Source: Mariprofundus sp. EBB-1 (lineage in GTDB: Bacteria; Pseudomonadota; Zetaproteobacteria; Mariprofundales; Mariprofundaceae). Taken from it: a DNA stretch of 64,000 nt. Numbering within the stretch: the stretch's first letter is position 1; the number at the start of each line of letters is the position of its first letter. This document shows, one piece after another, positions 1 to 64,000 of this stretch. Position numbers and translations under genes: made by a program. The stretch spans positions 1-64,000 of the forward strand of contig NZ_RCFQ01000014.1 of NCBI RefSeq assembly GCF_003665155.1, written 5' to 3'. The notes below the pieces were generated by a model. The model ran no database searches. It saw nothing but the letters and a program-made list of their open reading frames with translations, and had not been told where the DNA came from.

Positions 1-39
1 TCACACCAATGTCATATTAATCAGTTAATTATTGTTCTC

Positions 40-59
40 AGAGGATCAAACGATCCTCT
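40..59. terminator. Perfect 8-bp hairpin, possible terminator
   Basis: AGAGGATC and GATCCTCT flank a four-base AAAC loop, giving a perfect eight-base-pair stem just ahead of the first gene. It is followed by ACTATTGTTTT, which is only weakly T-rich. It may end transcription from a gene left of the window or form a 5' leader structure for the gene at 82. The pairing is seen directly; the role is inferred. Confidence 0.4.
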
Positions 60-81
60 ACTATTGTTTTGTGAGGATGAT

Positions 82-687
82 GTGATTCAATCGATGTTGA
101 AATGTGTGATGACTATATTACTGCTGATTGGTCTTAGCAGTTCGCTCTCTTACACTGCTTTTGCAGCTGCTTCCGGCGGTGTTCTTTTGGGCAGCAATGA
201 AGAGGATGACGAAGAAGATAGCGGTGGTATTGTGCATGATGCAGTACGACTGAACATTGTTGCATTTGAAACCCATGAGAAAAACTTTACCTTTGAACAT
301 TTGATTACTGGTACATATGCACAACTGTTTCAGGCCTTTGAAGGCAAAGCGAATGTGATATTTCTCAACCGCACGCCTGTCATTAAGGATGGCGATGTAC
401 TGAATATTCAGGAAGATGCGTTACGTATGGCTGGTGATCATCTCTCTAATGACGGTCTGAACTGCACATTCAGTTTCACCAATCTTTCTGATGAAGATTC
501 AGAGTTCTATTCTATCTCTGGTCTGTGCAATATGATGTATGGTGAGGCAGACGGTACACGAAAAGTACGGGCGGTTGTTAAATCAGCGGTACTCTCCGAA
601 GCCAATTATGGGGTAAATGCCTGGATCGCTATTTATGAAAATAAAGAAGCGGGTATCATCATCTATGCGGATGTTGATCCGAAATAA
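82..687 (+). CDS. Exported hypothetical protein
   Basis: I do not recognise this protein. The chosen start is GTG at 82, with GAGGA at 73-77 as ribosome-binding site; the in-frame ATG at 94 lies too far from it. The first 28 or so residues form a classic signal peptide (a hydrophobic LLLIGLSSSL core, then TAFAA), so the product should be periplasmic or secreted. An acidic run (EEDDEEDSGG) follows the cleavage region. The mature part has two cysteines near the middle and alternating hydrophobic strands but no motif I can name. It is about 200 residues and appears complete. The next gene follows after about 40 bases on the same strand and is also exported, so the two may be co-transcribed. Confidence 0.6.
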   Translation: MIQSMLKCVMTILLLIGLSSSLSYTAFAAASGGVLLGSNEEDDEEDSGGIVHDAVRLNIVAFETHEKNFTFEHLITGTYAQLFQAFEGKANVIFLNRTPVIKDGDVLNIQEDALRMAGDHLSNDGLNCTFSFTNLSDEDSEFYSISGLCNMMYGEADGTRKVRAVVKSAVLSEANYGVNAWIAIYENKEAGIIIYADVDPK

Positions 688-735
688 TGTTTTAAAGTGA
701 TGCATTAATAAGAAAACAGGTGTATCTTGTTTTTC

Positions 736-1425
736 ATGGGTAGTGCCAGATTTTGCGCCACTTTCCAGGCGTATGTTCTTATTGCATTGGTTACCGGTTT
801 CGGCAACTCAGCCATTGTACAAGCTGCCGAAAAAGAGGCGCCTCAATATCCGGAAACCATTGCTGTATTATCGATGCTATATGCCAGTGAAGTTAAAGCG
901 GGTTACCGCTATCAACTTTATACCAAGGCAGCGCTTGTTGAAGGGCATGACAATATCGCCCATCTGTTGTCCGCGATGGCTGTGTCGGAAGCGGTGCATG
1001 CCAAAAGTTTTAAATATTTATTGTCATTGATGGATGTTGTTCCGGCCGAAGTTGATTTGAGCGCGATCAATGCATCCAAAACCAAGGATAACCTGAAATT
1101 CGCCACTGAAGTGGAGTTAAGTGAAATTGATAAAGAGTACCCGCTGTTTCTTAAGCGCATTAAGCCTGAGGGCCATGCCGAGGCGATCCGAAACATCGAA
1201 TTTGCCTGGCAGGCCGAAAAACAACATCGGGCACTAATCAAGGAAATCAAGGGTGGTACAGGTATGTTTTTCGGCATGTTACTTAAATATTTCCGCAAAA
1301 ACCCCACCCATTATTATGTGAATGATGTCTGCGGTGCGACAGTGACTGAAATGCCTGAAGATAAATGCCCAATCTGCCATAATCCGATTATTACCTACCG
1401 GGAAATTCCTAAACCCGAGCTTTAA
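736..1425 (+). CDS. Exported rubrerythrin-like diiron protein
   Basis: Rubrerythrins combine a ferritin-like four-helix diiron domain with a rubredoxin-like FeS4 tail and reduce peroxide. Diiron-type motifs are visible: EVKAGYRY, SEAVHAKSF (ExxH) and EKQHRALI (ExxH). The tail ends in CPICHNP. The first cysteine pair expected in the tail is incomplete: NDVCG has Asn where the first ligand Cys normally sits, leaving three of four Cys ligands. The N-terminus has a hydrophobic segment (YVLIALVTGFGNSAIVQA) that looks like a signal peptide, whereas classical rubrerythrins are cytoplasmic. The start could be ATG 736 or TTG 727; AGG at 718-720 fits TTG better by spacing. An export role in peroxide or iron handling is inference. 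Confidence 0.75.
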   Translation: MGSARFCATFQAYVLIALVTGFGNSAIVQAAEKEAPQYPETIAVLSMLYASEVKAGYRYQLYTKAALVEGHDNIAHLLSAMAVSEAVHAKSFKYLLSLMDVVPAEVDLSAINASKTKDNLKFATEVELSEIDKEYPLFLKRIKPEGHAEAIRNIEFAWQAEKQHRALIKEIKGGTGMFFGMLLKYFRKNPTHYYVNDVCGATVTEMPEDKCPICHNPIITYREIPKPEL

Positions 1426-1531
1426 GCTTATTCTGCACGACATGAATACCATAAAAAAATAGTGGATTTAATTCGCGACTTCTACCGTCTATGCTAAGAG
1501 AAGCAGTGCGTGCATTTCGGGAGTAAGCGAT

Positions 1532-1852
1532 ATGGCTCAGGAAAAAAGTACATCTGTGTTGGATACTGTTTTTCTTACCCTGCCCTGGTGGGTAGGTGCG
1601 GTATTAGCGGATGCAGCTTTTTTTGCCCCCAATATCACCAAGCAGATTTATCCACCTGAGAAGAGTCCAGAGGGTCTGCCTATCTATAATGATATTGTGC
1701 ACACAGCAGAGGGCTTGTCGCTCTATCTGACGATAGGTTTTGCGCTCTTTGCCGTAGTTGCTCTGGCACGAAAAACAATGAAGGTACGAAAAAAGGTTCA
1801 TAGCTCTGTGCAACGGAACGTTGAGAAAAGGCGAACTGAGAAACAACAGTGA
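1532..1852 (+). CDS. Small two-helix membrane protein, paralogue of the next gene's N-terminus
   Basis: This 106-residue protein has two hydrophobic helices (about residues 17-33 and 64-80) and a very basic C-terminal tail. Its N-terminus, LTLPWWVGAVLADAAFF, closely matches the start of the nuclease at 2135 (FTLPWWVSGVLATGVFY), and helix order and spacing agree. It therefore looks like the membrane-anchor module of an Mrr-type nuclease standing alone, without the catalytic domain. GGGAG precedes the ATG at proper spacing and the reading frame is clean, so it appears expressed rather than broken. Whether it partners the nuclease or is a relic of duplication cannot be told from sequence. Confidence 0.6.
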   Translation: MAQEKSTSVLDTVFLTLPWWVGAVLADAAFFAPNITKQIYPPEKSPEGLPIYNDIVHTAEGLSLYLTIGFALFAVVALARKTMKVRKKVHSSVQRNVEKRRTEKQQ

Positions 1853-2134
1853 TCCCGCTGTATTATTCAAATTTGAATCTGCATTTTTATTTGGAATGCT
1901 TTTACATGAATAGAGGGTAAGGCAAGCCCAAGCATACAACTCTTTATTTGTCCCTGATTGGGCGTAAGCTCGGTTCTTGTACATGGAGCACTGGGGCGCA
2001 GGAGCGAATTACCCTTTTTGGTTTAGCTTATGAGCAATTTCATCGGGTTGTTAAAATCATTATGCTTCAATGTCAGAAAAGGGGCGCGATGTCCTTTCTC
2101 TCACTGTTTATTTTGTCTGTAAGGTAAGCTAGAT

Positions 2135-3106
2135 ATGGCGAGAAGAAGAAAAGAGTCTACAATTGAAGCCCTCTTTACCCTGCCCTGGTGGGTGAGCGGG
2201 GTTCTTGCTACAGGAGTATTTTATTCTTCTGATATTATAAGGTTAATTTCCCCTGTCAGTAATTCTCAATATGGTGCGGCGGTTCAAAATAGTTTTATAA
2301 TTATGTCCGACACTCTTTCTCCCTTTGTGGCCACTGCTTTACTAATTATATCTCTCATAGTTCTGGTAAAAGACACGTATAAAAAAAGAAAAAATATCCC
2401 TGCAACGAGGGCTTCCAAGCGAAGAGGCTCAGTTAAAGCCCCTTGGGATAATAAAGTGAGCGTACCTTCTACTTATAGTTGCCCCACTAAATCAAAGGTG
2501 AAGGAGCCGGTGTGGGGTTCAAGAGTTGAATCAGAGAGTAAGCCAGCGGGCTGGAGCCTTGAGCTGTTGCAGTCGATTGAATGGAAACGTTTCGAAGAGC
2601 TATGCGAAGCTGTGTTCAATGAGATCAATTTGCTTGCGCGAAATACACAACTGGGTGCGGATGGAGGCATAGATATAGAACTCTATGATAAAAAGTCTCC
2701 TAAGAACCTGCTTGCGATTGCACAATGCAAGGCGTGGTCAAACCCAGTAGGGGTAAAACATATCAGAGAATTTTACGGTGTCATGGCTGCATCCAGGATT
2801 AGTAAAGGATATTTTGTGACCACCTCGTCGTTTACCGTAGATGCCATAGAATTCTCTAAGAAGAGTAAAGTTACATTGATTGATGGCGGAACCGTTCTCA
2901 AATTGATTGAGTCTCGTTCGCCAGATAAAGCTTCTGCACTACTTAAACTTGCAACAGCAGGTGATTACACAACCCCGACTTGCCCAGTATGTGGTCAGAA
3001 ACTGATTGCTAGAAAAGTTTCGAGATCAGGTAGACAATTTTGGGGATGCCGTAGCTATCCACGCTGCAAAGGCAAACTTAATATGAAGCAAGGTAACTGC
3101 ATGTAA
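2135..3106 (+). CDS. Membrane-anchored Mrr-type restriction endonuclease with C4 zinc ribbon
   Basis: Three parts are visible. Residues 1-95 hold two transmembrane helices after a basic N-terminus. Residues about 140-265 form an Mrr-like PD-(D/E)XK nuclease domain, with GADGGIDI supplying the catalytic Asp and AIAQCKAW the QxK motif. The C-terminus is a topoisomerase-type C4 zinc ribbon (CPVCG, then CRSYPRCKG). Mrr-family enzymes cut modified or foreign DNA. The membrane helices would tether the nuclease at the inner membrane facing the cytoplasm. The next gene, also nuclease-like, follows after about 100 AT-rich bases on the same strand. A defence role is inferred from the family and the neighbours. 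Confidence 0.8.
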   Translation: MARRRKESTIEALFTLPWWVSGVLATGVFYSSDIIRLISPVSNSQYGAAVQNSFIIMSDTLSPFVATALLIISLIVLVKDTYKKRKNIPATRASKRRGSVKAPWDNKVSVPSTYSCPTKSKVKEPVWGSRVESESKPAGWSLELLQSIEWKRFEELCEAVFNEINLLARNTQLGADGGIDIELYDKKSPKNLLAIAQCKAWSNPVGVKHIREFYGVMAASRISKGYFVTTSSFTVDAIEFSKKSKVTLIDGGTVLKLIESRSPDKASALLKLATAGDYTTPTCPVCGQKLIARKVSRSGRQFWGCRSYPRCKGKLNMKQGNCM

Positions 3107-3214
3107 TTAAGAAAAGGGCCTTTATTTTACGCATTTTTTTATGATTATTATTACGATTCACCAAAAATGTATAACAAAAATATTTATTTAGATTGATTTT
3201 GGAACGAGGTGAAA

Positions 3215-5191
3215 GTGGCCAGAGAATACTATTCTAGTTTGATCCAAAAGTTTGTAGCTTCTTCTGTCGAAGAAGTGCTTGGCGAGTTAGCTGATAACAA
3301 TCAGTTCAGCTTGGAGCTGAGTCAGAAAAACGCATGGAAAGAACAGATTGTGCTCTTGCAAAACATGCTCGCTGGTTATGTCGGGAAGGTTTACTTTGAG
3401 TATTCGATTCCGCGCATGGGCCGGCGCATTGATGTGTTGTTGCTAATCAATGGCGTCATCTTTGTTCTCGAATTCAAAGTTGGTGAGCGCGCATTTCATC
3501 GACACGACATCGATCAAGTTTGGGATTACGCGTTAGACCTGAAAAATTTCCATGAGACGAGCCATGATCTGTTGATTGCGCCGGTGTTGATTGCAACCAA
3601 GGCCAAGCAGGGGCCGATAAACATCTTAATGACGCCCCATGACGATAACCTACTTTTTCCGATTCTGTGTAATGCCCAAATCTTGCCGGAAGTGATCACA
3701 GGCGTTTTGGAGTTTGCCGAAGAGCAGGCCATGGAGCCGGCTGCTTGGGAGCAGGGAAGATATCTGCCGACCCCCACCATCATCGAGGCGGCAATGTCGC
3801 TCTATCAAGGTCATTCGGTGGAGGACATATCTCGAAAGGACGCAGACGCGATCAATTTGGATGCAACGACGGATGCCATTTCAGCGGCCATCAATTATGC
3901 TCGTTCATCAAATCAGAAATGTATCTGCTTTGTCACGGGCGTGCCCGGTGCGGGTAAAACGCTTGTTGGGTTGAACATCGCAAATAAGCACATGGATAAA
4001 GCCAGTGAGCTTTACAGTGTATTCCTCTCGGGTAATGGTCCTTTGGTCGCCATATTAACCGAGGCGCTGGCTAGAGATCGGGTGAAGCGATCGATTCTTG
4101 AAGGCGAGAAAATCAAGAAGGGTGAAGCTAGGAGCGCGGTCAAAGCACTGATACAGAATGTGCATCATTTCCGTGATGACTGCCTGCAAAGCAATGTGCC
4201 GCCCATTGAGCATGTAGTGTTGTTTGATGAGGCGCAGCGGGCGTGGAATATGAAGCAGACCACAGCCTTTATGCGCCAGAAAAAAGGCGTTCCTGATTTT
4301 GATATGTCAGAGCCCGAATTTCTTATCTCTTGTATGGACCGGCACAAAGACTGGGCGGTTATCGTTTGCTTGGTCGGTGGCGGGCAAGAAATTAACACGG
4401 GCGAAGCTGGCATTAGCGAGTGGATCGAAGCAATTAACCGTTCATATCCCGATTGGCATGTGTATATCTCTCCGCAAATACATGACAGCGAATATGCTGC
4501 GGGCGAAGCGGTCGGAATGCTTCGGCCTCATCGCGATGTGACCTATATCGAACACCTGCACCTTGCTGTCTCGATGCGCTCTTATCGCGCTGAGAATGTG
4601 TCTGCATTGGTGAAGCAAATTCTTGATCTGGATGTAGACTCAGCTCGGCAAACATTGGGCTCACTACAAGACAAGTATCCAATCGTAGTGACGCGATGCA
4701 TGAAGTCAGCGAAGTCGTGGCTAAAGCAAAAAGCGCGCGGCTCAGAGCGGTATGGCATAGTTGTTTCATCCCAAGCATCCCGTCTTAAACCGCATGCGAT
4801 TGATGTGAAGTCGCCAATGAATCCGGTACACTGGTTCCTTGAGGGGAAAGACGATGTGCGCTCGTCCTACTATCTCGAAGACGTGGCAACCGAGTTCCAT
4901 ATTCAAGGTTTGGAGCTTGATTGGGCCTGCGTGACTTGGGATGCGGATTTCCGATTTAGCCAAGAGGGTTGGAAGCATTTCTCTTTCCGGGGCAATAAGT
5001 GGCAGCGCATCAACAAAGCTGAGCGGCAGATGTATTTGAAGAATGCCTATCGGGTGCTGCTTACGCGAGCAAGGCAGGGAATGGTGATTGTAGTGCCGCA
5101 GGGCGATGCCGAAGATCCGACGCGAGATTCAGATTTTTATGACGATACGTTTGATTATTTGGTGTCGATTGGCTTACAGGTGATTGAATGA
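3215..5191 (+). CDS. Nuclease-AAA/helicase fusion protein (DUF2075)
   Basis: The N-terminal third contains a PD-(D/E)XK-like core: [20 protein letters not shown] supplies an Asp and an ExK motif. The rest is a DUF2075 (Schlafen-like AAA) P-loop domain with Walker A VPGAGKT near residue 245, Walker [13 protein letters not shown] near residue 335, and a late [11 protein letters not shown] motif resembling helicase motif VI. Such proteins probably act on nucleic acid using ATP and are common in defence islands. The start is GTG 3215, with GAGG at 3206-3209. The stop overlaps the next start (ATGA at 5188-5191), which indicates translational coupling. The exact substrate is unknown. Confidence 0.8.
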
Positions 5192-5505
5192 TGCTGACAC
5201 TGCACGAAGATGCGTTCTACGAATTCTTTCGGCCTTATCTGCACCCGCAAGCTAGTTGCGATGTTTGGGGCGGAATCGGACTGGAAGCCTATGGTGCTGA
5301 CTTGGAGTTGGTGAAATCATTACCTACTTCGCATCTTTGGACAGTGGTGGATGGCGATGACAGCAATCAGTGGATTCTGGCTGGTATCCACACCGTTATC
5401 GGGTCTGTTATCTGGTTACGGAGGTGGCGCACGACTGGCGTGAAATTCAGTTCCAAATGTGAAGGTGCCTGGCTTGACATCTGGGTGTTAAAACGAGGCC
5501 TGTGA
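5188..5505 (+). CDS. Small hypothetical protein coupled to the DUF2075 gene, probably frameshifted
   Basis: The ATG overlaps the stop of the preceding gene by four bases. The first 65 or so residues look natural ([29 protein letters not shown]). From about 5392 the reading frame becomes poor ([16 protein letters not shown]). The frame one base back instead reads [18 protein letters not shown] and ends in TGA at 5460-5462, which resembles real protein. A single missing base near 5392 would explain both observations. So either the gene is newly broken or the sequence has an error; the intact product would be about 91 residues. No function is recognised; linkage points to an accessory role with the AAA/nuclease protein. 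Confidence 0.5.
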
Positions 5506-5592
5506 TATTGGACTGCGCGAGGGGCGCTGCCTGAGTTTGTTTTGCGCGTTTTGATCGAATCATCAGATGCAATGATCAAGCTGTTGCTCTAA
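5506..5592 (+). other. Short coding-like remnant
   Basis: Beyond the previous stop, the same frame reads ALPEFVLRVLIESSDAMI and ends in TAA at 5590-5592. It has no start codon and looks like the tail of a lost gene. It is too short to assign. The remaining bases to 5638 hold a GGGAGAG motif and an eight-codon open frame from ATG 5619 (MQTVMVL) whose TGA overlaps the next gene's ATG. Confidence 0.25.
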
Positions 5593-5638
5593 GCTAACTG
5601 TTTAATGGGAGAGTCCTGATGCAAACAGTAATGGTGTT

Positions 5639-6511
5639 ATGACAGTTAAATATTGGACGAAAGAGCAAGTTAAGCTTGGCTTCAACCTTTATTGCCAGCT
5701 GCCGTTTGGAAAGCTGGATCAGCGGACTCCGGAGATTATTGAGCTTGCTAAGTTGATTGGGCGGTCGCCCGGTGCAGTGGCGATGAAGCTGAGTAATATC
5801 GCCAGCCTTGATCCGGCGATTACCAGTACTGGACGAGTTGGACTGATAGGGGCATCAAAACTAGATCGCGAGGTTTGGGACGAGTTCCATGCTGATTGGG
5901 ATCGGTTGGCGCTGGAGTGCCTGCATATTCATGAGCAGTTGCGAGCAGAGAAGGGGATAGCTCAAAGTGACGCGATAGAAGATGCGGAGCCGGAAGATGT
6001 TGATGATTTTACGGGTGAGACACGGCGCGTGGTTACTGAGCAGCGTATTCGCCAAAACTTCTTTCGCAGGGCTGTACTGAGTAGTTATAGGGGTCGCTGT
6101 TGCATGTCCGGTTTGTCGGACTCGCGCCTGTTGATAGCCAGTCATATCGTGCCGTGGAGCAAGGATAAGGAGAACCGACTTAATCCGCGCAACGGCCTCT
6201 GTCTATCCGCCCTGCACGACAAAGCCTTTGATCGCGGCCTGATTACATTGGATGACGAATTTCGTGTGATGCTTTCAAGAGATTTGGAAAAGCGAAACGA
6301 AGCCTTTGTGCAACAGTTCTTTCATCCGCTGGCGGGGCAGGCGATTACACTGCCCGAGCGTTTTGTGCCTGATAAAGGTTTTCTGGAGCGACACCGAGAT
6401 GTGGTGTTTGTCGATCATAAAATGACGGTGCCAGGCTTCGGTATTGTTGTTAATAACGGGTTCAGGCATGAGTTATTGAGTTGTTTGATGAAGGTTATGC
6501 GTAAGGTGTAG
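5639..6511 (+). CDS. HNH endonuclease
   Basis: The C-terminal half contains an HNH nuclease core: a Cys-containing strand (RGRCCMSG), ASHIVPW with the catalytic His, NPRNGLCLSALHDKAFD with Asn and His, then GLITLDDEF. This is the HNH_2-like arrangement found in putative restriction endonucleases. The N-terminal half (YWTKEQVKLGFNLYCQLPFG, then RSPGAVAMKLSNIASLDP) is the helical domain often found with it and probably binds DNA or a partner. At 290 residues it is full length. The ATG overlaps the stop of an upstream mini-ORF, which suggests coupled translation. It is the last member of the same-strand nuclease cluster beginning at 2135. Confidence 0.8.
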   Translation: MTVKYWTKEQVKLGFNLYCQLPFGKLDQRTPEIIELAKLIGRSPGAVAMKLSNIASLDPAITSTGRVGLIGASKLDREVWDEFHADWDRLALECLHIHEQLRAEKGIAQSDAIEDAEPEDVDDFTGETRRVVTEQRIRQNFFRRAVLSSYRGRCCMSGLSDSRLLIASHIVPWSKDKENRLNPRNGLCLSALHDKAFDRGLITLDDEFRVMLSRDLEKRNEAFVQQFFHPLAGQAITLPERFVPDKGFLERHRDVVFVDHKMTVPGFGIVVNNGFRHELLSCLMKVMRKV

Positions 6512-6571
6512 TAGCATTAGCTCAGGCGGGCTCGGTATTCGGTTGGAGATATACCTGAGCCCATTACAAGG

Positions 6572-6733
6572 TATCAATGTCGATGCTCTGTTGGCCTTAG
6601 ATTTCTTATCCAACTTTGATGAAACTTGAGCATAGATATGAGCAATATGCTCCTGTGCATATTCAACAGAAACATGGGCTCCGTTCATATAGGTGTGGGG
6701 ATCAGCTAAGGGGATAATGGATTGGTGGGCCAG
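6572..6733 (-). pseudogene. Orphan gene fragment on the minus strand
   Basis: About 54 codons on the minus strand read like real protein, for example LADPHTYMNGAHVSVEYAQE followed by SSKLDKKSKAN. There is no start codon near the left end of that sense, apart from an internal ATG at 6688, and the sequence degenerates downstream. It sits in the gap between the HNH gene and the next minus-strand gene. I do not recognise the family. It is most simply the remnant of a lost gene. The rest of 6512-6763 shows nothing else. Confidence 0.3.
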
Positions 6734-6763
6734 AGTTATCCTGCAACTCTGTTTTGAGGGAGT

Positions 6764-7081
6764 CTATCTCCTCTTAATGGCCGGCAGACTTTTAATGAAA
6801 GCATTCGCTTCTTCCCATGTTTTGAATGGGTGTACTTTGGCAGTGTCGTTGTAATCGCCTGTTTTAGTCATTGAACTGGTATCTACATTGAACTGCATCC
6901 AGTCATTGTCAGCATTCATCTCGGATTCTTCTTTAGGATAATCTATCCATAGAGATGCATTCAGTGCTTTATTGTAAAAGCTGGGCATTGCATCGTCGAT
7001 CCAGGACGTATCTTCAAATCCTTCGGGGATAACTACGCCATCGGGCATGGTGAAATGTTGGTGTTGTGTTTGATAGCTCAT
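6764..7081 (-). CDS. Hypothetical protein, second gene of a minus-strand pair
   Basis: This 105-residue, acidic, soluble protein has no signal peptide or membrane segment. It contains several Trp and Asp residues (TSWIDDAMPSFYN, HPFKTWEEANAFIKSL). The ATG is preceded by AAAGGATGAGAAC, a good ribosome-binding site. It lies four bases after the stop of the gene at 7086-7418, so the two probably form an operon read leftwards. I do not recognise the family. Confidence 0.6.
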   Translation of the reverse strand: MSYQTQHQHFTMPDGVVIPEGFEDTSWIDDAMPSFYNKALNASLWIDYPKEESEMNADNDWMQFNVDTSSMTKTGDYNDTAKVHPFKTWEEANAFIKSLPAIKRR

Positions 7082-7085
7082 GTTC

Positions 7086-7418
7086 TCATCCTTTATTTGT
7101 TAGCCATTGTAGCTGCATTCCAATGCCCATTGATTTCATTGGGACTTCACCATCGGGCAGGTATTTCCTGTAGCACTCTCCTGCGAAATAGACCAAGTGG
7201 CCAGGAGGAAGGTTTGGACGAACGGTATCCGCCCATGCCTTGCGCTCGGCAACATTCATATTGTTCAGAGCCATCTCGTAAGGAGCCAGCATCGTATCAG
7301 GATTAACAAGACCATGAAGTACCGAAAGAAAAAGTGGCGGTGCCAGGTCTTGAATCTTGAGTTGTTTCAGGGGAAGAGGGCGGTGTGGAATTTTCGCGCA
7401 ATGTGATGGCGGGCACAT
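7086..7418 (-). CDS. Hypothetical protein, first gene of a minus-strand pair
   Basis: A 110-residue product with no recognised domain. The middle and end look protein-like (MLAPYEMALNNMNVAERKAW, LPPGHLVYFAGECYRKYLP). The first 25 residues are Pro/Lys-rich and the ribosome-binding site ahead of ATG 7418 is weak, so the true start may be further in. Its stop is four bases from the next gene's ATG. The two are probably translated together. Confidence 0.5.
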   Translation of the reverse strand: MCPPSHCAKIPHRPLPLKQLKIQDLAPPLFLSVLHGLVNPDTMLAPYEMALNNMNVAERKAWADTVRPNLPPGHLVYFAGECYRKYLPDGEVPMKSMGIGMQLQWLTNKG

Positions 7419-7466
7419 TCATCGCTTAGGGGAATCGTTTTAATTGCCTCCAGAACGGAGGTCACA

Positions 7467-7760
7467 ATGAAAAAGACAATAATTACGATTGCTGCTCTAA
7501 TTACCCTGATGGCTACACCGGCGCTGGTATCAGCTTCTGAGGCGAGTGTTGGAGATAAAGCTAAGGCCGGTATCAGTAGTGCCGCCGACTGGACTGTCTC
7601 AACATCTAAAACACTCTGGAACATGACAAAGCAGGGTGCTGAAGATTTTAAGGCATGGTCGGAAGAGAATAAAAAGAACAAAAAACCAGCGAAATGGACC
7701 CGCATTAAAACCGATAAAGGCTGGAAAATAGTGAGAACCAATAATAAAACAGCTATCTGA
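7467..7760 (+). CDS. Small exported basic protein
   Basis: A 97-residue protein with a clear signal peptide (MKKTIITIAALITLMATPAL, then VSASEA). The mature part is lysine-rich, with a helical stretch (GDKAKAGISSAADW) and a basic tail (NKKNKKPAKW). GGAGG lies at ideal distance before the ATG. It probably acts in the periplasm or cell envelope. I do not recognise a family. The antisense frame over the same bases is long but has no ribosome-binding site. Confidence 0.65.
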   Translation: MKKTIITIAALITLMATPALVSASEASVGDKAKAGISSAADWTVSTSKTLWNMTKQGAEDFKAWSEENKKNKKPAKWTRIKTDKGWKIVRTNNKTAI

Positions 7761-7803
7761 TTTTATCTGATCTGAACCTGTCTGCCGTTTAGGCGTGAGC
7801 AAT

Positions 7804-7821
7804 CAAACCGCCTGCGGTTTG
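7804..7821. terminator. Short perfect inverted repeat between convergent genes
   Basis: CAAACCGC and GCGGTTTG are separated by CT, so the real hairpin is about seven base pairs with a four-base loop. It lies between the stops of convergent genes (7760 plus, 7827 minus), where a bidirectional terminator is expected. No strong T-run follows on either strand, so the call is tentative. Confidence 0.4.
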
Positions 7822-7826
7822 TATGG

Positions 7827-8354
7827 CTACGAAAGGCTGGACCAAAGTGGTTTATTGGTGATCTCCAGCAAGGTGAGATAGCTCCGTAGATCAAACTCCA
7901 GCTCGTGGTAGTCCGGTTCCATATTGCAGCAGAGCTGATAAAACCCTTTGTCATGCTCGCGGCTTTTTAAATGTGCAAGTTCGTGCACAACCATCATGCG
8001 CAAAAATTCAGGCGGCATATCTTTAAACAGCGTTGATACGATCACTTCACGTTTTGCCCTGAGACTTGCCCCCTGTAACCTGGACTTGTGGGCGTGAAGC
8101 CCCAGTGCCTTGTGGGTGATGTGCGGTTTGCTGTCGAAAGCTACTCTGTCGAGTTGCTCTGATTTGCGCAGGTGGCTGTTTTTGATTTCCATAACATAGG
8201 CATAAAGCGCCTTGTTCGTACGCACCGTGTGGGTTTGCGGGTACTTTTGCAGCAGTTCCTCAGCCAGCAGGCCTTGCTCTATCTGCTGTGTGATGTTCTC
8301 TGTCTGTTCTGCGGGATATCCGGCAAGGTAGTCTGGTGGTGGTTTAGGAAGCAT
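7827..8354 (-). CDS. YgjP/DUF45-like zinc metallopeptidase
   Basis: The product carries HELAHLKSREHDKGFYQLC, the HExxH zinc site with a downstream His typical of YgjP-like (DUF45, M48-related) metallopeptidases. The motif is near residue 122 of 175. YgjP proteins are usually around 170-240 residues, so this one is at the short end but has the catalytic core. There is no signal peptide or membrane helix, so it should be cytoplasmic. The natural substrate of this family is poorly known. The gene reads toward the small exported protein at 7467. Confidence 0.8.
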   Translation of the reverse strand: MLPKPPPDYLAGYPAEQTENITQQIEQGLLAEELLQKYPQTHTVRTNKALYAYVMEIKNSHLRKSEQLDRVAFDSKPHITHKALGLHAHKSRLQGASLRAKREVIVSTLFKDMPPEFLRMMVVHELAHLKSREHDKGFYQLCCNMEPDYHELEFDLRSYLTLLEITNKPLWSSLS

Positions 8355-8415
8355 CCCGGCAGCTTAATGCATAGTGATGACCATGGCTAAGTCTATGCAA
8401 AAAGGCGAGCGATGT

Positions 8416-8949
8416 TTAAAGGTCGGGGCCCATAAGGTTTTTGATGTTCAGTTGTCCGAAAACTCCGCGATGGAAGGCTACTGCGCATAGCCCTATGGCA
8501 CTCAATGCTGCCGCAACACTGGTAGCAAGTTTCACTCCTATGCTCCAATCGAGCACTGAAATACCCATCCATGCCTCAGAGAGTTCACCGGCGGCTACCG
8601 GAAAAGCTATTACCACACAGAGGGCGACAAGGCCGATGGCGGGCGCGAATTTTCGTGTCGGTACAATCTCATAGCGCTCAATCACTTCACCGTCACAACT
8701 TAACTGATAATAAGTTGTGCAGCTGCGGTCTTCGGACCGGGCTTGAATCAGGGTGTAAGCATGGCCATCGAAATTGAAATCATAACCAAAGCCAGGCAAA
8801 GTAATGCGCTCATCCGATACGATTTCACCATTGAATGTGACCGTGACTCTGCCTGAGAGCGGGTGATGAGAGAGCTCAAGCTCAAGATCTCTATCCCTGA
8901 AATGAAAACTGTTGCGCTCTGTTATTGAGAACGGATGCGATTCGGACAT
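8416..8949 (-). CDS. Hypothetical membrane protein
   Basis: The N-terminal 110 or so residues look like a soluble beta-rich domain (SGRVTVTFNGE, FNFDGHAYTLIQA). Two hydrophobic helices follow (about residues 115-135 and 145-165). The ATG at 8949 is preferred because GGAGG lies eight bases upstream; a longer frame begins at 8964. It lies 61 bases upstream of the metallopeptidase gene on the same strand and could share its transcript. I do not recognise the family. Confidence 0.55.
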   Translation of the reverse strand: MSESHPFSITERNSFHFRDRDLELELSHHPLSGRVTVTFNGEIVSDERITLPGFGYDFNFDGHAYTLIQARSEDRSCTTYYQLSCDGEVIERYEIVPTRKFAPAIGLVALCVVIAFPVAAGELSEAWMGISVLDWSIGVKLATSVAAALSAIGLCAVAFHRGVFGQLNIKNLMGPDL

Positions 8950-9056
8950 GGTCATTTCCTCCATTGACTGGAGCGTAGCAAACCCTGCGGCTTAAAATAC
9001 GACCCTAATCACACTAGTGAAAGTTGTTTCAGGCAGTGACGCTCATTCAGCAGATC

Positions 9057-9195
9057 AGATCATGACGGTGCCAGACTTCGGAATTGTTCTTATAATCCGA
9101 GCGTGGGGGCTAAATAGATTGAGCTGATCCTGCTGGAGCTAAAACAGCTATCTGCCACGCATGTTGAAGAAGCGTTGTTTGACCTTCGTGCATGA
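9057..9195 (+). other. Gene remnants, including a copy of the HNH gene's 3' end
   Basis: Bases 9057-9091 repeat 6413-6452 from the end of the HNH gene: the core GACGGTGCCAG, then CTTCGG and ATTGTT, matches with about three substitutions over 30 bases plus a five-base deletion. Downstream, 9121-9195 reads LILLELKQLSATHVEEALFD and stops at TGA without any start. Both look like scraps of older genes. No intact gene is seen between 8950 and 9232. Confidence 0.4.
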
Positions 9196-9232
9196 TTGCT
9201 CTATATATCTAATAGGATAAGCGGAGGGGATT

Positions 9233-10306
9233 ATGCAAATCGATGGCCATCATACGTTAACGTATATTGCAGCACGCCTGGCGGGCTTTAATAAGAAAAA
9301 AGCTTCAATCATTGCTTATAGCGCCCAATATGTGGATGACGCTACGAACTCGGGTACGATTCATTTTAAAAATGGTGCGATGTATAGTCGCATCTCTTCG
9401 GCGCATAAAATGCTGGATTATCGCAATTCTGAAGAATTGGCCAACCATCAGGTGTGGATCCCTTATCACTTCTTGCCCGGCAATGGTGGTAAACCAGCTG
9501 GAGAAAACCCGGAAGGTAAATTCATTAATAAACTGGTCTGTAAACCCAATAGTTTTGTTGCTAAGGATATGCTTCGACTGTGTGTTGCCGATCATGAAAA
9601 ACCATATGCCCTGCATCGCCTTGGCATCAGTATGCATGTGTATGCCGATACCTGGGCCCATCAGGGGTTTGCCGGCGTAAACCATAAAATCAATGAAGTT
9701 CACAGTATGGGAAGTAGTGATCAGGCATTGGATGACAGCTGGATAAATAAGATCGCCAACTTTTTTATTAGTGAATCGTTTCCGCTGGGACATGGTGCCG
9801 CTTTAAGCCATCCTGATCGTCCATCACTGAGCTGGGAATATAAAAATGGCCTTGGTCAAGTCATTACGCGGAACAATGCAGCAATCTTTCTGGAAGCCGT
9901 TGATTATATGTGCCGCGCGATGCAGTGCTTTATTGCAAAAGATTTGAAGATGGATCTTGATGCTAAAGCCGGTTTGCCGGCTGGTGATAGGGCGACAATA
10001 GAAGCGCTGATTCAATCTATACAGGGTGATTCAGGGGAAGAGCGCCATAAACTGTGGTTAGCAGAAATCGAGAATGGCAGTTTCTCATTTGGTGCTGAAC
10101 AGGTGGCATACATTGCTAAGGGCAGAGGCTCATGGAAACATAAATCCATCAGCCAACTTGCAGCTTCAGATACAGGGCGTGAAGTCTTTCCCTTTAAGAA
10201 AACATTTCTGAAATCCGACTGGAAACTATTCCACGATGCACTGCAAGCATACCGCTTTGATATTCTGCACGATGTGTTGCCTAAATACGGCATCTGCGCG
10301 GCCTGA
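9233..10306 (+). CDS. DUF6765-like putative metal-dependent hydrolase
   Basis: The sequence opens with MQIDGHHTLTYIAARLAGF and contains HRLGISMHVYADTWAHQGFA, the His/Asp-rich core of the DUF6765 family. That pattern resembles the helical zinc site of phospholipase C-like proteins. Other His pairs lie at HQVWIPYHF and HPDR. There is no signal peptide. The protein is 357 residues and appears complete, with a strong GGAGGGG ribosome-binding site. The function of the family is not established; a metal-dependent phosphoesterase role is plausible by fold only. Confidence 0.65.
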   Translation: MQIDGHHTLTYIAARLAGFNKKKASIIAYSAQYVDDATNSGTIHFKNGAMYSRISSAHKMLDYRNSEELANHQVWIPYHFLPGNGGKPAGENPEGKFINKLVCKPNSFVAKDMLRLCVADHEKPYALHRLGISMHVYADTWAHQGFAGVNHKINEVHSMGSSDQALDDSWINKIANFFISESFPLGHGAALSHPDRPSLSWEYKNGLGQVITRNNAAIFLEAVDYMCRAMQCFIAKDLKMDLDAKAGLPAGDRATIEALIQSIQGDSGEERHKLWLAEIENGSFSFGAEQVAYIAKGRGSWKHKSISQLAASDTGREVFPFKKTFLKSDWKLFHDALQAYRFDILHDVLPKYGICAA

Positions 10307-10394
10307 TAAGACATAGAAGCAGTTCATTGATCATTGAAAGCGGGGGAAGCGTGGCAGTAGCTTGTGCTTGCTTTTGTTACCTTTTTCACCAATA

Positions 10395-10408
10395 TGTCAT
10401 ATATGACA
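10395..10408. promoter_or_regulatory. Perfect 14-bp palindrome, likely autoregulatory operator
   Basis: TGTCATATATGACA is its own reverse complement, and a third half-site (ATGACA) overlaps the start codon at 10412. It sits directly upstream of an HTH gene that heads a toxin-antitoxin-like pair, the usual position for an antitoxin operator. The palindrome is seen; its use is inferred. Confidence 0.55.
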
Positions 10409-10411
10409 AAA

Positions 10412-10675
10412 ATGACACGAAGGAAAGCTGAGTTGCTGGCGCAGATTGAAAAATCGCCGCCGCTTTCGATCTATCAGCTGGCCAATCAATGCGGGCGTAA
10501 CTACCGGCGTGTCTTTGATCATGTGAAAGAACTTGCCGCCGCCGGGTTGGTCAATGTCCGTCCCGACATTCGCAATGGACGGCAAGTCTCTATTGTCGAG
10601 AGTATCTATCAGCAACGGCTGCAACGGCTCGATGATATGTTCGCGTTCAAGGTGAAGCTTGATGCAGCTCAGTGA
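10412..10675 (+). CDS. Winged-helix HTH protein, putative antitoxin
   Basis: After a basic start (MTRRKAEL), the protein has a helix-turn-helix in SIYQLANQCGRNYRRVFDHV followed by a wing (ADPD-like turn, RNGRQVSIV). It resembles HVO_A0114/MarR-type short regulators found beside nucleotidyltransferase toxins. The frame is open back to GTG 10364, but ATG 10412 lies just after the palindrome and gives a compact 87-residue protein. It overlaps the following gene by 14 bases. It probably represses its own operon and counteracts the partner; this is inferred from arrangement. Confidence 0.65.
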   Translation: MTRRKAELLAQIEKSPPLSIYQLANQCGRNYRRVFDHVKELAAAGLVNVRPDIRNGRQVSIVESIYQQRLQRLDDMFAFKVKLDAAQ

Positions 10676-11177
10676 GGCAGCCGCCAGACTGTTAGCCTTG
10701 CTCGATCCCGAAGGTGTATTGATCGGTGGCATCTGCGGAGCTGTTTATGGTGTGGAACGCTTTACCAGAGGTGTCGATATTGCTGCTGACCTCGATCCCG
10801 AGGTGATTATGCAGCGTCTGCAGCATGCCGGCATCGATTCCAATGTGCGGCGAAGTAGTGAACCGGGCGACTTGAGCTGGGGTGTGCATGGACAGTTTGA
10901 AAATATCGATTTTCAGGTGTTGCCAGCCTCGGAAACCGGAATTTCGAGCGGAATGTTTGAGATCAGGGCAGGCCTTCGCGTTGCTGATATAAGGGACTTT
11001 ATTACCAGCAAGTGCATAGCAGCAGGGCAGCAGGACATGCACGATATAGCTGCGATATGTCTAATGCAGCCCGAGCTTGAAGCCTTTAGTCGAGATTGTG
11101 CAGCTCATTATCGCTGCCTGGCAACGTTGGAGTCATGGCTGGATGACCGTCGCTTGCAACAACGCTATCTGTCGTAA
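10662..11177 (+). CDS. Nucleotidyltransferase-like protein, putative toxin with altered active site
   Basis: IGGICGAVYGVERFTRGVDI matches the nucleotidyltransferase-fold signature (GG, then R-T-x-D-x-D) seen in AbiEii and MNT-type toxins. In those families the motif is TxDxD; here it reads TRGVD, so Gly replaces the first catalytic Asp and only the second remains. The C-terminal half is helical (RDFITSKCIAAGQQDMHDI). The start is ATG 10662, overlapping the HTH gene. The pair has the layout of a type IV-like toxin-antitoxin or a related regulatory module. Loss of one Asp suggests weak or altered catalysis. Confidence 0.6.
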   Translation: MQLSEAAARLLALLDPEGVLIGGICGAVYGVERFTRGVDIAADLDPEVIMQRLQHAGIDSNVRRSSEPGDLSWGVHGQFENIDFQVLPASETGISSGMFEIRAGLRVADIRDFITSKCIAAGQQDMHDIAAICLMQPELEAFSRDCAAHYRCLATLESWLDDRRLQQRYLS

Positions 11178-11301
11178 ATCGTATGACTGGCGGGATACTC
11201 CTCCGGTGCTATGACGAGCGGGTAAAAGCTGTTGTGCTGTATTCTACGTTCGATGAAAAAATAACGGGTGAGTTTAATCTGTCCCGAAGGTGTGAGTCTG
11301 A

Positions 11302-12150
11302 ATGAATTATTTGCGTCATATCGCGTTCTGTAACCGGTGGAACCCGGAGCACTATATTCCCTTTGTGGTGGGGACGATTGGTTATGGATGGATGCGCCCT
11401 GCCTTTGCAGAGGAGCTACGGCGCTTTCCTGCGGTGTTTGTGGTGGATGATCATCAGGTGGCACTGCATCCGGCTCTACAACGTTTTGAGGAACGTAATG
11501 GTGCGGTGGCAGCGGTGTTGATCGAGTTGGTGCGCATTGGTCTGATCGATCATCTGATGGGAGAGCTCTATCCAGTGCTGAACGATAGAAGCGCGTCGCC
11601 TGCGTTTTTGCTGGATCGGGCTGCTGTTTCTCTGTTTGGCGTGCGTTCATTTGGTCAGCATGTGAATGGATATGTGGAGGGTGAAGATGGGCTCTCCATG
11701 TGGATAGGGCGGCGAGCTGCGGACAGATACACGTTTCCCGATCTACTCGATCAGATGGTGGCAGGTGGTTTTCCCTTTGGCATTTCAGCTGAAGAGAATC
11801 TGGCCAAGGAATGTGGGGAAGAGGCGGGCATCTCCCCTGAACTGGCTGCGCAGGCTATGGCTACAGGTGTAATCACGTATCGTTGCGAAACGGAAACCGG
11901 ACTGCGCTCGGATACGATCTACTGTTATGACCTTAATCTGCCCGCTTCATTTAATCCTGTATGCACCGATGGTGAGGTGGCCAAGTTTTATCTATGGCAT
12001 ATAGAGAGTGTGGCGCGCATGGTGGCTGAGAGCGATGCGTTTAAACCCAACTGTAATCTGGTGATGATCGACTTTCTGTTACGGCATGGCCTGATCACAC
12101 CTGATCATCATCAGTTCAAAGAGCTTAGTTCCGGGCTGCAATCACTCTAG
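11302..12150 (+). CDS. Nudix hydrolase of the DUF4743 type
   Basis: An N-terminal DUF4743-like domain (about residues 1-115, with WNPEHYIPFVVG and YGWMRP) precedes a Nudix domain (about 120-260). The Nudix box reads GGFPFGISAEENLAKECGEE, with KECGEEAGI matching REUxEExGU. The position of the first conserved Glu of the box is Ile, which I think is common in this subfamily. Eukaryotic relatives include the Nudix part of thiamine pyrophosphokinase-like proteins. It hydrolyses a nucleoside-diphosphate-linked compound whose identity cannot be read from sequence. There is no signal peptide. It stands alone, with a 124-base gap upstream. Confidence 0.8.
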   Translation: MNYLRHIAFCNRWNPEHYIPFVVGTIGYGWMRPAFAEELRRFPAVFVVDDHQVALHPALQRFEERNGAVAAVLIELVRIGLIDHLMGELYPVLNDRSASPAFLLDRAAVSLFGVRSFGQHVNGYVEGEDGLSMWIGRRAADRYTFPDLLDQMVAGGFPFGISAEENLAKECGEEAGISPELAAQAMATGVITYRCETETGLRSDTIYCYDLNLPASFNPVCTDGEVAKFYLWHIESVARMVAESDAFKPNCNLVMIDFLLRHGLITPDHHQFKELSSGLQSL

Positions 12151-12618
12151 ATCATTGCAACAACTGGTGGTGTTTGTGTACCCCTACTTTTTGATGTTGG
12201 CTAGTTGTTGCCACAATTTGGACACGTTAGAGAACTTGCCCAAGCGGCGCATGTCGATTTTGTTGGGGAAGATCAAGCTGCTTCACCATGGGGGGGAAAT
12301 GGCCTCGATATTCAGTCGATTGCACCATTTAACAGTAAACCGGATTATAAAATCTGACAATGAAGATGGGCGAAATAAGTCCCCTGGTGTCATTGGTGCC
12401 TCCGACTATGGGTGGTGACCTGTTTTTATATGTTTCAACAGGAAACTGCGATAAAGTCATTACAAGTTAGTCACAAGAGGGGACTGTTATTAACCGCGCA
12501 TAGCTTAGTTGAATGCATCACGGGAGATATCTATAGTCCGAAAATATTCAATATGAAACCTTCTCAAGGGTTCCCATCTGCTTAATATATCAATGTCATG
12601 CGAGGAGATATTAATTTC
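12151..12618. other. Intergenic region without a supported gene
   Basis: About 470 bases. An open frame at 12155-12418 lacks a ribosome-binding site and has no recognisable protein pattern. No tRNA, repeat or clear terminator is visible. The right end holds GAGGAG at 12602-12607, the ribosome-binding site for the kinase gene that follows. Confidence 0.4.
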
Positions 12619-15135
12619 ATGACCGGCACAAGATATTTTTTAAAAAGGTTTGCTATAGATACTATTGCTATAGCCATGCTTTATGCCCTATTAGGCAAAA
12701 TTGGACTATCGGTAGCAATCCCCTTTACCAACGTGAGTGCGTTTTGGCCACCTTCAGGGTTTGCTTTAGCAATGGTTCTTCTGCTCGGCCGAAGGAGCTG
12801 GCCGGGCATTTTTCTAGGTGCATTGATCGTCAACACCGCTACATTTTTTGATCACTCAACACTGGATACAGTCGCTTATTCCATTGTGACCGGCATCGGC
12901 ATCGCCATTGGATCATTAATTCAACCAATATTAGGCGCTAAGCTTTTCCATCGGCTTATCGGCACGAAAAACCAGATTGCAAGAATTCAGGAAGTGCTAA
13001 CATTCGCGCTAATTATCCCATTAATGTGCCTGATAAGTTCATCAATCGGTGTATCATCACTACTTCTGGGAGGGGTTGCATCTTTTGATCAAGTCGCCGA
13101 GTTGTGGCTCACTTGGTGGCTGGGAGACAGTCTCGGAGTCCTTATTTTTACGCCCTTGCTATTGGTCTGGTGGAACGTAAAGGAACAACAGTTGAAAGCA
13201 CTGGTAAACTTGAAGCTTCTGATAATATATTCAATATTGATTGCATCAGGGTTTATTGGCTTCGGTGCCTTTTTTTCAGAAAGTCAACAACATCTCCCTC
13301 TCGAATTTATTGTTTGGCCTTGCTTGCTATGGCTAGCTCTACACTTCACCTTTCGAGAAGTAAGCATCGGGATTTTAATCTTATCCGGAGTATCTGCTTG
13401 GCAAACATCTCATGGTGTTGGCCCCTTTATTCTGGGAACACCTAACCACTCACTACTTATGCTACAGCTTTTTATTTTTATAACTGCGATTACCGCAATG
13501 ATTATTTCAATATTAGTCAGAAAATCCGAGCAGCGACTATTTGAAGCTGAAAGATTAAACAGCGACCTTAATAAATATAAAGAGACACTTGAGTATAAGG
13601 TCGAAGAAAGAACAAAAGAGGTTGCAACTTTTGCAGCTGCCTTTGAACAAATCGGCGAAGCTATCGTCATCACCGATGAGCATGGCGAAATTAAATATAT
13701 TAACCCGGCATATACAAATCTAACAGGTTATACGATAGATGAAGCCGTAGGTTGCACTCCAGGAATCCTCAAAAGCGGCCATCAAAGCCAACTCTTTTAC
13801 ACAGAGATGTGGAGCGTAATAACTAGTGGCAATCGCTGGCAAAAAAGGGTTATCAACAAACGGAAGGATGATAGTTTTTATCCGGCTCTATTGACTGTTT
13901 CTTCAATCAAAAACAAGCATGGCATCATCGAAAAATACATTGGAATACAACAAGATCTTTCCTCTTACGAAAGCCTTGAGGATGAATTTCATCAATCACA
14001 GAAGATGGAATCTATTGGCACCCTTGTTGGTGGCATCGCGCATGATTTCAACAATTGCTTGGCTGGAATTACAGGTAATGTTTTTTTGGCAAAAGAGGAT
14101 ATTGCGGTTGATTCTGACGCCTACAAATGCCTTGATGAAATAGAGATGGTGTCATTCAGAACAGCGGAATTGATTAGTCAGATGCTGACCTTCGCACGCA
14201 AAGATATGAGAACCATGAATCCAATTAATGCACCATTTTTCCTTAAGGAAACTGCTAATTTTCAGAAGATTTCACTGCCAAAAGATATTCACTTGGTATA
14301 TGAAATCCCTGATGGCGACCTTCAGATAAGGGGTGATATCAACCTGCTTCAACAAGTGATTATGAATTTACTCAACAATGCTCGTGATGCTGTGGCTCAT
14401 AAAAACAGGCCATGCATTACAATCAAACTAGAAACATACGAAGCCGATCAAGCTTTTAAGGAAAGGCACCAAAACATGCTTCTTGATAGTTATTGTTGCA
14501 TTATCGTAATCGACAATGGATCAGGAATTGATGCCAAAGACATAAAACAAATTTATGATCCATTCTTTACGACCAAAGAAGTCGGCAAAGGGACTGGACT
14601 AGGGCTTGCTATGTCTTATGGTGCAATTCAATCCCATGGTGGTGCAATTGAAGTTGAAAGTGTACTGGGTTCAGGTACATCTTTTAAAATCTACCTTCCT
14701 CTGCTAACCGAGGCACAGGCAGATGCGGTCATGATTTCTCAAGAGGCAATTCTGCGTGGAAAAGGCGAAACCATCCTTTTAGTTGATGATGAAGATTCTG
14801 TTATTCATGCAGAAAAAGGTGTGCTGGAAAGTCTTGGATATAAATTAGTAACGGCCTCCAATGGCAAAGAGGCTATTGAGAAATATCAAAATCATAATTG
14901 CCCTGTTGATTTAACGATTCTCGATGTGGTGATGCCAGTAATGGGCGGAGTTGAGGCTGCTAGAGAGATCCGGAAGATCAATCATCATGCAAAAATAATC
15001 TTTTCTACTGGCTATGATCGCACGCAACGGTTTCAGAAAGGGGGTAGTATGGACTCAGAAGAAATACTGCTTAAACCATTTAGAGTAGCTAGAGTTAGCC
15101 AACTCATTAGGAAGCTTCTAAATGATAATAGTTAG
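12619..15135 (+). CDS. MASE1-PAS hybrid sensor histidine kinase
   Basis: Residues about 10-300 form a MASE1-type membrane sensor with roughly eight helices (SAFWPPSGFALAMVLLLG is typical). A short coiled coil leads to a PAS domain (AAFEQIGEAIVITDEHGEI; FYPALLTVSSI). The kinase core follows, with His475 in GGIAHDFNN, then a HATPase domain (DNGSGID, PFFTTKEVGKGTGLGLA). A C-terminal receiver has acidic DDED, phosphoacceptor Asp769 in ILDVVMP and Lys in LLKPF. It is a complete inner-membrane hybrid kinase; an output regulator must lie elsewhere, as none adjoins it. ATG 12619 is chosen over 12598 because GAGGAG precedes it at workable spacing. The signal is unknown. Confidence 0.85.
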   Translation: MTGTRYFLKRFAIDTIAIAMLYALLGKIGLSVAIPFTNVSAFWPPSGFALAMVLLLGRRSWPGIFLGALIVNTATFFDHSTLDTVAYSIVTGIGIAIGSLIQPILGAKLFHRLIGTKNQIARIQEVLTFALIIPLMCLISSSIGVSSLLLGGVASFDQVAELWLTWWLGDSLGVLIFTPLLLVWWNVKEQQLKALVNLKLLIIYSILIASGFIGFGAFFSESQQHLPLEFIVWPCLLWLALHFTFREVSIGILILSGVSAWQTSHGVGPFILGTPNHSLLMLQLFIFITAITAMIISILVRKSEQRLFEAERLNSDLNKYKETLEYKVEERTKEVATFAAAFEQIGEAIVITDEHGEIKYINPAYTNLTGYTIDEAVGCTPGILKSGHQSQLFYTEMWSVITSGNRWQKRVINKRKDDSFYPALLTVSSIKNKHGIIEKYIGIQQDLSSYESLEDEFHQSQKMESIGTLVGGIAHDFNNCLAGITGNVFLAKEDIAVDSDAYKCLDEIEMVSFRTAELISQMLTFARKDMRTMNPINAPFFLKETANFQKISLPKDIHLVYEIPDGDLQIRGDINLLQQVIMNLLNNARDAVAHKNRPCITIKLETYEADQAFKERHQNMLLDSYCCIIVIDNGSGIDAKDIKQIYDPFFTTKEVGKGTGLGLAMSYGAIQSHGGAIEVESVLGSGTSFKIYLPLLTEAQADAVMISQEAILRGKGETILLVDDEDSVIHAEKGVLESLGYKLVTASNGKEAIEKYQNHNCPVDLTILDVVMPVMGGVEAAREIRKINHHAKIIFSTGYDRTQRFQKGGSMDSEEILLKPFRVARVSQLIRKLLNDNS

Positions 15136-15435
15136 CTTTAACTATAATCCGCGATCCCTATCAAACTCACGAATTGCCGGGATTGAGAAATCTCTATTCT
15201 TCCTCCGCTTTAACGTTTCTTTTTGGGGTATAATGCAATCTATGCCGTAATGATGTGTATTAGAATCGGAATAGCAGGCTGTGGACCGACTGAATATCGT
15301 GGAACTACGCTCAAATCATCAGACCACATATTAAGCGATAAGTACCGAGAACCACTACATACCTTGGCTGTTAAGCTTGCTTTAACGAATTTAACCAGTA
15401 AATATTCACATCGCTAATGAGAGGAGTAATAATTT
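15136..15435. other. Intergenic region with a likely -10 promoter element
   Basis: Three hundred bases without a supported gene. TATAAT at 15229-15234 is a perfect -10 hexamer, with a poor -35 match 17 bases upstream. It may drive the lipoprotein gene, leaving a leader of nearly 200 bases. A small open frame at 15223-15417 has no ribosome-binding site. Confidence 0.35.
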
Positions 15436-16212
15436 ATGAGATTACCTTTGGTCGTTCTAATATCTATGTTGGTGCTGGTGGCCTGTAAGACCCCAGTAGT
15501 TGGATTGCATCAAGACCCTTCTTTTACTTACTTGGAAACTATACAGAACCAATTTGTAATTGCTGGAGTGACTTCATCTGTAGAGAAGCTGGATGATATC
15601 ACACGTATTCGGCTTGGAGACCAGCTTGGTCGGCAGTTTCATGAAGAAAAACCTAACATAAAGGTGATTCGGACTGGCTTATTGGCCAAAGAGGTTGGTA
15701 ATGTTTCTTTGATGACATTACTTGATAGTTACCGGGTGGCAGGTGCGATCAACAGTCAGGATGTAGAAGATGTTCGCCATGCCGTTCCATCGGCTCGCTA
15801 CCTTGTTTTGTCCCGGATTGAGCAAGATCACATTAGTGAGAAAAGCAATCAGACCGAATCCAATCTGGCAGATTCTGAACAAGATAAGAAAAAGGGTGAA
15901 TATGAACAGGTGCGCGTGGATGTATCATTAGAGACTACACACGAGATGGGCGTATCGTTGACAATTTATGACCTACAGCAGAATTTGCATGTCTGGTCTG
16001 GTTATGTAAGCAAGACAAAAACCAACAGCAACGACTCATCGCGAACATTCAGTAAGGATAAGCGTTGGCGGGAAGAGTTGGTGGATGCGTTTGTTGATAC
16101 TTTGATTGGCTTAGATCAAAGCGGTTACCCTGAACCGCCTACGCAAACAGAGGTACTGGATGATATTTTCAAGGGGTTTGTTGAAAACATGCCAGAGTCC
16201 ACGAAAAAATAG
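15436..16212 (+). CDS. Lipoprotein of unknown function
   Basis: A signal peptide ends in the lipobox LVAC, so Cys17 should be lipidated. The mature part starts with a beta-rich segment (NQFVIAGVTSSVEKL), continues with RLGDQLGRQFHE, and ends with a region mentioning SLTIYDLQQNLHVWSGYVSK. This alternation of strands resembles small periplasmic lipoproteins built on an alpha/beta fold. I do not recognise the family. GAGGAG lies upstream at good spacing. There is no Asp at +2 (Lys follows Cys), so outer-membrane sorting is likely. Confidence 0.65.
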   Translation: MRLPLVVLISMLVLVACKTPVVGLHQDPSFTYLETIQNQFVIAGVTSSVEKLDDITRIRLGDQLGRQFHEEKPNIKVIRTGLLAKEVGNVSLMTLLDSYRVAGAINSQDVEDVRHAVPSARYLVLSRIEQDHISEKSNQTESNLADSEQDKKKGEYEQVRVDVSLETTHEMGVSLTIYDLQQNLHVWSGYVSKTKTNSNDSSRTFSKDKRWREELVDAFVDTLIGLDQSGYPEPPTQTEVLDDIFKGFVENMPESTKK

Positions 16213-16742
16213 TTTTTTAAGGAGTGAATGCCCGGTAACGGCGCCATAACGCTCCCTTTCACCAATTGATGTCATTTACTGAAGTGCGGTGGATACAACC
16301 AAAATATGTAGATCGCCCTTATAAAATACTTAACACATTAATCTATAAAAACCATCAATCACTTATGGTGGCGTAAAGCGCAAGGGTTGGTGCTATGCAC
16401 CTAAAAGGCTTGCTCGGATTACGCTCAAAGGGTGCTACACATGGAAGTGTGGCATGAAACCAACCATTTACACCTCATTAGGGGGAAAGTCGTTTTGTAT
16501 ATCCAAACATCAATTTCTATCCGACTGTTCCGTTGGAATAGATAGCTATCAGCGGAAGGCAGGGGTACGCTCTGATTTGTCAGCGAGTTGGAAGATACGG
16601 CTGACGCTTAAGAGAACATCTCTTCTTCAGCAGTCCTGGCTGGCAGGCATTACCACACATCATGGGAGCACATCAATCAGACGCCGTATGGCGGATTGTG
16701 ATGACTCTCCCGCAGACAATCATTGATTGTCAGGAGCGAGAT
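16213..16742. other. Intergenic region without a supported gene
   Basis: About 530 bases. No frame has a ribosome-binding site and convincing protein composition. I see no tRNA or direct repeat. The end carries AGGAGCGAG, the ribosome-binding site for the small lysine-rich gene. Confidence 0.4.
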
Positions 16743-16844
16743 ATGGGCAAGGAACAGAAAAGTAGCAGGGAAGGCAAGAAAGAGGCGGCCATGACACCAA
16801 AAGAGAAAAAGGCTGCCAAGAAAGCAAAAAAGGCAGCCAGATAG
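16743..16844 (+). CDS. Lysine-rich small protein (33 aa)
   Basis: ATG 16743 follows AGGAGCGAG at proper distance and the frame ends with TAG at 16842-16844. The product starts MGKEQKSSREGKKEAAMTPK and ends in AAKKAKKAAR; it is extremely basic and probably disordered or helical. Such proteins often bind RNA, DNA or ribosomes, but no function can be assigned. It is too short for usual gene finders, but the ribosome-binding site and the clean Lys/Ala composition support it. Confidence 0.55.
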   Translation: MGKEQKSSREGKKEAAMTPKEKKAAKKAKKAAR

Positions 16845-16855
16845 CTGTCGCGTAA

Positions 16856-16968
16856 AATCATCATCATTATTTAAGCGAACATGCCTTATCTGAGGCCGGG
16901 CGAGAGCTGATCCATGAACGTTTCGATCATGACCGTAAAACAGTAGCAGATATGCTTGTTGCTGCATA
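16856..16968 (+). pseudogene. C-terminal remnant of a lost gene
   Basis: After an in-frame stop at 16853-16855, the frame reads LSEAGRELIHERFDHDRKTV and then ADMLVAA before TAA. It lacks a start codon and ribosome-binding site but is strongly protein-like. The pattern resembles the last helix of glycosyltransferase-type proteins; this is a loose resemblance only. It is followed directly by a hairpin, as a real gene end would be. Confidence 0.35.
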
Positions 16969-16969
16969 A

Positions 16970-17001
16970 AACGGGACCGGAAATAATTTTCCGATCCCGT
17001 T
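16970..17001. terminator. Strong hairpin terminator
   Basis: AACGGGACCGGAAA pairs with TTTTCCGATCCCGTT across a short AT loop, with one internal mismatch. It lies just past the stop of the multicopper oxidase gene read leftwards and just past the remnant read rightwards. It probably terminates in both directions. The T-run on each side is short. Confidence 0.55.
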
Positions 17002-17039
17002 GTCGGCGTTACGTGATGCTCAGTGCAGTTTGTATAGGA

Positions 17040-19205
17040 CTAGTTATTACCTACTGATATGCCCGGCATGCCATGATGCATCACATCGTCGCGTGTCACG
17101 ACGAACTGACGCATCATATCGTGATCCTCATGTTCCAGCAGGTGACAGTGATAGACATAACGGCCACAGTAGCCGTCAAATGTGGCATCGACTTCTACGA
17201 TCTCACCGGGGTTCACCCGAACGGTATCCTTAAAACAGATTTCATTGTCTTCCATTCCATTACCTGCACTGCCAATGTTTACGGCATCGCCTGTACGCAT
17301 GTGATAACCAGTTTTAAGGTTTCCAGTCAGCGCGAGAATCAGATCGCCAATACCGGCTCCTGTATAATCAGACAACATAATGTCATCACCTGATGCCAAG
17401 CTGCTAATCAATTGATTCACGAGCGCTGTATCTTCACACCCCCATTCAGTGACAATCGCATCAATAACGTGTTGCGGGGCAATCGCGAGAATAGATTCAA
17501 TGGATTTTCTTGCCGCAGGTACAAACTGCACCAGATGCATATGCATCGGATGGGTGTCTGCTGTCAGATTGATAAAGCGCCAGCGTTCTGTTGAACCGTA
17601 TTTCACAATATAACTGACCGGGTCCTGAAATCGTTCGGCCACAGGATAATAAGAAATGCCATCTAGAATAACACTCTTGCCCGGCCTTAGTACCGGGGAA
17701 TCACTATTGAGTTCCGCTGCAGTCAACAGCTCCCACAATACAAGCACAGGCCCCATAGCCGTTGTTTTTTCTACAATAGCAACCGTTCTGACTTTATCTT
17801 TGACAGCATCAAATTGAGGTAGTTCATGCTCATAACTGGTTTTTGTAGCACTTGTCAGCAGAGCTAAATTAGTAAATCGGTCACACAACTGCATAAAATC
17901 ATAGGTGCTTGTCGTTGTGTTGGCGGCTACTCTGAACATCATGACCTCAGGGTATGGCGTTCTATCCGTGCATAATTCAGGCGTGCCCCCAGTGCCATAA
18001 TCGCCGTTGTTCAGGCGAGCAAAGACATCAATTGGAGTGCTGTTAGCGAAGGGAGCTTCGGCAGCATTCAGCACCACAATATCTTTGCCTGCGAGGGGGG
18101 CAAAATTGACCAGCAGATCGGCGCGCTCTGCCGGGGCAAGAATCAGATTCTCTGTTAATTGCACAGGTGCAGCGAACAGGCCTCCATCGCTACCTATCTG
18201 CTGTGTATCCACATTCACAGTTGAATAGGTATAGCCATTGATGGCATCACCTGTTCTTTCGGCAAACAGCAGGCTATAGGTTCTGGAGTTAGCTCCATTG
18301 AGAATGCGTAGTCTGTACCAGTCACCATCGACATCCGTCACTGGCCATATTTTGCCATTCACCAGTGTTAGTGGGCCGGCAAATTCAAGTGGTCCATCGC
18401 CCGATTCCACCTTGTGCAAGAGCTGAACATTTGAATTATTAAACAGTATGGATGAGTCGGCATCGATTTCATCCGGGGTTTTATGTGCGCCAGGGTTCGT
18501 TGTGCCGTCATTACTTATTGTCAGGTTACGATCCTGAATCACCAGAGCTAATCCCTTCGTTGGCAATGACAGCTTAGCCTCTTCATTATCGGTGATAATC
18601 CATGCACCGGCCATGCCTGCATAGGCGTGCAGGCGGGTGGTATGCATGGCGTGATCATGATACCAGAGCATTGTGGCGCGTTGTTTGTTTTCATAACGGC
18701 AGAGCTCACGCTGACCCGGCATGATCATACTCTCCGGCATACCATCCGAACCAGTGGCAACTTTACCGCCGTGTAGATGGGTCGAAAATCGTGCTTGGCA
18801 ATCGTGTCCCATAGTTGGTTCTGCATCCGCCTCAACGCCGATTCGGTTCTGTGGGATCGCTGCACCGATGTTTTCTGTGTAACTAGAAGCAATTGCCGGG
18901 AACAGCAGGTGATCTGCTTTTTGATTGATCGCTGGATCATCTCCTTTCAGAGCATTGATCCAGGTGATGTCGATGGTCTTATCTTTTGCAACAATGATGG
19001 AAGGTCCAAGATATTTTGCCTTGCCATTTCTGCGCTTGGCATATCCCCAAACAGGTATGTCGATACAGTTAATGCCATCGTCATAGATGGTCGCGATAGC
19101 ACTTTTAATATAGATCTTTTTGCGGCTTTTGGATCGTAGGTCCAGTACTTTCGGCTCTTTCAATGTAGTTTTAAATGGATGTATTACATCTGTGATTGCT
19201 GCCAT
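17040..19205 (-). CDS. Multicopper oxidase (CotA/phenoxazinone synthase type)
   Basis: All four copper-ligand motifs are present: HLHGG near residue 143, WYHDHAMHTTRLHAYAG near 185, HPMHMHLVQF near 553 and YHCHLLEHEDHDMM near 685, with Met as axial T1 ligand. The enzyme couples one-electron oxidation of a substrate to reduction of O2 to water. The family includes CotA laccase, bilirubin oxidase and phenoxazinone synthase, and some members oxidise Mn(II) or Fe(II). At 721 residues it is longer than CotA, with extra loops. I see no signal peptide at MAAITDVIHPF, so location is uncertain. GAGGGG precedes the ATG. The gene stands alone; a role in metal oxidation is only suggested by the probable lifestyle. 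Confidence 0.88.
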   Translation of the reverse strand: MAAITDVIHPFKTTLKEPKVLDLRSKSRKKIYIKSAIATIYDDGINCIDIPVWGYAKRRNGKAKYLGPSIIVAKDKTIDITWINALKGDDPAINQKADHLLFPAIASSYTENIGAAIPQNRIGVEADAEPTMGHDCQARFSTHLHGGKVATGSDGMPESMIMPGQRELCRYENKQRATMLWYHDHAMHTTRLHAYAGMAGAWIITDNEEAKLSLPTKGLALVIQDRNLTISNDGTTNPGAHKTPDEIDADSSILFNNSNVQLLHKVESGDGPLEFAGPLTLVNGKIWPVTDVDGDWYRLRILNGANSRTYSLLFAERTGDAINGYTYSTVNVDTQQIGSDGGLFAAPVQLTENLILAPAERADLLVNFAPLAGKDIVVLNAAEAPFANSTPIDVFARLNNGDYGTGGTPELCTDRTPYPEVMMFRVAANTTTSTYDFMQLCDRFTNLALLTSATKTSYEHELPQFDAVKDKVRTVAIVEKTTAMGPVLVLWELLTAAELNSDSPVLRPGKSVILDGISYYPVAERFQDPVSYIVKYGSTERWRFINLTADTHPMHMHLVQFVPAARKSIESILAIAPQHVIDAIVTEWGCEDTALVNQLISSLASGDDIMLSDYTGAGIGDLILALTGNLKTGYHMRTGDAVNIGSAGNGMEDNEICFKDTVRVNPGEIVEVDATFDGYCGRYVYHCHLLEHEDHDMMRQFVVTRDDVMHHGMPGISVGNN

Positions 19206-19622
19206 GAGCTAATCCCCCTCGGATAATGTTCATCAGCCAATCGTCCTGATTGCGGTCTAGTGGATTGTTCACACTATGAGTTTCTCCCTGAAAACCTCTC
19301 CTTGTTATATAGCAGAAATTCGGTAACTGTCAAAATATGGTATTGATGGTGCAGGGAGAATCTGCTTTTTAATGTTGAATTGAATGGGTGGCTAGTGTTG
19401 ATATATGATGCTTTCAGGAGCTAGTTGATTGATTGGAGAACTGATCGCGATAATCCGAGACTCCAGCGCCCAAAGCAGTAGCTGTGCTACGATGATTCGA
19501 TGCGCTATTCTGAGGCAGGGGACATGCTTTTTAGAATAGTTAATGTTTTGTAAATAGGATATTATAACCTAATATCTTTATTAATGTTAATAATATGATA
19601 CATTGTGTCGTATGGATGAAGT
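19206..19622. other. Intergenic region between divergent genes
   Basis: About 420 bases between the oxidase (leftwards) and hipB (rightwards) starts. Promoters for both must lie here. The last 60 bases are AT-rich, with ATTAATGTTAAT and ATAC/GTAT half-sites near the hipB start that could be an operator. No small gene or RNA is evident. Confidence 0.35.
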
Positions 19623-19922
19623 ATGTTTTCTGATGATATTATAGATGTCTGCAAACAGATAGGCATGAGCCTGCAATCGTTGAGAGTAAACAGACTTAAT
19701 GAGACGCAGGAAGTGATGGCTGATCGGGTTGGGGTTTCAAGAACAACGTATATCCGCATGGAGAAGGGAGATCCTTCGGTGAAGATTGGTTATTGGCTGG
19801 AGGCGGCGAAGATTACGCGTACGACTGAGCAATGGCATAAGCTGTTTTCAATTGAAAGTAGTCTGTTCGAGCAGTTTGATCAGCAAAAGAAATCCCGAAA
19901 AAGAGTACGTAGATCATCATGA
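19623..19922 (+). CDS. hipB: HipB-like XRE antitoxin
   Basis: A helix-turn-helix of the XRE/Cro type is clear (NETQEVMADRVGVSRTTYIR, then MEKGDPSVKIG). The C-terminal tail is basic (KKSRKRVRRSS). The stop overlaps the hipA start by four bases (ATGA), the usual layout of a hipBA module. HipB binds its operator as a dimer, neutralises HipA and represses the operon. The start ATG 19623 follows GGATGAAG. Family assignment rests on the HTH together with the neighbour. Confidence 0.8.
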   Translation: MFSDDIIDVCKQIGMSLQSLRVNRLNETQEVMADRVGVSRTTYIRMEKGDPSVKIGYWLEAAKITRTTEQWHKLFSIESSLFEQFDQQKKSRKRVRRSS

Positions 19923-21130
19923 AAAGCGTTTTTTACAAGGTTAACTTAACGCTGGATGATGGCTCCATCATGCATGTGGGTGATTTAGTACTTACTGGTG
20001 ATCGTTGCGCCTTTCGTTACAGTAATGAATTCAATGACTCATCCCATTTATTCCCTATTGATCCGATAAATCTAACGCCGGATAAGCACGCGTATGAGGT
20101 CAATAAAGTCCTGTTTGGTGTGTTTGAAGATTCACTGCCGGATGCTTGGGGACGCAGCTTGATGGCCAGGAGGTTTGCGCTGTCACATGCGGCTCAATCG
20201 CCACATCTGCTTCTACAATATCTCGACTATAAAGCCATTGGTGCATTGTCTTATGAGCTGGAAGGGCACATGACATACGCGGCAGAGGAAGAGTCAATCC
20301 ATTCCGTGGTTGAACTTGCACAAGCAGCCAGGGCGTTTGAAGAAGGGGATATGCAGGATGACGTCACACTTCAACGCTTGTTTAACGCTGCCGGCTCACC
20401 CGGTGGCGCACATCCTAAGGCTAGCGTGATAGGTGGTGATGGGCTGCTTAAGCTGGTCAAGTTTCCGAGCATTTCCGATCGCTATGATATTACAGGGCTG
20501 GAAGCTTCCTGTCTTACGCTGGCTGGTATGGCCGGTATGCGCGTGCCCGGTTTTTCTGTCATGGAAGAAGGGGGAATCAAAATGCTCTGCCTTGATCGTT
20601 TTGACCGGATAGGTGAAGGCTGTCGACACATGATCAGCATGCAGAGCCTGCTCAATGTTTCCGGCTTCTATCACTCAACGTATGTGCAGATGGCCGATGT
20701 TGTTCGTACGGTATCAAGCAATCCGTCGGGTGATCTTCAGGCGTTATTCAGGCAGATGATATTCAATGCAGTCATTGGAAATACAGATGATCACCTGAAA
20801 AACTTTTCGATGTACTATCGTGATGGTTACGCATTAACCCCTGCCTATGATCTGCTGCCTGATGTGAACCAGAATCATGCGCACACCCTTTCATTTGATC
20901 ATAGCGATGTTGGGCCAAGGCGCAGTGAAGCTACAGGTACGTTGGCTGCCCGATTCAAAATTAATACATCGATGGCAGCACAAATCGTTGATGAGGTTGT
21001 GGAGATCGTTGCCACCAACTGGCGTGCTATATGTATGCAGCATGATGTTCCGGTTGCGGAGATCAACCACTTCAATCTGTATATAGAGAGGCAGGTGAAT
21101 AAGCTCACTGCAGGTATGGGGGCAAGCTGA
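19919..21130 (+). CDS. hipA: HipA-like serine/threonine kinase toxin
   Basis: The product has the HipA layout: an N-terminal subdomain (VGDLVLTGDRCAFRY; FGVFEDSLPDAWGR), the SPGGAHPKA nucleotide loop near residue 160, the catalytic loop NTDDHLKNFSM near 286, and LTPAYDLLPD carrying the metal-binding Asp. HipA kinases phosphorylate a tRNA synthetase (GltX for E. coli HipA), causing growth arrest and persistence. At 403 residues it is about usual length and all catalytic residues I can check are present, so it should be active. It is translationally coupled to hipB. Confidence 0.88.
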   Translation: MKSVFYKVNLTLDDGSIMHVGDLVLTGDRCAFRYSNEFNDSSHLFPIDPINLTPDKHAYEVNKVLFGVFEDSLPDAWGRSLMARRFALSHAAQSPHLLLQYLDYKAIGALSYELEGHMTYAAEEESIHSVVELAQAARAFEEGDMQDDVTLQRLFNAAGSPGGAHPKASVIGGDGLLKLVKFPSISDRYDITGLEASCLTLAGMAGMRVPGFSVMEEGGIKMLCLDRFDRIGEGCRHMISMQSLLNVSGFYHSTYVQMADVVRTVSSNPSGDLQALFRQMIFNAVIGNTDDHLKNFSMYYRDGYALTPAYDLLPDVNQNHAHTLSFDHSDVGPRRSEATGTLAARFKINTSMAAQIVDEVVEIVATNWRAICMQHDVPVAEINHFNLYIERQVNKLTAGMGAS

Positions 21131-21170
21131 GAAGCCGGGTCTGAATGAGCCGAAAATGGAAAATCGGTCT

Positions 21171-21196
21171 AAAAATTGGGCTCAGGACTTGAGCCC
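21171..21196 (-). terminator. Rho-independent terminator (minus strand)
   Basis: GGGCTCA and TGAGCCC form a perfect seven-base-pair stem around GGACT at 21178-21196. Read on the minus strand, the stem is followed by AATTTTT. It fits the end of the small minus-strand gene at 21210 and lies just past the convergent hipA stop. Confidence 0.65.
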
Positions 21197-21209
21197 TGAT
21201 GTTGTTTCA

Positions 21210-21329
21210 CTAGCTGGCTTGCTGGCCTGAGAACTGATTCATGAAATGGCCGACGATGAGGGCTTCTAATCCCCACAAGATAAGCACTACGACAACAGCT
21301 CCGATAATAAACATGGTAGTTCGGCTCAT
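21210..21329 (-). CDS. Small single-pass membrane protein (39 aa)
   Basis: ATG on the minus strand (complement of 21327-21329) is preceded by GGAG at ideal spacing. The product begins MSRTTMFIIGAVVVVLILWG and ends in MNQFSGQQAS, giving one transmembrane helix and a short polar tail. A terminator follows, so it is a complete one-gene unit. I do not recognise it. Confidence 0.55.
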   Translation of the reverse strand: MSRTTMFIIGAVVVVLILWGLEALIVGHFMNQFSGQQAS

Positions 21330-21409
21330 GTGATCTCCATAATCCTGATTGGCAGGAACGTTTTTATCCATCTGTGTTTGGTCTATACTCTATGAACAGG
21401 GGAGCTATG

Positions 21410-22381
21410 ATGGCAAATATCAATATCGCATGGTGGAATCTGGAAAATCTGTTTGATGCGGAGCATGCATCGCGTGATCCGCGACTGAAATCAAAATTAA
21501 AATCAGAACTCAAAGGCTGGAGTGCAGAGGTGCGTGATAGAAAGATCGCGCAGCTGGCCGGTGTGATTGAGCAGATGTTCGATGGGCAGGGCCCTGATCT
21601 GCTTGGTGTCTGCGAAGTGGAGAACGAAACGGTGTTGAAGCGTCTGGCCGATGTCATCGATATACCCGGTCGTGGCTATGAAGTGATCGGGCATGCATCC
21701 CATGATGCCAGAGGCATCGACACCTCTTTTATTGTTGATACAAATAGATTGTCTGTACTAAGTCGTGATCATCAGGTGGTGATTAAACGTTCAGCTACAC
21801 GGGATCTGTTCTGGGCACATTTAAAGGTGTTGACCACCAATGCTGAGTTTGTAGCCGTGGCCAACCACTGGCCATCACGCAGCGGCGGTCAGTACGCCTC
21901 TGAACCATTCCGTATGCTGGCGGGTGAAACACATGCCTATATTGTGTCCAATATGCTGGATGCAGAGCAGGGTGGCGATAAGAATTTGCCGATTATCTCC
22001 ATGGGCGATTTCAATGATGAACCGTTTAATCGTTCTATGCAGGAGTATCTGTTGGGTACGCGTGACCCTGGGCAGGTGCGCTATTCCAGATCAGGTCATA
22101 TGCTCAATCTGATGTGGCCGTTGATGCAGGGGCATGATCCCGGCACCTATCTCTATTCCAGTACCTGGCATATGCTCGATCAGTTTCTGGTCAGCTATGG
22201 CATGCTGCGCAGGGACAGTGAGGTGCGGGTCGATAGCGATAGTGTGGCGATTTATAAACCGGATATGATGAGAGGCAAGAGTGGCCGAGCGCGTCGCTTC
22301 AATCGCCCATCTGAAAAAGGTGGCGCCGATGTCAATGGTTATTCAGATCATTATCCTATTACGGTGGAGCTGATGGTTTAA
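21410..22381 (+). CDS. Endonuclease/exonuclease/phosphatase family protein
   Basis: EEP-fold motifs are in order: WWNLENLFD near the start, GVCEVEN (metal-binding Glu), ANHWPSR, ISMGDFNDEP (the DFN motif), and SDHYPITV at the end (catalytic His). The family includes DNases, phosphodiesterases and inositol phosphatases, so the substrate is not determined. The start is ATG 21410 with GGAG five bases upstream; ATG 21407 is the alternative. No signal peptide is seen, so a cytoplasmic location is expected. It stands alone. Confidence 0.85.
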   Translation: MANINIAWWNLENLFDAEHASRDPRLKSKLKSELKGWSAEVRDRKIAQLAGVIEQMFDGQGPDLLGVCEVENETVLKRLADVIDIPGRGYEVIGHASHDARGIDTSFIVDTNRLSVLSRDHQVVIKRSATRDLFWAHLKVLTTNAEFVAVANHWPSRSGGQYASEPFRMLAGETHAYIVSNMLDAEQGGDKNLPIISMGDFNDEPFNRSMQEYLLGTRDPGQVRYSRSGHMLNLMWPLMQGHDPGTYLYSSTWHMLDQFLVSYGMLRRDSEVRVDSDSVAIYKPDMMRGKSGRARRFNRPSEKGGADVNGYSDHYPITVELMV

Positions 22382-22432
22382 ACCGATTTAATGCAGTTCA
22401 GTTCAACGAAGACAGGTTCAATGCGGGCTTGA

Positions 22433-23602
22433 TTATGGGCATGAATACGCATCATCAATATCAATCATGATGGCTGAGAGTTCTTGTTGAAATGACAGGG
22501 TTTGAGCGATCATCATAAGGTTGAAACGATCATATTTGAGTGAATAGGTGGCGACCGTAAATTTTAATGGTTTGTCCTTCGTGTAAGCCTTGCGTTTGTC
22601 TGAAATCTCCTGAAAGAGTTTACCGAACTTTGGAATGCCCTGAACTGAAAACCAGATTGAATCCAGCCATACTGTTTGTTCTGCAAATTGTTGTAGATCT
22701 TCGGTGAACAGTGGTACCGAGCCCTTTGCTTGTGCGAGCCCCCATTCGATTGGACGCAACGGGTGCATGCCTGCGATCAGTGCATAACCTATACTGTCCT
22801 GGATACCTGTATTCAGATGATGGTGTAGAGCCTCCAGGGCTGAGGCAGAGAAGGAGGTGAAAGAGAGCCAATGATCTGATAAGTCCAACTCATTTTTAGC
22901 AACCATGTTGTTAAGCAAAGCAGCAACACGTTCACCCAAATTTGTGCACTTTCCGCCCATGCTTTGATTTGGTGCATTACATCCTCTTGTCGATTTAAGC
23001 TCCACATAGAGATGTTTGTTGTTTTTGATATACCCGGCTTTAGAGAAATGTATAAGTACGTTTTTCAGACTATTTTCGTTTAAATACGCTTTTTTGTTTT
23101 CAGCAAGTATTTGCCACTCTTTTGTGTTGTGATTGTTGTGCATCACGAAGATGCAATCATTACCCTTTTCACACAAGGCTTTATCCAAGTCGGCGGCATG
23201 AACATCAATTTCAATCGCGTCGATCTTTTTAGCGGGCTCAAATGTCTGATCCATAAGCGCGGTGACATCTTTTGCCGTCGCTGTGCAGCGGCTACTCCAG
23301 TTATTACCATGGATGTCATCTTTTGAACTATTCAGCCCCATGGGATAATAGCGGTAGGAGCCGGCTTGATGTCCAATGATTTCCAGTTTTGTCTTGCGCG
23401 GTGTTCCAAACGTTTCACATGTCTGTAGCAATGGTGTTAGGGCTGCAGGTAGTTGATCACGTTGAAGGCGATTGGGACTAACCATGCAATCTTTTATAGA
23501 ATATCCGGGAGCTTTGTTTGCATTGCACTCATATAACTGGTTGGCTATAGCACATGCAGAGAGAAGTGGCGTTAGCAGCAATAATAGAATCGAATACTTC
23601 AT
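22433..23602 (-). CDS. Lipoprotein resembling glycerophosphodiester phosphodiesterase
   Basis: The signal peptide ends in the lipobox LLSAC. The mature sequence has a TIM-barrel pattern like GDPD/PI-PLC enzymes: IDAIEIDVHAAD (metal-binding Glu/Asp), CIFVMHNN (His), and HLYVELKS, comparable to the GDPD ExK strand. GDPD enzymes split glycerophosphodiesters into alcohol and glycerol-3-phosphate. Paired cysteines (CNANKAPGYSIKDC, CNAPNQ) suggest disulfides outside the cytoplasm. Ala follows Cys, which favours the outer membrane. The similarity is moderate, so the enzyme class is a best guess. GAGGGAG precedes the ATG. Confidence 0.6.
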   Translation of the reverse strand: MKYSILLLLLTPLLSACAIANQLYECNANKAPGYSIKDCMVSPNRLQRDQLPAALTPLLQTCETFGTPRKTKLEIIGHQAGSYRYYPMGLNSSKDDIHGNNWSSRCTATAKDVTALMDQTFEPAKKIDAIEIDVHAADLDKALCEKGNDCIFVMHNNHNTKEWQILAENKKAYLNENSLKNVLIHFSKAGYIKNNKHLYVELKSTRGCNAPNQSMGGKCTNLGERVAALLNNMVAKNELDLSDHWLSFTSFSASALEALHHHLNTGIQDSIGYALIAGMHPLRPIEWGLAQAKGSVPLFTEDLQQFAEQTVWLDSIWFSVQGIPKFGKLFQEISDKRKAYTKDKPLKFTVATYSLKYDRFNLMMIAQTLSFQQELSAIMIDIDDAYSCP

Positions 23603-23687
23603 AATTCTCCCTCTCTAATGAAATGTCGCATAAATCTGCAGCTCCCTAAGCAGAAATCATCGTTCGATAGAATGATCAATCTCCCGA

Positions 23688-24314
23688 TTAAAGGCTATCA
23701 CCTGATAAATTCCGTTGCCAAACGAGTATGCGATTGTTGTTGGGCATGGGGATATCCTCAACAAAGTTGATGCCAGCGTCTGAGGCCAGTTGCTTAAGCC
23801 AGCAGATATCGCGAATGCCACGGGCAGGATCAGTGGCGCGCAGTCTGGCATCAAAGGCGATGTTGCCCTCACTATTATGCTGACCGTTGTCTTTAAATGG
23901 GCCATAGATGAACATCGAAGCACCTGGTCGCATTACGCTTGGAGCATTTGCGAACAGGGCAGCCACTGCCATTTTGCTCATGATGTGCAGGGTGTTGGCG
24001 CTATAAATCAGATCAAATTGCTGCGATGGCCAGTCGTGCCTGTTACAGACATCGAGCGCCAGCGGTTGTTTCAGGTTGGTAAGTGCTGCTTCATTGATTC
24101 TGCTGGAAATACCAGAATGCGTATCGGGTAGATCACTGGGCTGCCAGTTGATGGCTGGCAGCGCCCTGGCAAACATTACAGCGTGCTGGCCACTGCCACT
24201 ACCGATTTCCAGTACTGTGGCGGGGACGGGCAGACGCTCTTTAAGTGCCGCAAAAATATGCGGGCCGTTACGCTGGCAGGATGCGACAAAGGGTTGATGC
24301 AATACTTTATTCAT
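23688..24314 (-). CDS. DUF938 SAM-dependent methyltransferase
   Basis: VLEIGSGSGQHAVMFARALP is the glycine-rich SAM-binding motif I in the form typical of DUF938 proteins, and FDLIYSANTLHIMS is the post-II strand. YGPFKDNGQHNSEGN and FDARLRATDPARGIRD are further signatures of this family. At 208 residues it is full length. The substrate is not established for the family. Read leftwards; the ribosome-binding site is weak. Confidence 0.85.
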   Translation of the reverse strand: MNKVLHQPFVASCQRNGPHIFAALKERLPVPATVLEIGSGSGQHAVMFARALPAINWQPSDLPDTHSGISSRINEAALTNLKQPLALDVCNRHDWPSQQFDLIYSANTLHIMSKMAVAALFANAPSVMRPGASMFIYGPFKDNGQHNSEGNIAFDARLRATDPARGIRDICWLKQLASDAGINFVEDIPMPNNNRILVWQRNLSGDSL

Positions 24315-24548
24315 ATATTCGAATCTGTTTCCTGCTTGTGAAGCTGGTGTTGAGGTCGAGAAGCATGCTTCAATGCAACCCTTTTTGCTAATCTCCGTAA
24401 AGTCCGAATGTTTTACGCCTGTGGTTTTACGTCCTGATACTTATTGGCGTATATGTTGCTATAATAGATATTCCATAGTTATCTGAGATCGGGCATGCAA
24501 AGTAGATAAACGCAGGCAGAGAGAAATGTGGTGCATGGGAGAGGTATA

Positions 24549-26195
24549 ATGATGGTAAACAGAGATGACCGTGCTCCAACAACTGCTTTGATGGTGACTG
24601 ATATGCAGTCCCGCGTTATTCGTGTGAATGCGGCATTTTGTGCGCTGACCGGATATGCATCTGACAAGATCAAGGGGTGTTCGTCATCTGCGCTGTATGT
24701 CTTGCCGGAACAGGTGTGTGATTTTGCCAGCATCGAAGCTGAAGCCTTGAAAAATGAGGGCATCTGGACGGGCGACGTCAATATCAGAAAAGAGAATGGT
24801 GAGATAATGAAGGGGGTTCAGACTACTGTTTCCACCAATGATAAAGATGAAGGGTTTTCGCATTATATTCATATCATCGAAACACTCGATACATATCACC
24901 AGGGGGGTTATGATCAGAATACGCAGCTGCCCAACCGTAATATGTTTAAAGAGATGCTATCGCAGGAACAGGCCAACGCTAAACGTAAAAAGTTTCAGTT
25001 GGGTGTACTGTTTGTAGATATAGATAATTTTAAGGTGATCAATGATTCTCTGGGTTTTGCCAGAGGTGATCTGTTACTCGGAGAGATTGCCAACCGTTTG
25101 AAATCCCAGTTGCGTGGCAACGATCTGATCGCTTGTCTGGGGGGCAACCAGTTTGCAGTTCTACTGCCTGATCTTGTGCATCCTGAAGATGCTAATATTG
25201 TTACCATGAAGTTGATGCATGCACTGGAAGAAGGCATTGACGTTGCAGGCAATGACGTTGTTGTCACCATCAGTACCGGTATTGTGATTTTCCCCGGCGA
25301 TGGAGAAGACAGTGAAACACTGCTCAAACATGCTGAACGTTCGATGTACAAAGCCAAGGAAGAGGGTGGCAACAACTACCAGTTTTATAAAGCATCGATC
25401 CAGCATTCCGCCTCAAATCGGTTAAGTCTTGAAAGTGAAATGAGAAAAGCTATCGAGCGTGAAGAGTTTGTACTGCATTATCAGCCCCAGATTAATACGA
25501 ATAATGGTCGTGTTGTAGGTATGGAAGCATTGATCCGCTGGCAACACCCTGTGCGTGGTATGGTGGCGCCGTACCATTTTATATCGGTTGCAGAAGAGAC
25601 CGGCATGATTGTGCCGATTGGTGATTGGGTCTTGCTTGAAGCATGTCGCCAGAACAGAGCATGGCATGATGGCGGCCTGAAGAATTTGAAGGTGGCGGTG
25701 AATCTGTCGGCGCGTCAGTTCTCTGACAGGCACTTGCTGGAAAAAGTGGAAAATGCCCTGCAGGTCTCAGGTCTTGATGTGGAATTGCTGGAACTGGAGA
25801 TTACCGAATCTGTTATCATGAAGGATATTGAAGGTACGATTGCACTACTGGAAAAACTGGCTGCGATGGGGTTAACCCTCGCTATTGACGATTTTGGTAC
25901 CGGATATTCATCATTGAGTTATCTCAAACGCTTCCCCATCAATAAGCTGAAGATAGATAAATCCTTCATCGATGATGTGATGACCAATGAAGATGACGCC
26001 ACCATTGCCGAGGCTATTATCGGGCTCTCGCATAATCTAAAATTGGATGTGATCTGCGAAGGTGTTGAAGATGAAGACCAATTCAATTGGTTGCAAGCGC
26101 GTTCATGCAATGAAATTCAGGGTTATTATTTCAGCAAGCCGCTACCAGCGGATGCGTTTGAAGCCTTTGTGAGAGAAAGAAACGCGCTGTTTTGA
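24549..26195 (+). CDS. PAS-GGDEF-EAL protein, probable c-di-GMP phosphodiesterase
   Basis: A PAS domain (residues about 10-120), a GGDEF-like domain (125-285) and an EAL domain (300-545) are present. The GGDEF signature reads LGGNQF, so the catalytic site is degenerate and diguanylate cyclase activity is unlikely. The EAL part keeps MEALIRW, DDFGTGYSSL and KIDKSFI, so c-di-GMP hydrolysis is likely. No membrane segment is seen, so it is cytoplasmic, with PAS sensing a small ligand or redox state. The start is ATG 24549, after GAGAGG. It could lower c-di-GMP and thereby oppose the exopolysaccharide synthase at 51613; this link is inferred. Confidence 0.88.
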   Translation: MMVNRDDRAPTTALMVTDMQSRVIRVNAAFCALTGYASDKIKGCSSSALYVLPEQVCDFASIEAEALKNEGIWTGDVNIRKENGEIMKGVQTTVSTNDKDEGFSHYIHIIETLDTYHQGGYDQNTQLPNRNMFKEMLSQEQANAKRKKFQLGVLFVDIDNFKVINDSLGFARGDLLLGEIANRLKSQLRGNDLIACLGGNQFAVLLPDLVHPEDANIVTMKLMHALEEGIDVAGNDVVVTISTGIVIFPGDGEDSETLLKHAERSMYKAKEEGGNNYQFYKASIQHSASNRLSLESEMRKAIEREEFVLHYQPQINTNNGRVVGMEALIRWQHPVRGMVAPYHFISVAEETGMIVPIGDWVLLEACRQNRAWHDGGLKNLKVAVNLSARQFSDRHLLEKVENALQVSGLDVELLELEITESVIMKDIEGTIALLEKLAAMGLTLAIDDFGTGYSSLSYLKRFPINKLKIDKSFIDDVMTNEDDATIAEAIIGLSHNLKLDVICEGVEDEDQFNWLQARSCNEIQGYYFSKPLPADAFEAFVRERNALF

Positions 26196-26414
26196 TTGAG
26201 CAAGGCAGAGTGCTTTTTCTTTTTGGTTGGTCTGGATAAACGATGCCATTGTGTAGTAGCCGCTAAATAGTATTCATATTCGGTCGTTGCATATTAGGCT
26301 AATATCACGCTATCCGGGGGAATGCAGAAAATGAGTATCTCCATGGATAGCTCTTCGATTGAGGTGATGAGATGGTAATCGTACATTTAAATGTTGAAGA
26401 CAGGCTGTTGATGC

Positions 26415-29006
26415 ATGTCTGAGTCGGTATCTACGTCTGTGGAGAAAGATTCGGGCAGGGCTAAAACGTCTCTTGTGCGGCGCTTTTTTATGATATTCGC
26501 TTGCATCCTGTCATTGATGCTGCTCTCGCTCTGGGGACTGCCCACTGCTATGGAATATGCTGCAGCATCATGGTTGCAAAAACATGGCGTAAAAGATGCG
26601 GCCATTGAAAATATCGATCTCAATCTGTTTCGGGGCACATGCTCCATTGAGGGGTTGAGGGCAGGAGAGGGGCTGAACGTCGGGCACTTCTCAATGCAGA
26701 TTGATTGGCAGGCATTATTGAATCATGTTGTGCATATTCGCGCTCTACAGATCAATAAGGCCGTGGTAGATCTCACTCAGAAAACTGAGGCATGGCAGTT
26801 GGCAGATATTCAGATGCCGGCATCCGAAGTGGACGTTGAACAGAACGTGGCCGAAGATGATAGTGATAAACCATGGCTGATTATTGTAGATGATATGGTG
26901 TTGTCCGAATTGGATATGCGGGTTACCGCCAATGATTTTTCCCTGCATCTTCCGGTTAAATCATTAAAGCTTTCACTCTCAGGCCTTCACGAAAACCAGC
27001 AGAAGATTGTGCATGATATTGAACTGGGGCCGACTACGTTTTCCGGTTTCAAATATAAAGTAAAATATCAGCATCTTAACAGCAGAGGAGAGACCTCCTT
27101 ATCACTGCTTTCCACTGATCTGTTGCAGTCTATGCAGAACCGTAAGCTGGCTCTTGATCTGGCTGAACTTAAGGTGGCGAATGATGCGGATAAAGCGCTG
27201 CTATCGCTGCTGTCGTTACAGCTTGCTGATGTGGACGTACGTGGCGGAAAGCAGTTTGTTGTTGGGTCCGTTGATATGCATGAGGTTCAGGTTGAAAAGG
27301 CGCTAACCGGCAACGGAGTAGTTGCGCTGGATCGTCTGCATGCAGAGAACATCGATGTGGATCCGGCTGGGTCTGTTGACCTCGCCACGTTGACATTGGA
27401 TGCACTCTCGGCCGATGGTTTTGCCGGTGATGATCACTTTCGGGTGAAACAGCTTGCGTTGAGCACATTCTCACGCGCCGCCGACGAAACACTCTCCCTG
27501 GGCAGTTTGCAGCTTCAGAACAGTGAATTTAAACAGGGTAAACAGTCATTGGGTAGTATTGGTCATACAACACTTGAACACTTCTCGATGCGTGGCGTGG
27601 ATACAGGTGCATTTAAGCTATTGAAACTGGATGCTGTGCAGCTTCCATCCAATGGGCAGGGGGATCTTGGCACCATAGGCAGCATTCAGGCAGATACGGT
27701 GATGCTTGATCACAATGGACTCTATCGTGCTAAGCAGCTGAAATTTGATGATGTGAACACTACAATCGTGATACAGAAAGATGGAACCTTGGCAGTGCTG
27801 GATGCTATATCCAAATCGCAGCCGGCCAGTAATGCCAACCCCAGTGCCGTAAGAGAATCTAAACAACGATCCGCATCCAGTGCCGGTAAAGCAGATACAG
27901 AACCGGATTCAGTGGTAGTAAAAAAAGAGCCGGCTAAAGAGCCTGTGGTGATGATTGATGAATTGATAGTTTCTGCAGGCAGTCATATTGCTTTGCATGA
28001 TCTGTCGGTGGTACCGGCATTGAATACGGAGATGCGTGTTCAACATTTTCGTTTTGCACCCTTGGATAGTTCAGGCAAACAAGCCGGACAGCTTGATATG
28101 CAGATGCAAATGGGTAAATCCGGAGCTTTGAAGGTGAAAGGCAAGCTTTTACCTGCGGCAGGAGACGCTTTACGAACGGATTTGAATGTGGAACTGAAAA
28201 ATTATGATCTTGCGCGCCTGTCCGGTTATATCGAAACTGATTTTGGCAAGTCGATTAAAACAGGCCAGTTTAATCTGAACAGTTCGATGAAAATCGCCAA
28301 GGGTAGCCTGGATGCGAAGAACAGGGTGTTGATTCGCCAGCTGGAGTTGGGTGATTCCAAACAGCCGGGCAAGGCCGACATGAAGCTGGGCATGCCTGTC
28401 GGGGCCGCGCTGAATATGTTGCGAGATGGTCGTGGTGATATTGACCTTGAAGTGCCAGTCAGTGGTAAATTGGATGATCCTGATATCAGCCTGAACGCGA
28501 TTATCAATAAAGCACTGCTCTCTTCGTTAAGTACAGGTGCGATGACCTATGCAACGCTGCTACTACAACCTTACGGTAGCATTATTCTTGCCGCTGATCT
28601 GGCTAGCGATCTGATTGCCGAGGCCGCTAAACCTAAACTGACACCGGTAGTTTTTGAGGAATTACAAACCACCTTGAATCCGAATATGCAGGATTACGTT
28701 GCCAAAATTGCAGCCCTGTTAATCAAGAGTGATGAGTTTCGTCTGCAGATTTGTGGCGTGGCAACACGCATTGAAGGTGAACCTGTGCCCAGACCACCGG
28801 CCGTGGAGGGTGAAGCTATTCCGGCGAAGCCACCGCAAGCGAAAACGGATGCCGCCTTGCTTCATGTTGGGCAGTTACGTTCAGATGCAGTCATGAGTGC
28901 ATTGCAGGCAAAGGGCGTGACAACGGATCGACTGTTTACCTGTCGAAGCAATATTGATGAGGCCAAGCTTCAAGCTCAGCCCAGAGTGGAATTGATATTA
29001 AATTGA
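26415..29006 (+). CDS. DUF748/AsmA-like envelope protein
   Basis: One N-terminal transmembrane helix (about residues 28-46) is followed by some 800 residues of periplasmic repeats, many reading as amphipathic strands (for example VDLATLTLDALSADGF). This is typical of DUF748 proteins, which belong to the AsmA/TamB/YhdP group of bridge-like lipid transport proteins. A low-complexity linker of about 40 residues lies near 470. The C-terminal part contains VPVSGKLDDPDISLN, a usual DUF748 signature. A role in envelope lipid transport or outer-membrane maintenance is inferred. The 3' end overlaps the convergent SGNH gene by 31 bases. Confidence 0.75.
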   Translation: MSESVSTSVEKDSGRAKTSLVRRFFMIFACILSLMLLSLWGLPTAMEYAAASWLQKHGVKDAAIENIDLNLFRGTCSIEGLRAGEGLNVGHFSMQIDWQALLNHVVHIRALQINKAVVDLTQKTEAWQLADIQMPASEVDVEQNVAEDDSDKPWLIIVDDMVLSELDMRVTANDFSLHLPVKSLKLSLSGLHENQQKIVHDIELGPTTFSGFKYKVKYQHLNSRGETSLSLLSTDLLQSMQNRKLALDLAELKVANDADKALLSLLSLQLADVDVRGGKQFVVGSVDMHEVQVEKALTGNGVVALDRLHAENIDVDPAGSVDLATLTLDALSADGFAGDDHFRVKQLALSTFSRAADETLSLGSLQLQNSEFKQGKQSLGSIGHTTLEHFSMRGVDTGAFKLLKLDAVQLPSNGQGDLGTIGSIQADTVMLDHNGLYRAKQLKFDDVNTTIVIQKDGTLAVLDAISKSQPASNANPSAVRESKQRSASSAGKADTEPDSVVVKKEPAKEPVVMIDELIVSAGSHIALHDLSVVPALNTEMRVQHFRFAPLDSSGKQAGQLDMQMQMGKSGALKVKGKLLPAAGDALRTDLNVELKNYDLARLSGYIETDFGKSIKTGQFNLNSSMKIAKGSLDAKNRVLIRQLELGDSKQPGKADMKLGMPVGAALNMLRDGRGDIDLEVPVSGKLDDPDISLNAIINKALLSSLSTGAMTYATLLLQPYGSIILAADLASDLIAEAAKPKLTPVVFEELQTTLNPNMQDYVAKIAALLIKSDEFRLQICGVATRIEGEPVPRPPAVEGEAIPAKPPQAKTDAALLHVGQLRSDAVMSALQAKGVTTDRLFTCRSNIDEAKLQAQPRVELILN

Positions 29007-29692
29007 TCATGAACTGAAACTGGATTGATGCAATCCACAGTCGGTAGATGCAAGGCTTCTAGTATCAGTCTGGAGAGGAATTGGTTGCCGTGTTTGTTCA
29101 GGTGAACGCCGTCTGTTGTGAGTATGCCTGTTGCCGCATTATGCGTATTATGTGTGCTGAGATAGGTCATGAATGCCACTCTTAGATCAAGCAGTTGTGA
29201 ACCGGTCTCATGGGCGATATCTCTGCTGATTTGCGCATAGTGATCAAGCATGTTGTCGTAGTTGTTGCCTCCATTTAATTGTTCGCCAATCAGGGAGGGG
29301 GTACAGAGCATAGTGTGTGCACCGATTGTTTGAATACGTGCGATGATCTCTCTTAAACCGGCATCAAAATCCGCGGCTGTTGTGCCTCTGTTATGTTGCC
29401 AGTGCCAGACGTCATTCACACCGATATAAATTACCACGATGGATGGTTGATGCTGTAGTACATCACGATCCAGGCGTTTCAGGCAGTGCGGCACTCTGTG
29501 CCCGTTAATGCCTGCCCCGATGAGCTCAATATCCAGCTTGGGGTATTGTTTGGTAATCTGTTTCGAGATTCGGGTGATATAACCATCGGGTAGCAGCCCT
29601 GATTGGGTGATGGAGTCACCGAGGAAGATGATTTTTATCGCTTGTTGCAGCTTGATCGATGGCGGCTTTATGATCCTTGTGTTTTCTATCAT
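28976..29692 (-). CDS. SGNH/GDSL-type esterase
   Basis: The four SGNH blocks are seen: IIFLGDSITQSG (catalytic Ser), GAGINGHR (Gly), YIGVNDVW (Asn) and DGVHLNKHG (Asp and His). The family hydrolyses esters of lipids, thioesters or acetylated sugars. There is no signal peptide, so it is probably cytoplasmic. It is 238 residues, a normal length. The ribosome-binding site is weak. The gene overlaps the convergent DUF748 gene. Confidence 0.88.
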   Translation of the reverse strand: MIENTRIIKPPSIKLQQAIKIIFLGDSITQSGLLPDGYITRISKQITKQYPKLDIELIGAGINGHRVPHCLKRLDRDVLQHQPSIVVIYIGVNDVWHWQHNRGTTAADFDAGLREIIARIQTIGAHTMLCTPSLIGEQLNGGNNYDNMLDHYAQISRDIAHETGSQLLDLRVAFMTYLSTHNTHNAATGILTTDGVHLNKHGNQFLSRLILEALHLPTVDCINPVSVHDQFNINSTLG

Positions 29693-29802
29693 GGCAGTAT
29701 TGAATCATCTTTTCTGTCTGGTATCCAGTTGCTAAAGCCGTTATGGTTGTTTGGTGTGATGTGGTTTGTGATGACTGCAAAAAATCAATGAGGGGATAGT
29801 TC

Positions 29803-29982
29803 ATGGCAGATAAGATTTTAGTAGAAGTAAGCGATGCAGACCTGAAAGCTATTGAAAGTGCAATCGCAGCCATCAAGGTGCGTGTTTCATCTTTTGGTGC
29901 TACCGACACGGAGCTGTTAGAAGATCTGGTGCCTCTTAAAGCATTGAAAAAACGGATTATCGCAGCACGCGCTGAGGCTTAA
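29803..29982 (+). CDS. Small hypothetical protein (59 aa)
   Basis: ATG 29803 follows GAGGGGATAGTTC, a good ribosome-binding site, and the frame ends at TAA 29980-29982. The product starts MADKILVEVSDADLKAIESA and ends in KKRIIAARAEA. It is helical and mildly charged, with no signal peptide. I do not recognise it. A long antisense frame covers the same bases but lacks a start signal. Confidence 0.5.
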   Translation: MADKILVEVSDADLKAIESAIAAIKVRVSSFGATDTELLEDLVPLKALKKRIIAARAEA

Positions 29983-30012
29983 GTCTGGCTCAGACTATTC
30001 AACAACACTGTT

Positions 30013-30264
30013 TTGATTATGGGATCTTTGACGGAGTATGTTCTGCAATCTGAAACAGTGGCATTGGATATTCTTTATCAGGACGAATGGCTGGTGGCGA
30101 TCAATAAGCCGGCGCAGGAAATGGTAACTGTATATCGGATACTGGCCCGGGTTGAACTGCCCTATCCGGTAGGTCGTTATCAGAGCGAGCGCTATGTGCT
30201 GCTTTCTGTCACCCCCGAAACCGGGAGAAAACACCAGATTCGCCGCCATCTCAGATATAATTAA
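30013..30264 (+). pseudogene. TruC-like pseudouridine synthase remnant with internal deletion
   Basis: DILYQDEWLVAINKPA matches the start of the TruC gene at 34118 (DILYQDDWLIAINKPS). The sequence then jumps to VELPYPVGRYQSERY and TGRKHQIRRHL, which match the later part of TruC. About 100 codons in between are missing, including the catalytic HRLDKPTSG block, and the sequence stops soon after. It therefore cannot be an active synthase. It is a decayed second copy. Confidence 0.75.
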
Positions 30265-30631
30265 TGGTTCTATTGTAATACTTATATTTATGTAATCTGT
30301 TGAATATTAAGGTGTTTGATAGATATAACATGTTTAGGCATGTGGAGAGTCATCATTCCGGGCTGTCGAGAGAGCTATAGCCACCCACTATGGGGTAAAC
30401 CGGCCATCCATAATGGTGAAGCTGACTCGTGATGTTATGGTGTGACTGTGATATTTCAGCCCACTTAGGTTGTTCGATATTAAAAGCTAAACTAACTAAT
30501 GCTCCTAAATTTTCTAACCTTTTGAGGTGAATGAAAGGAGGACAATAGTGCCATCCTTTAATTTTTCAGCTCTGCTTTATAAATATGAATAAAAGATTCT
30601 GTTTTTTTCGATATATAGTTAGGTTGCGCCG
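30265..30631. other. Intergenic region upstream of the zinc-uptake genes
   Basis: About 370 bases. ACATG and CATGT half-sites lie at 30328-30343. AAAGGAGG at 30536-30543 is a perfect ribosome-binding site before GTG 30548, which opens a 14-codon frame (MPSFNFSALLYKYE). The same bases can also form an AAAGGAGG/CCATCCTTT hairpin followed by AATTTTT, resembling an attenuator. I see no clear Zur-type palindrome. Confidence 0.35.
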
Positions 30632-30949
30632 ATGAAATCGTTTGGAGATAGCTTGCGCAGTTTAAGTGCCATGCGCCGTTTGCAGTGGATCTGTTCCATG
30701 CTGGCTGTTGTCGGTTGTCTCTATGCTGTTGCGAGCATCCATAGTCATGATGATGGTCTTCATGCGCTCGGTGGATCCTGTATCAGCTGCAGTCTTGAAG
30801 ATGTCGCGGCACACGGTGCAGCGCCCTCCGTGGTATTTGATGCCACAGCAAACCTATCCCATATCGACTCGGCAATTTCTCAAGCTGCTGCCTATGTAGC
30901 CGTTGCGAGCATTTCAGCCCTTATTCGCGCGCCTCCCTTTTTCTCCTGA
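30632..30949 (+). CDS. Small CxxC membrane protein, putative zinc-uptake accessory
   Basis: A 105-residue protein with a hydrophobic helix near residues 18-36, then HSHDDGLHALGGSCISCS, a cluster of His with a CxxC pair, and a second hydrophobic stretch. It resembles the short proteins named zinc-uptake chaperones beside ZnuA in gammaproteobacteria, although the family is poorly defined. The cluster would face the periplasm and could bind zinc. It leads a run of same-strand genes (porin, ZnuA, ZnuB), supporting a zinc role by context. Confidence 0.5.
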   Translation: MKSFGDSLRSLSAMRRLQWICSMLAVVGCLYAVASIHSHDDGLHALGGSCISCSLEDVAAHGAAPSVVFDATANLSHIDSAISQAAAYVAVASISALIRAPPFFS

Positions 30950-31001
30950 TTTAACTCTGTGCCTATAGGCACAACAAACAAACATAATCAGGAGATGAAT
31001 A

Positions 31002-32258
31002 ATGAGATATGCACAACTGTGCATCATGCTTGCCGTGGTCCTTTGGGGGCCTGGTAGTGCATATGCTGCAAGTGAAATTGAAGAGTTGAAAATTCAGCTT
31101 CAGCAGATGATGAAGCGCATTGAACAATTAGAACAAGCAGCTGCAACGAAAGCGTCCGCAGAAAGCCACATTAAAGTGGCTGCGAACCCTGTTGAGAAAG
31201 CAAAAGAACCTGAAACTCCAACCCGTAAGGTAGTGCGTGCTGCTATTGGTGAGAACAGTGGTAATCCATCGCTTTCGCTTGTTGGGACCTTTACTGGGCA
31301 ACGCATTCGCGGCAGTGGTGGTGTGAGAAGCAGTAGCTTCCTGCCGCTATCCGAAGCTGAAATTGTCTTTGGCGCCAATATTGATCCGCATGCGCGGCTC
31401 GATGTCACTGTCACCGGAGCTAATGGTACAATGGCCGTTGAAGAGGGTTTTATTACAGCCAATCTGCCATGGGGATTAAATCTGCGAGCTGGTCGTAAGT
31501 TTTTGCCGGTGGGCATGGTCAATGAAAAACATCCGCATGCGCTGATATATGCAGATCGCCCTAATGGTCTGGTCAATATGTTCGGGCCGGAGATCTTTGT
31601 TGGTGATGGGGTATTGATTGATCGGCCGTTTTTTGTAGGGGATTCGGTGCAGACGTTGACTGCCGGTTTCTTTAGCACCCAAAACGATGTGGCTTTTGAT
31701 CCAACCGGCACTAGTCAGTATGCGGGTATAGCGCGCTGGAGTGGACTCTGGGATCTGAGTGATGCTGCAACATTTGATCTTGGCGCAAACTATCTGCAGG
31801 GTAAAAATGGTATTGCTACAAGTCACTCGTTGACTCGCGTTGCTGGTACCCATTTCGCACTTAAATATCAGGGCCTTTCGCAAGCCGGATTCAGTCTGGA
31901 GGGCGAGTGGTTGCGCCGTTGGCAGCAGATGGGGGCAGGGGTTACAACAGCAGTGAACGACGGCAGTTATCTGCTTGCAACAGCTGCACTTGATCGGAAT
32001 TGGAAGCTCTTTTCCCGTTTTGATTACTCTCGACTTTATGATCAGGCGACACCAATCAGATTAACCGAGCGGGCGATCTCTGCAGGTCTAGTCTGGAATA
32101 TCAGTGAATTTCAGGGCATTACCCTGCAATACAAACATACCCGCAACGCTTTAACAGCAGTTGCCACCGATCTGGGCATTGCAGCTGGTGGTCGTGCCAA
32201 TGCCTGGTATTTGCGCTGGGTTGTAGCCATTGGTCCGCATCGTGCACACCAATACTAA
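31002..32258 (+). CDS. Outer-membrane porin with N-terminal coiled coil
   Basis: A signal peptide (to AYAAS) is followed by a short coiled coil (IEELKIQLQQMMKRIEQLEQ) and a linker, then a beta-barrel of about 330 residues with repeated amphipathic strands (SLSLVGTFTG, FDLGANYLQG). The sequence ends with a strand but not a C-terminal Phe. The coiled-coil-plus-barrel layout is that of trimeric porins such as OprO/P-like channels. It is 53 bases downstream of the CxxC protein and 10 bases upstream of znuA, so it probably passes zinc or a zinc complex across the outer membrane. Confidence 0.7.
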   Translation: MRYAQLCIMLAVVLWGPGSAYAASEIEELKIQLQQMMKRIEQLEQAAATKASAESHIKVAANPVEKAKEPETPTRKVVRAAIGENSGNPSLSLVGTFTGQRIRGSGGVRSSSFLPLSEAEIVFGANIDPHARLDVTVTGANGTMAVEEGFITANLPWGLNLRAGRKFLPVGMVNEKHPHALIYADRPNGLVNMFGPEIFVGDGVLIDRPFFVGDSVQTLTAGFFSTQNDVAFDPTGTSQYAGIARWSGLWDLSDAATFDLGANYLQGKNGIATSHSLTRVAGTHFALKYQGLSQAGFSLEGEWLRRWQQMGAGVTTAVNDGSYLLATAALDRNWKLFSRFDYSRLYDQATPIRLTERAISAGLVWNISEFQGITLQYKHTRNALTAVATDLGIAAGGRANAWYLRWVVAIGPHRAHQY

Positions 32259-32268
32259 GGAGAGTTCT

Positions 32269-33159
32269 ATGAATAAATTTAAATATATCATGTTAACCAT
32301 GCTGCTTCTGCTTCCCGTAGTTGCAGATGCAGAGCCATATATTGTCGCCACACTGCCTGCACTGGGTCAAATCGCTGCGGCAGTGGCTGGAGAGGATGGA
32401 AAAGTTAAAGTGTTGGCAAGGGTGGGGCAGGACCCTCACTTTGTACTGCCTAAACCAACACTTGCCCGTCACCTTGCCAAAGCAGATCTGTTGGTTACAG
32501 CAGGGCTGGCACTGGAGGGGGGCTGGTTACCACCACTGATTGCGCTTTCGCGCAACAATAGGATTCGTCCCGGGCAAGCAGGTTATGTTGCCGGTGCTGA
32601 TGCCATTGAAGTGCTAGGCATGATGGACAAGGTGGACCGGTCGATGGGTGATGTGCATCCGGAAGGCAATCCGCATTGGTGGCTGGATCCGCTCAGAGCA
32701 GCGGTGGTGGCCTCCGCTATTGCTGAACGACTGGCAAAGATCGACCCGGATCATGCCGCAGCTTATCATCAGCGAGCAACGGCTTTTGGCAAGCGCTTGC
32801 AGGCATTGGTGAACATCTGGAAACCAAGATTGGCAGGGGCAACTTCGGTAGTCAGTTATCACGACTCTTACCTCTATTTCAGTCAACGCTTTGGCATTCC
32901 CGTTGTCGGTTTTATTGAACCCAAACCGGGTGTTGAAGCTTCGACACGTCATCTTGATACCCTGTTAACCGTGATTGCCCGTGAGCATGTCGGCCAGATC
33001 TGGGTGGAGCCATATCATATGGGGCGTATTGTTAAGCGGGTAGCATCGCTCTCCGGCGCTGAACTGGTGAACATGCCGGATGCGGTGGATGGTGAGGGTG
33101 CTGATGGTTATCTGGCCATGATTGAGTCGCTGCTTAAAGGCGCTGGAGTAGGGCGTTGA
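32269..33159 (+). CDS. znuA: Zinc ABC transporter substrate-binding protein (ZnuA-like)
   Basis: A signal peptide ends at VADAEP. The zinc ligands of the ZnuA/cluster 9 family are present: DPHFVLPKP, NPHWWLDP and SYHDSYLYF. There is no long His-rich loop, unlike many ZnuA proteins. It delivers Zn(II), or possibly Mn(II), to the membrane permease. The start is ATG 32269, preceded by AAGGAGAG. Its stop overlaps the start of the permease gene by four bases. Confidence 0.85.
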   Translation: MNKFKYIMLTMLLLLPVVADAEPYIVATLPALGQIAAAVAGEDGKVKVLARVGQDPHFVLPKPTLARHLAKADLLVTAGLALEGGWLPPLIALSRNNRIRPGQAGYVAGADAIEVLGMMDKVDRSMGDVHPEGNPHWWLDPLRAAVVASAIAERLAKIDPDHAAAYHQRATAFGKRLQALVNIWKPRLAGATSVVSYHDSYLYFSQRFGIPVVGFIEPKPGVEASTRHLDTLLTVIAREHVGQIWVEPYHMGRIVKRVASLSGAELVNMPDAVDGEGADGYLAMIESLLKGAGVGR

Positions 33160-33884
33160 TTCTCTGGTTCAGCCTAGCGGCCTGTTTGCTTGTCTCGTTC
33201 TATTTGCCGGTGCTTGGCCAGCAGATTCTTCAACGCAGGATTATCTTTGTCGATCTGGCACTGGCTCAAGTGGCTGCGGTTGGTTATGCCGTAGGTATGG
33301 CGGTCGATGGTAATGGCATGCTTTACGCTGCGGTGATTACAGCCGGAGTGGTTGTGTTGTTGGCTCTATTTCCGGATAAGAGTGACCTGCCCAAAGAGGC
33401 TGTAATGGGAGCGCTTTATGCCTTGGCCGTTTCCATTGGCATGATGGTTTTAGCAATGCTTCCGCATGCCGAAGGGCAGATGATGGAGTTGATGTTTGGC
33501 AGTGTGCTTGGCGTGAATGAGACAGAGTTGATGATTATGGCAGTGGCGGGAGCTGTGGCGCTGTTATTATCTAAACAGCGATTCGGAGATCATCTGCTTG
33601 GACGTATTATCTTTTATGGATCGTTGGCGATTGCCGTAGTGCCTGCGATCTATGCGGTGGGTGTGATTCTGGTTTTTGCGATGCTGGTGATGCCGGGGCT
33701 TTCTGTATGGCGTGATGGTAATAATGGTTCGGCACTGCAAACAGTGGCTGTTGCTGCAGTGGCGAGTGTGTGTGGGATCATCTTCTCTGACTACTTTGAT
33801 TATCCACCTTCATCGGCCGTTGTTGTGTTTCTGGCCGCGATTTCACTGATCTGGCGTGGGATTTCGAAGATAAAAAATAGATAG
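33156..33884 (+). CDS. znuB: Zinc ABC transporter permease (ZnuB-like)
   Basis: An ABC-3 family permease of 242 residues with about seven transmembrane helices; QILQRRIIFVDLALAQVAAV matches the EAA-like coupling region of the family. It forms the inner-membrane channel for zinc from ZnuA. The start overlaps the znuA stop (GTTGA at 33156). No ATP-binding subunit (ZnuC) is encoded next to it, in this operon or in the window, so it must borrow one from elsewhere. Confidence 0.85.
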   Translation: MILWFSLAACLLVSFYLPVLGQQILQRRIIFVDLALAQVAAVGYAVGMAVDGNGMLYAAVITAGVVVLLALFPDKSDLPKEAVMGALYALAVSIGMMVLAMLPHAEGQMMELMFGSVLGVNETELMIMAVAGAVALLLSKQRFGDHLLGRIIFYGSLAIAVVPAIYAVGVILVFAMLVMPGLSVWRDGNNGSALQTVAVAAVASVCGIIFSDYFDYPPSSAVVVFLAAISLIWRGISKIKNR

Positions 33885-34117
33885 TGAATAAAGCTGAACG
33901 GGTAGAGGAGAGGCTCCGGTCATCGTTAGGAATAGACCATCTGTTACCGCCCCTTTCGTCTGGCGATGCTTCACTAGCCGATCCATAGATGCCAATCACT
34001 GACTGTCCGAGTTTGGCCCAGCCTGTCGCTATATTACTGCAGGGAATCGGGATGCAATCGGTAGCGATTCTTTAATTAACAAATGGGGTTAACAGCGCTT
34101 TCCTTTTCACATCTCCC

Positions 34118-34861
34118 ATGCATGCTTCGCGCATGCTGGATATTCTTTATCAGGACGATTGGCTGATCGCGATCAATAAACCATCAGGTTTGCTCGTGCA
34201 CCGCTCGATGATTGATCGGTATGAAACCCGCTTTGCCGTGCAGATGCTGCGTGATCAGATCGGTCAGCATGTGTTTCCGGTGCATCGGCTTGATAAACCA
34301 ACTTCCGGTGTGTTGCTGTTTGCCTTGAATTCTGAAACCGCCCGCAAGATGGGCGAGCTGTTCAGTGCCGGAGTTGTCTGTAAGGAGTACCTGGCTGTGG
34401 TGCGCGGATATACGGAAGAGCAGGGCATCATCGATTATCCACTCAAAGAGGAGCTGGATAAAAAGAGCGACAGAAAGGCAAGGCAGGATAAAGAAGCCCA
34501 GGAAGCCGTTACGGCGTACCGGCGTCTTGCGACAGTGGAGCTGCCTTATGCCGTCGGTCGCTACCAAACGGCAAGATACTCATTGGTCCATCTGATGCCA
34601 AAAACAGGCCGCAAACATCAGTTGCGTAGACATCTCAAGCACGTATTTCACCCAATAGTGGGAGATACCACGCATGGTGATGGCAAACAGAATCAATTTT
34701 TTCGTGATCAATTCAATACCCATCGTCTGTTGCTGCATGCAAATCGACTCAGGTTTGTGCATCCTGAAACAGCTTGCGCGGTGGACATTCATGCACCGCT
34801 GCAAGGTGATTTTGCCGACGTTATGAGTGCTATCGGTCTTGGTGATGCAGTCTCGGGGTGA
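34118..34861 (+). CDS. truC: tRNA pseudouridine(65) synthase TruC
   Basis: The sequence matches TruC closely: ILYQDDWLIAINKPSG, the catalytic HRLDKPTSGVLL block with active-site Asp, ELDKKSDRKARQDK, and TGRKHQLRRHLKH. TruC makes pseudouridine 65 in several tRNAs. The 247-residue length fits. The E. coli protein starts at the equivalent of ATG 34133, so the first five residues may not be translated; neither site has a clear Shine-Dalgarno motif. A decayed copy of the gene lies at 30013. Confidence 0.9.
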   Translation: MHASRMLDILYQDDWLIAINKPSGLLVHRSMIDRYETRFAVQMLRDQIGQHVFPVHRLDKPTSGVLLFALNSETARKMGELFSAGVVCKEYLAVVRGYTEEQGIIDYPLKEELDKKSDRKARQDKEAQEAVTAYRRLATVELPYAVGRYQTARYSLVHLMPKTGRKHQLRRHLKHVFHPIVGDTTHGDGKQNQFFRDQFNTHRLLLHANRLRFVHPETACAVDIHAPLQGDFADVMSAIGLGDAVSG

Positions 34862-34894
34862 AGACGCAGCTGGTGTGATGGCCTGGCTGTCTGT

Positions 34895-35554
34895 TTATTT
34901 ACAGTGTCTTTTTTTAGCGGGGCCTGATTTGAAGCGATGCGTTCTTTTCCCATCCTGCCTGTGATCTGTTTTGCCCGCATTGGTGGAGGGTTTGGGAAAC
35001 AGTGACCAGAGTAGTGCTTCATCCACGTCATCATATTCACCCGTTGATAGATTATCCAGATTGATCGGGCCAATGGCATAACGAATCAGGCGCAGGGTGG
35101 GGTAACCGACTGCTGCGGTCATGCGGCGCACCTGTCGGTTGCGTCCTTCAGATATTTGTAGGCTAATCCATGTGGTGGGAATCTCTGCGCGGACACGAAT
35201 GGGGGGGGTGCGCGGCCATAAGTTGGCAGGTTCATTCATTCGGATGGCTTGGGCTGGCAGCGTCATGCCATCTTTGAGTTTTACGCCATCACGCAATGCT
35301 TGTATCGCATCATCGCTGATCTGGCCATCCACCTGCACCCAGTAGGTTTTTTTAAGTTTGTGGTCGGGATGCGAGATACGATTCTGTAACGGGCCATCAT
35401 TGGTCAGCAGTAGCAAGCCTTCACTATCGCGATCCAGACGACCAGCCGCATAAATGCCGGGCAAACGGATGTAATCAGCCAGTGTTTGCCGTTCATTCGC
35501 ATCGGTGAACTGGCATAGCACCTGAAAGGGTTTGTTGAATCGAAGCGTGGTCAT
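34895..35554 (-). CDS. rluE: 23S rRNA pseudouridine synthase RluE
   Basis: The RsuA/RluB/E/F family signature is present: [15 protein letters not shown], the catalytic [17 protein letters not shown] block, and [16 protein letters not shown]. RluE modifies U2457 in E. coli 23S rRNA. There is no S4 domain, as expected for RluE. ATG 35554 gives the usual N-terminus MTTLRFNKP; an open frame extends 27 codons further upstream. The basic C-terminal tail ([17 protein letters not shown]) is longer than usual and could bind RNA. Confidence 0.88.
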
Positions 35555-35670
35555 ACACTGCCAACTATGAATCACAGCTTTCGATAGCGCCAGAGAGCCG
35601 GCGTATGTTGCACTAAGTTGTGGAATCCAGAGCATAGCGCAAAATTGATATCATGGCGGTAGAGGCTCTT

Positions 35671-36993
35671 ATGCAGAATAACGACTTTGTGAATGGTTTG
35701 CTCGATTTTGTAAAAAGGTCTCCGACACCTTTTCATGCAGTGCAGAACATGGTTGCTATGCTGGAAGCTGCAGGCTTTCAGCGGTTGACGGAAAAGGAGC
35801 AGTGGCAGCTGAAAGATCAGCCTGCTGGTGGTAAATATGTTGTTACGCGGAACGATTCATCGATCATTGCGTTTCGCTTAAACCAGCCTCTGACAGCAGG
35901 CATGTTTATGGTGGGAGCGCACACCGATAGTCCATGTTTGAAAGTCAAACCCAATCCTGAAGTGATGAATCAGAATTATTTGCAGCTGGGTGTTGAAGTG
36001 TATGGCGGTGCCTTACTCAACCCCTGGTTTGATCGTGATCTTTCCCTCGCCGGGCGTGTCAGTTATGTCGATGCTAATGATCAGATTGCGCATCAACTGA
36101 TTGATTGGCAAAAAGCGATTGCCATTGTTCCGAGTCTGGCGATACATCTGGATCGGGAAGCCAATGAAAACCGCACCATCAACAAACAAGAGCATCTGGC
36201 TCCGGTATTGATGAGGCTGCCTGAGCAAGAGGTGGATAATAGTAAAGAAGCCGGCCCGCGTTTAAAAATGCTGTTGTTGGATATGATCAATGCGCAAATG
36301 GAAGCTGCCGGCAATCATAAAGTAGCAGCCGTGCAGGTGCTCGATTATGAGTTGAGTTTTTATGATGTGCAGGCACCGGCTGTGGTGGGTTTGCAAGATG
36401 ATTTTATCGCCAGTGCCAGACTCGATAATCTACTTAGCTGCTATACCGGTTTGATGGCGCTTATGGGCGATGATACTGGACAGAATGCCTTGCTGGTCTG
36501 TAACGATCATGAAGAAATTGGCAGTGTCTCGGCCGCCGGAGCACAGGGGAACTTTCTAAAATCGGTGCTGAAACGGCTGACCGGCAGTGAAGAGAGTATG
36601 TCGCGCATGATTGCATCCAGCATGATGATCTCTGTTGATAATGCGCATGCTGTGCATCCCAACTACCCTGATAAACATGAGCCCAATCATGGCCCGCTCA
36701 TCAATGCCGGGCCGGTCATCAAAATGAATGCCAATCAGCGTTATGCCAGCAATAGTGAAACCAGTGCTCTGTTCAAGCATCGCTGTGATCAAGTGAATGT
36801 GCCGGTGCAGTCCTTCGTGGTGCGCTCCGATTTGGGCTGTGGCAGTACGATTGGCCCGGTTACTGCGAGCGGACTGGGTGTGCGCACCGTTGATATTGGT
36901 GTGCCGACATTTGCCATGCACTCGATTCGTGAACTGGCTGGATACAAGGATGCCTTTTATCTCTATAAGGTGTTACGTCACTATTACACCTGA
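35671..36993 (+). CDS. M18 family aminopeptidase
   Basis: Metal-binding and catalytic motifs of M18 peptidases are present: [31 protein letters not shown], and [16 protein letters not shown]. The enzyme removes N-terminal residues, often Asp or Glu, and forms dodecamers; it is cytoplasmic. ATG 35671 is preferred because AGAGG lies six bases upstream; an ATG at 35653 is in frame. The length, about 440 residues, is normal. Confidence 0.9.
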
Positions 36994-37070
36994 TTGATCA
37001 GGAGGTTGATGGGGATGGAAATGTCATCAGTGTACGCCGGTGCAACAAGGCGCGTAAATGTTGATGCCGT

Positions 37071-37334
37071 TTATAACACCATCTTCACATCAGGGTGCGC
37101 ATGTAATGTCTGATAAATAGCGTCGATTTGTGCCTTGCTGGTAGCGGTAATGGTGACGGTTACGGCCAGGTACTTGCCTGTGCGGCTGGGTTTTGATGTT
37201 ACTGCACCTTCACCAAGGTTAGGAGTATGTTTACGCACAATCATCACTACATCATTTTCAAAATATTTATGATTGGTTCCCATTGCCTTAATTGGAAACT
37301 GACAAGGGAACTCCAACAGTGTCTCTTCGCTCAC
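37071..37334 (-). CDS. DUF493/YbeD family protein
   Basis: An 87-residue protein of the YbeD (DUF493) type: FPCQFPIKAMG near the N-terminus, then VTSKPSRTGKYLAVTVTITA. The family has an ACT-like ferredoxin fold and often lies beside lipoate synthesis genes, though not here. It probably binds a small ligand. The start is GTG, with TAGGAG upstream. It stands alone on the minus strand. Confidence 0.85.
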   Translation of the reverse strand: MSEETLLEFPCQFPIKAMGTNHKYFENDVVMIVRKHTPNLGEGAVTSKPSRTGKYLAVTVTITATSKAQIDAIYQTLHAHPDVKMVL

Positions 37335-37469
37335 AATAACTCCTAATGTTCCTGAGATAAGCTTTAAAAGCCCTAAATATCGTCAATTGTGCTGATCATG
37401 CAATATCAATGATCAGAGAACAGCGAAAGTTCATTTGTAATACGATGCCGAGAATGGCGACTACGGGCC

Positions 37470-37922
37470 ATGAAACGTATTCAAAACTATGCATTGGTTC
37501 TGTTATCGCTGCTCTTGTTCAATGTGAATGATGCATTGGCAAGTGAGGTGGTTTATCTGACCCAGACGAATTGTCAGTTTATTGAGGCTGAAAATGGTTT
37601 GGATCATCATTTCCAAAGCCGCTCTTCCGATGATTGTGTGCGCTTGAATGAAAAGAGTGCGGATCAACGTTTGGCTAAAGCAAAGGTGTTGCGACTGAAG
37701 GCGGGCGATTATCTTTTTCGTGTGCAAAACCGCGATGTCTCTTATGCCTTGGGTTTCTGGTTGCGTGGTGCAGGCTTGTCTCGATTGAGTTTGCCCGGCG
37801 TTTCCGGGGGTGGTATCGCAATGGGACAAAGCAGAGATTATGCCGTAGCACTTGTGCCGGGAACATATATCTACTCTTGCCCTTTGAACCCCACCCCAGA
37901 TTATATCTTACACGTAGAATAG
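37470..37922 (+). CDS. Exported hypothetical protein, loosely cupredoxin-like
   Basis: A signal peptide (MKRIQNYALVLLSLLLF, cleaved after DALAS) precedes about 125 residues of beta strands. The end VPGTYIYSCPLNPTPDYILH recalls the Cys region of cupredoxins, but no matching His or Met ligands are obvious, so it may not bind copper. A second cysteine pair lies in the N-terminal half. It begins an apparent three-gene run with the TVP38 membrane protein (8 bases downstream) and the flavin disulfide reductase. The function is unknown. Confidence 0.6.
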   Translation: MKRIQNYALVLLSLLLFNVNDALASEVVYLTQTNCQFIEAENGLDHHFQSRSSDDCVRLNEKSADQRLAKAKVLRLKAGDYLFRVQNRDVSYALGFWLRGAGLSRLSLPGVSGGGIAMGQSRDYAVALVPGTYIYSCPLNPTPDYILHVE

Positions 37923-37930
37923 GAGAACAG

Positions 37931-38626
37931 ATGTTTAAACGAATAATGCCATTAATGTTGTTGGCGGGTATGTTAGTGCTATTTTTTGGGCTCGATCTTG
38001 CGCAATATATCAGCTTTGATGCATTGGCAGAGCATAGAGTCAGTTTGCTGAGCTGGGTGGATCAGCATGCCATGCTGGCTCCGCTGGCATATATATTATT
38101 GTATGTTGTTGTGGTCGCATTTTCATTGCCGGGCGGCTTGGTGATGACGGTAAGTGGCGGTTTTCTGTTTGGTGCAATTGCTGGTGGAATGTATGCTGTG
38201 ATTGGCGCCAGCTTGGGCGCAACAGCCCTGTTTCTGATCGCGAAAACATCCGTGGGTGATTATCTGTTGTCGAAGGCGGGTGACATGGTGCATAAGATGC
38301 AAAAGGGGTTTGCCGAGGATGCCTTAAGTTATATGTTTGTATTGCGTTTGGTGCCGCTGTTTCCGTTCTTTATTGTTAATCTCGTGCCGGCTTTTTTAGG
38401 TGTGTCTTTGCGTACATATGTAGTTGCTACATTTTTCGGCATCATGCCTGCTACCTTCGTTTATGCCTTGGCCGGTTCTGGTTTTGGTAGTGTGTTGGAT
38501 CAGGGGCAGGGTGTAACACTTACAGGTGTTCTCACACCTGAAATGTTGGCTGCATTGTTGGGGCTGGCATTGTTAGCGATGATCCCGGTTATTTATAAAC
38601 GAATGAGTAACAGCACTAAGGTTTAA
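37931..38626 (+). CDS. TVP38/TMEM64 (DedA-like) membrane protein
   Basis: About six hydrophobic segments with SLPGGLVMTVSGGFLFG and LRLVPLFPFFIVNLVPAFLG, the core of the SNARE-associated (VTT/DedA) domain. DedA-type proteins are implicated in phospholipid flipping and envelope homeostasis. The start is ATG 37931, with AGGAGAAC just upstream, 8 bases after the previous gene. In many proteobacteria this family pairs with a dihydrolipoamide-type reductase, as here. Confidence 0.85.
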   Translation: MFKRIMPLMLLAGMLVLFFGLDLAQYISFDALAEHRVSLLSWVDQHAMLAPLAYILLYVVVVAFSLPGGLVMTVSGGFLFGAIAGGMYAVIGASLGATALFLIAKTSVGDYLLSKAGDMVHKMQKGFAEDALSYMFVLRLVPLFPFFIVNLVPAFLGVSLRTYVVATFFGIMPATFVYALAGSGFGSVLDQGQGVTLTGVLTPEMLAALLGLALLAMIPVIYKRMSNSTKV

Positions 38627-38661
38627 AACCGTCCTGTGAGTGAGGGCGAAAGGAGAAACGC

Positions 38662-40098
38662 ATGAGTCAGGTTATGGATAAAATACTACATGTTGATATT
38701 TGTGTGATCGGTGCAGGTTCAGGTGGTTTGAGTGTTGCTGCCGGAGCATCTCAAATGGGCGCAAAGGTGGCGCTGGTAGAAAAGGCTGATATGGGTGGCG
38801 ACTGCCTGAATACTGGCTGTGTACCGTCAAAGGCTCTGTTGGCAGCAGGCCATGCGGCCCAGTCGATGCGTGATGCCGATGCGTTTGGTATTCAATCTCA
38901 GATACCTGAGGTGGATTGGCAGCAGGTGCATGATCATGTGCATAGCGTGATTGGTGCGATTGCTCCGAATGATTCGCAACAGCGTTTTGAAGAGCTGGGC
39001 GTGACGGTTATTCGTGCGGCTGGAAGCTTTGAAGATGAGCGCACGTTGCGGGCTGGTGATACATTGATTCGTGCAAAGTATTTTGTCCTGGCGACGGGTT
39101 CTTCTGCTTTTGTGCCTCCGATTGATGGTTTGCAGGGCATTGATTATTTCACCAATGAAAATATTTTTGATAATAGTGAAGCAATAGAACATTTGATTGT
39201 GATTGGCGGTGGCCCGATTGGTATGGAGTTGGCGCAAGCACATTTGCGTCTGGGTGCGAAAGTTACGGTGATGGAGATGGCCCGTCTGTTGATGAAAGAT
39301 GATCCCGAATTAACCAAGATTGTGATTGATCGTTTGGCATCAGAGGGTATGGACTTTTATGAGGGTGGACGTGATCTGCGTTTAGAGAAAAATGCAGATG
39401 GGAAAATTGCAGTGCGATGCCAAACCGATGCGGGAGCGCAGTGCGTGGTGGGTTCTCATCTGTTGATTGCAACCGGGCGACGTGCCAATGTGAATGGATT
39501 AAATCTGGAGGCTGCAGGCGTTGTCTATAGTCCTAAGGGTGTCGAAGTTGATGCGCGTTTGCGCAGTAGCAATAAACGCATCTTTGCGATCGGCGATGTG
39601 GCAGGCCCTTATCAGTTTACCCATATGGCGGCCTATCAAGCGGGTATTATTATTCGCAATATGTTGTTTAAGTTGCCTGCTAAGGTGGATTACTCTGCCG
39701 TGCCGTGGGTCACGTATACAGATCCTGAATTGGCGCATGTAGGGATGAGCGAAGCAGATGCCAATAAGGCGGGTAAAGAAATTCGCGTGTTGCGTTGGCA
39801 ATTCAAGGAAAATGACAGGGCACAGGCCGAGCGGCGCACTGAAGGTCTGGTGAAAGTGATTACTACCCCCAAAGGGCTGATTCTGGGTGCGAGTATTGTG
39901 GGATTACATGCAGGAGAATTGATTCATCCATGGATTCTTGCTGTGACGCAAAAACAGAAGATTGGTGCGATGGCTTCCATGATTGCACCTTATCCGACAC
40001 TCGCGGAAGTGAATAAACGTATTGCGGGCAGTTTCTATACGGAGAAATTGTTTTCTAATACAACACGATGGATCGTACGTTTTCTGATGCGTTTTTAA
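38662..40098 (+). CDS. Flavin disulfide reductase (dihydrolipoyl dehydrogenase/MerA-like)
   Basis: The protein has the FAD GxGxxG motif (VIGAGSGGLSVAAGA), the redox-active disulfide GGDCLNTGCVPSKALL, a second dinucleotide fold (VIGGGPIGMELAQ), IFAIGDVAGPYQFTHMA, and a C-terminal dimerisation domain. The C-terminus lacks the usual HPTxxE motif: GLHAGELIHPWILA has only partial resemblance, and SFYTEKLFSNTT follows. It is one of the family members paired with TVP38-type proteins. Substrate unknown; a role in thiol redox or mercury handling is possible. GAAAGGAG precedes the ATG. Confidence 0.85.
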   Translation: MSQVMDKILHVDICVIGAGSGGLSVAAGASQMGAKVALVEKADMGGDCLNTGCVPSKALLAAGHAAQSMRDADAFGIQSQIPEVDWQQVHDHVHSVIGAIAPNDSQQRFEELGVTVIRAAGSFEDERTLRAGDTLIRAKYFVLATGSSAFVPPIDGLQGIDYFTNENIFDNSEAIEHLIVIGGGPIGMELAQAHLRLGAKVTVMEMARLLMKDDPELTKIVIDRLASEGMDFYEGGRDLRLEKNADGKIAVRCQTDAGAQCVVGSHLLIATGRRANVNGLNLEAAGVVYSPKGVEVDARLRSSNKRIFAIGDVAGPYQFTHMAAYQAGIIIRNMLFKLPAKVDYSAVPWVTYTDPELAHVGMSEADANKAGKEIRVLRWQFKENDRAQAERRTEGLVKVITTPKGLILGASIVGLHAGELIHPWILAVTQKQKIGAMASMIAPYPTLAEVNKRIAGSFYTEKLFSNTTRWIVRFLMRF

Positions 40099-40182
40099 TG
40101 TGATCATTTCCGACACAGTCAAGGCGAAAATAATTGACCGTTTTATTCAGGCGGGTATATTGCCCGACTGAATAGGAGTTTT

Positions 40183-40518
40183 ATGATGAAAAATGTATTA
40201 TTGATGAGTGTGTTTGGTATGTTGATGACAGTGGCATTTGGCGGTCAGTCCGTATCTGGCGTGTCTCTTGTTTCAGCTGCTTATGCAAGCGGTAACGAAC
40301 ATGGCCATGATGATGATCATGAACATGGATATGGAGGCGCTTGTCCTGATGGTGTAGCAACCTGTATTCGTGCAGATGGTTCCAGTTATACTGACCTGAA
40401 TAATCTTCCTGCAACTGCTTCCGGTAATGAAAACGATGATGGTACTACCAGTGCTACTACTTCTACGACTACAGGTACGGATACATTCGCGAATCCGAGA
40501 AATCAGCGTTCATTCTAA
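40183..40518 (+). CDS. Exported His/Asp-rich small protein
   Basis: Signal peptide to about AYASG, then a His/Asp-rich metal-binding-like segment (NEHGHDDDHEHGYGG), a short Cys pair (CPDGVATC), and a Ser/Thr-rich tail. It could buffer metal ions in the periplasm. The frame is only 111 codons. It starts at ATG 40183 after TAGGAG and is followed by a strong terminator. A function cannot be assigned. Confidence 0.6.
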   Translation: MMKNVLLMSVFGMLMTVAFGGQSVSGVSLVSAAYASGNEHGHDDDHEHGYGGACPDGVATCIRADGSSYTDLNNLPATASGNENDDGTTSATTSTTTGTDTFANPRNQRSF

Positions 40519-40536
40519 TTGTAACTTGTTTCTTTA

Positions 40537-40563
40537 AAGGCGTCCCTGATGGGGCGCCTTTTT
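40537..40563 (+). terminator. Rho-independent terminator
   Basis: AAGGCGTCCC and GGGGCGCCTT pair around TGAT and are followed by TTTC. It is 18 bases past the stop of the His-rich gene and clearly ends that transcript. Confidence 0.85.
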
Positions 40564-40687
40564 CATGCTGGATGAAAAATATTGTTGAAGCTGATTTGCA
40601 GAGAAACCTTCTTGTGGCCTTGATATTTACGGTGTTTGTGGCTTTCAACCCTTGCAATGATGACGTGCGCTGTGAGTATTGGAGATG

Positions 40688-41932
40688 ATGAATTTGCGAT
40701 TTTCGATATTTACCTATTGCTGTGGTCTGTTGTTATTGATGTGTCCGCTTTTTGCGTATGCAGCGAGCAACACGGTTGTCCGTGATGTGCGCCTGTGGAC
40801 CGCACCTGATCATACGCGCCTTGTGTTCGATCTGAGTGGAACAATGAATTACAAGCTGTTTCGCTTGCATGAACCTGAACGTATTGTCATTGATATGGAG
40901 CGGGTCACCCTGAAGTCCGATTTAAAAAAACTAAGCTTGCCTGATCCAGTGATTGAGAAAATTCGTTCTGGCTCTTCTACTCCGGGTAGTGTGCGTATAG
41001 TGATTGATGTGAAGGAAAAGGTTCAGCCGCGCTCTTTTTTACTAAAACCTATGAAAGATAAGCCGAATCGACTGGTGGTGGATTTGATGCGGCCTGAAAA
41101 AACAACGAAAGTGGCCAAGGGCGCTATGTCAGCTGATGGTAAGAAGCAACTTGTGATTGCTGTTGATGCAGGGCATGGCGGAGAGGATCCCGGAGCAACC
41201 GGGCCACATAAAGTCAGAGAGAAGGATATTACTCTCGCTGTAGCCAAAAAACTGGCTAAAAAAATTAATGCTCATCCGGGTATGAAGGCTATTTTAATTC
41301 GAGAAGGGGATTATTTTGTAGCGTTACAGAAAAGGGTCGCTTTGGCGCGTAAAATGCGGGCTGATTTGATGATCAGTATTCATGCTGATGCTATTAACAT
41401 TCGAAGTGTGAAGGGAGCTAGCGTCTACACGCTGTCCGAAAAGGGCGCGACTCCGGATAGAGCTGCCAGAGCTTTGGCAGCAAAGGAAAATGCTGCCGAT
41501 GATGTTGGTGGAGTGGCCTTTGAGCAAATAAATGATCCGCTGGTGAACCTTATTCTGGGCGATATGCTTCGACGCGCGAGTTTAAACAGTTCCCAGTTAT
41601 TGGCTGAAGAGGTGTTAATGCGGTTGAAAAAAGTTGGTCCGGTCAAATATACAGAACCCAAGCATGCCCGCTTTTATGTGTTGAAAGCGATGGAGATACC
41701 GAGTGTGCTGGTTGAACTCGATTTCATATCGAACCCGGCGCGTGAAAAGAAATTGAAGAGCGCACGCCATCAAAACGATCTGGCATCTGCCTTGTTTGAT
41801 GCCAGTGTGGGTTTCTTCCGTAAAATGGGGCGTTTAAAGCAATCGAATGCCCGCAATGTTCAACCGCCATATCGACCATTGGCAAGCGCGCTTGATTACG
41901 CCAGCGCATACAATAATAATGACATCTACTGA
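40688..41932 (+). CDS. N-acetylmuramoyl-L-alanine amidase (AmiC type)
   Basis: After a signal peptide (to AYAAS) there is an AMIN domain (about residues 30-125), which directs amidases to the septum or envelope, then an Amidase_3 catalytic domain with zinc ligands: His in DAGHGGEDPG, Glu in VREKDITLA and His in ISIHADA, plus VELDFISNP. It cleaves the amide bond between MurNAc and stem peptide during daughter-cell separation. The start is ATG 40688, with GGAG a short three bases away; TTG 40679 is possible. The 3' end overlaps msbA by 14 bases. Confidence 0.88.
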   Translation: MNLRFSIFTYCCGLLLLMCPLFAYAASNTVVRDVRLWTAPDHTRLVFDLSGTMNYKLFRLHEPERIVIDMERVTLKSDLKKLSLPDPVIEKIRSGSSTPGSVRIVIDVKEKVQPRSFLLKPMKDKPNRLVVDLMRPEKTTKVAKGAMSADGKKQLVIAVDAGHGGEDPGATGPHKVREKDITLAVAKKLAKKINAHPGMKAILIREGDYFVALQKRVALARKMRADLMISIHADAINIRSVKGASVYTLSEKGATPDRAARALAAKENAADDVGGVAFEQINDPLVNLILGDMLRRASLNSSQLLAEEVLMRLKKVGPVKYTEPKHARFYVLKAMEIPSVLVELDFISNPAREKKLKSARHQNDLASALFDASVGFFRKMGRLKQSNARNVQPPYRPLASALDYASAYNNNDIY

Positions 41933-43700
41933 TCTTTATCGTCGCCTGTTGGGCTTTTTGTTGCCTTACAAAGGCCGCTTAAGTATTGCTGTATCTTGTA
42001 TGGTGGTGTTGGCTGCCTGCACTGCCGCGATGGCCTGGATGTTGAAACCCGTATTGGATGAAGCGCTTTCAGGCAAAAATGAGGATCTGATTTATATTAT
42101 TCCTCTCTTGGTGATCGTGCTATATCTGATCAAAGGGGCGGCCTATTTTGGTCAGGCTTATATCATGGGTTATATTGGTCAGAAGGTTATTTTTGATCTG
42201 CGTAATCTGCTTTATCAGCGTTTAACTGCTCAATCCCTGGCCTTTTTTGCGCATCGTAAAACCGGGGAGCTGTTAGCGCGTCTCTCATATGATGTCACGC
42301 TGGTGCAAGCGGCTGTAAGTACTGCTGTGACGGCATTAATGCGTGATGCCATTTCTATTGTGTTTCTGCTGGGCGTGATTCTGATCCAGGACTGGTTATT
42401 GGCATTGATTGCGATGCTGGTATTTCCCGCTGTGGTTTATCCTATTGCCCGTTTTGGTCGAAAAATGCGTCATTCCACCCTCGATGGGCAGGCCGCGATG
42501 GGGGATTTGACCTGTTTGCTGGAAGAGACGGTAGGTGGTATTCGGGTAGTGAAAGCCTTTGGTATGGAAGGGTATGAGCGCGGGCGTTTTCGCAAGTTTA
42601 CCGGTGACTTTATGTCGCATCAGCTGAAAATATTCAAAGTGAATGCACTCTCGTTTCCTATTATGGAATTGCTGGCAGGCTTCGGTATTGCCGGCGTGTT
42701 GCTATATGGTGGCATGCGTGTGGCATCCGGTGAAACGACCGCAGGCACATTGGTGTCGTTTCTTGCTGCTGTGATTATGCTCTATGAACCTGTGAAACGA
42801 TTGTCTCGGGCAAATAATGAGATTCAGCAGGGCTTGGCTGCCGGAGAACGTATTTTTGAAGTGCTTGATGAGCATGTTGAAGTCGAAGATGCGGCACATG
42901 CACATGTCTTGCCGCCATTCTCGAATGCTATTAAATTTGAACAGCTCAGTCTGCAGTATTCAGGTACAAATCGTCCTGTACTGGAAGATATTAATATCAC
43001 GGTAACCGCAGGTCAGGTTGTGGCTCTGGTAGGTCGCAGTGGTGCTGGAAAAACCTCTCTGGTGAATCTGGTGCCGCGTTTTATGGATGTGTCTGCCGGT
43101 CGTGTATTGATAGATGATCTGGATGTGCGTGATGTAACACAGGTCTCTTTGCGCAGTCAGATTGCGTTGGTAACACAGGAAATTATTCTGTTTAACGATA
43201 CAATACTCAGTAATATTGCTTATGGTCATGCGGATATTGATATGGCCAGGGTTGAAGCGGTGTCGAGAGCTGCTAATGCACATGAATTCATTGAAAAGTT
43301 ACCGCAAGGATATAATACTATTGTAGGTGAGCGTGGTGTGATGCTTTCCGGTGGGCAGCGGCAACGTATCTCGATGGCCCGGGCTCTGTTGAAAGATGCA
43401 CCGATTCTTATCTTGGATGAAGCGACCAGTGCCCTGGATACCGAATCTGAGCGTCTGGTGCAGCAGGCCATAGACCGTTTAATGAGTGGACGTACGGTGA
43501 TTGTGATTGCACACAGGCTCTCTACTATCCGTCATGCTGATCAAATTGTTGTGCTGGATGACGGTAAAGTGATTCAGAAGGGTGAGCATGAGGCTTTATT
43601 GCGTGAAGGTGGTTTGTATTCTGAGCTTTATAACCTTCAGTTTGATTCACTAAAGAGAGCATCGAATGAGGTTGAATCGAGTGTGTCAGGGCCTTATTAA
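41919..43700 (+). CDS. msbA: Lipid A export ABC transporter MsbA
   Basis: A six-helix transmembrane domain (about residues 1-310) is fused to an ATP-binding domain: Walker A GRSGAGKTSLVN, signature LSGGQRQRISMARA, Walker B ILILDEATSALD, and H-loop IAHRLSTIRHADQ. MsbA flips lipid A-core across the inner membrane. An open frame extends 24 codons further upstream, but ATG 41919 gives the usual length of 593 and overlaps the amidase gene's end. The acyltransferase gene follows after 12 bases, so amidase, msbA and acyltransferase are probably co-transcribed. Confidence 0.9.
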   Translation: MTSTDLYRRLLGFLLPYKGRLSIAVSCMVVLAACTAAMAWMLKPVLDEALSGKNEDLIYIIPLLVIVLYLIKGAAYFGQAYIMGYIGQKVIFDLRNLLYQRLTAQSLAFFAHRKTGELLARLSYDVTLVQAAVSTAVTALMRDAISIVFLLGVILIQDWLLALIAMLVFPAVVYPIARFGRKMRHSTLDGQAAMGDLTCLLEETVGGIRVVKAFGMEGYERGRFRKFTGDFMSHQLKIFKVNALSFPIMELLAGFGIAGVLLYGGMRVASGETTAGTLVSFLAAVIMLYEPVKRLSRANNEIQQGLAAGERIFEVLDEHVEVEDAAHAHVLPPFSNAIKFEQLSLQYSGTNRPVLEDINITVTAGQVVALVGRSGAGKTSLVNLVPRFMDVSAGRVLIDDLDVRDVTQVSLRSQIALVTQEIILFNDTILSNIAYGHADIDMARVEAVSRAANAHEFIEKLPQGYNTIVGERGVMLSGGQRQRISMARALLKDAPILILDEATSALDTESERLVQQAIDRLMSGRTVIVIAHRLSTIRHADQIVVLDDGKVIQKGEHEALLREGGLYSELYNLQFDSLKRASNEVESSVSGPY

Positions 43701-43712
43701 AGGAGATCAGCC

Positions 43713-44351
43713 GTGAAAGACCGTTTTGTTGCCTGGCTGGTTCCGCGCCTGATTAAATGTATTTTCCTGTTTTTAGAGAAGACTATTCGCTGGCATACGA
43801 TTGGTGAGCCCTACTCATCAAGTAATCCGCAGCGTTATGTGCATGCTTTTTGGCATGCGCGGCTGTTGATGATTCCTCGCTTGTCTCGTAAAGGAAGGTG
43901 GCATGGTTATATGCTTATTTCAGCGCATAGAGATGGTGGCTTTATTGCCGATACGATGCATTTGCTGGGGATTGAGACAGTACGTGGCTCATCAACGCGT
44001 GGTGGTGCAAGGGCTATGTTGAAGATGCTCAGGGCTGCGAAAAATGATAATAGACATATTGGCATTACACCTGATGGTCCGAAGGGGCCGCGTGAAGTGG
44101 TGCAGAAAGGCATGGTTCAAATGGCCATGAAGTCCGGCCTGCCTATTGTGCCTGTTTGTTATGCGACCAAGCGTCACTGGCGCATCAATTCCTGGGACAG
44201 GTTTTATATTCCGCAGCCGTTCACATCCGGGGTGTTTGTTATCGGGGATGAGGTTTTGATCTCCGAGCAGGATGATATGGATGATGCTGTTGCCCGTGCG
44301 CAGCAAGGTATGGATGAAACGCAGCGGCGGGCCGACAGTTACTTTAATTAA
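43713..44351 (+). CDS. DUF374 lysophospholipid acyltransferase family protein
   Basis: RYVHAFWHARLLMIPRL contains the conserved HAFWH motif of DUF374, with ISAHRDGG and GITPDGPKGPREVV following. The family is related to LpxL-type acyltransferases and often sits beside LPS-assembly genes. A hydrophobic N-terminus suggests membrane association. It is 12 bases downstream of msbA. Its stop overlaps the convergent phosphatase gene by eight bases. Confidence 0.82.
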   Translation: MKDRFVAWLVPRLIKCIFLFLEKTIRWHTIGEPYSSSNPQRYVHAFWHARLLMIPRLSRKGRWHGYMLISAHRDGGFIADTMHLLGIETVRGSSTRGGARAMLKMLRAAKNDNRHIGITPDGPKGPREVVQKGMVQMAMKSGLPIVPVCYATKRHWRINSWDRFYIPQPFTSGVFVIGDEVLISEQDDMDDAVARAQQGMDETQRRADSYFN

Positions 44352-45150
44352 ACAAGCGTGAAAAAATGCCCGGTTTATTCCGGCCTGAATCTTTGGCCAG
44401 AATAAGAATGATAGAGATGTTATCCGGGCCGCCTGCATTATTGGCCATTTGAATGAGCTGGGTGCAGGATTTTTTTAAATTGTTTTTACCGTGTATCAGG
44501 GCTTTGCAGATATCTTCATCGGATACAACATCGGTTAACCCATCTGAACACATGAGGTAAAGATCTTCAGCACGCACTATATCTTCAACGATGTCGGCTT
44601 CCACTTCCGGAGCGACACCAAGGGCGCGGGTTACAAGGTTTTTGATTGTGGAATTGCGCGCATCATCAGCGGTGAGCAGGCCACGCTGTACCTGTTCGTG
44701 AATCAGGGAATGATCATCTGTGACATGCGTAAGTTTATGATCACGCAGGCGGTACATACGTGAGTCTCCCACGTGGGCTGCTGTGATATGACTGCCGTAA
44801 AATGCAGATGCCAGGACTGTTGTGCCCATGCCGGCGCATTCAGCTTGTGTTTGTGCCGTTTTATAGATGGAGCTATTGGTTTTTTTAATGGCCTGTCTAA
44901 GCAGTACTGATTCTCCCGTGAAGCCTATGTCCTTATCAATTTGTGCTTGTGGCATGTTAAATATTTTATCTTTCATGTGCTCGGTGATGATATCCACAGC
45001 CATTGCACTGGCTACTTCTCCTGCATTGTAACCGCCCATGCCATCGGCAAGTACTGCGATACCATGTGAAGGGGTGATAAGTACGCAGTCCTCATTGTGA
45101 TCGCGTTTGATTCCGACATCGGTCATGGCAAACATATCTACTGTTATCAC
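44344..45150 (-). CDS. PP2C-type protein phosphatase
   Basis: The PP2C motifs are in order: VLADGMGGYNAGEVAS (metal Asp), AHVGDSRMYRL, LMCSDGLTDVVS and AGGPDNISIIL. It dephosphorylates Ser/Thr residues and is typically partnered with a Hanks-type kinase. The start is GTG 45150, overlapping the kinase stop by four bases (GTGA), so the pair is coupled. No membrane segment. Confidence 0.9.
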   Translation of the reverse strand: MITVDMFAMTDVGIKRDHNEDCVLITPSHGIAVLADGMGGYNAGEVASAMAVDIITEHMKDKIFNMPQAQIDKDIGFTGESVLLRQAIKKTNSSIYKTAQTQAECAGMGTTVLASAFYGSHITAAHVGDSRMYRLRDHKLTHVTDDHSLIHEQVQRGLLTADDARNSTIKNLVTRALGVAPEVEADIVEDIVRAEDLYLMCSDGLTDVVSDEDICKALIHGKNNLKKSCTQLIQMANNAGGPDNISIILILAKDSGRNKPGIFSRLFN

Positions 45151-47567
45151 TGACTTTCTCCGTTGTTTTTTAGCGATTTCAGACAGCGCGATACTTTTCC
45201 CTGTACGTCACTGGCTGTTTCAATGCGTTGAGCTGCTTTTTTAGTGAGTAGCTCATCAATAAGCTCACAAATATAGTCGGGGACCTCTGGGTTATGTTCG
45301 CGAATATCAACGTGTGGTTGTTTGGCGATTTTATACATTAATTTGGATAGTGACTCGGCTCTGAAAGGGCGCACACCGCTTGCCAGCTCATAGAGCATCA
45401 CACCAAGTGAAAACAGGTCGGAGCGACCATCCAATGGTTTTCCTGATAGTTGTTCGGGCGACATATACGATGGTGTTCCCAGCACAACACCTGCCTTGCT
45501 TTTGCTGGAATCAATAATGTGCGCAATGCCAAAGTCGGTCACTTTTACAGATTTGTTTTTTAATATCATGATGTTGGCAGGCTTAATGTCGCGATGAATG
45601 ACGCCGTGGCTATGGGCGTATTGCAGTGCTTCAGCCACTTTACCAACGACCTTTAGCGTTGTGGAGAAAGGCAATAATCTACCTTTTTTAGTATAGGGTG
45701 AGAGATCAATGCCATCAAGAAATTCCATGGCGATATAGGCCAGGTCATGTTCATCGCCGGCATCAAAAATAGTAACGATGTTCGGGTGATTGAGCATGCC
45801 GGCAATTTCAGCTTCATGGAAAAACTTGGTCTTAACATCTTCAAGCTCTTCCGGTTCAAACTCTTGCGAAAGTGCCATGGTTTTAATGGCAACCTTACGG
45901 TTTATTTTAGGATCTTTGCCCAGATAAACTGTGCCCATGGCACCTTTTCCTAATTCACTGATGATTTCATAACGGCCTAATGTAGGAATATTGTTTCCTG
46001 TCAGTAGCAGGGTCGAAAGTGCAGTGTTTGAATAACTGCCTGATGGAGTGTCATCGCTATTTTTAGTAGCGTTCATGCGAGTTGTAACATCCTGATAATC
46101 GGGGTTGTGGGTGCTGATATGTTCATATACTGCTGTAGCTTGCTTGAATTGCCGTTTGCGCTCAAAGGCAAGACCCAGCTTATAAAGAATAGTCAGCATA
46201 TCATCATCAATCGGGCAACTTAAGAATTTTTCAAAGGCCTGATCCAGCATACCCTGATTCTGGAAAGAAATCCCCAGCATTTTGTTGGTGTTGTGTAAGC
46301 TTTTTAGAGGCTTTTTCTTAGGGCTTTTGAATACAAAGCGTTGTTTGTATGTGACGGCAATGTGCCCAATAAGAAGCAGTAAGGCGGCCATAGTGGTTTG
46401 TAACCATGTAGAATAATATTGCAGTGCGATCAGATCGCTGCCTATTAATACAATGAATGCCAGACCCGATATAATGGCAGCTGATCGGGTTGAAATGCGT
46501 GGTAGCAGGTAGATGAGGTATAGGCCTATGATAAGTAGTAGGGCTACTTCGGCGCTGTGTGTCCAGCTTGGGCGTTGAAAGAGTTGCTTGTGCAAAATAC
46601 TTCGCAGTACATGGGCGCTAAACTCAATGCGTGTCATGTTCTGATTCCCCGGGCTGGGGAATGTTTGCTCAGAGCCATGATCAGTGTTGTTAATGAGGAT
46701 GATTTTATTTTTGAAGGCGGTGGCGGGAATTTTACCTTCGTGCAATTGACTGAATGTGTAGGTTTGAAAAAATGGGGTGCCACCGGCTTGAGAAAATGAC
46801 GGGTATATACGGCTTTGCGTATCAGTCGTGAGGCTTAATGGTCCCAGTTCAATGTCATCGCCCCGGTGTATGCGAATGTCATCAAGGGGAATGTTTAATG
46901 ATTTTGCAGCCAATAGGAGTGGCATTGATGGAAAATAATGCTTTCCATAGGCTATGATCATGGTTTCAGATCTTGCCACGCCGTCACTGTCATTAATGAT
47001 GCTCATATGTCCTATGCCGGCAGCTGCTAAAGAGAGCTCTTTATAGGGGGCCGACATGCCAGAAGCATAAACAGGATCTTCTGACTGAGTTGTATTGACA
47101 TGCTTGAGCGCCATCGCATTGAAATAATCGGGCATGGTTGTCTGGCTTTGAATGTTGGTCTCATCGATCTTAAAGTAGAGAGGTAATATGATGTTGCCGG
47201 CATTACGGACGGCGTCTTCCAGCGCGTCATGACTGTTGTTGTTTGGATTTATCGTTGATGGGGTGGTTGGTTTTTTAAAAATAGCATCAATGCCAATGAA
47301 GCTGGCATTGGCTGCGGTGAGTGTATGAATGGATGAACTAATGGCCTGTCGGGGTGTAAGTCCTTTTTTATGTAGTGTGCTTGCATCTATGTTCAGGATG
47401 ACAATTTGATCGTCAGGTGATGTAGTGGTCTGGGTGGCAAACCGATCATAAATCATGCGTTCTATAGTATTCATCGGTGATGTTTTCTGTTGGACGGCCA
47501 GTACAAAGAGTAACGTCAGTATGGCACCAACGAACCAGTTTGATTTCCAGATTGCACCAAAACTCAA
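45147..47567 (-). CDS. CHASE2-domain Ser/Thr protein kinase
   Basis: A CHASE2 extracellular sensor (about residues 25-330) follows an N-terminal transmembrane helix. Three more helices lie at about 345-410. A TPR-like helical region (450-500) precedes the kinase domain: GKGAMGTVYLG near 545, VAIKTM, HRDIKPANIM near 655, VTDFGIAH and MSPEQLSGKP. It senses a periplasmic cue and phosphorylates cytoplasmic proteins. The start codon appears to be TTG 47567, with GGGAGGG about ten bases upstream. The adjoining PP2C gene is its likely antagonist. The targets are unknown. Confidence 0.88.
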   Translation of the reverse strand: MSFGAIWKSNWFVGAILTLLFVLAVQQKTSPMNTIERMIYDRFATQTTTSPDDQIVILNIDASTLHKKGLTPRQAISSSIHTLTAANASFIGIDAIFKKPTTPSTINPNNNSHDALEDAVRNAGNIILPLYFKIDETNIQSQTTMPDYFNAMALKHVNTTQSEDPVYASGMSAPYKELSLAAAGIGHMSIINDSDGVARSETMIIAYGKHYFPSMPLLLAAKSLNIPLDDIRIHRGDDIELGPLSLTTDTQSRIYPSFSQAGGTPFFQTYTFSQLHEGKIPATAFKNKIILINNTDHGSEQTFPSPGNQNMTRIEFSAHVLRSILHKQLFQRPSWTHSAEVALLLIIGLYLIYLLPRISTRSAAIISGLAFIVLIGSDLIALQYYSTWLQTTMAALLLLIGHIAVTYKQRFVFKSPKKKPLKSLHNTNKMLGISFQNQGMLDQAFEKFLSCPIDDDMLTILYKLGLAFERKRQFKQATAVYEHISTHNPDYQDVTTRMNATKNSDDTPSGSYSNTALSTLLLTGNNIPTLGRYEIISELGKGAMGTVYLGKDPKINRKVAIKTMALSQEFEPEELEDVKTKFFHEAEIAGMLNHPNIVTIFDAGDEHDLAYIAMEFLDGIDLSPYTKKGRLLPFSTTLKVVGKVAEALQYAHSHGVIHRDIKPANIMILKNKSVKVTDFGIAHIIDSSKSKAGVVLGTPSYMSPEQLSGKPLDGRSDLFSLGVMLYELASGVRPFRAESLSKLMYKIAKQPHVDIREHNPEVPDYICELIDELLTKKAAQRIETASDVQGKVSRCLKSLKNNGESQ

Positions 47568-47795
47568 AAGAAACAGCCCTCCCTATAAAATTTGAATACT
47601 ACGGTTGAACAACGCTAGCATTTATTTTTCAGGCAGCTGATGGCAGGAAACTGTTAGGGCTACGCAAAATGCATCCGTTAGAAATACGCATGTATATTGG
47701 CAACTATGGGGGGCGCGTGCAACTGTCCTTTCGTTTTGTTTGAAATGGTTCGAGGATTACGAAATTATCGTATCATCCTACACAGTAAATTCGTG

Positions 47796-47824
47796 TTGAC
47801 AGTCATACTGCTGCTCATTACGGT
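47796..47824 (+). promoter_or_regulatory. Promoter for tRNA-Asn
   Basis: TTGACA at 47796-47801 is a perfect -35 hexamer. After 17 bases a weak -10, TACGGT, follows at 47819-47824, then a GC-rich discriminator (TCGCGC), typical of stringently controlled stable-RNA promoters. The tRNA begins 13 bases downstream. Confidence 0.55.
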
Positions 47825-47836
47825 TCGCGCACATTT

Positions 47837-47912
47837 TCCCTGATAGTTCAGTTGGTAGAACGGTGGACTGTTAATCCATATGTCGCAGGTTCGAGTCCTG
47901 CTCAGGGAGCCA
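47837..47912 (+). tRNA. tRNA-Asn (GUU anticodon)
   Basis: TCCCTGA at 47837-47843 pairs with TCAGGGA at 47902-47908, followed by discriminator G and an encoded CCA. The anticodon loop reads CTGTTAA, giving GTT (Asn). The T-loop GGTTCGAGTCC and D-loop AGTTGGTAGA are canonical. The 76-base length is normal. Confidence 0.96.
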
Positions 47913-47918
47913 TATGCA

Positions 47919-47946
47919 AGGGTCGGTTTATACCGGCCCTTTTTTT
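47919..47946 (+). terminator. Rho-independent terminator after tRNA-Asn
   Basis: AGGGTCGGT pairs with ACCGGCCCT (nine pairs, one G-T) around a TTAT loop and is followed by seven T residues. It ends the single-tRNA transcript. Confidence 0.88.
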
Positions 47947-48005
47947 CTTTTGGTTACCGTGATTTCATGGGATAAAGTTTGGGATAGAGATATTTTTTGG
48001 TTGTG

Positions 48006-48836
48006 ATGCGTACAATGATGGGAATGAAAGCTTGTTTATTGGTGGCGGTTCTAATGCTGTGCTCTTGTGGCGCAGGGATGGTGCCGCTAAAGCCTTACCT
48101 TGTACAAGATGTGAAGACCATTGAAGTTGCGCAGATTGAGGCCGGTAATTCATTGCTGGTTCGTCGTGTGAATCCACTGTTTCTTGCTATGGGGTCGTCA
48201 GGTTTGATGGCCGATGCTGTGGTTGTTGCTAATCATGCTTTCCGATATGAACAGCATGCCGGCCCGGTGCATCAAATGTGCGTAACATTGTTTGAGAAAA
48301 CATTATTGCAAGCGCTGGCGGCACAGGGCTTTCAAGCCAACTCATCCAATAAAAGGTTTTGGGATTATTTTAAAGGAAGTCAAAAGTCATTGCGGGAATC
48401 GACGGATGGCTTACTGCATATTCGCTTGCAGCAGATGGGGTTTTGGTCAAAAGCAGTGGATGATGGCTATTTTCCATCGTTGATGGTGGTGGTTGAGATG
48501 ATTGATCCGGTAAGTAGAGAAGTGTTGTATAGTGACAGGTTCTCTATGGGTATAGACCTAACTTCAGTGAAAGTCATGGATGTGGCAAATGGCTATAGTA
48601 ATATATTGCCCTTAGGACAGGAATTCTTGCCGTATGAAAATTTCAATGATTTACTGGAACATGCAGATGAAAGTCGCGATGATTTGTTGCGCGTTGTATC
48701 GCGAGCTGCGCGTTATATTAGTCAGAGTTTACGTCGGCCGAAGGTAGTGCCGATGGAGGCTGGGGCTCCAATGTTGATAAAGAGCATGCCTGACATGCCG
48801 AGCTCCACCCGTATTGATGCATATACACTCAAATAG
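48006..48836 (+). CDS. Lipoprotein of unknown function upstream of the polysaccharide locus
   Basis: A signal peptide ends in the lipobox LCSC; lipidated Cys is near residue 22. The mature protein is about 255 residues with repeated strand patterns (VKTIEVAQIEAGNSLLVRRV, LLHIRLQQMGFWSK, LMVVVEMIDPVSREVLYSDR). The pattern is similar to small outer-membrane lipoproteins with an alpha/beta fold, but I cannot name the family. The start could also be ATG 48024. A gap of about 280 bases separates it from the polysaccharide genes, so a functional link is only possible. Confidence 0.55.
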   Translation: MRTMMGMKACLLVAVLMLCSCGAGMVPLKPYLVQDVKTIEVAQIEAGNSLLVRRVNPLFLAMGSSGLMADAVVVANHAFRYEQHAGPVHQMCVTLFEKTLLQALAAQGFQANSSNKRFWDYFKGSQKSLRESTDGLLHIRLQQMGFWSKAVDDGYFPSLMVVVEMIDPVSREVLYSDRFSMGIDLTSVKVMDVANGYSNILPLGQEFLPYENFNDLLEHADESRDDLLRVVSRAARYISQSLRRPKVVPMEAGAPMLIKSMPDMPSSTRIDAYTLK

Positions 48837-48902
48837 TTGGCTCTGTGTGCCTAATGAATGGTGATGTGACTGTGAATATATTGTTCATCTGATTTCCTGA
48901 AA

Positions 48903-48926
48903 TGCTACTTGTATTAACTTGTAGCA
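48903..48926. promoter_or_regulatory. Inverted repeat upstream of the polysaccharide locus
   Basis: TGCTAC and GTAGCA are separated by 12 bases, giving a 24-base symmetrical element about 95 bases upstream of the putative -35 box. It may be an operator for a dimeric regulator, or simply a hairpin. No regulator gene is adjacent. Confidence 0.3.
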
Positions 48927-49020
48927 GGAAACGCTTCCGGGAAAGGTAAAGGCGCTTTATCCACAAGGGAAATATGTAAATATAATGTGGATTTTATTGA
49001 GGTTCCGATGCGTTACTTTC

Positions 49021-49049
49021 TTGATTAAATATTTTTCACTGAGTATGCT
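49021..49049 (+). promoter_or_regulatory. Putative sigma70 promoter of the polysaccharide locus
   Basis: TTGATT (49021-49026) and TATGCT (49044-49049) are 17 bases apart, each with four matches to consensus. They precede the BcsB-like gene by 65 bases. Because the following genes are tightly packed, this could be the main promoter of the operon. Confidence 0.5.
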
Positions 49050-49114
49050 CGGGCAAATCTAAGTGCTGTTTTCAGACTGTAATGAAATGAGTCAATGGAT
49101 TGGGTGGGGAATAT

Positions 49115-51604
49115 ATGGTTTTTTATATGTGTGTGAAAAATAATGTAAAGCGGGTTTTGTCGCTAACGGTCCTGTTTTTGTTTGCCGGGATATTGGTTTC
49201 TCCTGCAGCGCATGCTGCTGTAGGTGACCGATTAGAGGTTTCCGGAGCCAATGCAAGTTTATATGCCGATCCTGCTGAAACATCCACAGAGCTGGTTCGG
49301 GCTGCTATCGGAGACCAGATGGTTGAGATGGATCGCCGGGGTTCCTGGGTGTTTGTATCGCTGAAGCGTACCGGAGCACAGGGCTGGATGAAGACGTCAG
49401 TGACACGTGAGGCAGTGCGTAAAAGTGTAAAGTCAAAACATCATGTTAAAAAAGCAGTGAAAAATAAGGCGCTGTCGAAACGGGCTCCCATTGCGGTGGG
49501 CTTGAAGACATTGCCGGAGGTTGCAGCGCCTGCATCTAATGCACCCTATCTTGCTAGAACATTGAGTCTGAAAGATATCGGGTTGACTACAGGAATTCTG
49601 TTTGAAGGTGCAAATGGTGTGCATGCGCAGACATTTTATTTTCCTGCACCACTGGACTCCATGATTTCACATGGTGCTTTCCGCTTGATGTTCAGAGCAT
49701 CGCCAAATTTACTGCCCTTGGCGAATGTGCGCGTGTCTATCAATGATGTGCCTCAAAAACAAATTAACTTGCCTGCAGATGGCTCAATGCATGCGCTGGA
49801 TGTGCGTCTGCCCTCATCGGCCTTTAAAGGTAGCTTGGTGAAGGTGACTGTGACGTCTATCTTGCCTGTTTCAGATAACCGCTGCTTTGATGGGCGTTTG
49901 AGTGATATTTTCCTGCATGTATTGCCTGAGAGTGCCTTGTCTATTTCTTACCAGCCTGTCGAGAAGTCTATTCGTGATGCGTGGCGCATGTTACCTCAGG
50001 ATGTGACTATTAGTCTCTCTGCAGGTCGTTTGAGTAAGGAGCAGTTTGCTTCCACACTGGCATTGATGGCGTTGCTGGTTGATGCTGACAAGACAGTAAG
50101 AATCACAAGACTACCTGAAGTTGGCGATATCGTGATTGCTCCCCGGGCATCACTTGATCCTGTTGTCGCTCAGGGCGTGGGTGCAAATAAATCTTTGGAT
50201 GGTGCGAGTAATCTTGTGCTGGCTAAGTTTGCAAATCGTTCAGCTATAGTGCTGTTGGATCCATATGATATTCAGCCGATGTACCTGCTGGATGATACAT
50301 GGAAAATGCTGGCGGCTGCGGAACGTTACCGGGTGTTCAGACCTGACAATATTCACTCACATGTTGAAATGCAGGGTGCCGGTGATGACTCAGGATTCTT
50401 TGCTTTGCCGCTGGCGAAACTGGGTATGGATATAAGTACCAGAGCGCTAAGCAAAGAAACCAATTGGCACACTGTGATTAATCCATTTGCTTTACCGATG
50501 GGTACACAACCGGAGATGCTGAACCTTAATATCGTAGCACCTGTGCGTTGGGACAATGACCCTACCTACGAGCTATATGTGTTCCTTAATGATGTTCTGG
50601 TGAAAGCGGCACGTTTGGAAAATCATGGTATGAAGCAACATTTTACGGTCAATCTGCCGGAAGAGTATCAGAGGCAGTTTAATGATATCCGTATCGTAGT
50701 TCAGCATGATGTTGTGGAAGGTAATTGTGAAGGCGTGATGCCGCACGATTATGTTCAAATTACTCCGGATAGTACTTTGGTGGTGAAGAGCAGCGAAATT
50801 GATGCACCGAAAGCCTTTTCTGATTTAGCCAAGTATTTTTTGCCTGGATTTGACACCTATGTGGAAGACTCTTATTTGGATAAACCTGAGCAGATTCTGC
50901 ATTTGATGTCACGACTATCGGCTGATTTCCCGCTGATAATTGATCATACACGACTGCACTTTATGGCAGCTGGTGATGTGCTGGCTCCTGAAGGACCATT
51001 TGTAGGGGTGGGGCACTTTACGCTCAGTGATGATATTGTCGCACCGGTTCGTTTTGATCGCGGTCGTGTGAAAATTACAGCGCCAAGTGGCGAGTCATAT
51101 TTCGATGTGGATCAACTGTCCAAAATTACGATTGCGCAAATAGCCCGATCTGCAACGGCATACGGTTTGTGGATCGCACCTTCTGATGCAGAGGATCTGT
51201 CGAAAATTGAGCGGCTTGAATTGTCTGAAGATGATGTAGCCTTTATTGATTCACACGGTGTGGCGAAGACCCTGGATTCATCGGAGCCGACATTGGCTGA
51301 AGTCTATTACCCTGATGTTGAAGACTGGTTTGATGTGCTGGGTAAGTATAAATTCTGGTTGATGGTGCTGTTGTGGTTCTTAATGACAATGGTAGTGGTT
51401 TATCTCTATCGTATGTCAAGAATCAACAAACTGGCGCGTGAAGATGATGATGCTATGTATCAGGCGGATGAAGATCAGATGCAGGGTGGTCATGCTGCAC
51501 ACCTGCATGAAGATCAGATGCAGGGTGGTCATGCTGCACACCTGCATGAAGATCACACGATTCACCCAAGTTCTGATTTGGACCACCTTGATGAGAAACG
51601 GTAA
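49115..51604 (+). CDS. BcsB-like periplasmic polysaccharide synthase subunit with SH3 domain
   Basis: The signal sequence (about residues 8-36) is followed by a bacterial SH3-like domain (roughly 38-95, with GAQGWMKTS) and a basic linker. From residue 150 the sequence matches BcsB, the periplasmic cellulose-synthase partner (TFYFPAPLDSMISHGAFRLM; ISINDVPQ-like strands). One transmembrane helix near 745-765 leaves a cytoplasmic tail of about 65 residues, rich in His, Asp and Glu, with a duplicated 13-residue unit. BcsB guides the nascent glucan through the periplasm and is anchored next to the synthase. The start is ATG 49115 because GGTGGGGA precedes it. The synthase gene follows after eight bases. 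Confidence 0.78.
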   Translation: MVFYMCVKNNVKRVLSLTVLFLFAGILVSPAAHAAVGDRLEVSGANASLYADPAETSTELVRAAIGDQMVEMDRRGSWVFVSLKRTGAQGWMKTSVTREAVRKSVKSKHHVKKAVKNKALSKRAPIAVGLKTLPEVAAPASNAPYLARTLSLKDIGLTTGILFEGANGVHAQTFYFPAPLDSMISHGAFRLMFRASPNLLPLANVRVSINDVPQKQINLPADGSMHALDVRLPSSAFKGSLVKVTVTSILPVSDNRCFDGRLSDIFLHVLPESALSISYQPVEKSIRDAWRMLPQDVTISLSAGRLSKEQFASTLALMALLVDADKTVRITRLPEVGDIVIAPRASLDPVVAQGVGANKSLDGASNLVLAKFANRSAIVLLDPYDIQPMYLLDDTWKMLAAAERYRVFRPDNIHSHVEMQGAGDDSGFFALPLAKLGMDISTRALSKETNWHTVINPFALPMGTQPEMLNLNIVAPVRWDNDPTYELYVFLNDVLVKAARLENHGMKQHFTVNLPEEYQRQFNDIRIVVQHDVVEGNCEGVMPHDYVQITPDSTLVVKSSEIDAPKAFSDLAKYFLPGFDTYVEDSYLDKPEQILHLMSRLSADFPLIIDHTRLHFMAAGDVLAPEGPFVGVGHFTLSDDIVAPVRFDRGRVKITAPSGESYFDVDQLSKITIAQIARSATAYGLWIAPSDAEDLSKIERLELSEDDVAFIDSHGVAKTLDSSEPTLAEVYYPDVEDWFDVLGKYKFWLMVLLWFLMTMVVVYLYRMSRINKLAREDDDAMYQADEDQMQGGHAAHLHEDQMQGGHAAHLHEDHTIHPSSDLDHLDEKR
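51470..51547 (+). repeat. Tandem 39-bp duplication in the BcsB-like tail
   Basis: Two identical 39-base units, each encoding EDQMQGGHAAHLH, stand at 51470-51508 and 51509-51547; a partial third begins at 51548 (GAAGATCAC). Perfect identity suggests recent slippage, and the copy number may vary between strains. Confidence 0.9.
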
Positions 51605-51612
51605 TTACAAGG

Positions 51613-53691
51613 ATGAGTACCCAGGCAGGATTAGTAAGGCCTAGAATTGGCGAGATGCTGTTGAGTGATCGATTGATCACTCAACAGCAACTTGATCAGG
51701 CACTTGATCAGCAGCGCAATCAAGGCGGCCGAATCGGGGATATAATTTTGTCCCATGGCTGGGTGAAGACGGCAGAGTTTTACACTGTGTTGTCAGATCA
51801 TTTCCGGCGCGGCCTTATCGGTGATCTGTTGTTGGAAAAAGGGCTGATAAGTCAGGATCAGATGGCAGAGCTGCTTGAAATTCAACAGCAGTGGGGCACC
51901 CGTTTTGGTGATATTGTTCTGTCAAAAGGGTGGGTGTCATCTTATCAGATAGGGCAGGTGCTTGCGGAGCATTTTGGCAAACCCAATGTAAATTTGTTGG
52001 AGGAAGCTCCTGACCGTGATGTGATTGATCGCGATAATTTATCTACCTATTCTGAAAACCTGTTTGTACCCTGGCGACGTGAAAATGGATTGTTGCTAGT
52101 TGCTGTTGTGGATGTGAATCCGGCATTGCTTGCGTTGGTGGGTGACACTGTTGGCGAACCCTTTGATTTTATTATTACGTCGAAATTCGATGTAATCTGG
52201 TTTTTGCAGAGCATTGGCGATATGTTTTATAGTGAAAGGGCTGTACATGAGTTGGCCAATGTACAACCGGAATATTCTGCCAGTGAAGTGATTACTCCAA
52301 AGCAATTGCGTTTTTTGTTTGTCCTGATGAGTTTGAGCATGGTCGTTATCGCATTTTGGCCTCTTGAGGCGTTCATTGTGCTGATTTTCGGAATTTCACT
52401 GTTTTTGATGGTGAATTTCGGTCTGCGTATGGTGCTTACCTGGGTGGGGGGTGATCCAGAATTTGATAATGTCGTGACGGATGAAGAAGTGGCTGCATTG
52501 GATGAAAGAACGCTTCCTGTCTATTCGATTTTGTTACCCATGTATCATGAGGCAGCTACGCTCCCAGCTATTGCGCAGGCATTGCGTTCGATTGATTACC
52601 CTTTGTCCAAGCTCGATATCAAACTTATTCTTGAGCAGGATGATGATGAGACGATCGATAAAGCAAAAGAGCTGAGTCTTGAGGGTATTTTCGAAATTCT
52701 GCGTGTGCCGGATTGTTTGCCCAAGACCAAACCCAAGGCATGTAATTATGCGTTGCACTTTTGTCGAGGTGAATTGGCAACGATCTATGATGGAGAGGAT
52801 GCTCCTGAACCGGATCAGCTGAAAAAAGCTGTGATTGCCTTCCGGAAAGGTGCTGACAACATTGCCGTAATTCAGGCGCGACTTAATTATTTTAATGCCA
52901 CAGAAAATTGGTTAACACGTATGTTTACCATGGAATATTCGTTATGGTTTGATTTTTATCTGCCGGCATTAGATGCACTGAATATCCCTATTCCTCTCGG
53001 TGGTACTTCAAATCACTTTAAGATGGATGTGTTGCGTGAGATGGATGGATGGGATCCTTATAATGTGACCGAGGACTGTGACCTCGGCGTGCGTTTGGTG
53101 CAGAAGGGATATCATGTTGGTGTGATGAATTCTACCACCTTTGAAGAAGCCAATAACTCCATTCCCAATTGGATTCGGCAACGTTCGCGCTGGCTAAAGG
53201 GATATATGCAGAGTTATCTGGTGCATATGCGTACCCCGATTTCGTTTTATCGTAAACTTGGTCACGTTGGTTTTTGGGGCTTCCAGTTTTTTATCGGGGG
53301 TACTATTTTTAGTGCTCTTCTAATGCCTATCATGGCACTGTTTTATGCGGTCTGGTTATTAACCGGTACATCCTATTTCGATCCGTTATTCCCTCCGTTG
53401 GTGCTTTATATTACCTTGTTTAATTTGTCGATTGCCAATGGTTTTCTTATTTATCTGTTCATGTTGAGTGGTTTTAAGCGAAAGTATTTCAATTTGATTC
53501 CATGGGCTATTACCGTGCCGTTTTATTGGATGTTGCAATCATGGGCGGCTTATAAAGGCTTGTGGCAGTTGATTCACAATCCATTCTATTGGGAAAAAAC
53601 CCATCATGGCCTTACTACGTTTGGAGTAGATCATGAAACAGGTGGCGCACCGCATTCAGCTCCGGTTGCCAGTAAGAGTGGTGCGCATTAA
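51613..53691 (+). CDS. GT2 polysaccharide synthase with tandem MshEN (c-di-GMP-type) domains
   Basis: Residues about 10-130 contain two MshEN-like units: RIGEMLLSDRLITQQQLDQA, then a second with GDLLLEKGLISQDQMAELLE, each followed by a GDIxLSxGWV half. MshEN domains bind c-di-GMP. Two helices lie near 235-280. The GT2 core carries LLPMYHE, EQDDDE near 340, YDGEDAPEP near 391 (DxD), TEDCDLG near 485 (catalytic Asp) and RQRSRWLKG near 520 (QxxRW). More helices follow at 550-660. It makes a beta-linked glycan and exports it across the inner membrane. There is no PilZ domain, unlike BcsA. NfrB-type synthases also combine GT2 and MshEN, but with MshEN at the C-terminus. Sugar unknown. Confidence 0.85.
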   Translation: MSTQAGLVRPRIGEMLLSDRLITQQQLDQALDQQRNQGGRIGDIILSHGWVKTAEFYTVLSDHFRRGLIGDLLLEKGLISQDQMAELLEIQQQWGTRFGDIVLSKGWVSSYQIGQVLAEHFGKPNVNLLEEAPDRDVIDRDNLSTYSENLFVPWRRENGLLLVAVVDVNPALLALVGDTVGEPFDFIITSKFDVIWFLQSIGDMFYSERAVHELANVQPEYSASEVITPKQLRFLFVLMSLSMVVIAFWPLEAFIVLIFGISLFLMVNFGLRMVLTWVGGDPEFDNVVTDEEVAALDERTLPVYSILLPMYHEAATLPAIAQALRSIDYPLSKLDIKLILEQDDDETIDKAKELSLEGIFEILRVPDCLPKTKPKACNYALHFCRGELATIYDGEDAPEPDQLKKAVIAFRKGADNIAVIQARLNYFNATENWLTRMFTMEYSLWFDFYLPALDALNIPIPLGGTSNHFKMDVLREMDGWDPYNVTEDCDLGVRLVQKGYHVGVMNSTTFEEANNSIPNWIRQRSRWLKGYMQSYLVHMRTPISFYRKLGHVGFWGFQFFIGGTIFSALLMPIMALFYAVWLLTGTSYFDPLFPPLVLYITLFNLSIANGFLIYLFMLSGFKRKYFNLIPWAITVPFYWMLQSWAAYKGLWQLIHNPFYWEKTHHGLTTFGVDHETGGAPHSAPVASKSGAH

Positions 53692-55224
53692 ATGAACAGC
53701 GCTAATACATCTCGGGTGCACACGCAGTCATGGAGCTTTGCACATCATCAGGGTACATGGCTTTTAATTTTTCTAACCATGATGTTGGTTGGATTGACTA
53801 TTTGGGTGTTGTCAAACGGCTTTTTCCTTGAGTCTGCGATGCAGAGTTGGTCGATTGTCATTTCGGCTTTGGGTTCAGAGGATGTACTGCTTGAAAATCT
53901 GACCATGTTAACACCGCACCTTCCCTTGTATCTGCTGATTCCATTCTATTTTATCCCAGGTCTTGATACTGGTGCCGCGCCATATCTGGTGTCGATCCTT
54001 GCGACATCTTTATTGTTATGGATGTGGGCCAGAGATTTAAAAGATGTGGATATTACCCAGACCAGGCTGGCAATCGTGGCGTTATTGATTGTATTGCACC
54101 CTGCGTTTTTGTGGGCTGCAACGTCGGGTGGACATATTTCACTTACCATGATTACGTTTTATCTGTTGTATCGTTCAGCTCAGCACATTATTACCGTTCA
54201 TGATATCCATTCCTACATTTCGATGGCTGTTGTGTTCGTTGTATTCTTTTTTATTGATGGCACTGCAGTGTATATTTTTGTGGCCTTGATCCCTCTGATT
54301 GTATTGATCGCTCCAATTCGCGCTATCATGATATCACCAATGAGCCTGTACCTGATTATCGGTACGCCGTTTGCCTTCGCCGTGGGTACATGGGCATATA
54401 TGAACTGGATTTTTGAAGGCAGCTTCTCGTTTTTCATTACGAATGCGGATTCTGACTTTTTGGGTGGTATGCTTTCGATTGCCCAATACCCGTGGTTGCA
54501 GGATTATGGTGGTGAATTCTTTCAACCGTTCCTTGTGGCTACGGGCTATTTGTTGATTGCATATCCGGTATCCATTTATTTGTTACTGGATACTATCGAT
54601 GATAACCATCGCTTTCGTGCAACATTTGTATTGATGTTGCATCCGCTCATTGCGATCGGAATTGCGACAAGTCAGCATTATCTTACGCATCCTTTTGAGA
54701 TTTTAACCCTGGTGAGTGCGGGGCTGATGGCAGAGCTTACATATGTAAAAATGCAGACGCGACGCGAATTTATTCTGTTGGTCATTTTCATGATGGTCAG
54801 TATTGTCGGCGGTTGGTGGTTGTTTATTGAAACTGCAAACCCACAAATGACACGTTGGTACAAGGCTATTCAAGGCGAGAATACCTCTGTAGCGATTGTT
54901 GAAGATGCCGACTATCAATTGGGAAAATGGTTAAATACTCATCGCATGCCGACCATTATTTATGAGCGAACTGCTTATCGTGCGATAGTAGCTCGAGGTG
55001 ATGCGGAAGGTCTCTTGTTGTCTTATTCTCACGGATTTAAGTCTGCAATGCGTCAACGTATTCCTGACGTGGAGCAGATAGTGGTCTCTGATCCGGATAC
55101 CTTGGCGGGTAAGCGTGATCGCGTGAATATCAGGCATCCACATTTATATAGCCATGGCATGAGTGGATATAAGTTGGTGTATGATAAGCTTGGCTGGCGC
55201 GTATATCGGAAAATACATGCATAA
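53692..55224 (+). CDS. Polytopic membrane protein of the polysaccharide locus
   Basis: About ten transmembrane helices occupy residues 22-395, followed by a soluble domain of about 110 residues (YQLGKWLNTHRMPTIIYERT). The topology is like GT-C glycosyltransferases or polysaccharide-modifying membrane proteins, though I see no clear catalytic DxD in the first loop. The gene begins directly after the synthase stop (TAA then ATG), so the two are probably translated together. Its role could be addition of a substituent to the polymer or channel formation. I do not recognise the family. Confidence 0.65.
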   Translation: MNSANTSRVHTQSWSFAHHQGTWLLIFLTMMLVGLTIWVLSNGFFLESAMQSWSIVISALGSEDVLLENLTMLTPHLPLYLLIPFYFIPGLDTGAAPYLVSILATSLLLWMWARDLKDVDITQTRLAIVALLIVLHPAFLWAATSGGHISLTMITFYLLYRSAQHIITVHDIHSYISMAVVFVVFFFIDGTAVYIFVALIPLIVLIAPIRAIMISPMSLYLIIGTPFAFAVGTWAYMNWIFEGSFSFFITNADSDFLGGMLSIAQYPWLQDYGGEFFQPFLVATGYLLIAYPVSIYLLLDTIDDNHRFRATFVLMLHPLIAIGIATSQHYLTHPFEILTLVSAGLMAELTYVKMQTRREFILLVIFMMVSIVGGWWLFIETANPQMTRWYKAIQGENTSVAIVEDADYQLGKWLNTHRMPTIIYERTAYRAIVARGDAEGLLLSYSHGFKSAMRQRIPDVEQIVVSDPDTLAGKRDRVNIRHPHLYSHGMSGYKLVYDKLGWRVYRKIHA

Positions 55225-56224
55225 GCGCTTGTTATTATGGTTCATCGTAACTGCTATCGGTCTTTTGGCGGGATGTGCATCTGTTGGTGAATTAAAAAAT
55301 CAATCCATGCTGCGTGGTTTTAATGTGATGCAGCATAAGAATGTCGGCTGGAATGAACCGCAGGCACGGCGCTCAATGCAACGAGTGAGTAATGTAGGCA
55401 GCAATGCAGTGGTGCTTATTACGTTTCTTGAACAAAATGCCGCATCGTCTCTGCAGGTAAGGCATTCAGATGCTGTAAGCTTTGATCAACTAACGCATGC
55501 AATTGAATATGCCCATGACTATAACCTTGAAGTCATTCTTAAGCCGCAAATATTGGTGGGTAATGCATGGGCCAGTGCGATTTCTCATCACAGTCAAAGA
55601 GATTGGAACCAGTGGTTTGAGAGTTATTCAGCGCATATTGTTGAGTATGCCAAGTTTGCATCAAGGCATCAGGTTCAAACATTTGTGATAGGCACGGAGC
55701 TTTCCAAGGCTTCACGACATGTGGATTGGCCAAGATTGATTCATCAGGTGCGCACAGTGTTCCATGGTAAAATCACTTATGCTGCGCATAACGTGGAAGG
55801 TGTTCAGGCCTTTCCATATTGGAATCAGTTGGATGCCGTATCGCTAACGCTCTACCCTTCACTTGGCCGTTCCGGACAATATGACGAAATGCAGTCGCTT
55901 GTTCACGATGCCGTGAAAAAACTACAGCTTTCTGTGCAGGGAATTCATCTGCCGCTTTGGGTGCTGGAGGTTGGCATGCCCTCAGCTGCTGGTGCATCTG
56001 CCAAGCCCTGGGAATGGCATAGTTTGAAACATGCTCGTGTGGACTTGAGATTGCAGCGTGATGCAATAGATATCTGGTTGAGGGCTCTGGATCAGCCTTG
56101 GATCAATGGTGTCTTTATTTGGGCGTGGTACAGTGATGCGTCCATTGGTGGCAGGATGGATGCTGATTACACACCTCAGAATAAACCTGCCGAACAAGTT
56201 ATTCGGCGTTATTGGAAATTTTGA
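55217..56224 (+). CDS. TIM-barrel glycoside-hydrolase-like lipoprotein
   Basis: The signal peptide ends in the lipobox LLAGC; Cys is near residue 20. The mature protein looks like a glycoside hydrolase TIM barrel similar to GH113: candidate catalytic Glu residues lie in FVIGTELSKASR and LWVLEVGMPSA, and the end reads WAWYSDASIGGRMDADYTPQ, a typical GH113 C-terminus. It probably trims or edits the polymer in the periplasm or at the outer membrane. ATG 55217 overlaps the previous stop by eight bases. Endoglycanases of this kind are common in polysaccharide export loci. Confidence 0.7.
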   Translation: MHKRLLLWFIVTAIGLLAGCASVGELKNQSMLRGFNVMQHKNVGWNEPQARRSMQRVSNVGSNAVVLITFLEQNAASSLQVRHSDAVSFDQLTHAIEYAHDYNLEVILKPQILVGNAWASAISHHSQRDWNQWFESYSAHIVEYAKFASRHQVQTFVIGTELSKASRHVDWPRLIHQVRTVFHGKITYAAHNVEGVQAFPYWNQLDAVSLTLYPSLGRSGQYDEMQSLVHDAVKKLQLSVQGIHLPLWVLEVGMPSAAGASAKPWEWHSLKHARVDLRLQRDAIDIWLRALDQPWINGVFIWAWYSDASIGGRMDADYTPQNKPAEQVIRRYWKF

Positions 56225-56226
56225 TC

Positions 56227-57171
56227 ATGCGGATTAAAGGAGTGGATTTGATTCGATTATGGCAACAGATAATTAAATGTATCATATTAATTGCAGGTCT
56301 ATCTCTGGCACCTTCAGCATATGCTGGCGTGGGTATGCTTGCGGGCGGTGAATCGCTATATAATTCAGATCTCAGTTTTGCTGGTGGCAATGCCATTTGG
56401 GATGCAAGTCGCAATAAGATTCTTTCTGTCTGTAAACGTAGAAATGCGAATTTAGTTCAGGGTTATGAGTATGGGTATTCCTATTTTTATACAGTCTATG
56501 CCAATGTGACCTTTGCTTACCGTAAATGTGGGCAAATTTATCGCTCTATGCGCATCAATCGGGTTACAGGCAAGATCAGACCTGCAACGACAAAGTTCGG
56601 TGGGCAGGCGTCCGGTATAGGAGATATTCAAATCGGTGTGCGGGCACGATTGAATCATGCCAATACAGCTGCATGGGAAGGGGCATTGATCATTCCCGGT
56701 GGTTATGATGGTAATAGTCCAGCGACTCTGGGGCGTGGTGCTTTGGGGTTATCCTTAGGACTGAAATTTGCATCTGATGCGGGTTTAAGTAAGCGAAGTT
56801 CATGGGCGTGGAAAATGGGTACGAAGCTGACCTATTTCTTTGCCAGTAAGGGAAATTCAATCACCTCCTTTGGTCAGTTGAGTTATGCCTTTACAGAAAC
56901 AAACTTTGAGCAGACAGGTAATTTTATGTCACTGCGCATCAATAATAGTTTTGCTATGGCGAATAATGGCTTGCAGAAAACACTTTTTTATAATCAGATC
57001 CCATCAAGTTTAACCAATAGTGATTCGACCTCATTATCGCTGGGGTATAGCCATGCCTTTGTAAATTCTGGATGGTCAACAAATGTTCGAGTAGGAAAAG
57101 CATTCTTCGGCCGCAGTTCACCTGTTGATTACACTGCAGGCTGGGGCTTTAGCTACCGTTGGATGGACTAA
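56227..57171 (+). CDS. Outer-membrane beta-barrel protein of the polysaccharide locus
   Basis: A signal peptide (to about AYAGV) is followed by some 280 residues of alternating strands, such as GALGLSLGLKFASD and SLSLGYSHAFVNSG. The last residues (FSYRWMD) do not end in Phe. The pattern is that of an outer-membrane barrel, possibly the export channel or a surface anchor for the polymer. There is no TPR scaffold like BcsC. The start is ATG 56227, but TTG 56248 has a better ribosome-binding site (AAAGGAG). The following gene starts two bases after its stop. Confidence 0.6.
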   Translation: MRIKGVDLIRLWQQIIKCIILIAGLSLAPSAYAGVGMLAGGESLYNSDLSFAGGNAIWDASRNKILSVCKRRNANLVQGYEYGYSYFYTVYANVTFAYRKCGQIYRSMRINRVTGKIRPATTKFGGQASGIGDIQIGVRARLNHANTAAWEGALIIPGGYDGNSPATLGRGALGLSLGLKFASDAGLSKRSSWAWKMGTKLTYFFASKGNSITSFGQLSYAFTETNFEQTGNFMSLRINNSFAMANNGLQKTLFYNQIPSSLTNSDSTSLSLGYSHAFVNSGWSTNVRVGKAFFGRSSPVDYTAGWGFSYRWMD

Positions 57172-57172
57172 A

Positions 57173-60100
57173 ATGAAAGCAAAGAAATCTCTAAAACTGT
57201 GTCTGTTGCCACTGCTAACTATAGCAGTGGCCGTTGGCGTGGTGCATGCAAAAGAGGGAGATGTTTATAGCTTGCAGGCTGATTCGAGTTTGCGCAAGGG
57301 CCCTGATAGCTTTTATGTACCAACCGGTAGTGCTGCAAAAGGAGCCCGGGCGATTGAGTTGAACAGTGCTGGTGCATGGAAAAAAGTGCGAATATTTTCC
57401 AGTGGTGATGTGGGTTGGATCAATAGTGCTTCTCTTTCTGGTGAGTCTGTGAATGTTGGCTCGTCGAAGGTTGTGAATGATAATGTAGGGACTGAAAAAT
57501 CAACGCTTCCAGCCGTGGTCGTGAATAATGATCTGAAACTGTCGCCGAAGCCTGCAGCAGATCTGTCGCCACAATTTGAAAGCGGAACACCTGCTGTGTC
57601 GGGACCTACTGATGTCGCTTTGGTAGATCAAAAGCAAGTGCCTCCATCAAAGCCAGTTGTGCAAGAGATGACTCCTTCAAAGGATCATGTGGATGGTGGG
57701 CGTATAACGCCATTGTTTGAGGATGGTGCTGTATCTCAGGAGATAGCTCCGGAACGTGTGGCAGACCAGCCTGTTGCAAGTGCTGAACAGATGTCTCCGG
57801 CAATAGAATCGGCTCAAAAAGAGTTGCCTGTATCCGTTCAAGCAGAGCTTGCTAAAAGCGAACCTATGCTTGACCCTGATAACACTGGTTTGCAACAGTT
57901 CCCTGTTCAGTTGGTGAGTAGTAGTCCAAATGAAGTAGATGCTCCTGTTGCGGAAAATGTAATAAAAATGGCTGCAAAAGAGGAGTCTGCTGCGGCGAAC
58001 ACTCAGACTTCCGGCGATATGGCTAGGGTGCCGGCAGCAGAGCAATCGTTGAGTGCTCCTGAAAATCTAGTGTCGGACACTGCAAGGCTTGAAGTAGAAC
58101 CCATCCAAAAAAGTATTCCTGCATCAGATGCAATGGGTAATGTTGGAGTGAAACCTGAAGCTGCGCTAAACAATGAGACTAAAAGTGCATCATCAGGACC
58201 ATTAAATCTCGCAGTAGAACCTACGCAGAAAAATATTCCTTCATCAGATGTGATGGATAGTGCTGAAGTGAAGCCTGTATCTGCGCCTGATAAGAATACT
58301 AAAATTGTAGCATCAGAACCATTAAAGCTTGCAGTAGAACCAACACAGAAAAATATTCCAGCATCAGATACGATGGATAGTGTTGAAGCGAAGCCCGTAG
58401 CTGCGCGTAATAATGATGTTGTAACGATTGCCAACACAGAGACCAATGAACCTGTAGGAGCATCACAAATGGTGATGCAAACAACAGTGATCAGGGTTGG
58501 TCCCAGTGCCTTGTCAGAAGTGTTGGGATGGGCTGGATCAGGTGCCCGGGTTCAGACCATTCAGCAGGATGGCAAATGGATGAAGGTACGATTGCAGGAT
58601 AGCGGTCGTATTGGTTGGGTTGAGGCCGCATCTTTGGATGGTAGCAATGTGGTTGCTACTTCTGTAGTGATGACGAATAAGCCAACTAGTGAGCCAGTCA
58701 TCGAAGCGGTTAACGAGCCAGTTAATAAGCCAATCAACGAACCAGCACCAGTTAATGAACCGGAACAATTAGTGCAGAAGGCGCCCGTTGAGCCGCTTAC
58801 TGCTACTGATTTGAATAGTTCCAGCACGGCTAAAGCCGTTGATACTGCTGCCGTTACTCCTGACAAGATGGTGGAGAATCAAGGCGAAGTACAGGCTATG
58901 CCGCAGCAGACAAGCCCTAATGTAGAAACCACCCGGACAGAAGTGGTGCCTGCCAAGAGTGAAAAAGCGACCTATACATTCAATCGTACAGCAGCCCTTA
59001 GAGATGGGCCTGCTACAACATTTGATTCGGTTTCATGGGCTGGTGCGGGGGCGCAGGCAACAGAACTTGAACGCAAAGGTGATTGGGTACGTCTTCAATT
59101 GCAGGTGAGTAAAAGGATTGGTTGGGTTTATGATCAATCACTGAATCTCGTTGCGGCGGGCGCAGGAGTGGCAAGTAGTGCTGCAGCAGCGAGTGCGCCA
59201 TCAGCCAGCTTAACTGTACTGCCGGTGCAAATGACGCAAACCAGTGATCAGAAGCCTTCTATTGCAACTCCAGTGCGTGAGAATATTAAAGCAGATCCGG
59301 TTATTGCAAACGTTGAGCCGAAAGCTGTTCAGGCTACTGATATTAAAAAAACATCCAGCGCAATCCATAAGCTCTATAGTTTTAATGAAAAAGCTAATTT
59401 ACGAGCAGGGCCGGCTGTAACGTATGATGTGGTTTCTTGGGCGGGTGTTGGCGCATATGCGTTAGAGCAGGATCGCAACGGTGACTGGTTGCGAGTGCAG
59501 TTGCAGGCGAATAAACGTATAGGCTGGGTAAACATGCGATTGTTGACTCCGGTAAAAGCCGGTGCAACAGCGCAAGCGGCTATCACTGCGAATGCTGATG
59601 CGGCACCAGCTGTGGTGATGAATGCTGATAAGGCTGTTAAGTTGCCAGAGAAATCCATTGATGATTCTGATCATAAACTACATTTCTTTAAGCAGACGAG
59701 TACTTTGAGAGCAGGCCCCGGCAAAGAATTTGAAAAGGTTGCATGGGGTGGCAGGAATGAGTCAGCCGTGCAAATCGGCCACAGTGGTGATTGGAAACAA
59801 GTACGCATGACTATTAGTGGAAAAACAGGCTGGGTATTTAACGAGTACCTGGTGCGCGCAATGCATCCTGGCCATATCATGGGTGTGACCCGCTCAATGC
59901 TATCACCTGCTGTAAAAAGTATGGGGAAAAATGGCCAAATGTATCTGGTCGTACGTACGGTACCATTGCGTGCCGCGGCGGGGGATTTGGCTGACTTAAT
60001 AGGCTCTGTTCAAAAAGGTGATCTGGTCGCGTGGCTGGAAGAACGCAATGGCTGGGTGAGAGTGAATCCACAAATCGATGGTGGTAAAATCGGTTGGATT

Positions 60101-61897
60101 GAAGCGAATCTATTGAGAAAGCAAGAGCAGTTTAACGTTGAACGTACGCAGGCATTAATCGGCAAAGACAATATGCTGTCGTATAAAGATAGAATATCAA
60201 AAGGTGAAGTGTTTAATTTTTCATATGCGGCTCTGGAGGAAGCTTTATACAAGATTCCTGTTGAGGACATTCACATCCGTATTAGCAAGGATAATCTGGA
60301 AGCTATCTTCCTGAAACGACAGTACGATCTTTCTCCCTTTGAGATGCGCTTAACCACGGGAAGACATCGTTTGTCAGGCACAATCAAGGTGCTGGGTAGT
60401 TCGACGCGTATCTTTAAGAAAAAATCCTTACTCATTAAATTGGATAAAGAGAGTGCGCGCTGGTATGGCCATCGCCGCATGGCGTTGCGTTCTATGGCAT
60501 CTGATAAAGCCTTGATGCGGGAATGGATGACCTGGAAAATGATGGCGGCTCTTGGCATGAAAGTGCCGGAAGTACACTTTACGCGCGTAACCTTTAATAA
60601 GGGTGAGAAAACCGGTCTATATCTATCCATTGAGTGGATGGGAAAAGAGTTTCTTGAAGGCAATAATCTGGATACACGCGGAGAGTTTTATCAACCCAAC
60701 GATGGAGCCCACTGTGGTGACCTGTATTCACCCGAAAGTGTAGAGTTATGTTTTGATAAGATTACGCCATTTGGGGATTTCAGTAATCTTAAATCAATGG
60801 CAAAATCTGTGAATGCGGCTACCAATGAAAATATAGATACCGTGTTGGCAAAATATTTTGAAGATGAATCCATCATTAACTGGATTGCTGTGAATGCACT
60901 GGTGACCAATGGTGACACATATAATAAAAACTACTGGCTTTATTATCATCCCACAAAAGAGAAATGGACCGTGGTGCCGTGGGATTATAATCTGACATTC
61001 GGGCGCACATATGATCAATATGCAACGCGGAAATTCAGAATTTTTAATGATAACTTCCAATATTATTATCCACCTGATGTAGGAGCTGGTAACCCGATCA
61101 AAGATAAAGTGTTGCGTAACCCTGCACTTAGAAAACGTTTGGAAGAGAAAATCAAACATTTGACGGGTATGGAGCCAAATGGTTCAGAACAGACGTTTGG
61201 CTGGTTCTCTCCTACTGTGATGCAGGCACGTATTGGAAATCTCGCCTCGGTGGTAGGTAAAGAGGTGTATAAGGATTCATTCCTCTCTTATGGTGAAGCT
61301 GATTTCACGAAAACATATGAGTCATTGATACATTATGTTACTGCACACGACCATTTTCTGAAGACGAAGCTGTTTGGAGATTTCCCATGGGCTCCTGAAC
61401 CACCAAACCAGCCATATGCTTTCATGCATTTGCCTGAAACATTGCTTGGTGAGGGAAACATCGAGGCCGGCTCTGAATCACTACATATGGTGGATCGTAG
61501 CTGGGGATATTTTGTGGCGCATCTGAATTTGAATGAACCATTGAAGAGAAAAGCAGCGTTTGAAGTAAAAATTGAAGGTGGCGTAACGCCTAAATATCTT
61601 CCGAATGTTGTGCAATCTGCTAGCCGATGCATTGAACGTTCATGGTTGCTGAAAACGAAAACGGATAAGGTTTCTGTTACGGGTGACCTTATGATTGAAT
61701 ATACGCAGGAAAATTCACGGCGTTCTGAAGTGCCTCCAAGGGTTCATGAAGAACTGCTGGAACTGTGGATGCTTGATGGAAAGCGTTGGAAACCCATTCA
61801 AACTGAAGTCAATGAATACTCGAATACGTTGACTGCTAAAAATGTGCATGTGGAATCAGGCCATCATTATCGATTTGTTGCGTGTAGCCCGTTCTAA
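57173..61897 (+). CDS. Exported six-SH3b protein with CotH-type kinase domain
   Basis: A signal peptide (to about VVHAK) is followed by SH3b domains near residues 25-85, 435-490, 598-660, 733-793, 833-894 and 923-982, separated by Ala/Pro/Glu/Ser/Thr-rich linkers. Residues about 1060-1290 are a CotH-like kinase domain: ARWYGHRRMALRSMASD, KVPEVHFTRVTF, NGDTYNKNYWLYYHP near 1243 and VVPWDYNLTFG. A C-terminal region of some 280 residues is unassigned. B. subtilis CotH phosphorylates spore-coat proteins with ATP. Here an exported version sits in a polysaccharide operon, next to a nucleotide-transporter-like gene. SH3b units may bind peptidoglycan, peptide or polymer. Substrate and ATP source are open. 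Confidence 0.75.
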   Translation: MKAKKSLKLCLLPLLTIAVAVGVVHAKEGDVYSLQADSSLRKGPDSFYVPTGSAAKGARAIELNSAGAWKKVRIFSSGDVGWINSASLSGESVNVGSSKVVNDNVGTEKSTLPAVVVNNDLKLSPKPAADLSPQFESGTPAVSGPTDVALVDQKQVPPSKPVVQEMTPSKDHVDGGRITPLFEDGAVSQEIAPERVADQPVASAEQMSPAIESAQKELPVSVQAELAKSEPMLDPDNTGLQQFPVQLVSSSPNEVDAPVAENVIKMAAKEESAAANTQTSGDMARVPAAEQSLSAPENLVSDTARLEVEPIQKSIPASDAMGNVGVKPEAALNNETKSASSGPLNLAVEPTQKNIPSSDVMDSAEVKPVSAPDKNTKIVASEPLKLAVEPTQKNIPASDTMDSVEAKPVAARNNDVVTIANTETNEPVGASQMVMQTTVIRVGPSALSEVLGWAGSGARVQTIQQDGKWMKVRLQDSGRIGWVEAASLDGSNVVATSVVMTNKPTSEPVIEAVNEPVNKPINEPAPVNEPEQLVQKAPVEPLTATDLNSSSTAKAVDTAAVTPDKMVENQGEVQAMPQQTSPNVETTRTEVVPAKSEKATYTFNRTAALRDGPATTFDSVSWAGAGAQATELERKGDWVRLQLQVSKRIGWVYDQSLNLVAAGAGVASSAAAASAPSASLTVLPVQMTQTSDQKPSIATPVRENIKADPVIANVEPKAVQATDIKKTSSAIHKLYSFNEKANLRAGPAVTYDVVSWAGVGAYALEQDRNGDWLRVQLQANKRIGWVNMRLLTPVKAGATAQAAITANADAAPAVVMNADKAVKLPEKSIDDSDHKLHFFKQTSTLRAGPGKEFEKVAWGGRNESAVQIGHSGDWKQVRMTISGKTGWVFNEYLVRAMHPGHIMGVTRSMLSPAVKSMGKNGQMYLVVRTVPLRAAAGDLADLIGSVQKGDLVAWLEERNGWVRVNPQIDGGKIGWIEANLLRKQEQFNVERTQALIGKDNMLSYKDRISKGEVFNFSYAALEEALYKIPVEDIHIRISKDNLEAIFLKRQYDLSPFEMRLTTGRHRLSGTIKVLGSSTRIFKKKSLLIKLDKESARWYGHRRMALRSMASDKALMREWMTWKMMAALGMKVPEVHFTRVTFNKGEKTGLYLSIEWMGKEFLEGNNLDTRGEFYQPNDGAHCGDLYSPESVELCFDKITPFGDFSNLKSMAKSVNAATNENIDTVLAKYFEDESIINWIAVNALVTNGDTYNKNYWLYYHPTKEKWTVVPWDYNLTFGRTYDQYATRKFRIFNDNFQYYYPPDVGAGNPIKDKVLRNPALRKRLEEKIKHLTGMEPNGSEQTFGWFSPTVMQARIGNLASVVGKEVYKDSFLSYGEADFTKTYESLIHYVTAHDHFLKTKLFGDFPWAPEPPNQPYAFMHLPETLLGEGNIEAGSESLHMVDRSWGYFVAHLNLNEPLKRKAAFEVKIEGGVTPKYLPNVVQSASRCIERSWLLKTKTDKVSVTGDLMIEYTQENSRRSEVPPRVHEELLELWMLDGKRWKPIQTEVNEYSNTLTAKNVHVESGHHYRFVACSPF
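58091..58440 (+). repeat. Three tandem 120-bp repeats in the SH3-CotH gene
   Basis: Units starting at 58091, 58211 and 58331 encode about 40 residues each around the core VEPTQKNIPASD and then MDSAEVKPV. The DNA copies differ at many sites, so the expansion is older than the 39-bp duplication upstream. Between SH3 domains, such repeats probably act as spacers. Confidence 0.85.
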
Positions 61898-61971
61898 CAG
61901 TGGGTGTTTGATTTTATAGGTGATCAGAATAGAGCGTTTAAAGGAAATCAAAAAGTGGAACTACTAAGATA

Positions 61972-63234
61972 ATGAACATCAAACAGCTCACACAAGGAAT
62001 ATGGGACGACATGAAGAGTGAAGAGGGTAAGGCGACGTTTCGTTTTGCTGTTCGCCTTTTCCTGATCCTGCTTGCCTACTATCTCATGAAGCCCGTTCGG
62101 GAAGAGTTGATTCTTGATGGCGGCAGCGCTGCTATTCGAAGTTATGCGCTGGCGGGGCAGGCTGCTCTGTTATTGCTGTTGGTCCCTTTTTATAGTCACA
62201 TTATTAAACACCTGCATGGCGATAAGTTGTTTCTTATTGTGACCCTGTTTTTGGCTGGCAATATTGGCGTGTTTTATTTGCTTGGTTCTGCGGGCATGGA
62301 TATAGGCGTGGCATTCTTTGTCTGGTTGGGTATTTTTTCGGTGGTACAGATCTCCCAGTTCTGGACCATGGTCAGCGATTATCACTGTGTAGATAAGGGT
62401 AAGAGGCTAACTTCATATATCGCAATCGGTGGTTCACTTGGTGCCATGATTGGTGCGATGATCGCTAAATCGCTCTATATTGAGTTAGGTGCCTATAATT
62501 TGATGTTACTGGCTGTGTTCATGCTTATCGTGGCCGTATTTATTCCAGGTGCTAAAGAAGGCTTGCGTAAAGACCATCATGATGAAGATGCGGATGGTGA
62601 GTCCATCAAACATCTGCTGGGTGGATTGAAACGGGTGATGGATGTGCCTTACCTGCGCTGGATTGCTGCATCAGTGGTGTTACTCAATCTGATTAATTCA
62701 ACCGGCGAATTTGTGCTGGCCAGTTTTGTGACTGCGGAGATGAGCGGGCATGAAATCGGAGCTTTTTACTCAAGTTTTTATCTCTACGTGAATATTGCCA
62801 CGCTGGTATTGCAGGCCTTTGTAGTGCGGCCATTGTATCAGGTGATTGGTGTGGGCGGAGCTTTGATCAGTTTGGCAGCCATTAACTTGATGATGTATAT
62901 GTCGGTGCTTGCATTCCCTGTGCTGGCTTGGTTTGCCATTGTCAAAATGGCCGATAACAGTATTGATTATTCTGTCGCGAATACCACCAAGCAGATCCTG
63001 TTTTTGCCACTGGATCGTTTTACGCGCTATGAAGGTATGTTGGCGATCAATACGTTTTTCACCCGCTTTGGTGATTTGATTCAGGGCGGTGTGATTTTTG
63101 TTGTGATTTCTATGTTGGCCATGTCACCAATGACATTGGTATGGACGAATATCGTATTATGTCTATTGTGGTTGTATGTAACTGTGAACGTTAGCCGACG
63201 GTTTAAGAAACAAACAGTATCCACGAATATGTGA
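61972..63234 (+). CDS. Nucleotide-translocase-like (NTT/Tlc-related) MFS transporter
   Basis: Twelve hydrophobic helices with FAVRLFLILLAYYLMKPVRE near the start, the pattern seen in NTP/NDP exchange transporters (Tlc, Npt family) and their MFS-like relatives. These relatives exchange ATP for ADP or carry other anions; for many bacterial members the substrate is untested. It starts 75 bases after the CotH-domain gene on the same strand. Beside an exported kinase, supplying ATP to the periplasm is an attractive idea but remains unproven. Confidence 0.65.
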   Translation: MNIKQLTQGIWDDMKSEEGKATFRFAVRLFLILLAYYLMKPVREELILDGGSAAIRSYALAGQAALLLLLVPFYSHIIKHLHGDKLFLIVTLFLAGNIGVFYLLGSAGMDIGVAFFVWLGIFSVVQISQFWTMVSDYHCVDKGKRLTSYIAIGGSLGAMIGAMIAKSLYIELGAYNLMLLAVFMLIVAVFIPGAKEGLRKDHHDEDADGESIKHLLGGLKRVMDVPYLRWIAASVVLLNLINSTGEFVLASFVTAEMSGHEIGAFYSSFYLYVNIATLVLQAFVVRPLYQVIGVGGALISLAAINLMMYMSVLAFPVLAWFAIVKMADNSIDYSVANTTKQILFLPLDRFTRYEGMLAINTFFTRFGDLIQGGVIFVVISMLAMSPMTLVWTNIVLCLLWLYVTVNVSRRFKKQTVSTNM

Positions 63235-63328
63235 TTTGCGTAACATTGTTTTTATACGTTCAGGTGATGTTGGGCAGGTGTTTGGTTTAGTGTATTAATA
63301 AAACTATCGAAAGGTAAGAGGGTGGATC

Positions 63329-64000
63329 ATGAGTGATAGATTAAAAGCAGTGGTATTGGCAGGCGGTTCCGGAAGTCGTCTGTGGCCGTTGTCGCGTCAG
63401 CAGTTACCAAAGCAGTTTCTCAATTTAAATGGCCATGAAAGTATGTTGGGCGCCACGATTAACCGCTTAAGTCCATTGATCGAAAGAGATAATGTATGGG
63501 TTGTTACGGGTGAGAAACACGCGACTGGCGAAGCTTTTTCTGAACTTGATGGGCTGAATACGATGTTGGAACCCTGTGGACGCAATACAGCGCCTGCTGT
63601 CGCGCTCAGTGCAGCACTGATGCAAGATTTATACGATGATGATCCAATTATGGTGGTTTTGCCTGCCGATCACATTATATCCAAGAAAGATGCGTTCCAG
63701 GCTTGTCTGCAACAAGCAGTAGAAGCCGCTAAAGCAGGGCGACTGGTAACATTCGGCATTTTCCCTAATCAGCCGGAAACCGGTTTCGGTTATGTCCAGA
63801 CTGAAGAAAGTGTAGATGGGATTCACCGCGTACTTCGTTTTGTTGAAAAGCCGAATAAAGAAAAAGCTCAAAAAATGCTGGATGATGGTAACTATTACTG
63901 GAATTCCGGTATGTTTGTCTGGAGAGCATCAGTTATTCTGGCTGAAGTCGAAAAATATTTACCGGATGTGTGGGCTGTCTTGCAAGATATGCGCAAGCGT
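63329..64000 (+). CDS. manC: Mannose-1-phosphate guanylyltransferase (partial at window edge)
   Basis: The open frame from ATG 63329 (AGAGGG upstream) has no stop before the window ends, giving 224 residues. VVLAGGSGSRLWPLSRQQLP is the nucleotide-binding signature, followed by LPADHII, TFGIFPNQPETGFGYVQ, FVEKPN and YYWNSGMFVW, all typical of ManC/AlgA-type type II enzymes. It makes GDP-mannose from mannose-1-phosphate and GTP, feeding mannose or its derivatives into polysaccharide synthesis. A phosphomannose isomerase domain may follow beyond the window. Confidence 0.9.
   Translation, partial: MSDRLKAVVLAGGSGSRLWPLSRQQLPKQFLNLNGHESMLGATINRLSPLIERDNVWVVTGEKHATGEAFSELDGLNTMLEPCGRNTAPAVALSAALMQDLYDDDPIMVVLPADHIISKKDAFQACLQQAVEAAKAGRLVTFGIFPNQPETGFGYVQTEESVDGIHRVLRFVEKPNKEKAQKMLDDGNYYWNSGMFVWRASVILAEVEKYLPDVWAVLQDMRKR

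Follow-up and report, generated by a model that had tools for sequence, protein, structure and literature searches.

In Bacillus, the substrates of CotH are spore coat proteins, which it reaches inside the mother cell. In other settings, CotH genes are found alongside the Pel operons of Gram-positive bacteria (PMC7112168), and in S. intermedius the loss of SIR_1594, a predicted secreted CotH protein, gave a mutant with altered Pel levels and reduced aggregation (PMC12345266). A further CotH gene belongs to the sfz cluster (stalk formation in Zetaproteobacteria), for which Koeksoy et al. 2021 described the SH3 and CotH architecture of Sfz6 and annotated its neighbour as an "ATP-ADP antiporter" (PMC8250860). 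That work conferred no function on sfz6, mentioned an interaction with the cell wall for its product, drew no link between Sfz6 and the antiporter, observed that the antiporter gene is not unique to stalk formers, and stated that Betaproteobacteria are without sfz5 and sfz6 (PMC8250860). Among carriers of the NTT type, mutants of AtNTT1 at K527 and K155 lose or weaken nucleotide binding, with K527E abolishing ATP binding and K527R weakening it to >1 mM (PMC3306366), and two microsporidian NTTs differ at three of the four charged positions while retaining K527 (PMC4256464).

The stalk gene cluster of the window

The window, by which we mean the whole 64,000-nucleotide stretch of Mariprofundus sp. 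EBB-1 DNA that was analysed, carries the sfz cluster at 49115-63234, with sfz1-sfz6 complete and in the published order, followed by the carrier gene and then by a ManC-type gene. This is the order common to stalk-forming Zetaproteobacteria, in which sfz1-sfz6 are followed by the "ATP-ADP antiporter" and a phosphomannose isomerase (PMC8250860). The genes are as follows:

49115..51604, + strand: sfz1, BcsB-like exopolysaccharide synthase accessory protein (Pfam BcsB, E=6e-20; order and orthologues match the sfz cluster)
51613..53691, + strand: sfz2, MshEN (c-di-GMP) plus family 2 glycosyltransferase (Pfam, NCBIfam)
53692..55224, + strand: sfz3, without Pfam match (Pfam scan, cluster comparison)
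55217..56224, + strand: sfz4, GH113-type glycoside hydrolase (Pfam GH113, E=2e-44)
56230..57171, + strand: sfz5, without Pfam match; accompanies CotH in Gallionellaceae too
57173..61897, + strand: sfz6, predicted exported SH3-CotH protein, 1574 aa (ATG at 57173, stop at 61897)
61972..63234, + strand: NTT-fold (TLC-like, MFS superfamily) putative transporter, 420 aa (ATG at 61972, stop at 63234)
63329..64000, + strand: ManC-type mannose-1-phosphate guanylyltransferase, truncated by the window end (NCBIfam GMP_PMI, E=7e-74)

The carrier gene starts 74 bp downstream of sfz6. Similar to the secreted Gram-positive CotH proteins found with Pel operons, Sfz6 is encoded next to an exopolysaccharide synthase system (PMC7112168, PMC12345266), but the partners there include a polyphosphate polymerase and DUF4956, and no NTT carrier is among them, unlike in the window. 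An independent link between this type of CotH and a cellulose-like synthase operon is found in Ferriphaselus R-1, where a gene for a TPR-CotH protein comes after a PilZ glycosyltransferase (bcsA-like), bcsB and GH8 in one apparent operon (L130:4841-15573), without an adjacent carrier.

Sfz6 and the adjacent carrier

The features of the two products discussed below, all on the + strand, are:

57173..57250, + strand: signal peptide MKAKKSLKLCLLPLLTIAVAVGVVHA, predicted cleavage after VHA (residue 26), from sequence reading, hydropathy and recurrence in relatives
57251..60290, + strand: bacterial SH3 repeats with low-complexity linkers between them (Pfam SH3_3, six stretches, E=8e-35)
60383..61357, + strand: CotH kinase domain, residues 1072-1396 (Pfam PF08757 and structure model)
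60395..60427, + strand: GSSTRIFKKKS motif, conserved in alignments, presumed to lie on the nucleotide-binding side of the CotH fold
60914..60916, + strand: predicted catalytic Asp of NGD, invariant in 18/18 zetaproteobacterial rows and nine Gallionellaceae proteins
60983..60985, + strand: Asp of PWD (DFG-like), invariant in the same 18/18 rows and nine proteins
61439..61894, + strand: C-terminal beta domain, common to Gallionellaceae relatives (model strands; A1 profile matches reach its end)
62707..62709, + strand: Glu246 of the carrier, corresponding to AtNTT1 E385, kept
63064..63075, + strand: RFGD motif, with carrier Asp368 at the AtNTT1 K527 position

By every feature tested (profile, predicted fold and the two Asp residues), Sfz6 is a member of the CotH kinase family. 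It matches Pfam CotH (PF08757) from profile position 1 to 321 (of 322), scoring 174 bits where the cut-off is 23.8 (E=7e-51), and B. cereus CotH (5jda/5jd9) is the best structural match of its AlphaFold model (E=6e-15, TM 0.78 by target), a model with a mean pLDDT of 77.6 that falls below 50 at model residues 207-210 and 238-265, flanking the active site. Both NGDTYNKNYW and VPWDYNLTFG are present, and their NGD and PWD Asp residues align with 5jd9; we take them to be the equivalents of D228 and D251 of B. subtilis CotH. That both are kept in every stalk-family member examined is new here, and a pseudokinase arising through Asp loss was ruled out on this ground. Around them, the residues preceding the NGD Asp vary among the aligned proteins, stalk-type members have Asn in place of the second PWDYD Asp, and the GSSTR..KKS motif persists, slightly altered, across the zetaproteobacterial and Gallionellaceae alignments. 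The signal peptide is the sole hydrophobic segment of Sfz6 by hydropathy, and an export-type N-terminus recurs in its relatives. Similar to the Bacillus spore-coat kinase (5jd9/5jda), Sfz6 has both catalytic Asp residues and, by prediction, the kinase fold; unlike it, Sfz6 appears to be exported and carries SH3 repeats and an additional C-terminal beta domain. We consider it likely that Sfz6 is an exported putative CotH kinase acting on stalk material.

The carrier is, by profile and predicted fold, a member of the NTT fold superfamily, and we do not file it as an ATP/ADP translocase. It passes the Pfam model for TLC ATP/ADP transporters (30.7 against a cut-off of 21 bits) with a match covering only about the C-terminal quarter, it matches 9j3j by profile (E=5e-20), and its model (pLDDT 80.3) has as best solved matches NTT1 of Chlamydia pneumoniae and of Arabidopsis (TM 0.75 and 0.81 by query). 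The likeness to the characterised translocases (AtNTT1, 9j3j/9j3l; Chlamydia pneumoniae NTT1, 9j3n) thus extends to the fold, the 12-helix layout, the C-terminal signature region and E385, but identity over the structural match is 16-17%, and K155, E245 and K527 are not retained. For this comparison, AtNTT1 K155, E245, E385 and K527 were located in the 9j3j chain by shifting their numbers by a constant 84, which returned K, E, E and K; in the 9j3j alignment the carrier retains one of these four charged residues, E385. The Asp368 found at the K527 position is conserved as Asp through the carrier subfamily. Given the published K527 and K155 mutants, these changes leave ATP/ADP exchange by the known mechanism unsupported by sequence, and at the level of residues a standard ATP/ADP exchanger is disfavoured.

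These results confirm what a sequence-only reading of the DNA had observed and bear out its interpretation in part. The two genes lie where it placed them (57173-61897 and 61972-63234), with start and stop codons found; the CotH motifs it quoted (NGD...NYW and PWDYNLTFG) are both in Sfz6; the signal peptide it saw is predicted here too and recurs in relatives, pointing away from a cytoplasmic location; and the structural comparison with CotH that it proposed returned the B. cereus protein, with no loss of catalytic Asp. Its range for the CotH domain (residues 1060-1290) does fall on the domain and is slightly short of the 1072-1396 given by Pfam. Its relation of the next gene to ATP/ADP exchangers holds for the NTT fold, but calling the carrier an exchanger is not supported, three of the four charged residues being changed, K527 to Asp among them.

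Distribution of the pair

The CotH gene was readable in 18 of 78 zetaproteobacterial genomes, and the carrier is the next gene in 18/18. In the 39 genomes with a completeness of 90% or more, CotH never occurs in the absence of the carrier, and two of them (G059 and G065) have a carrier with no CotH seen, the carrier being at or near a contig edge in both. The pair is retained in a genome of another family (G002), where the carrier is 33-35% identical. The second sfz copies of G050 and G057 include a CotH gene but no carrier next to it. When stalk-type clusters are compared with dread-type ones, the carriers are 84% identical and the CotH proteins 44%, so that the carrier appears to form with ManC a stable flank beside which the upstream sfz cluster was swapped. 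Second cluster copies of the dread type were seen at L071, L072 and L083, where the genome also has a stalk-type cluster. Additionally, Mariprofundus genomes hold a second NTT paralogue, about 25% identical (L073-L082), which at L074 is neighboured by beta-lactamase-fold genes.

Within Gallionellaceae, sfz6-type CotH was found in 7/150 genomes and NTT in exactly those seven and no others, although these represent few independent events and the counts ignore shared ancestry. This overlap and the 18/18 adjacency in Zetaproteobacteria are new here, the sfz paper not having linked Sfz6 and the antiporter. Strong sfz1 matches occur in the same 7/150 genomes; this equal co-occurrence supports one stalk system containing both proteins, and the correlation may reflect that single system instead of a kinase-carrier partnership. 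The arrangement differs among the seven: the carrier and ManC adjoin CotH in G475, carrier and sfz1 share a contig in G562 and G483, about 5 and 8 kb apart, respectively, carrier and sfz genes are on different contigs in G549, and carrier and CotH are unlinked in G433 (Ferriphaselus sp. R-1), G449 and G457. Because of these unlinked loci, co-occurrence is not merely operon hitch-hiking. No ManC was seen beside the carrier in G433, G449 or G457, where the sfz genes are elsewhere. Four of the seven genomes have an NTT solely from another branch, with canonical-like charges (K155 and K527 kept, Asp at E245 and E385), and an NTT of this other branch adjoins the sfz cluster in G475. One Gallionellaceae genome has tandem NTT-like genes of different branches (L147:2-2784).

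Genes of the sfz5 and sfz6 types are present in Gallionellaceae at L132 (Ferriphaselus sp. R-1, G433:C3), L153 and L155-L159, and four genomes have sfz1-6 in a single cluster. These complete clusters correct the published view that Betaproteobacteria are without sfz5 and sfz6 (PMC8250860).

A general association of CotH and NTT across Pseudomonadota was rejected (2/9 vs 42/374 outside Zetaproteobacteria, p=0.28). No NTT was found near other Pseudomonadota CotH genes in 11 stretches from nine genomes, using a simple ORF pick that may miss GC-rich genes, and wider homologues of the carrier are mostly without CotH. In a quick tree, the window carrier clades with those of Ferriphaselus, Chromatiales and Acidobacteria and one more (SH-aLRT 99). 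The Chromatiales carriers of this clade flank exported metallophosphatase proteins (L112, L114) whose C-termini are weakly FAM20-like (E about 0.004-0.05), with NxDR and LIDHSR motifs. Tested as possible relatives of CotH, these metallophosphatase proteins gave no A1 profile match.

The sister clade (38 rows) is mostly in operons with NADP-type oxidoreductases. An AKR, SDR or F420-type gene lies at most two genes away on the same strand in 28/40 loci, vs 1/352 of the other genes there, a contrast whose p-value overstates independence, since the loci were chosen after these data had been looked at before and include many close relatives. Tat-like signals, scored by our own simple rule, were found in 27/47 operon neighbours vs 27/421 others. 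Such loci, with NTT-like genes beside Tat-exported AKR, SDR or F420-type NADP oxidoreductases, were seen in ten families (L190-L222). Three unrelated enzyme folds with one common cofactor suggest the cofactor as the shared denominator of these operons. Nevertheless, the single sister-clade member scanned matched MFS_1 better than TLC, so that what is moved by these carriers could instead be the substrates of the enzymes. A search of a limited literature collection gave nothing useful on NTT cryo-EM, periplasmic NADPH with AKR, or ATP supply to secreted kinases.

Possible roles of the pair

The sequence-only reading had proposed that the pair could phosphorylate material outside the cytoplasm. 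The association and the retained Asp pair favour this proposal, and an ATP/ADP exchanger is not supported; the co-occurrence it put forward for checking holds by adjacency in the 18/18 zetaproteobacterial genomes with a readable CotH gene and by presence in 7/7 Gallionellaceae genomes, whereas the wider homologues usually lack CotH. As we would now formulate it, Sfz6 and the carrier may together serve the stalk-making (sfz) system as a unit for extracytoplasmic phosphorylation. Sfz6 would be exported via its signal peptide and held in the envelope by its SH3 repeats, its CotH domain would take phosphate from a nucleotide and place it on material of the stalk or envelope, whether matrix protein or polysaccharide, and the NTT-like carrier in the inner membrane would feed the kinase by swapping a charged nucleotide outward for a spent one inward. 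Kinase activity, a nucleotide as transport substrate, the direction of exchange and the target of phosphorylation are what we infer here. Nucleotide supply by the adjacent carrier is a plausible best single account of the pairing, one drawn from association, and we give the unit as a whole slightly less than an even chance. It gains from the carriers of the window clade that flank FAM20-like regions in Chromatiales and from the sister-clade carriers beside exported NADP oxidoreductases; it loses from the retention of E385 alone, from sfz1 in the same seven genomes, from the stable flank of carrier and ManC, from the extra CotH genes of G050 and G057, and from the missing phylum-wide association outside Zetaproteobacteria.

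Several of these points would fit a different arrangement, in which Sfz6 is an active exported kinase on stalk material and the carrier, unrelated to it, serves polymer building with ManC, moving e.g. a sugar nucleotide, a nucleoside monophosphate or another anion, both being kept as parts of the stalk system. The carrier and ManC do stand together in Zetaproteobacteria and in G475, the carrier tracks that flank and not CotH, sfz1 co-occurs as tightly as the carrier does, and the key ATP-exchange residues are changed. However, co-occurrence holds in G433, G449 and G457, where the carrier has no ManC seen alongside, and related carriers adjoin exported nucleotide-dependent enzymes, so we regard this arrangement as possible but doubtful. 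We judge it unlikely that Sfz6 lacks kinase activity outside the cell, with its CotH domain acting instead as a module for structure or binding in the stalk apparatus. The periplasm is not known to contain an ATP pool, and the Asn in place of the second PWDYD Asp points the same way; the sfz paper, too, left the function of Sfz6 open and mentions cell-wall interaction (PMC8250860). Against such a module, both catalytic Asp residues are invariant across very divergent members, which a module would not require. A chance neighbourhood with no functional link at all is very improbable: the carrier also occurs outside the stalk formers (Koeksoy et al., PMC8250860) and there is no association across the phylum, but chance is disfavoured by a near-perfect co-occurrence in two classes that arrange the genes differently.

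Returning to the phosphorylation unit, it may be one case of something wider. NTT-fold carriers of free-living Gram-negatives might provide exported nucleotide-dependent enzymes with a general service of nucleotide exchange across the inner membrane, of an ATP type for CotH and FAM20-like kinases and of an NADP type for Tat-exported AKR and SDR enzymes, with the window as the kinase version, phosphorylating an iron-mineralising stalk; we offer this as a speculative extension that may well prove wrong. Uncharacterised NTT relatives, like the window carrier, also figure in Major et al. 2017 on NTTs of free-living bacteria (PMC5381601), and the portion of that paper considered here does not propose a link to exported enzymes.

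Co-occurrence in the stalk cluster suggests, short of proof, nucleotide export for phosphorylating the extracellular stalk matrix. It bears on how an exported bacterial kinase could obtain its nucleotide and on the role of NTTs in free-living bacteria, and with the two genes linked in an iron oxidiser that can be cultured, both questions become directly testable. Phosphate esters in the stalk, if present, would offer a clue to the binding and templating of Fe(III) by stalks, a matter relevant to stalks as biosignatures.
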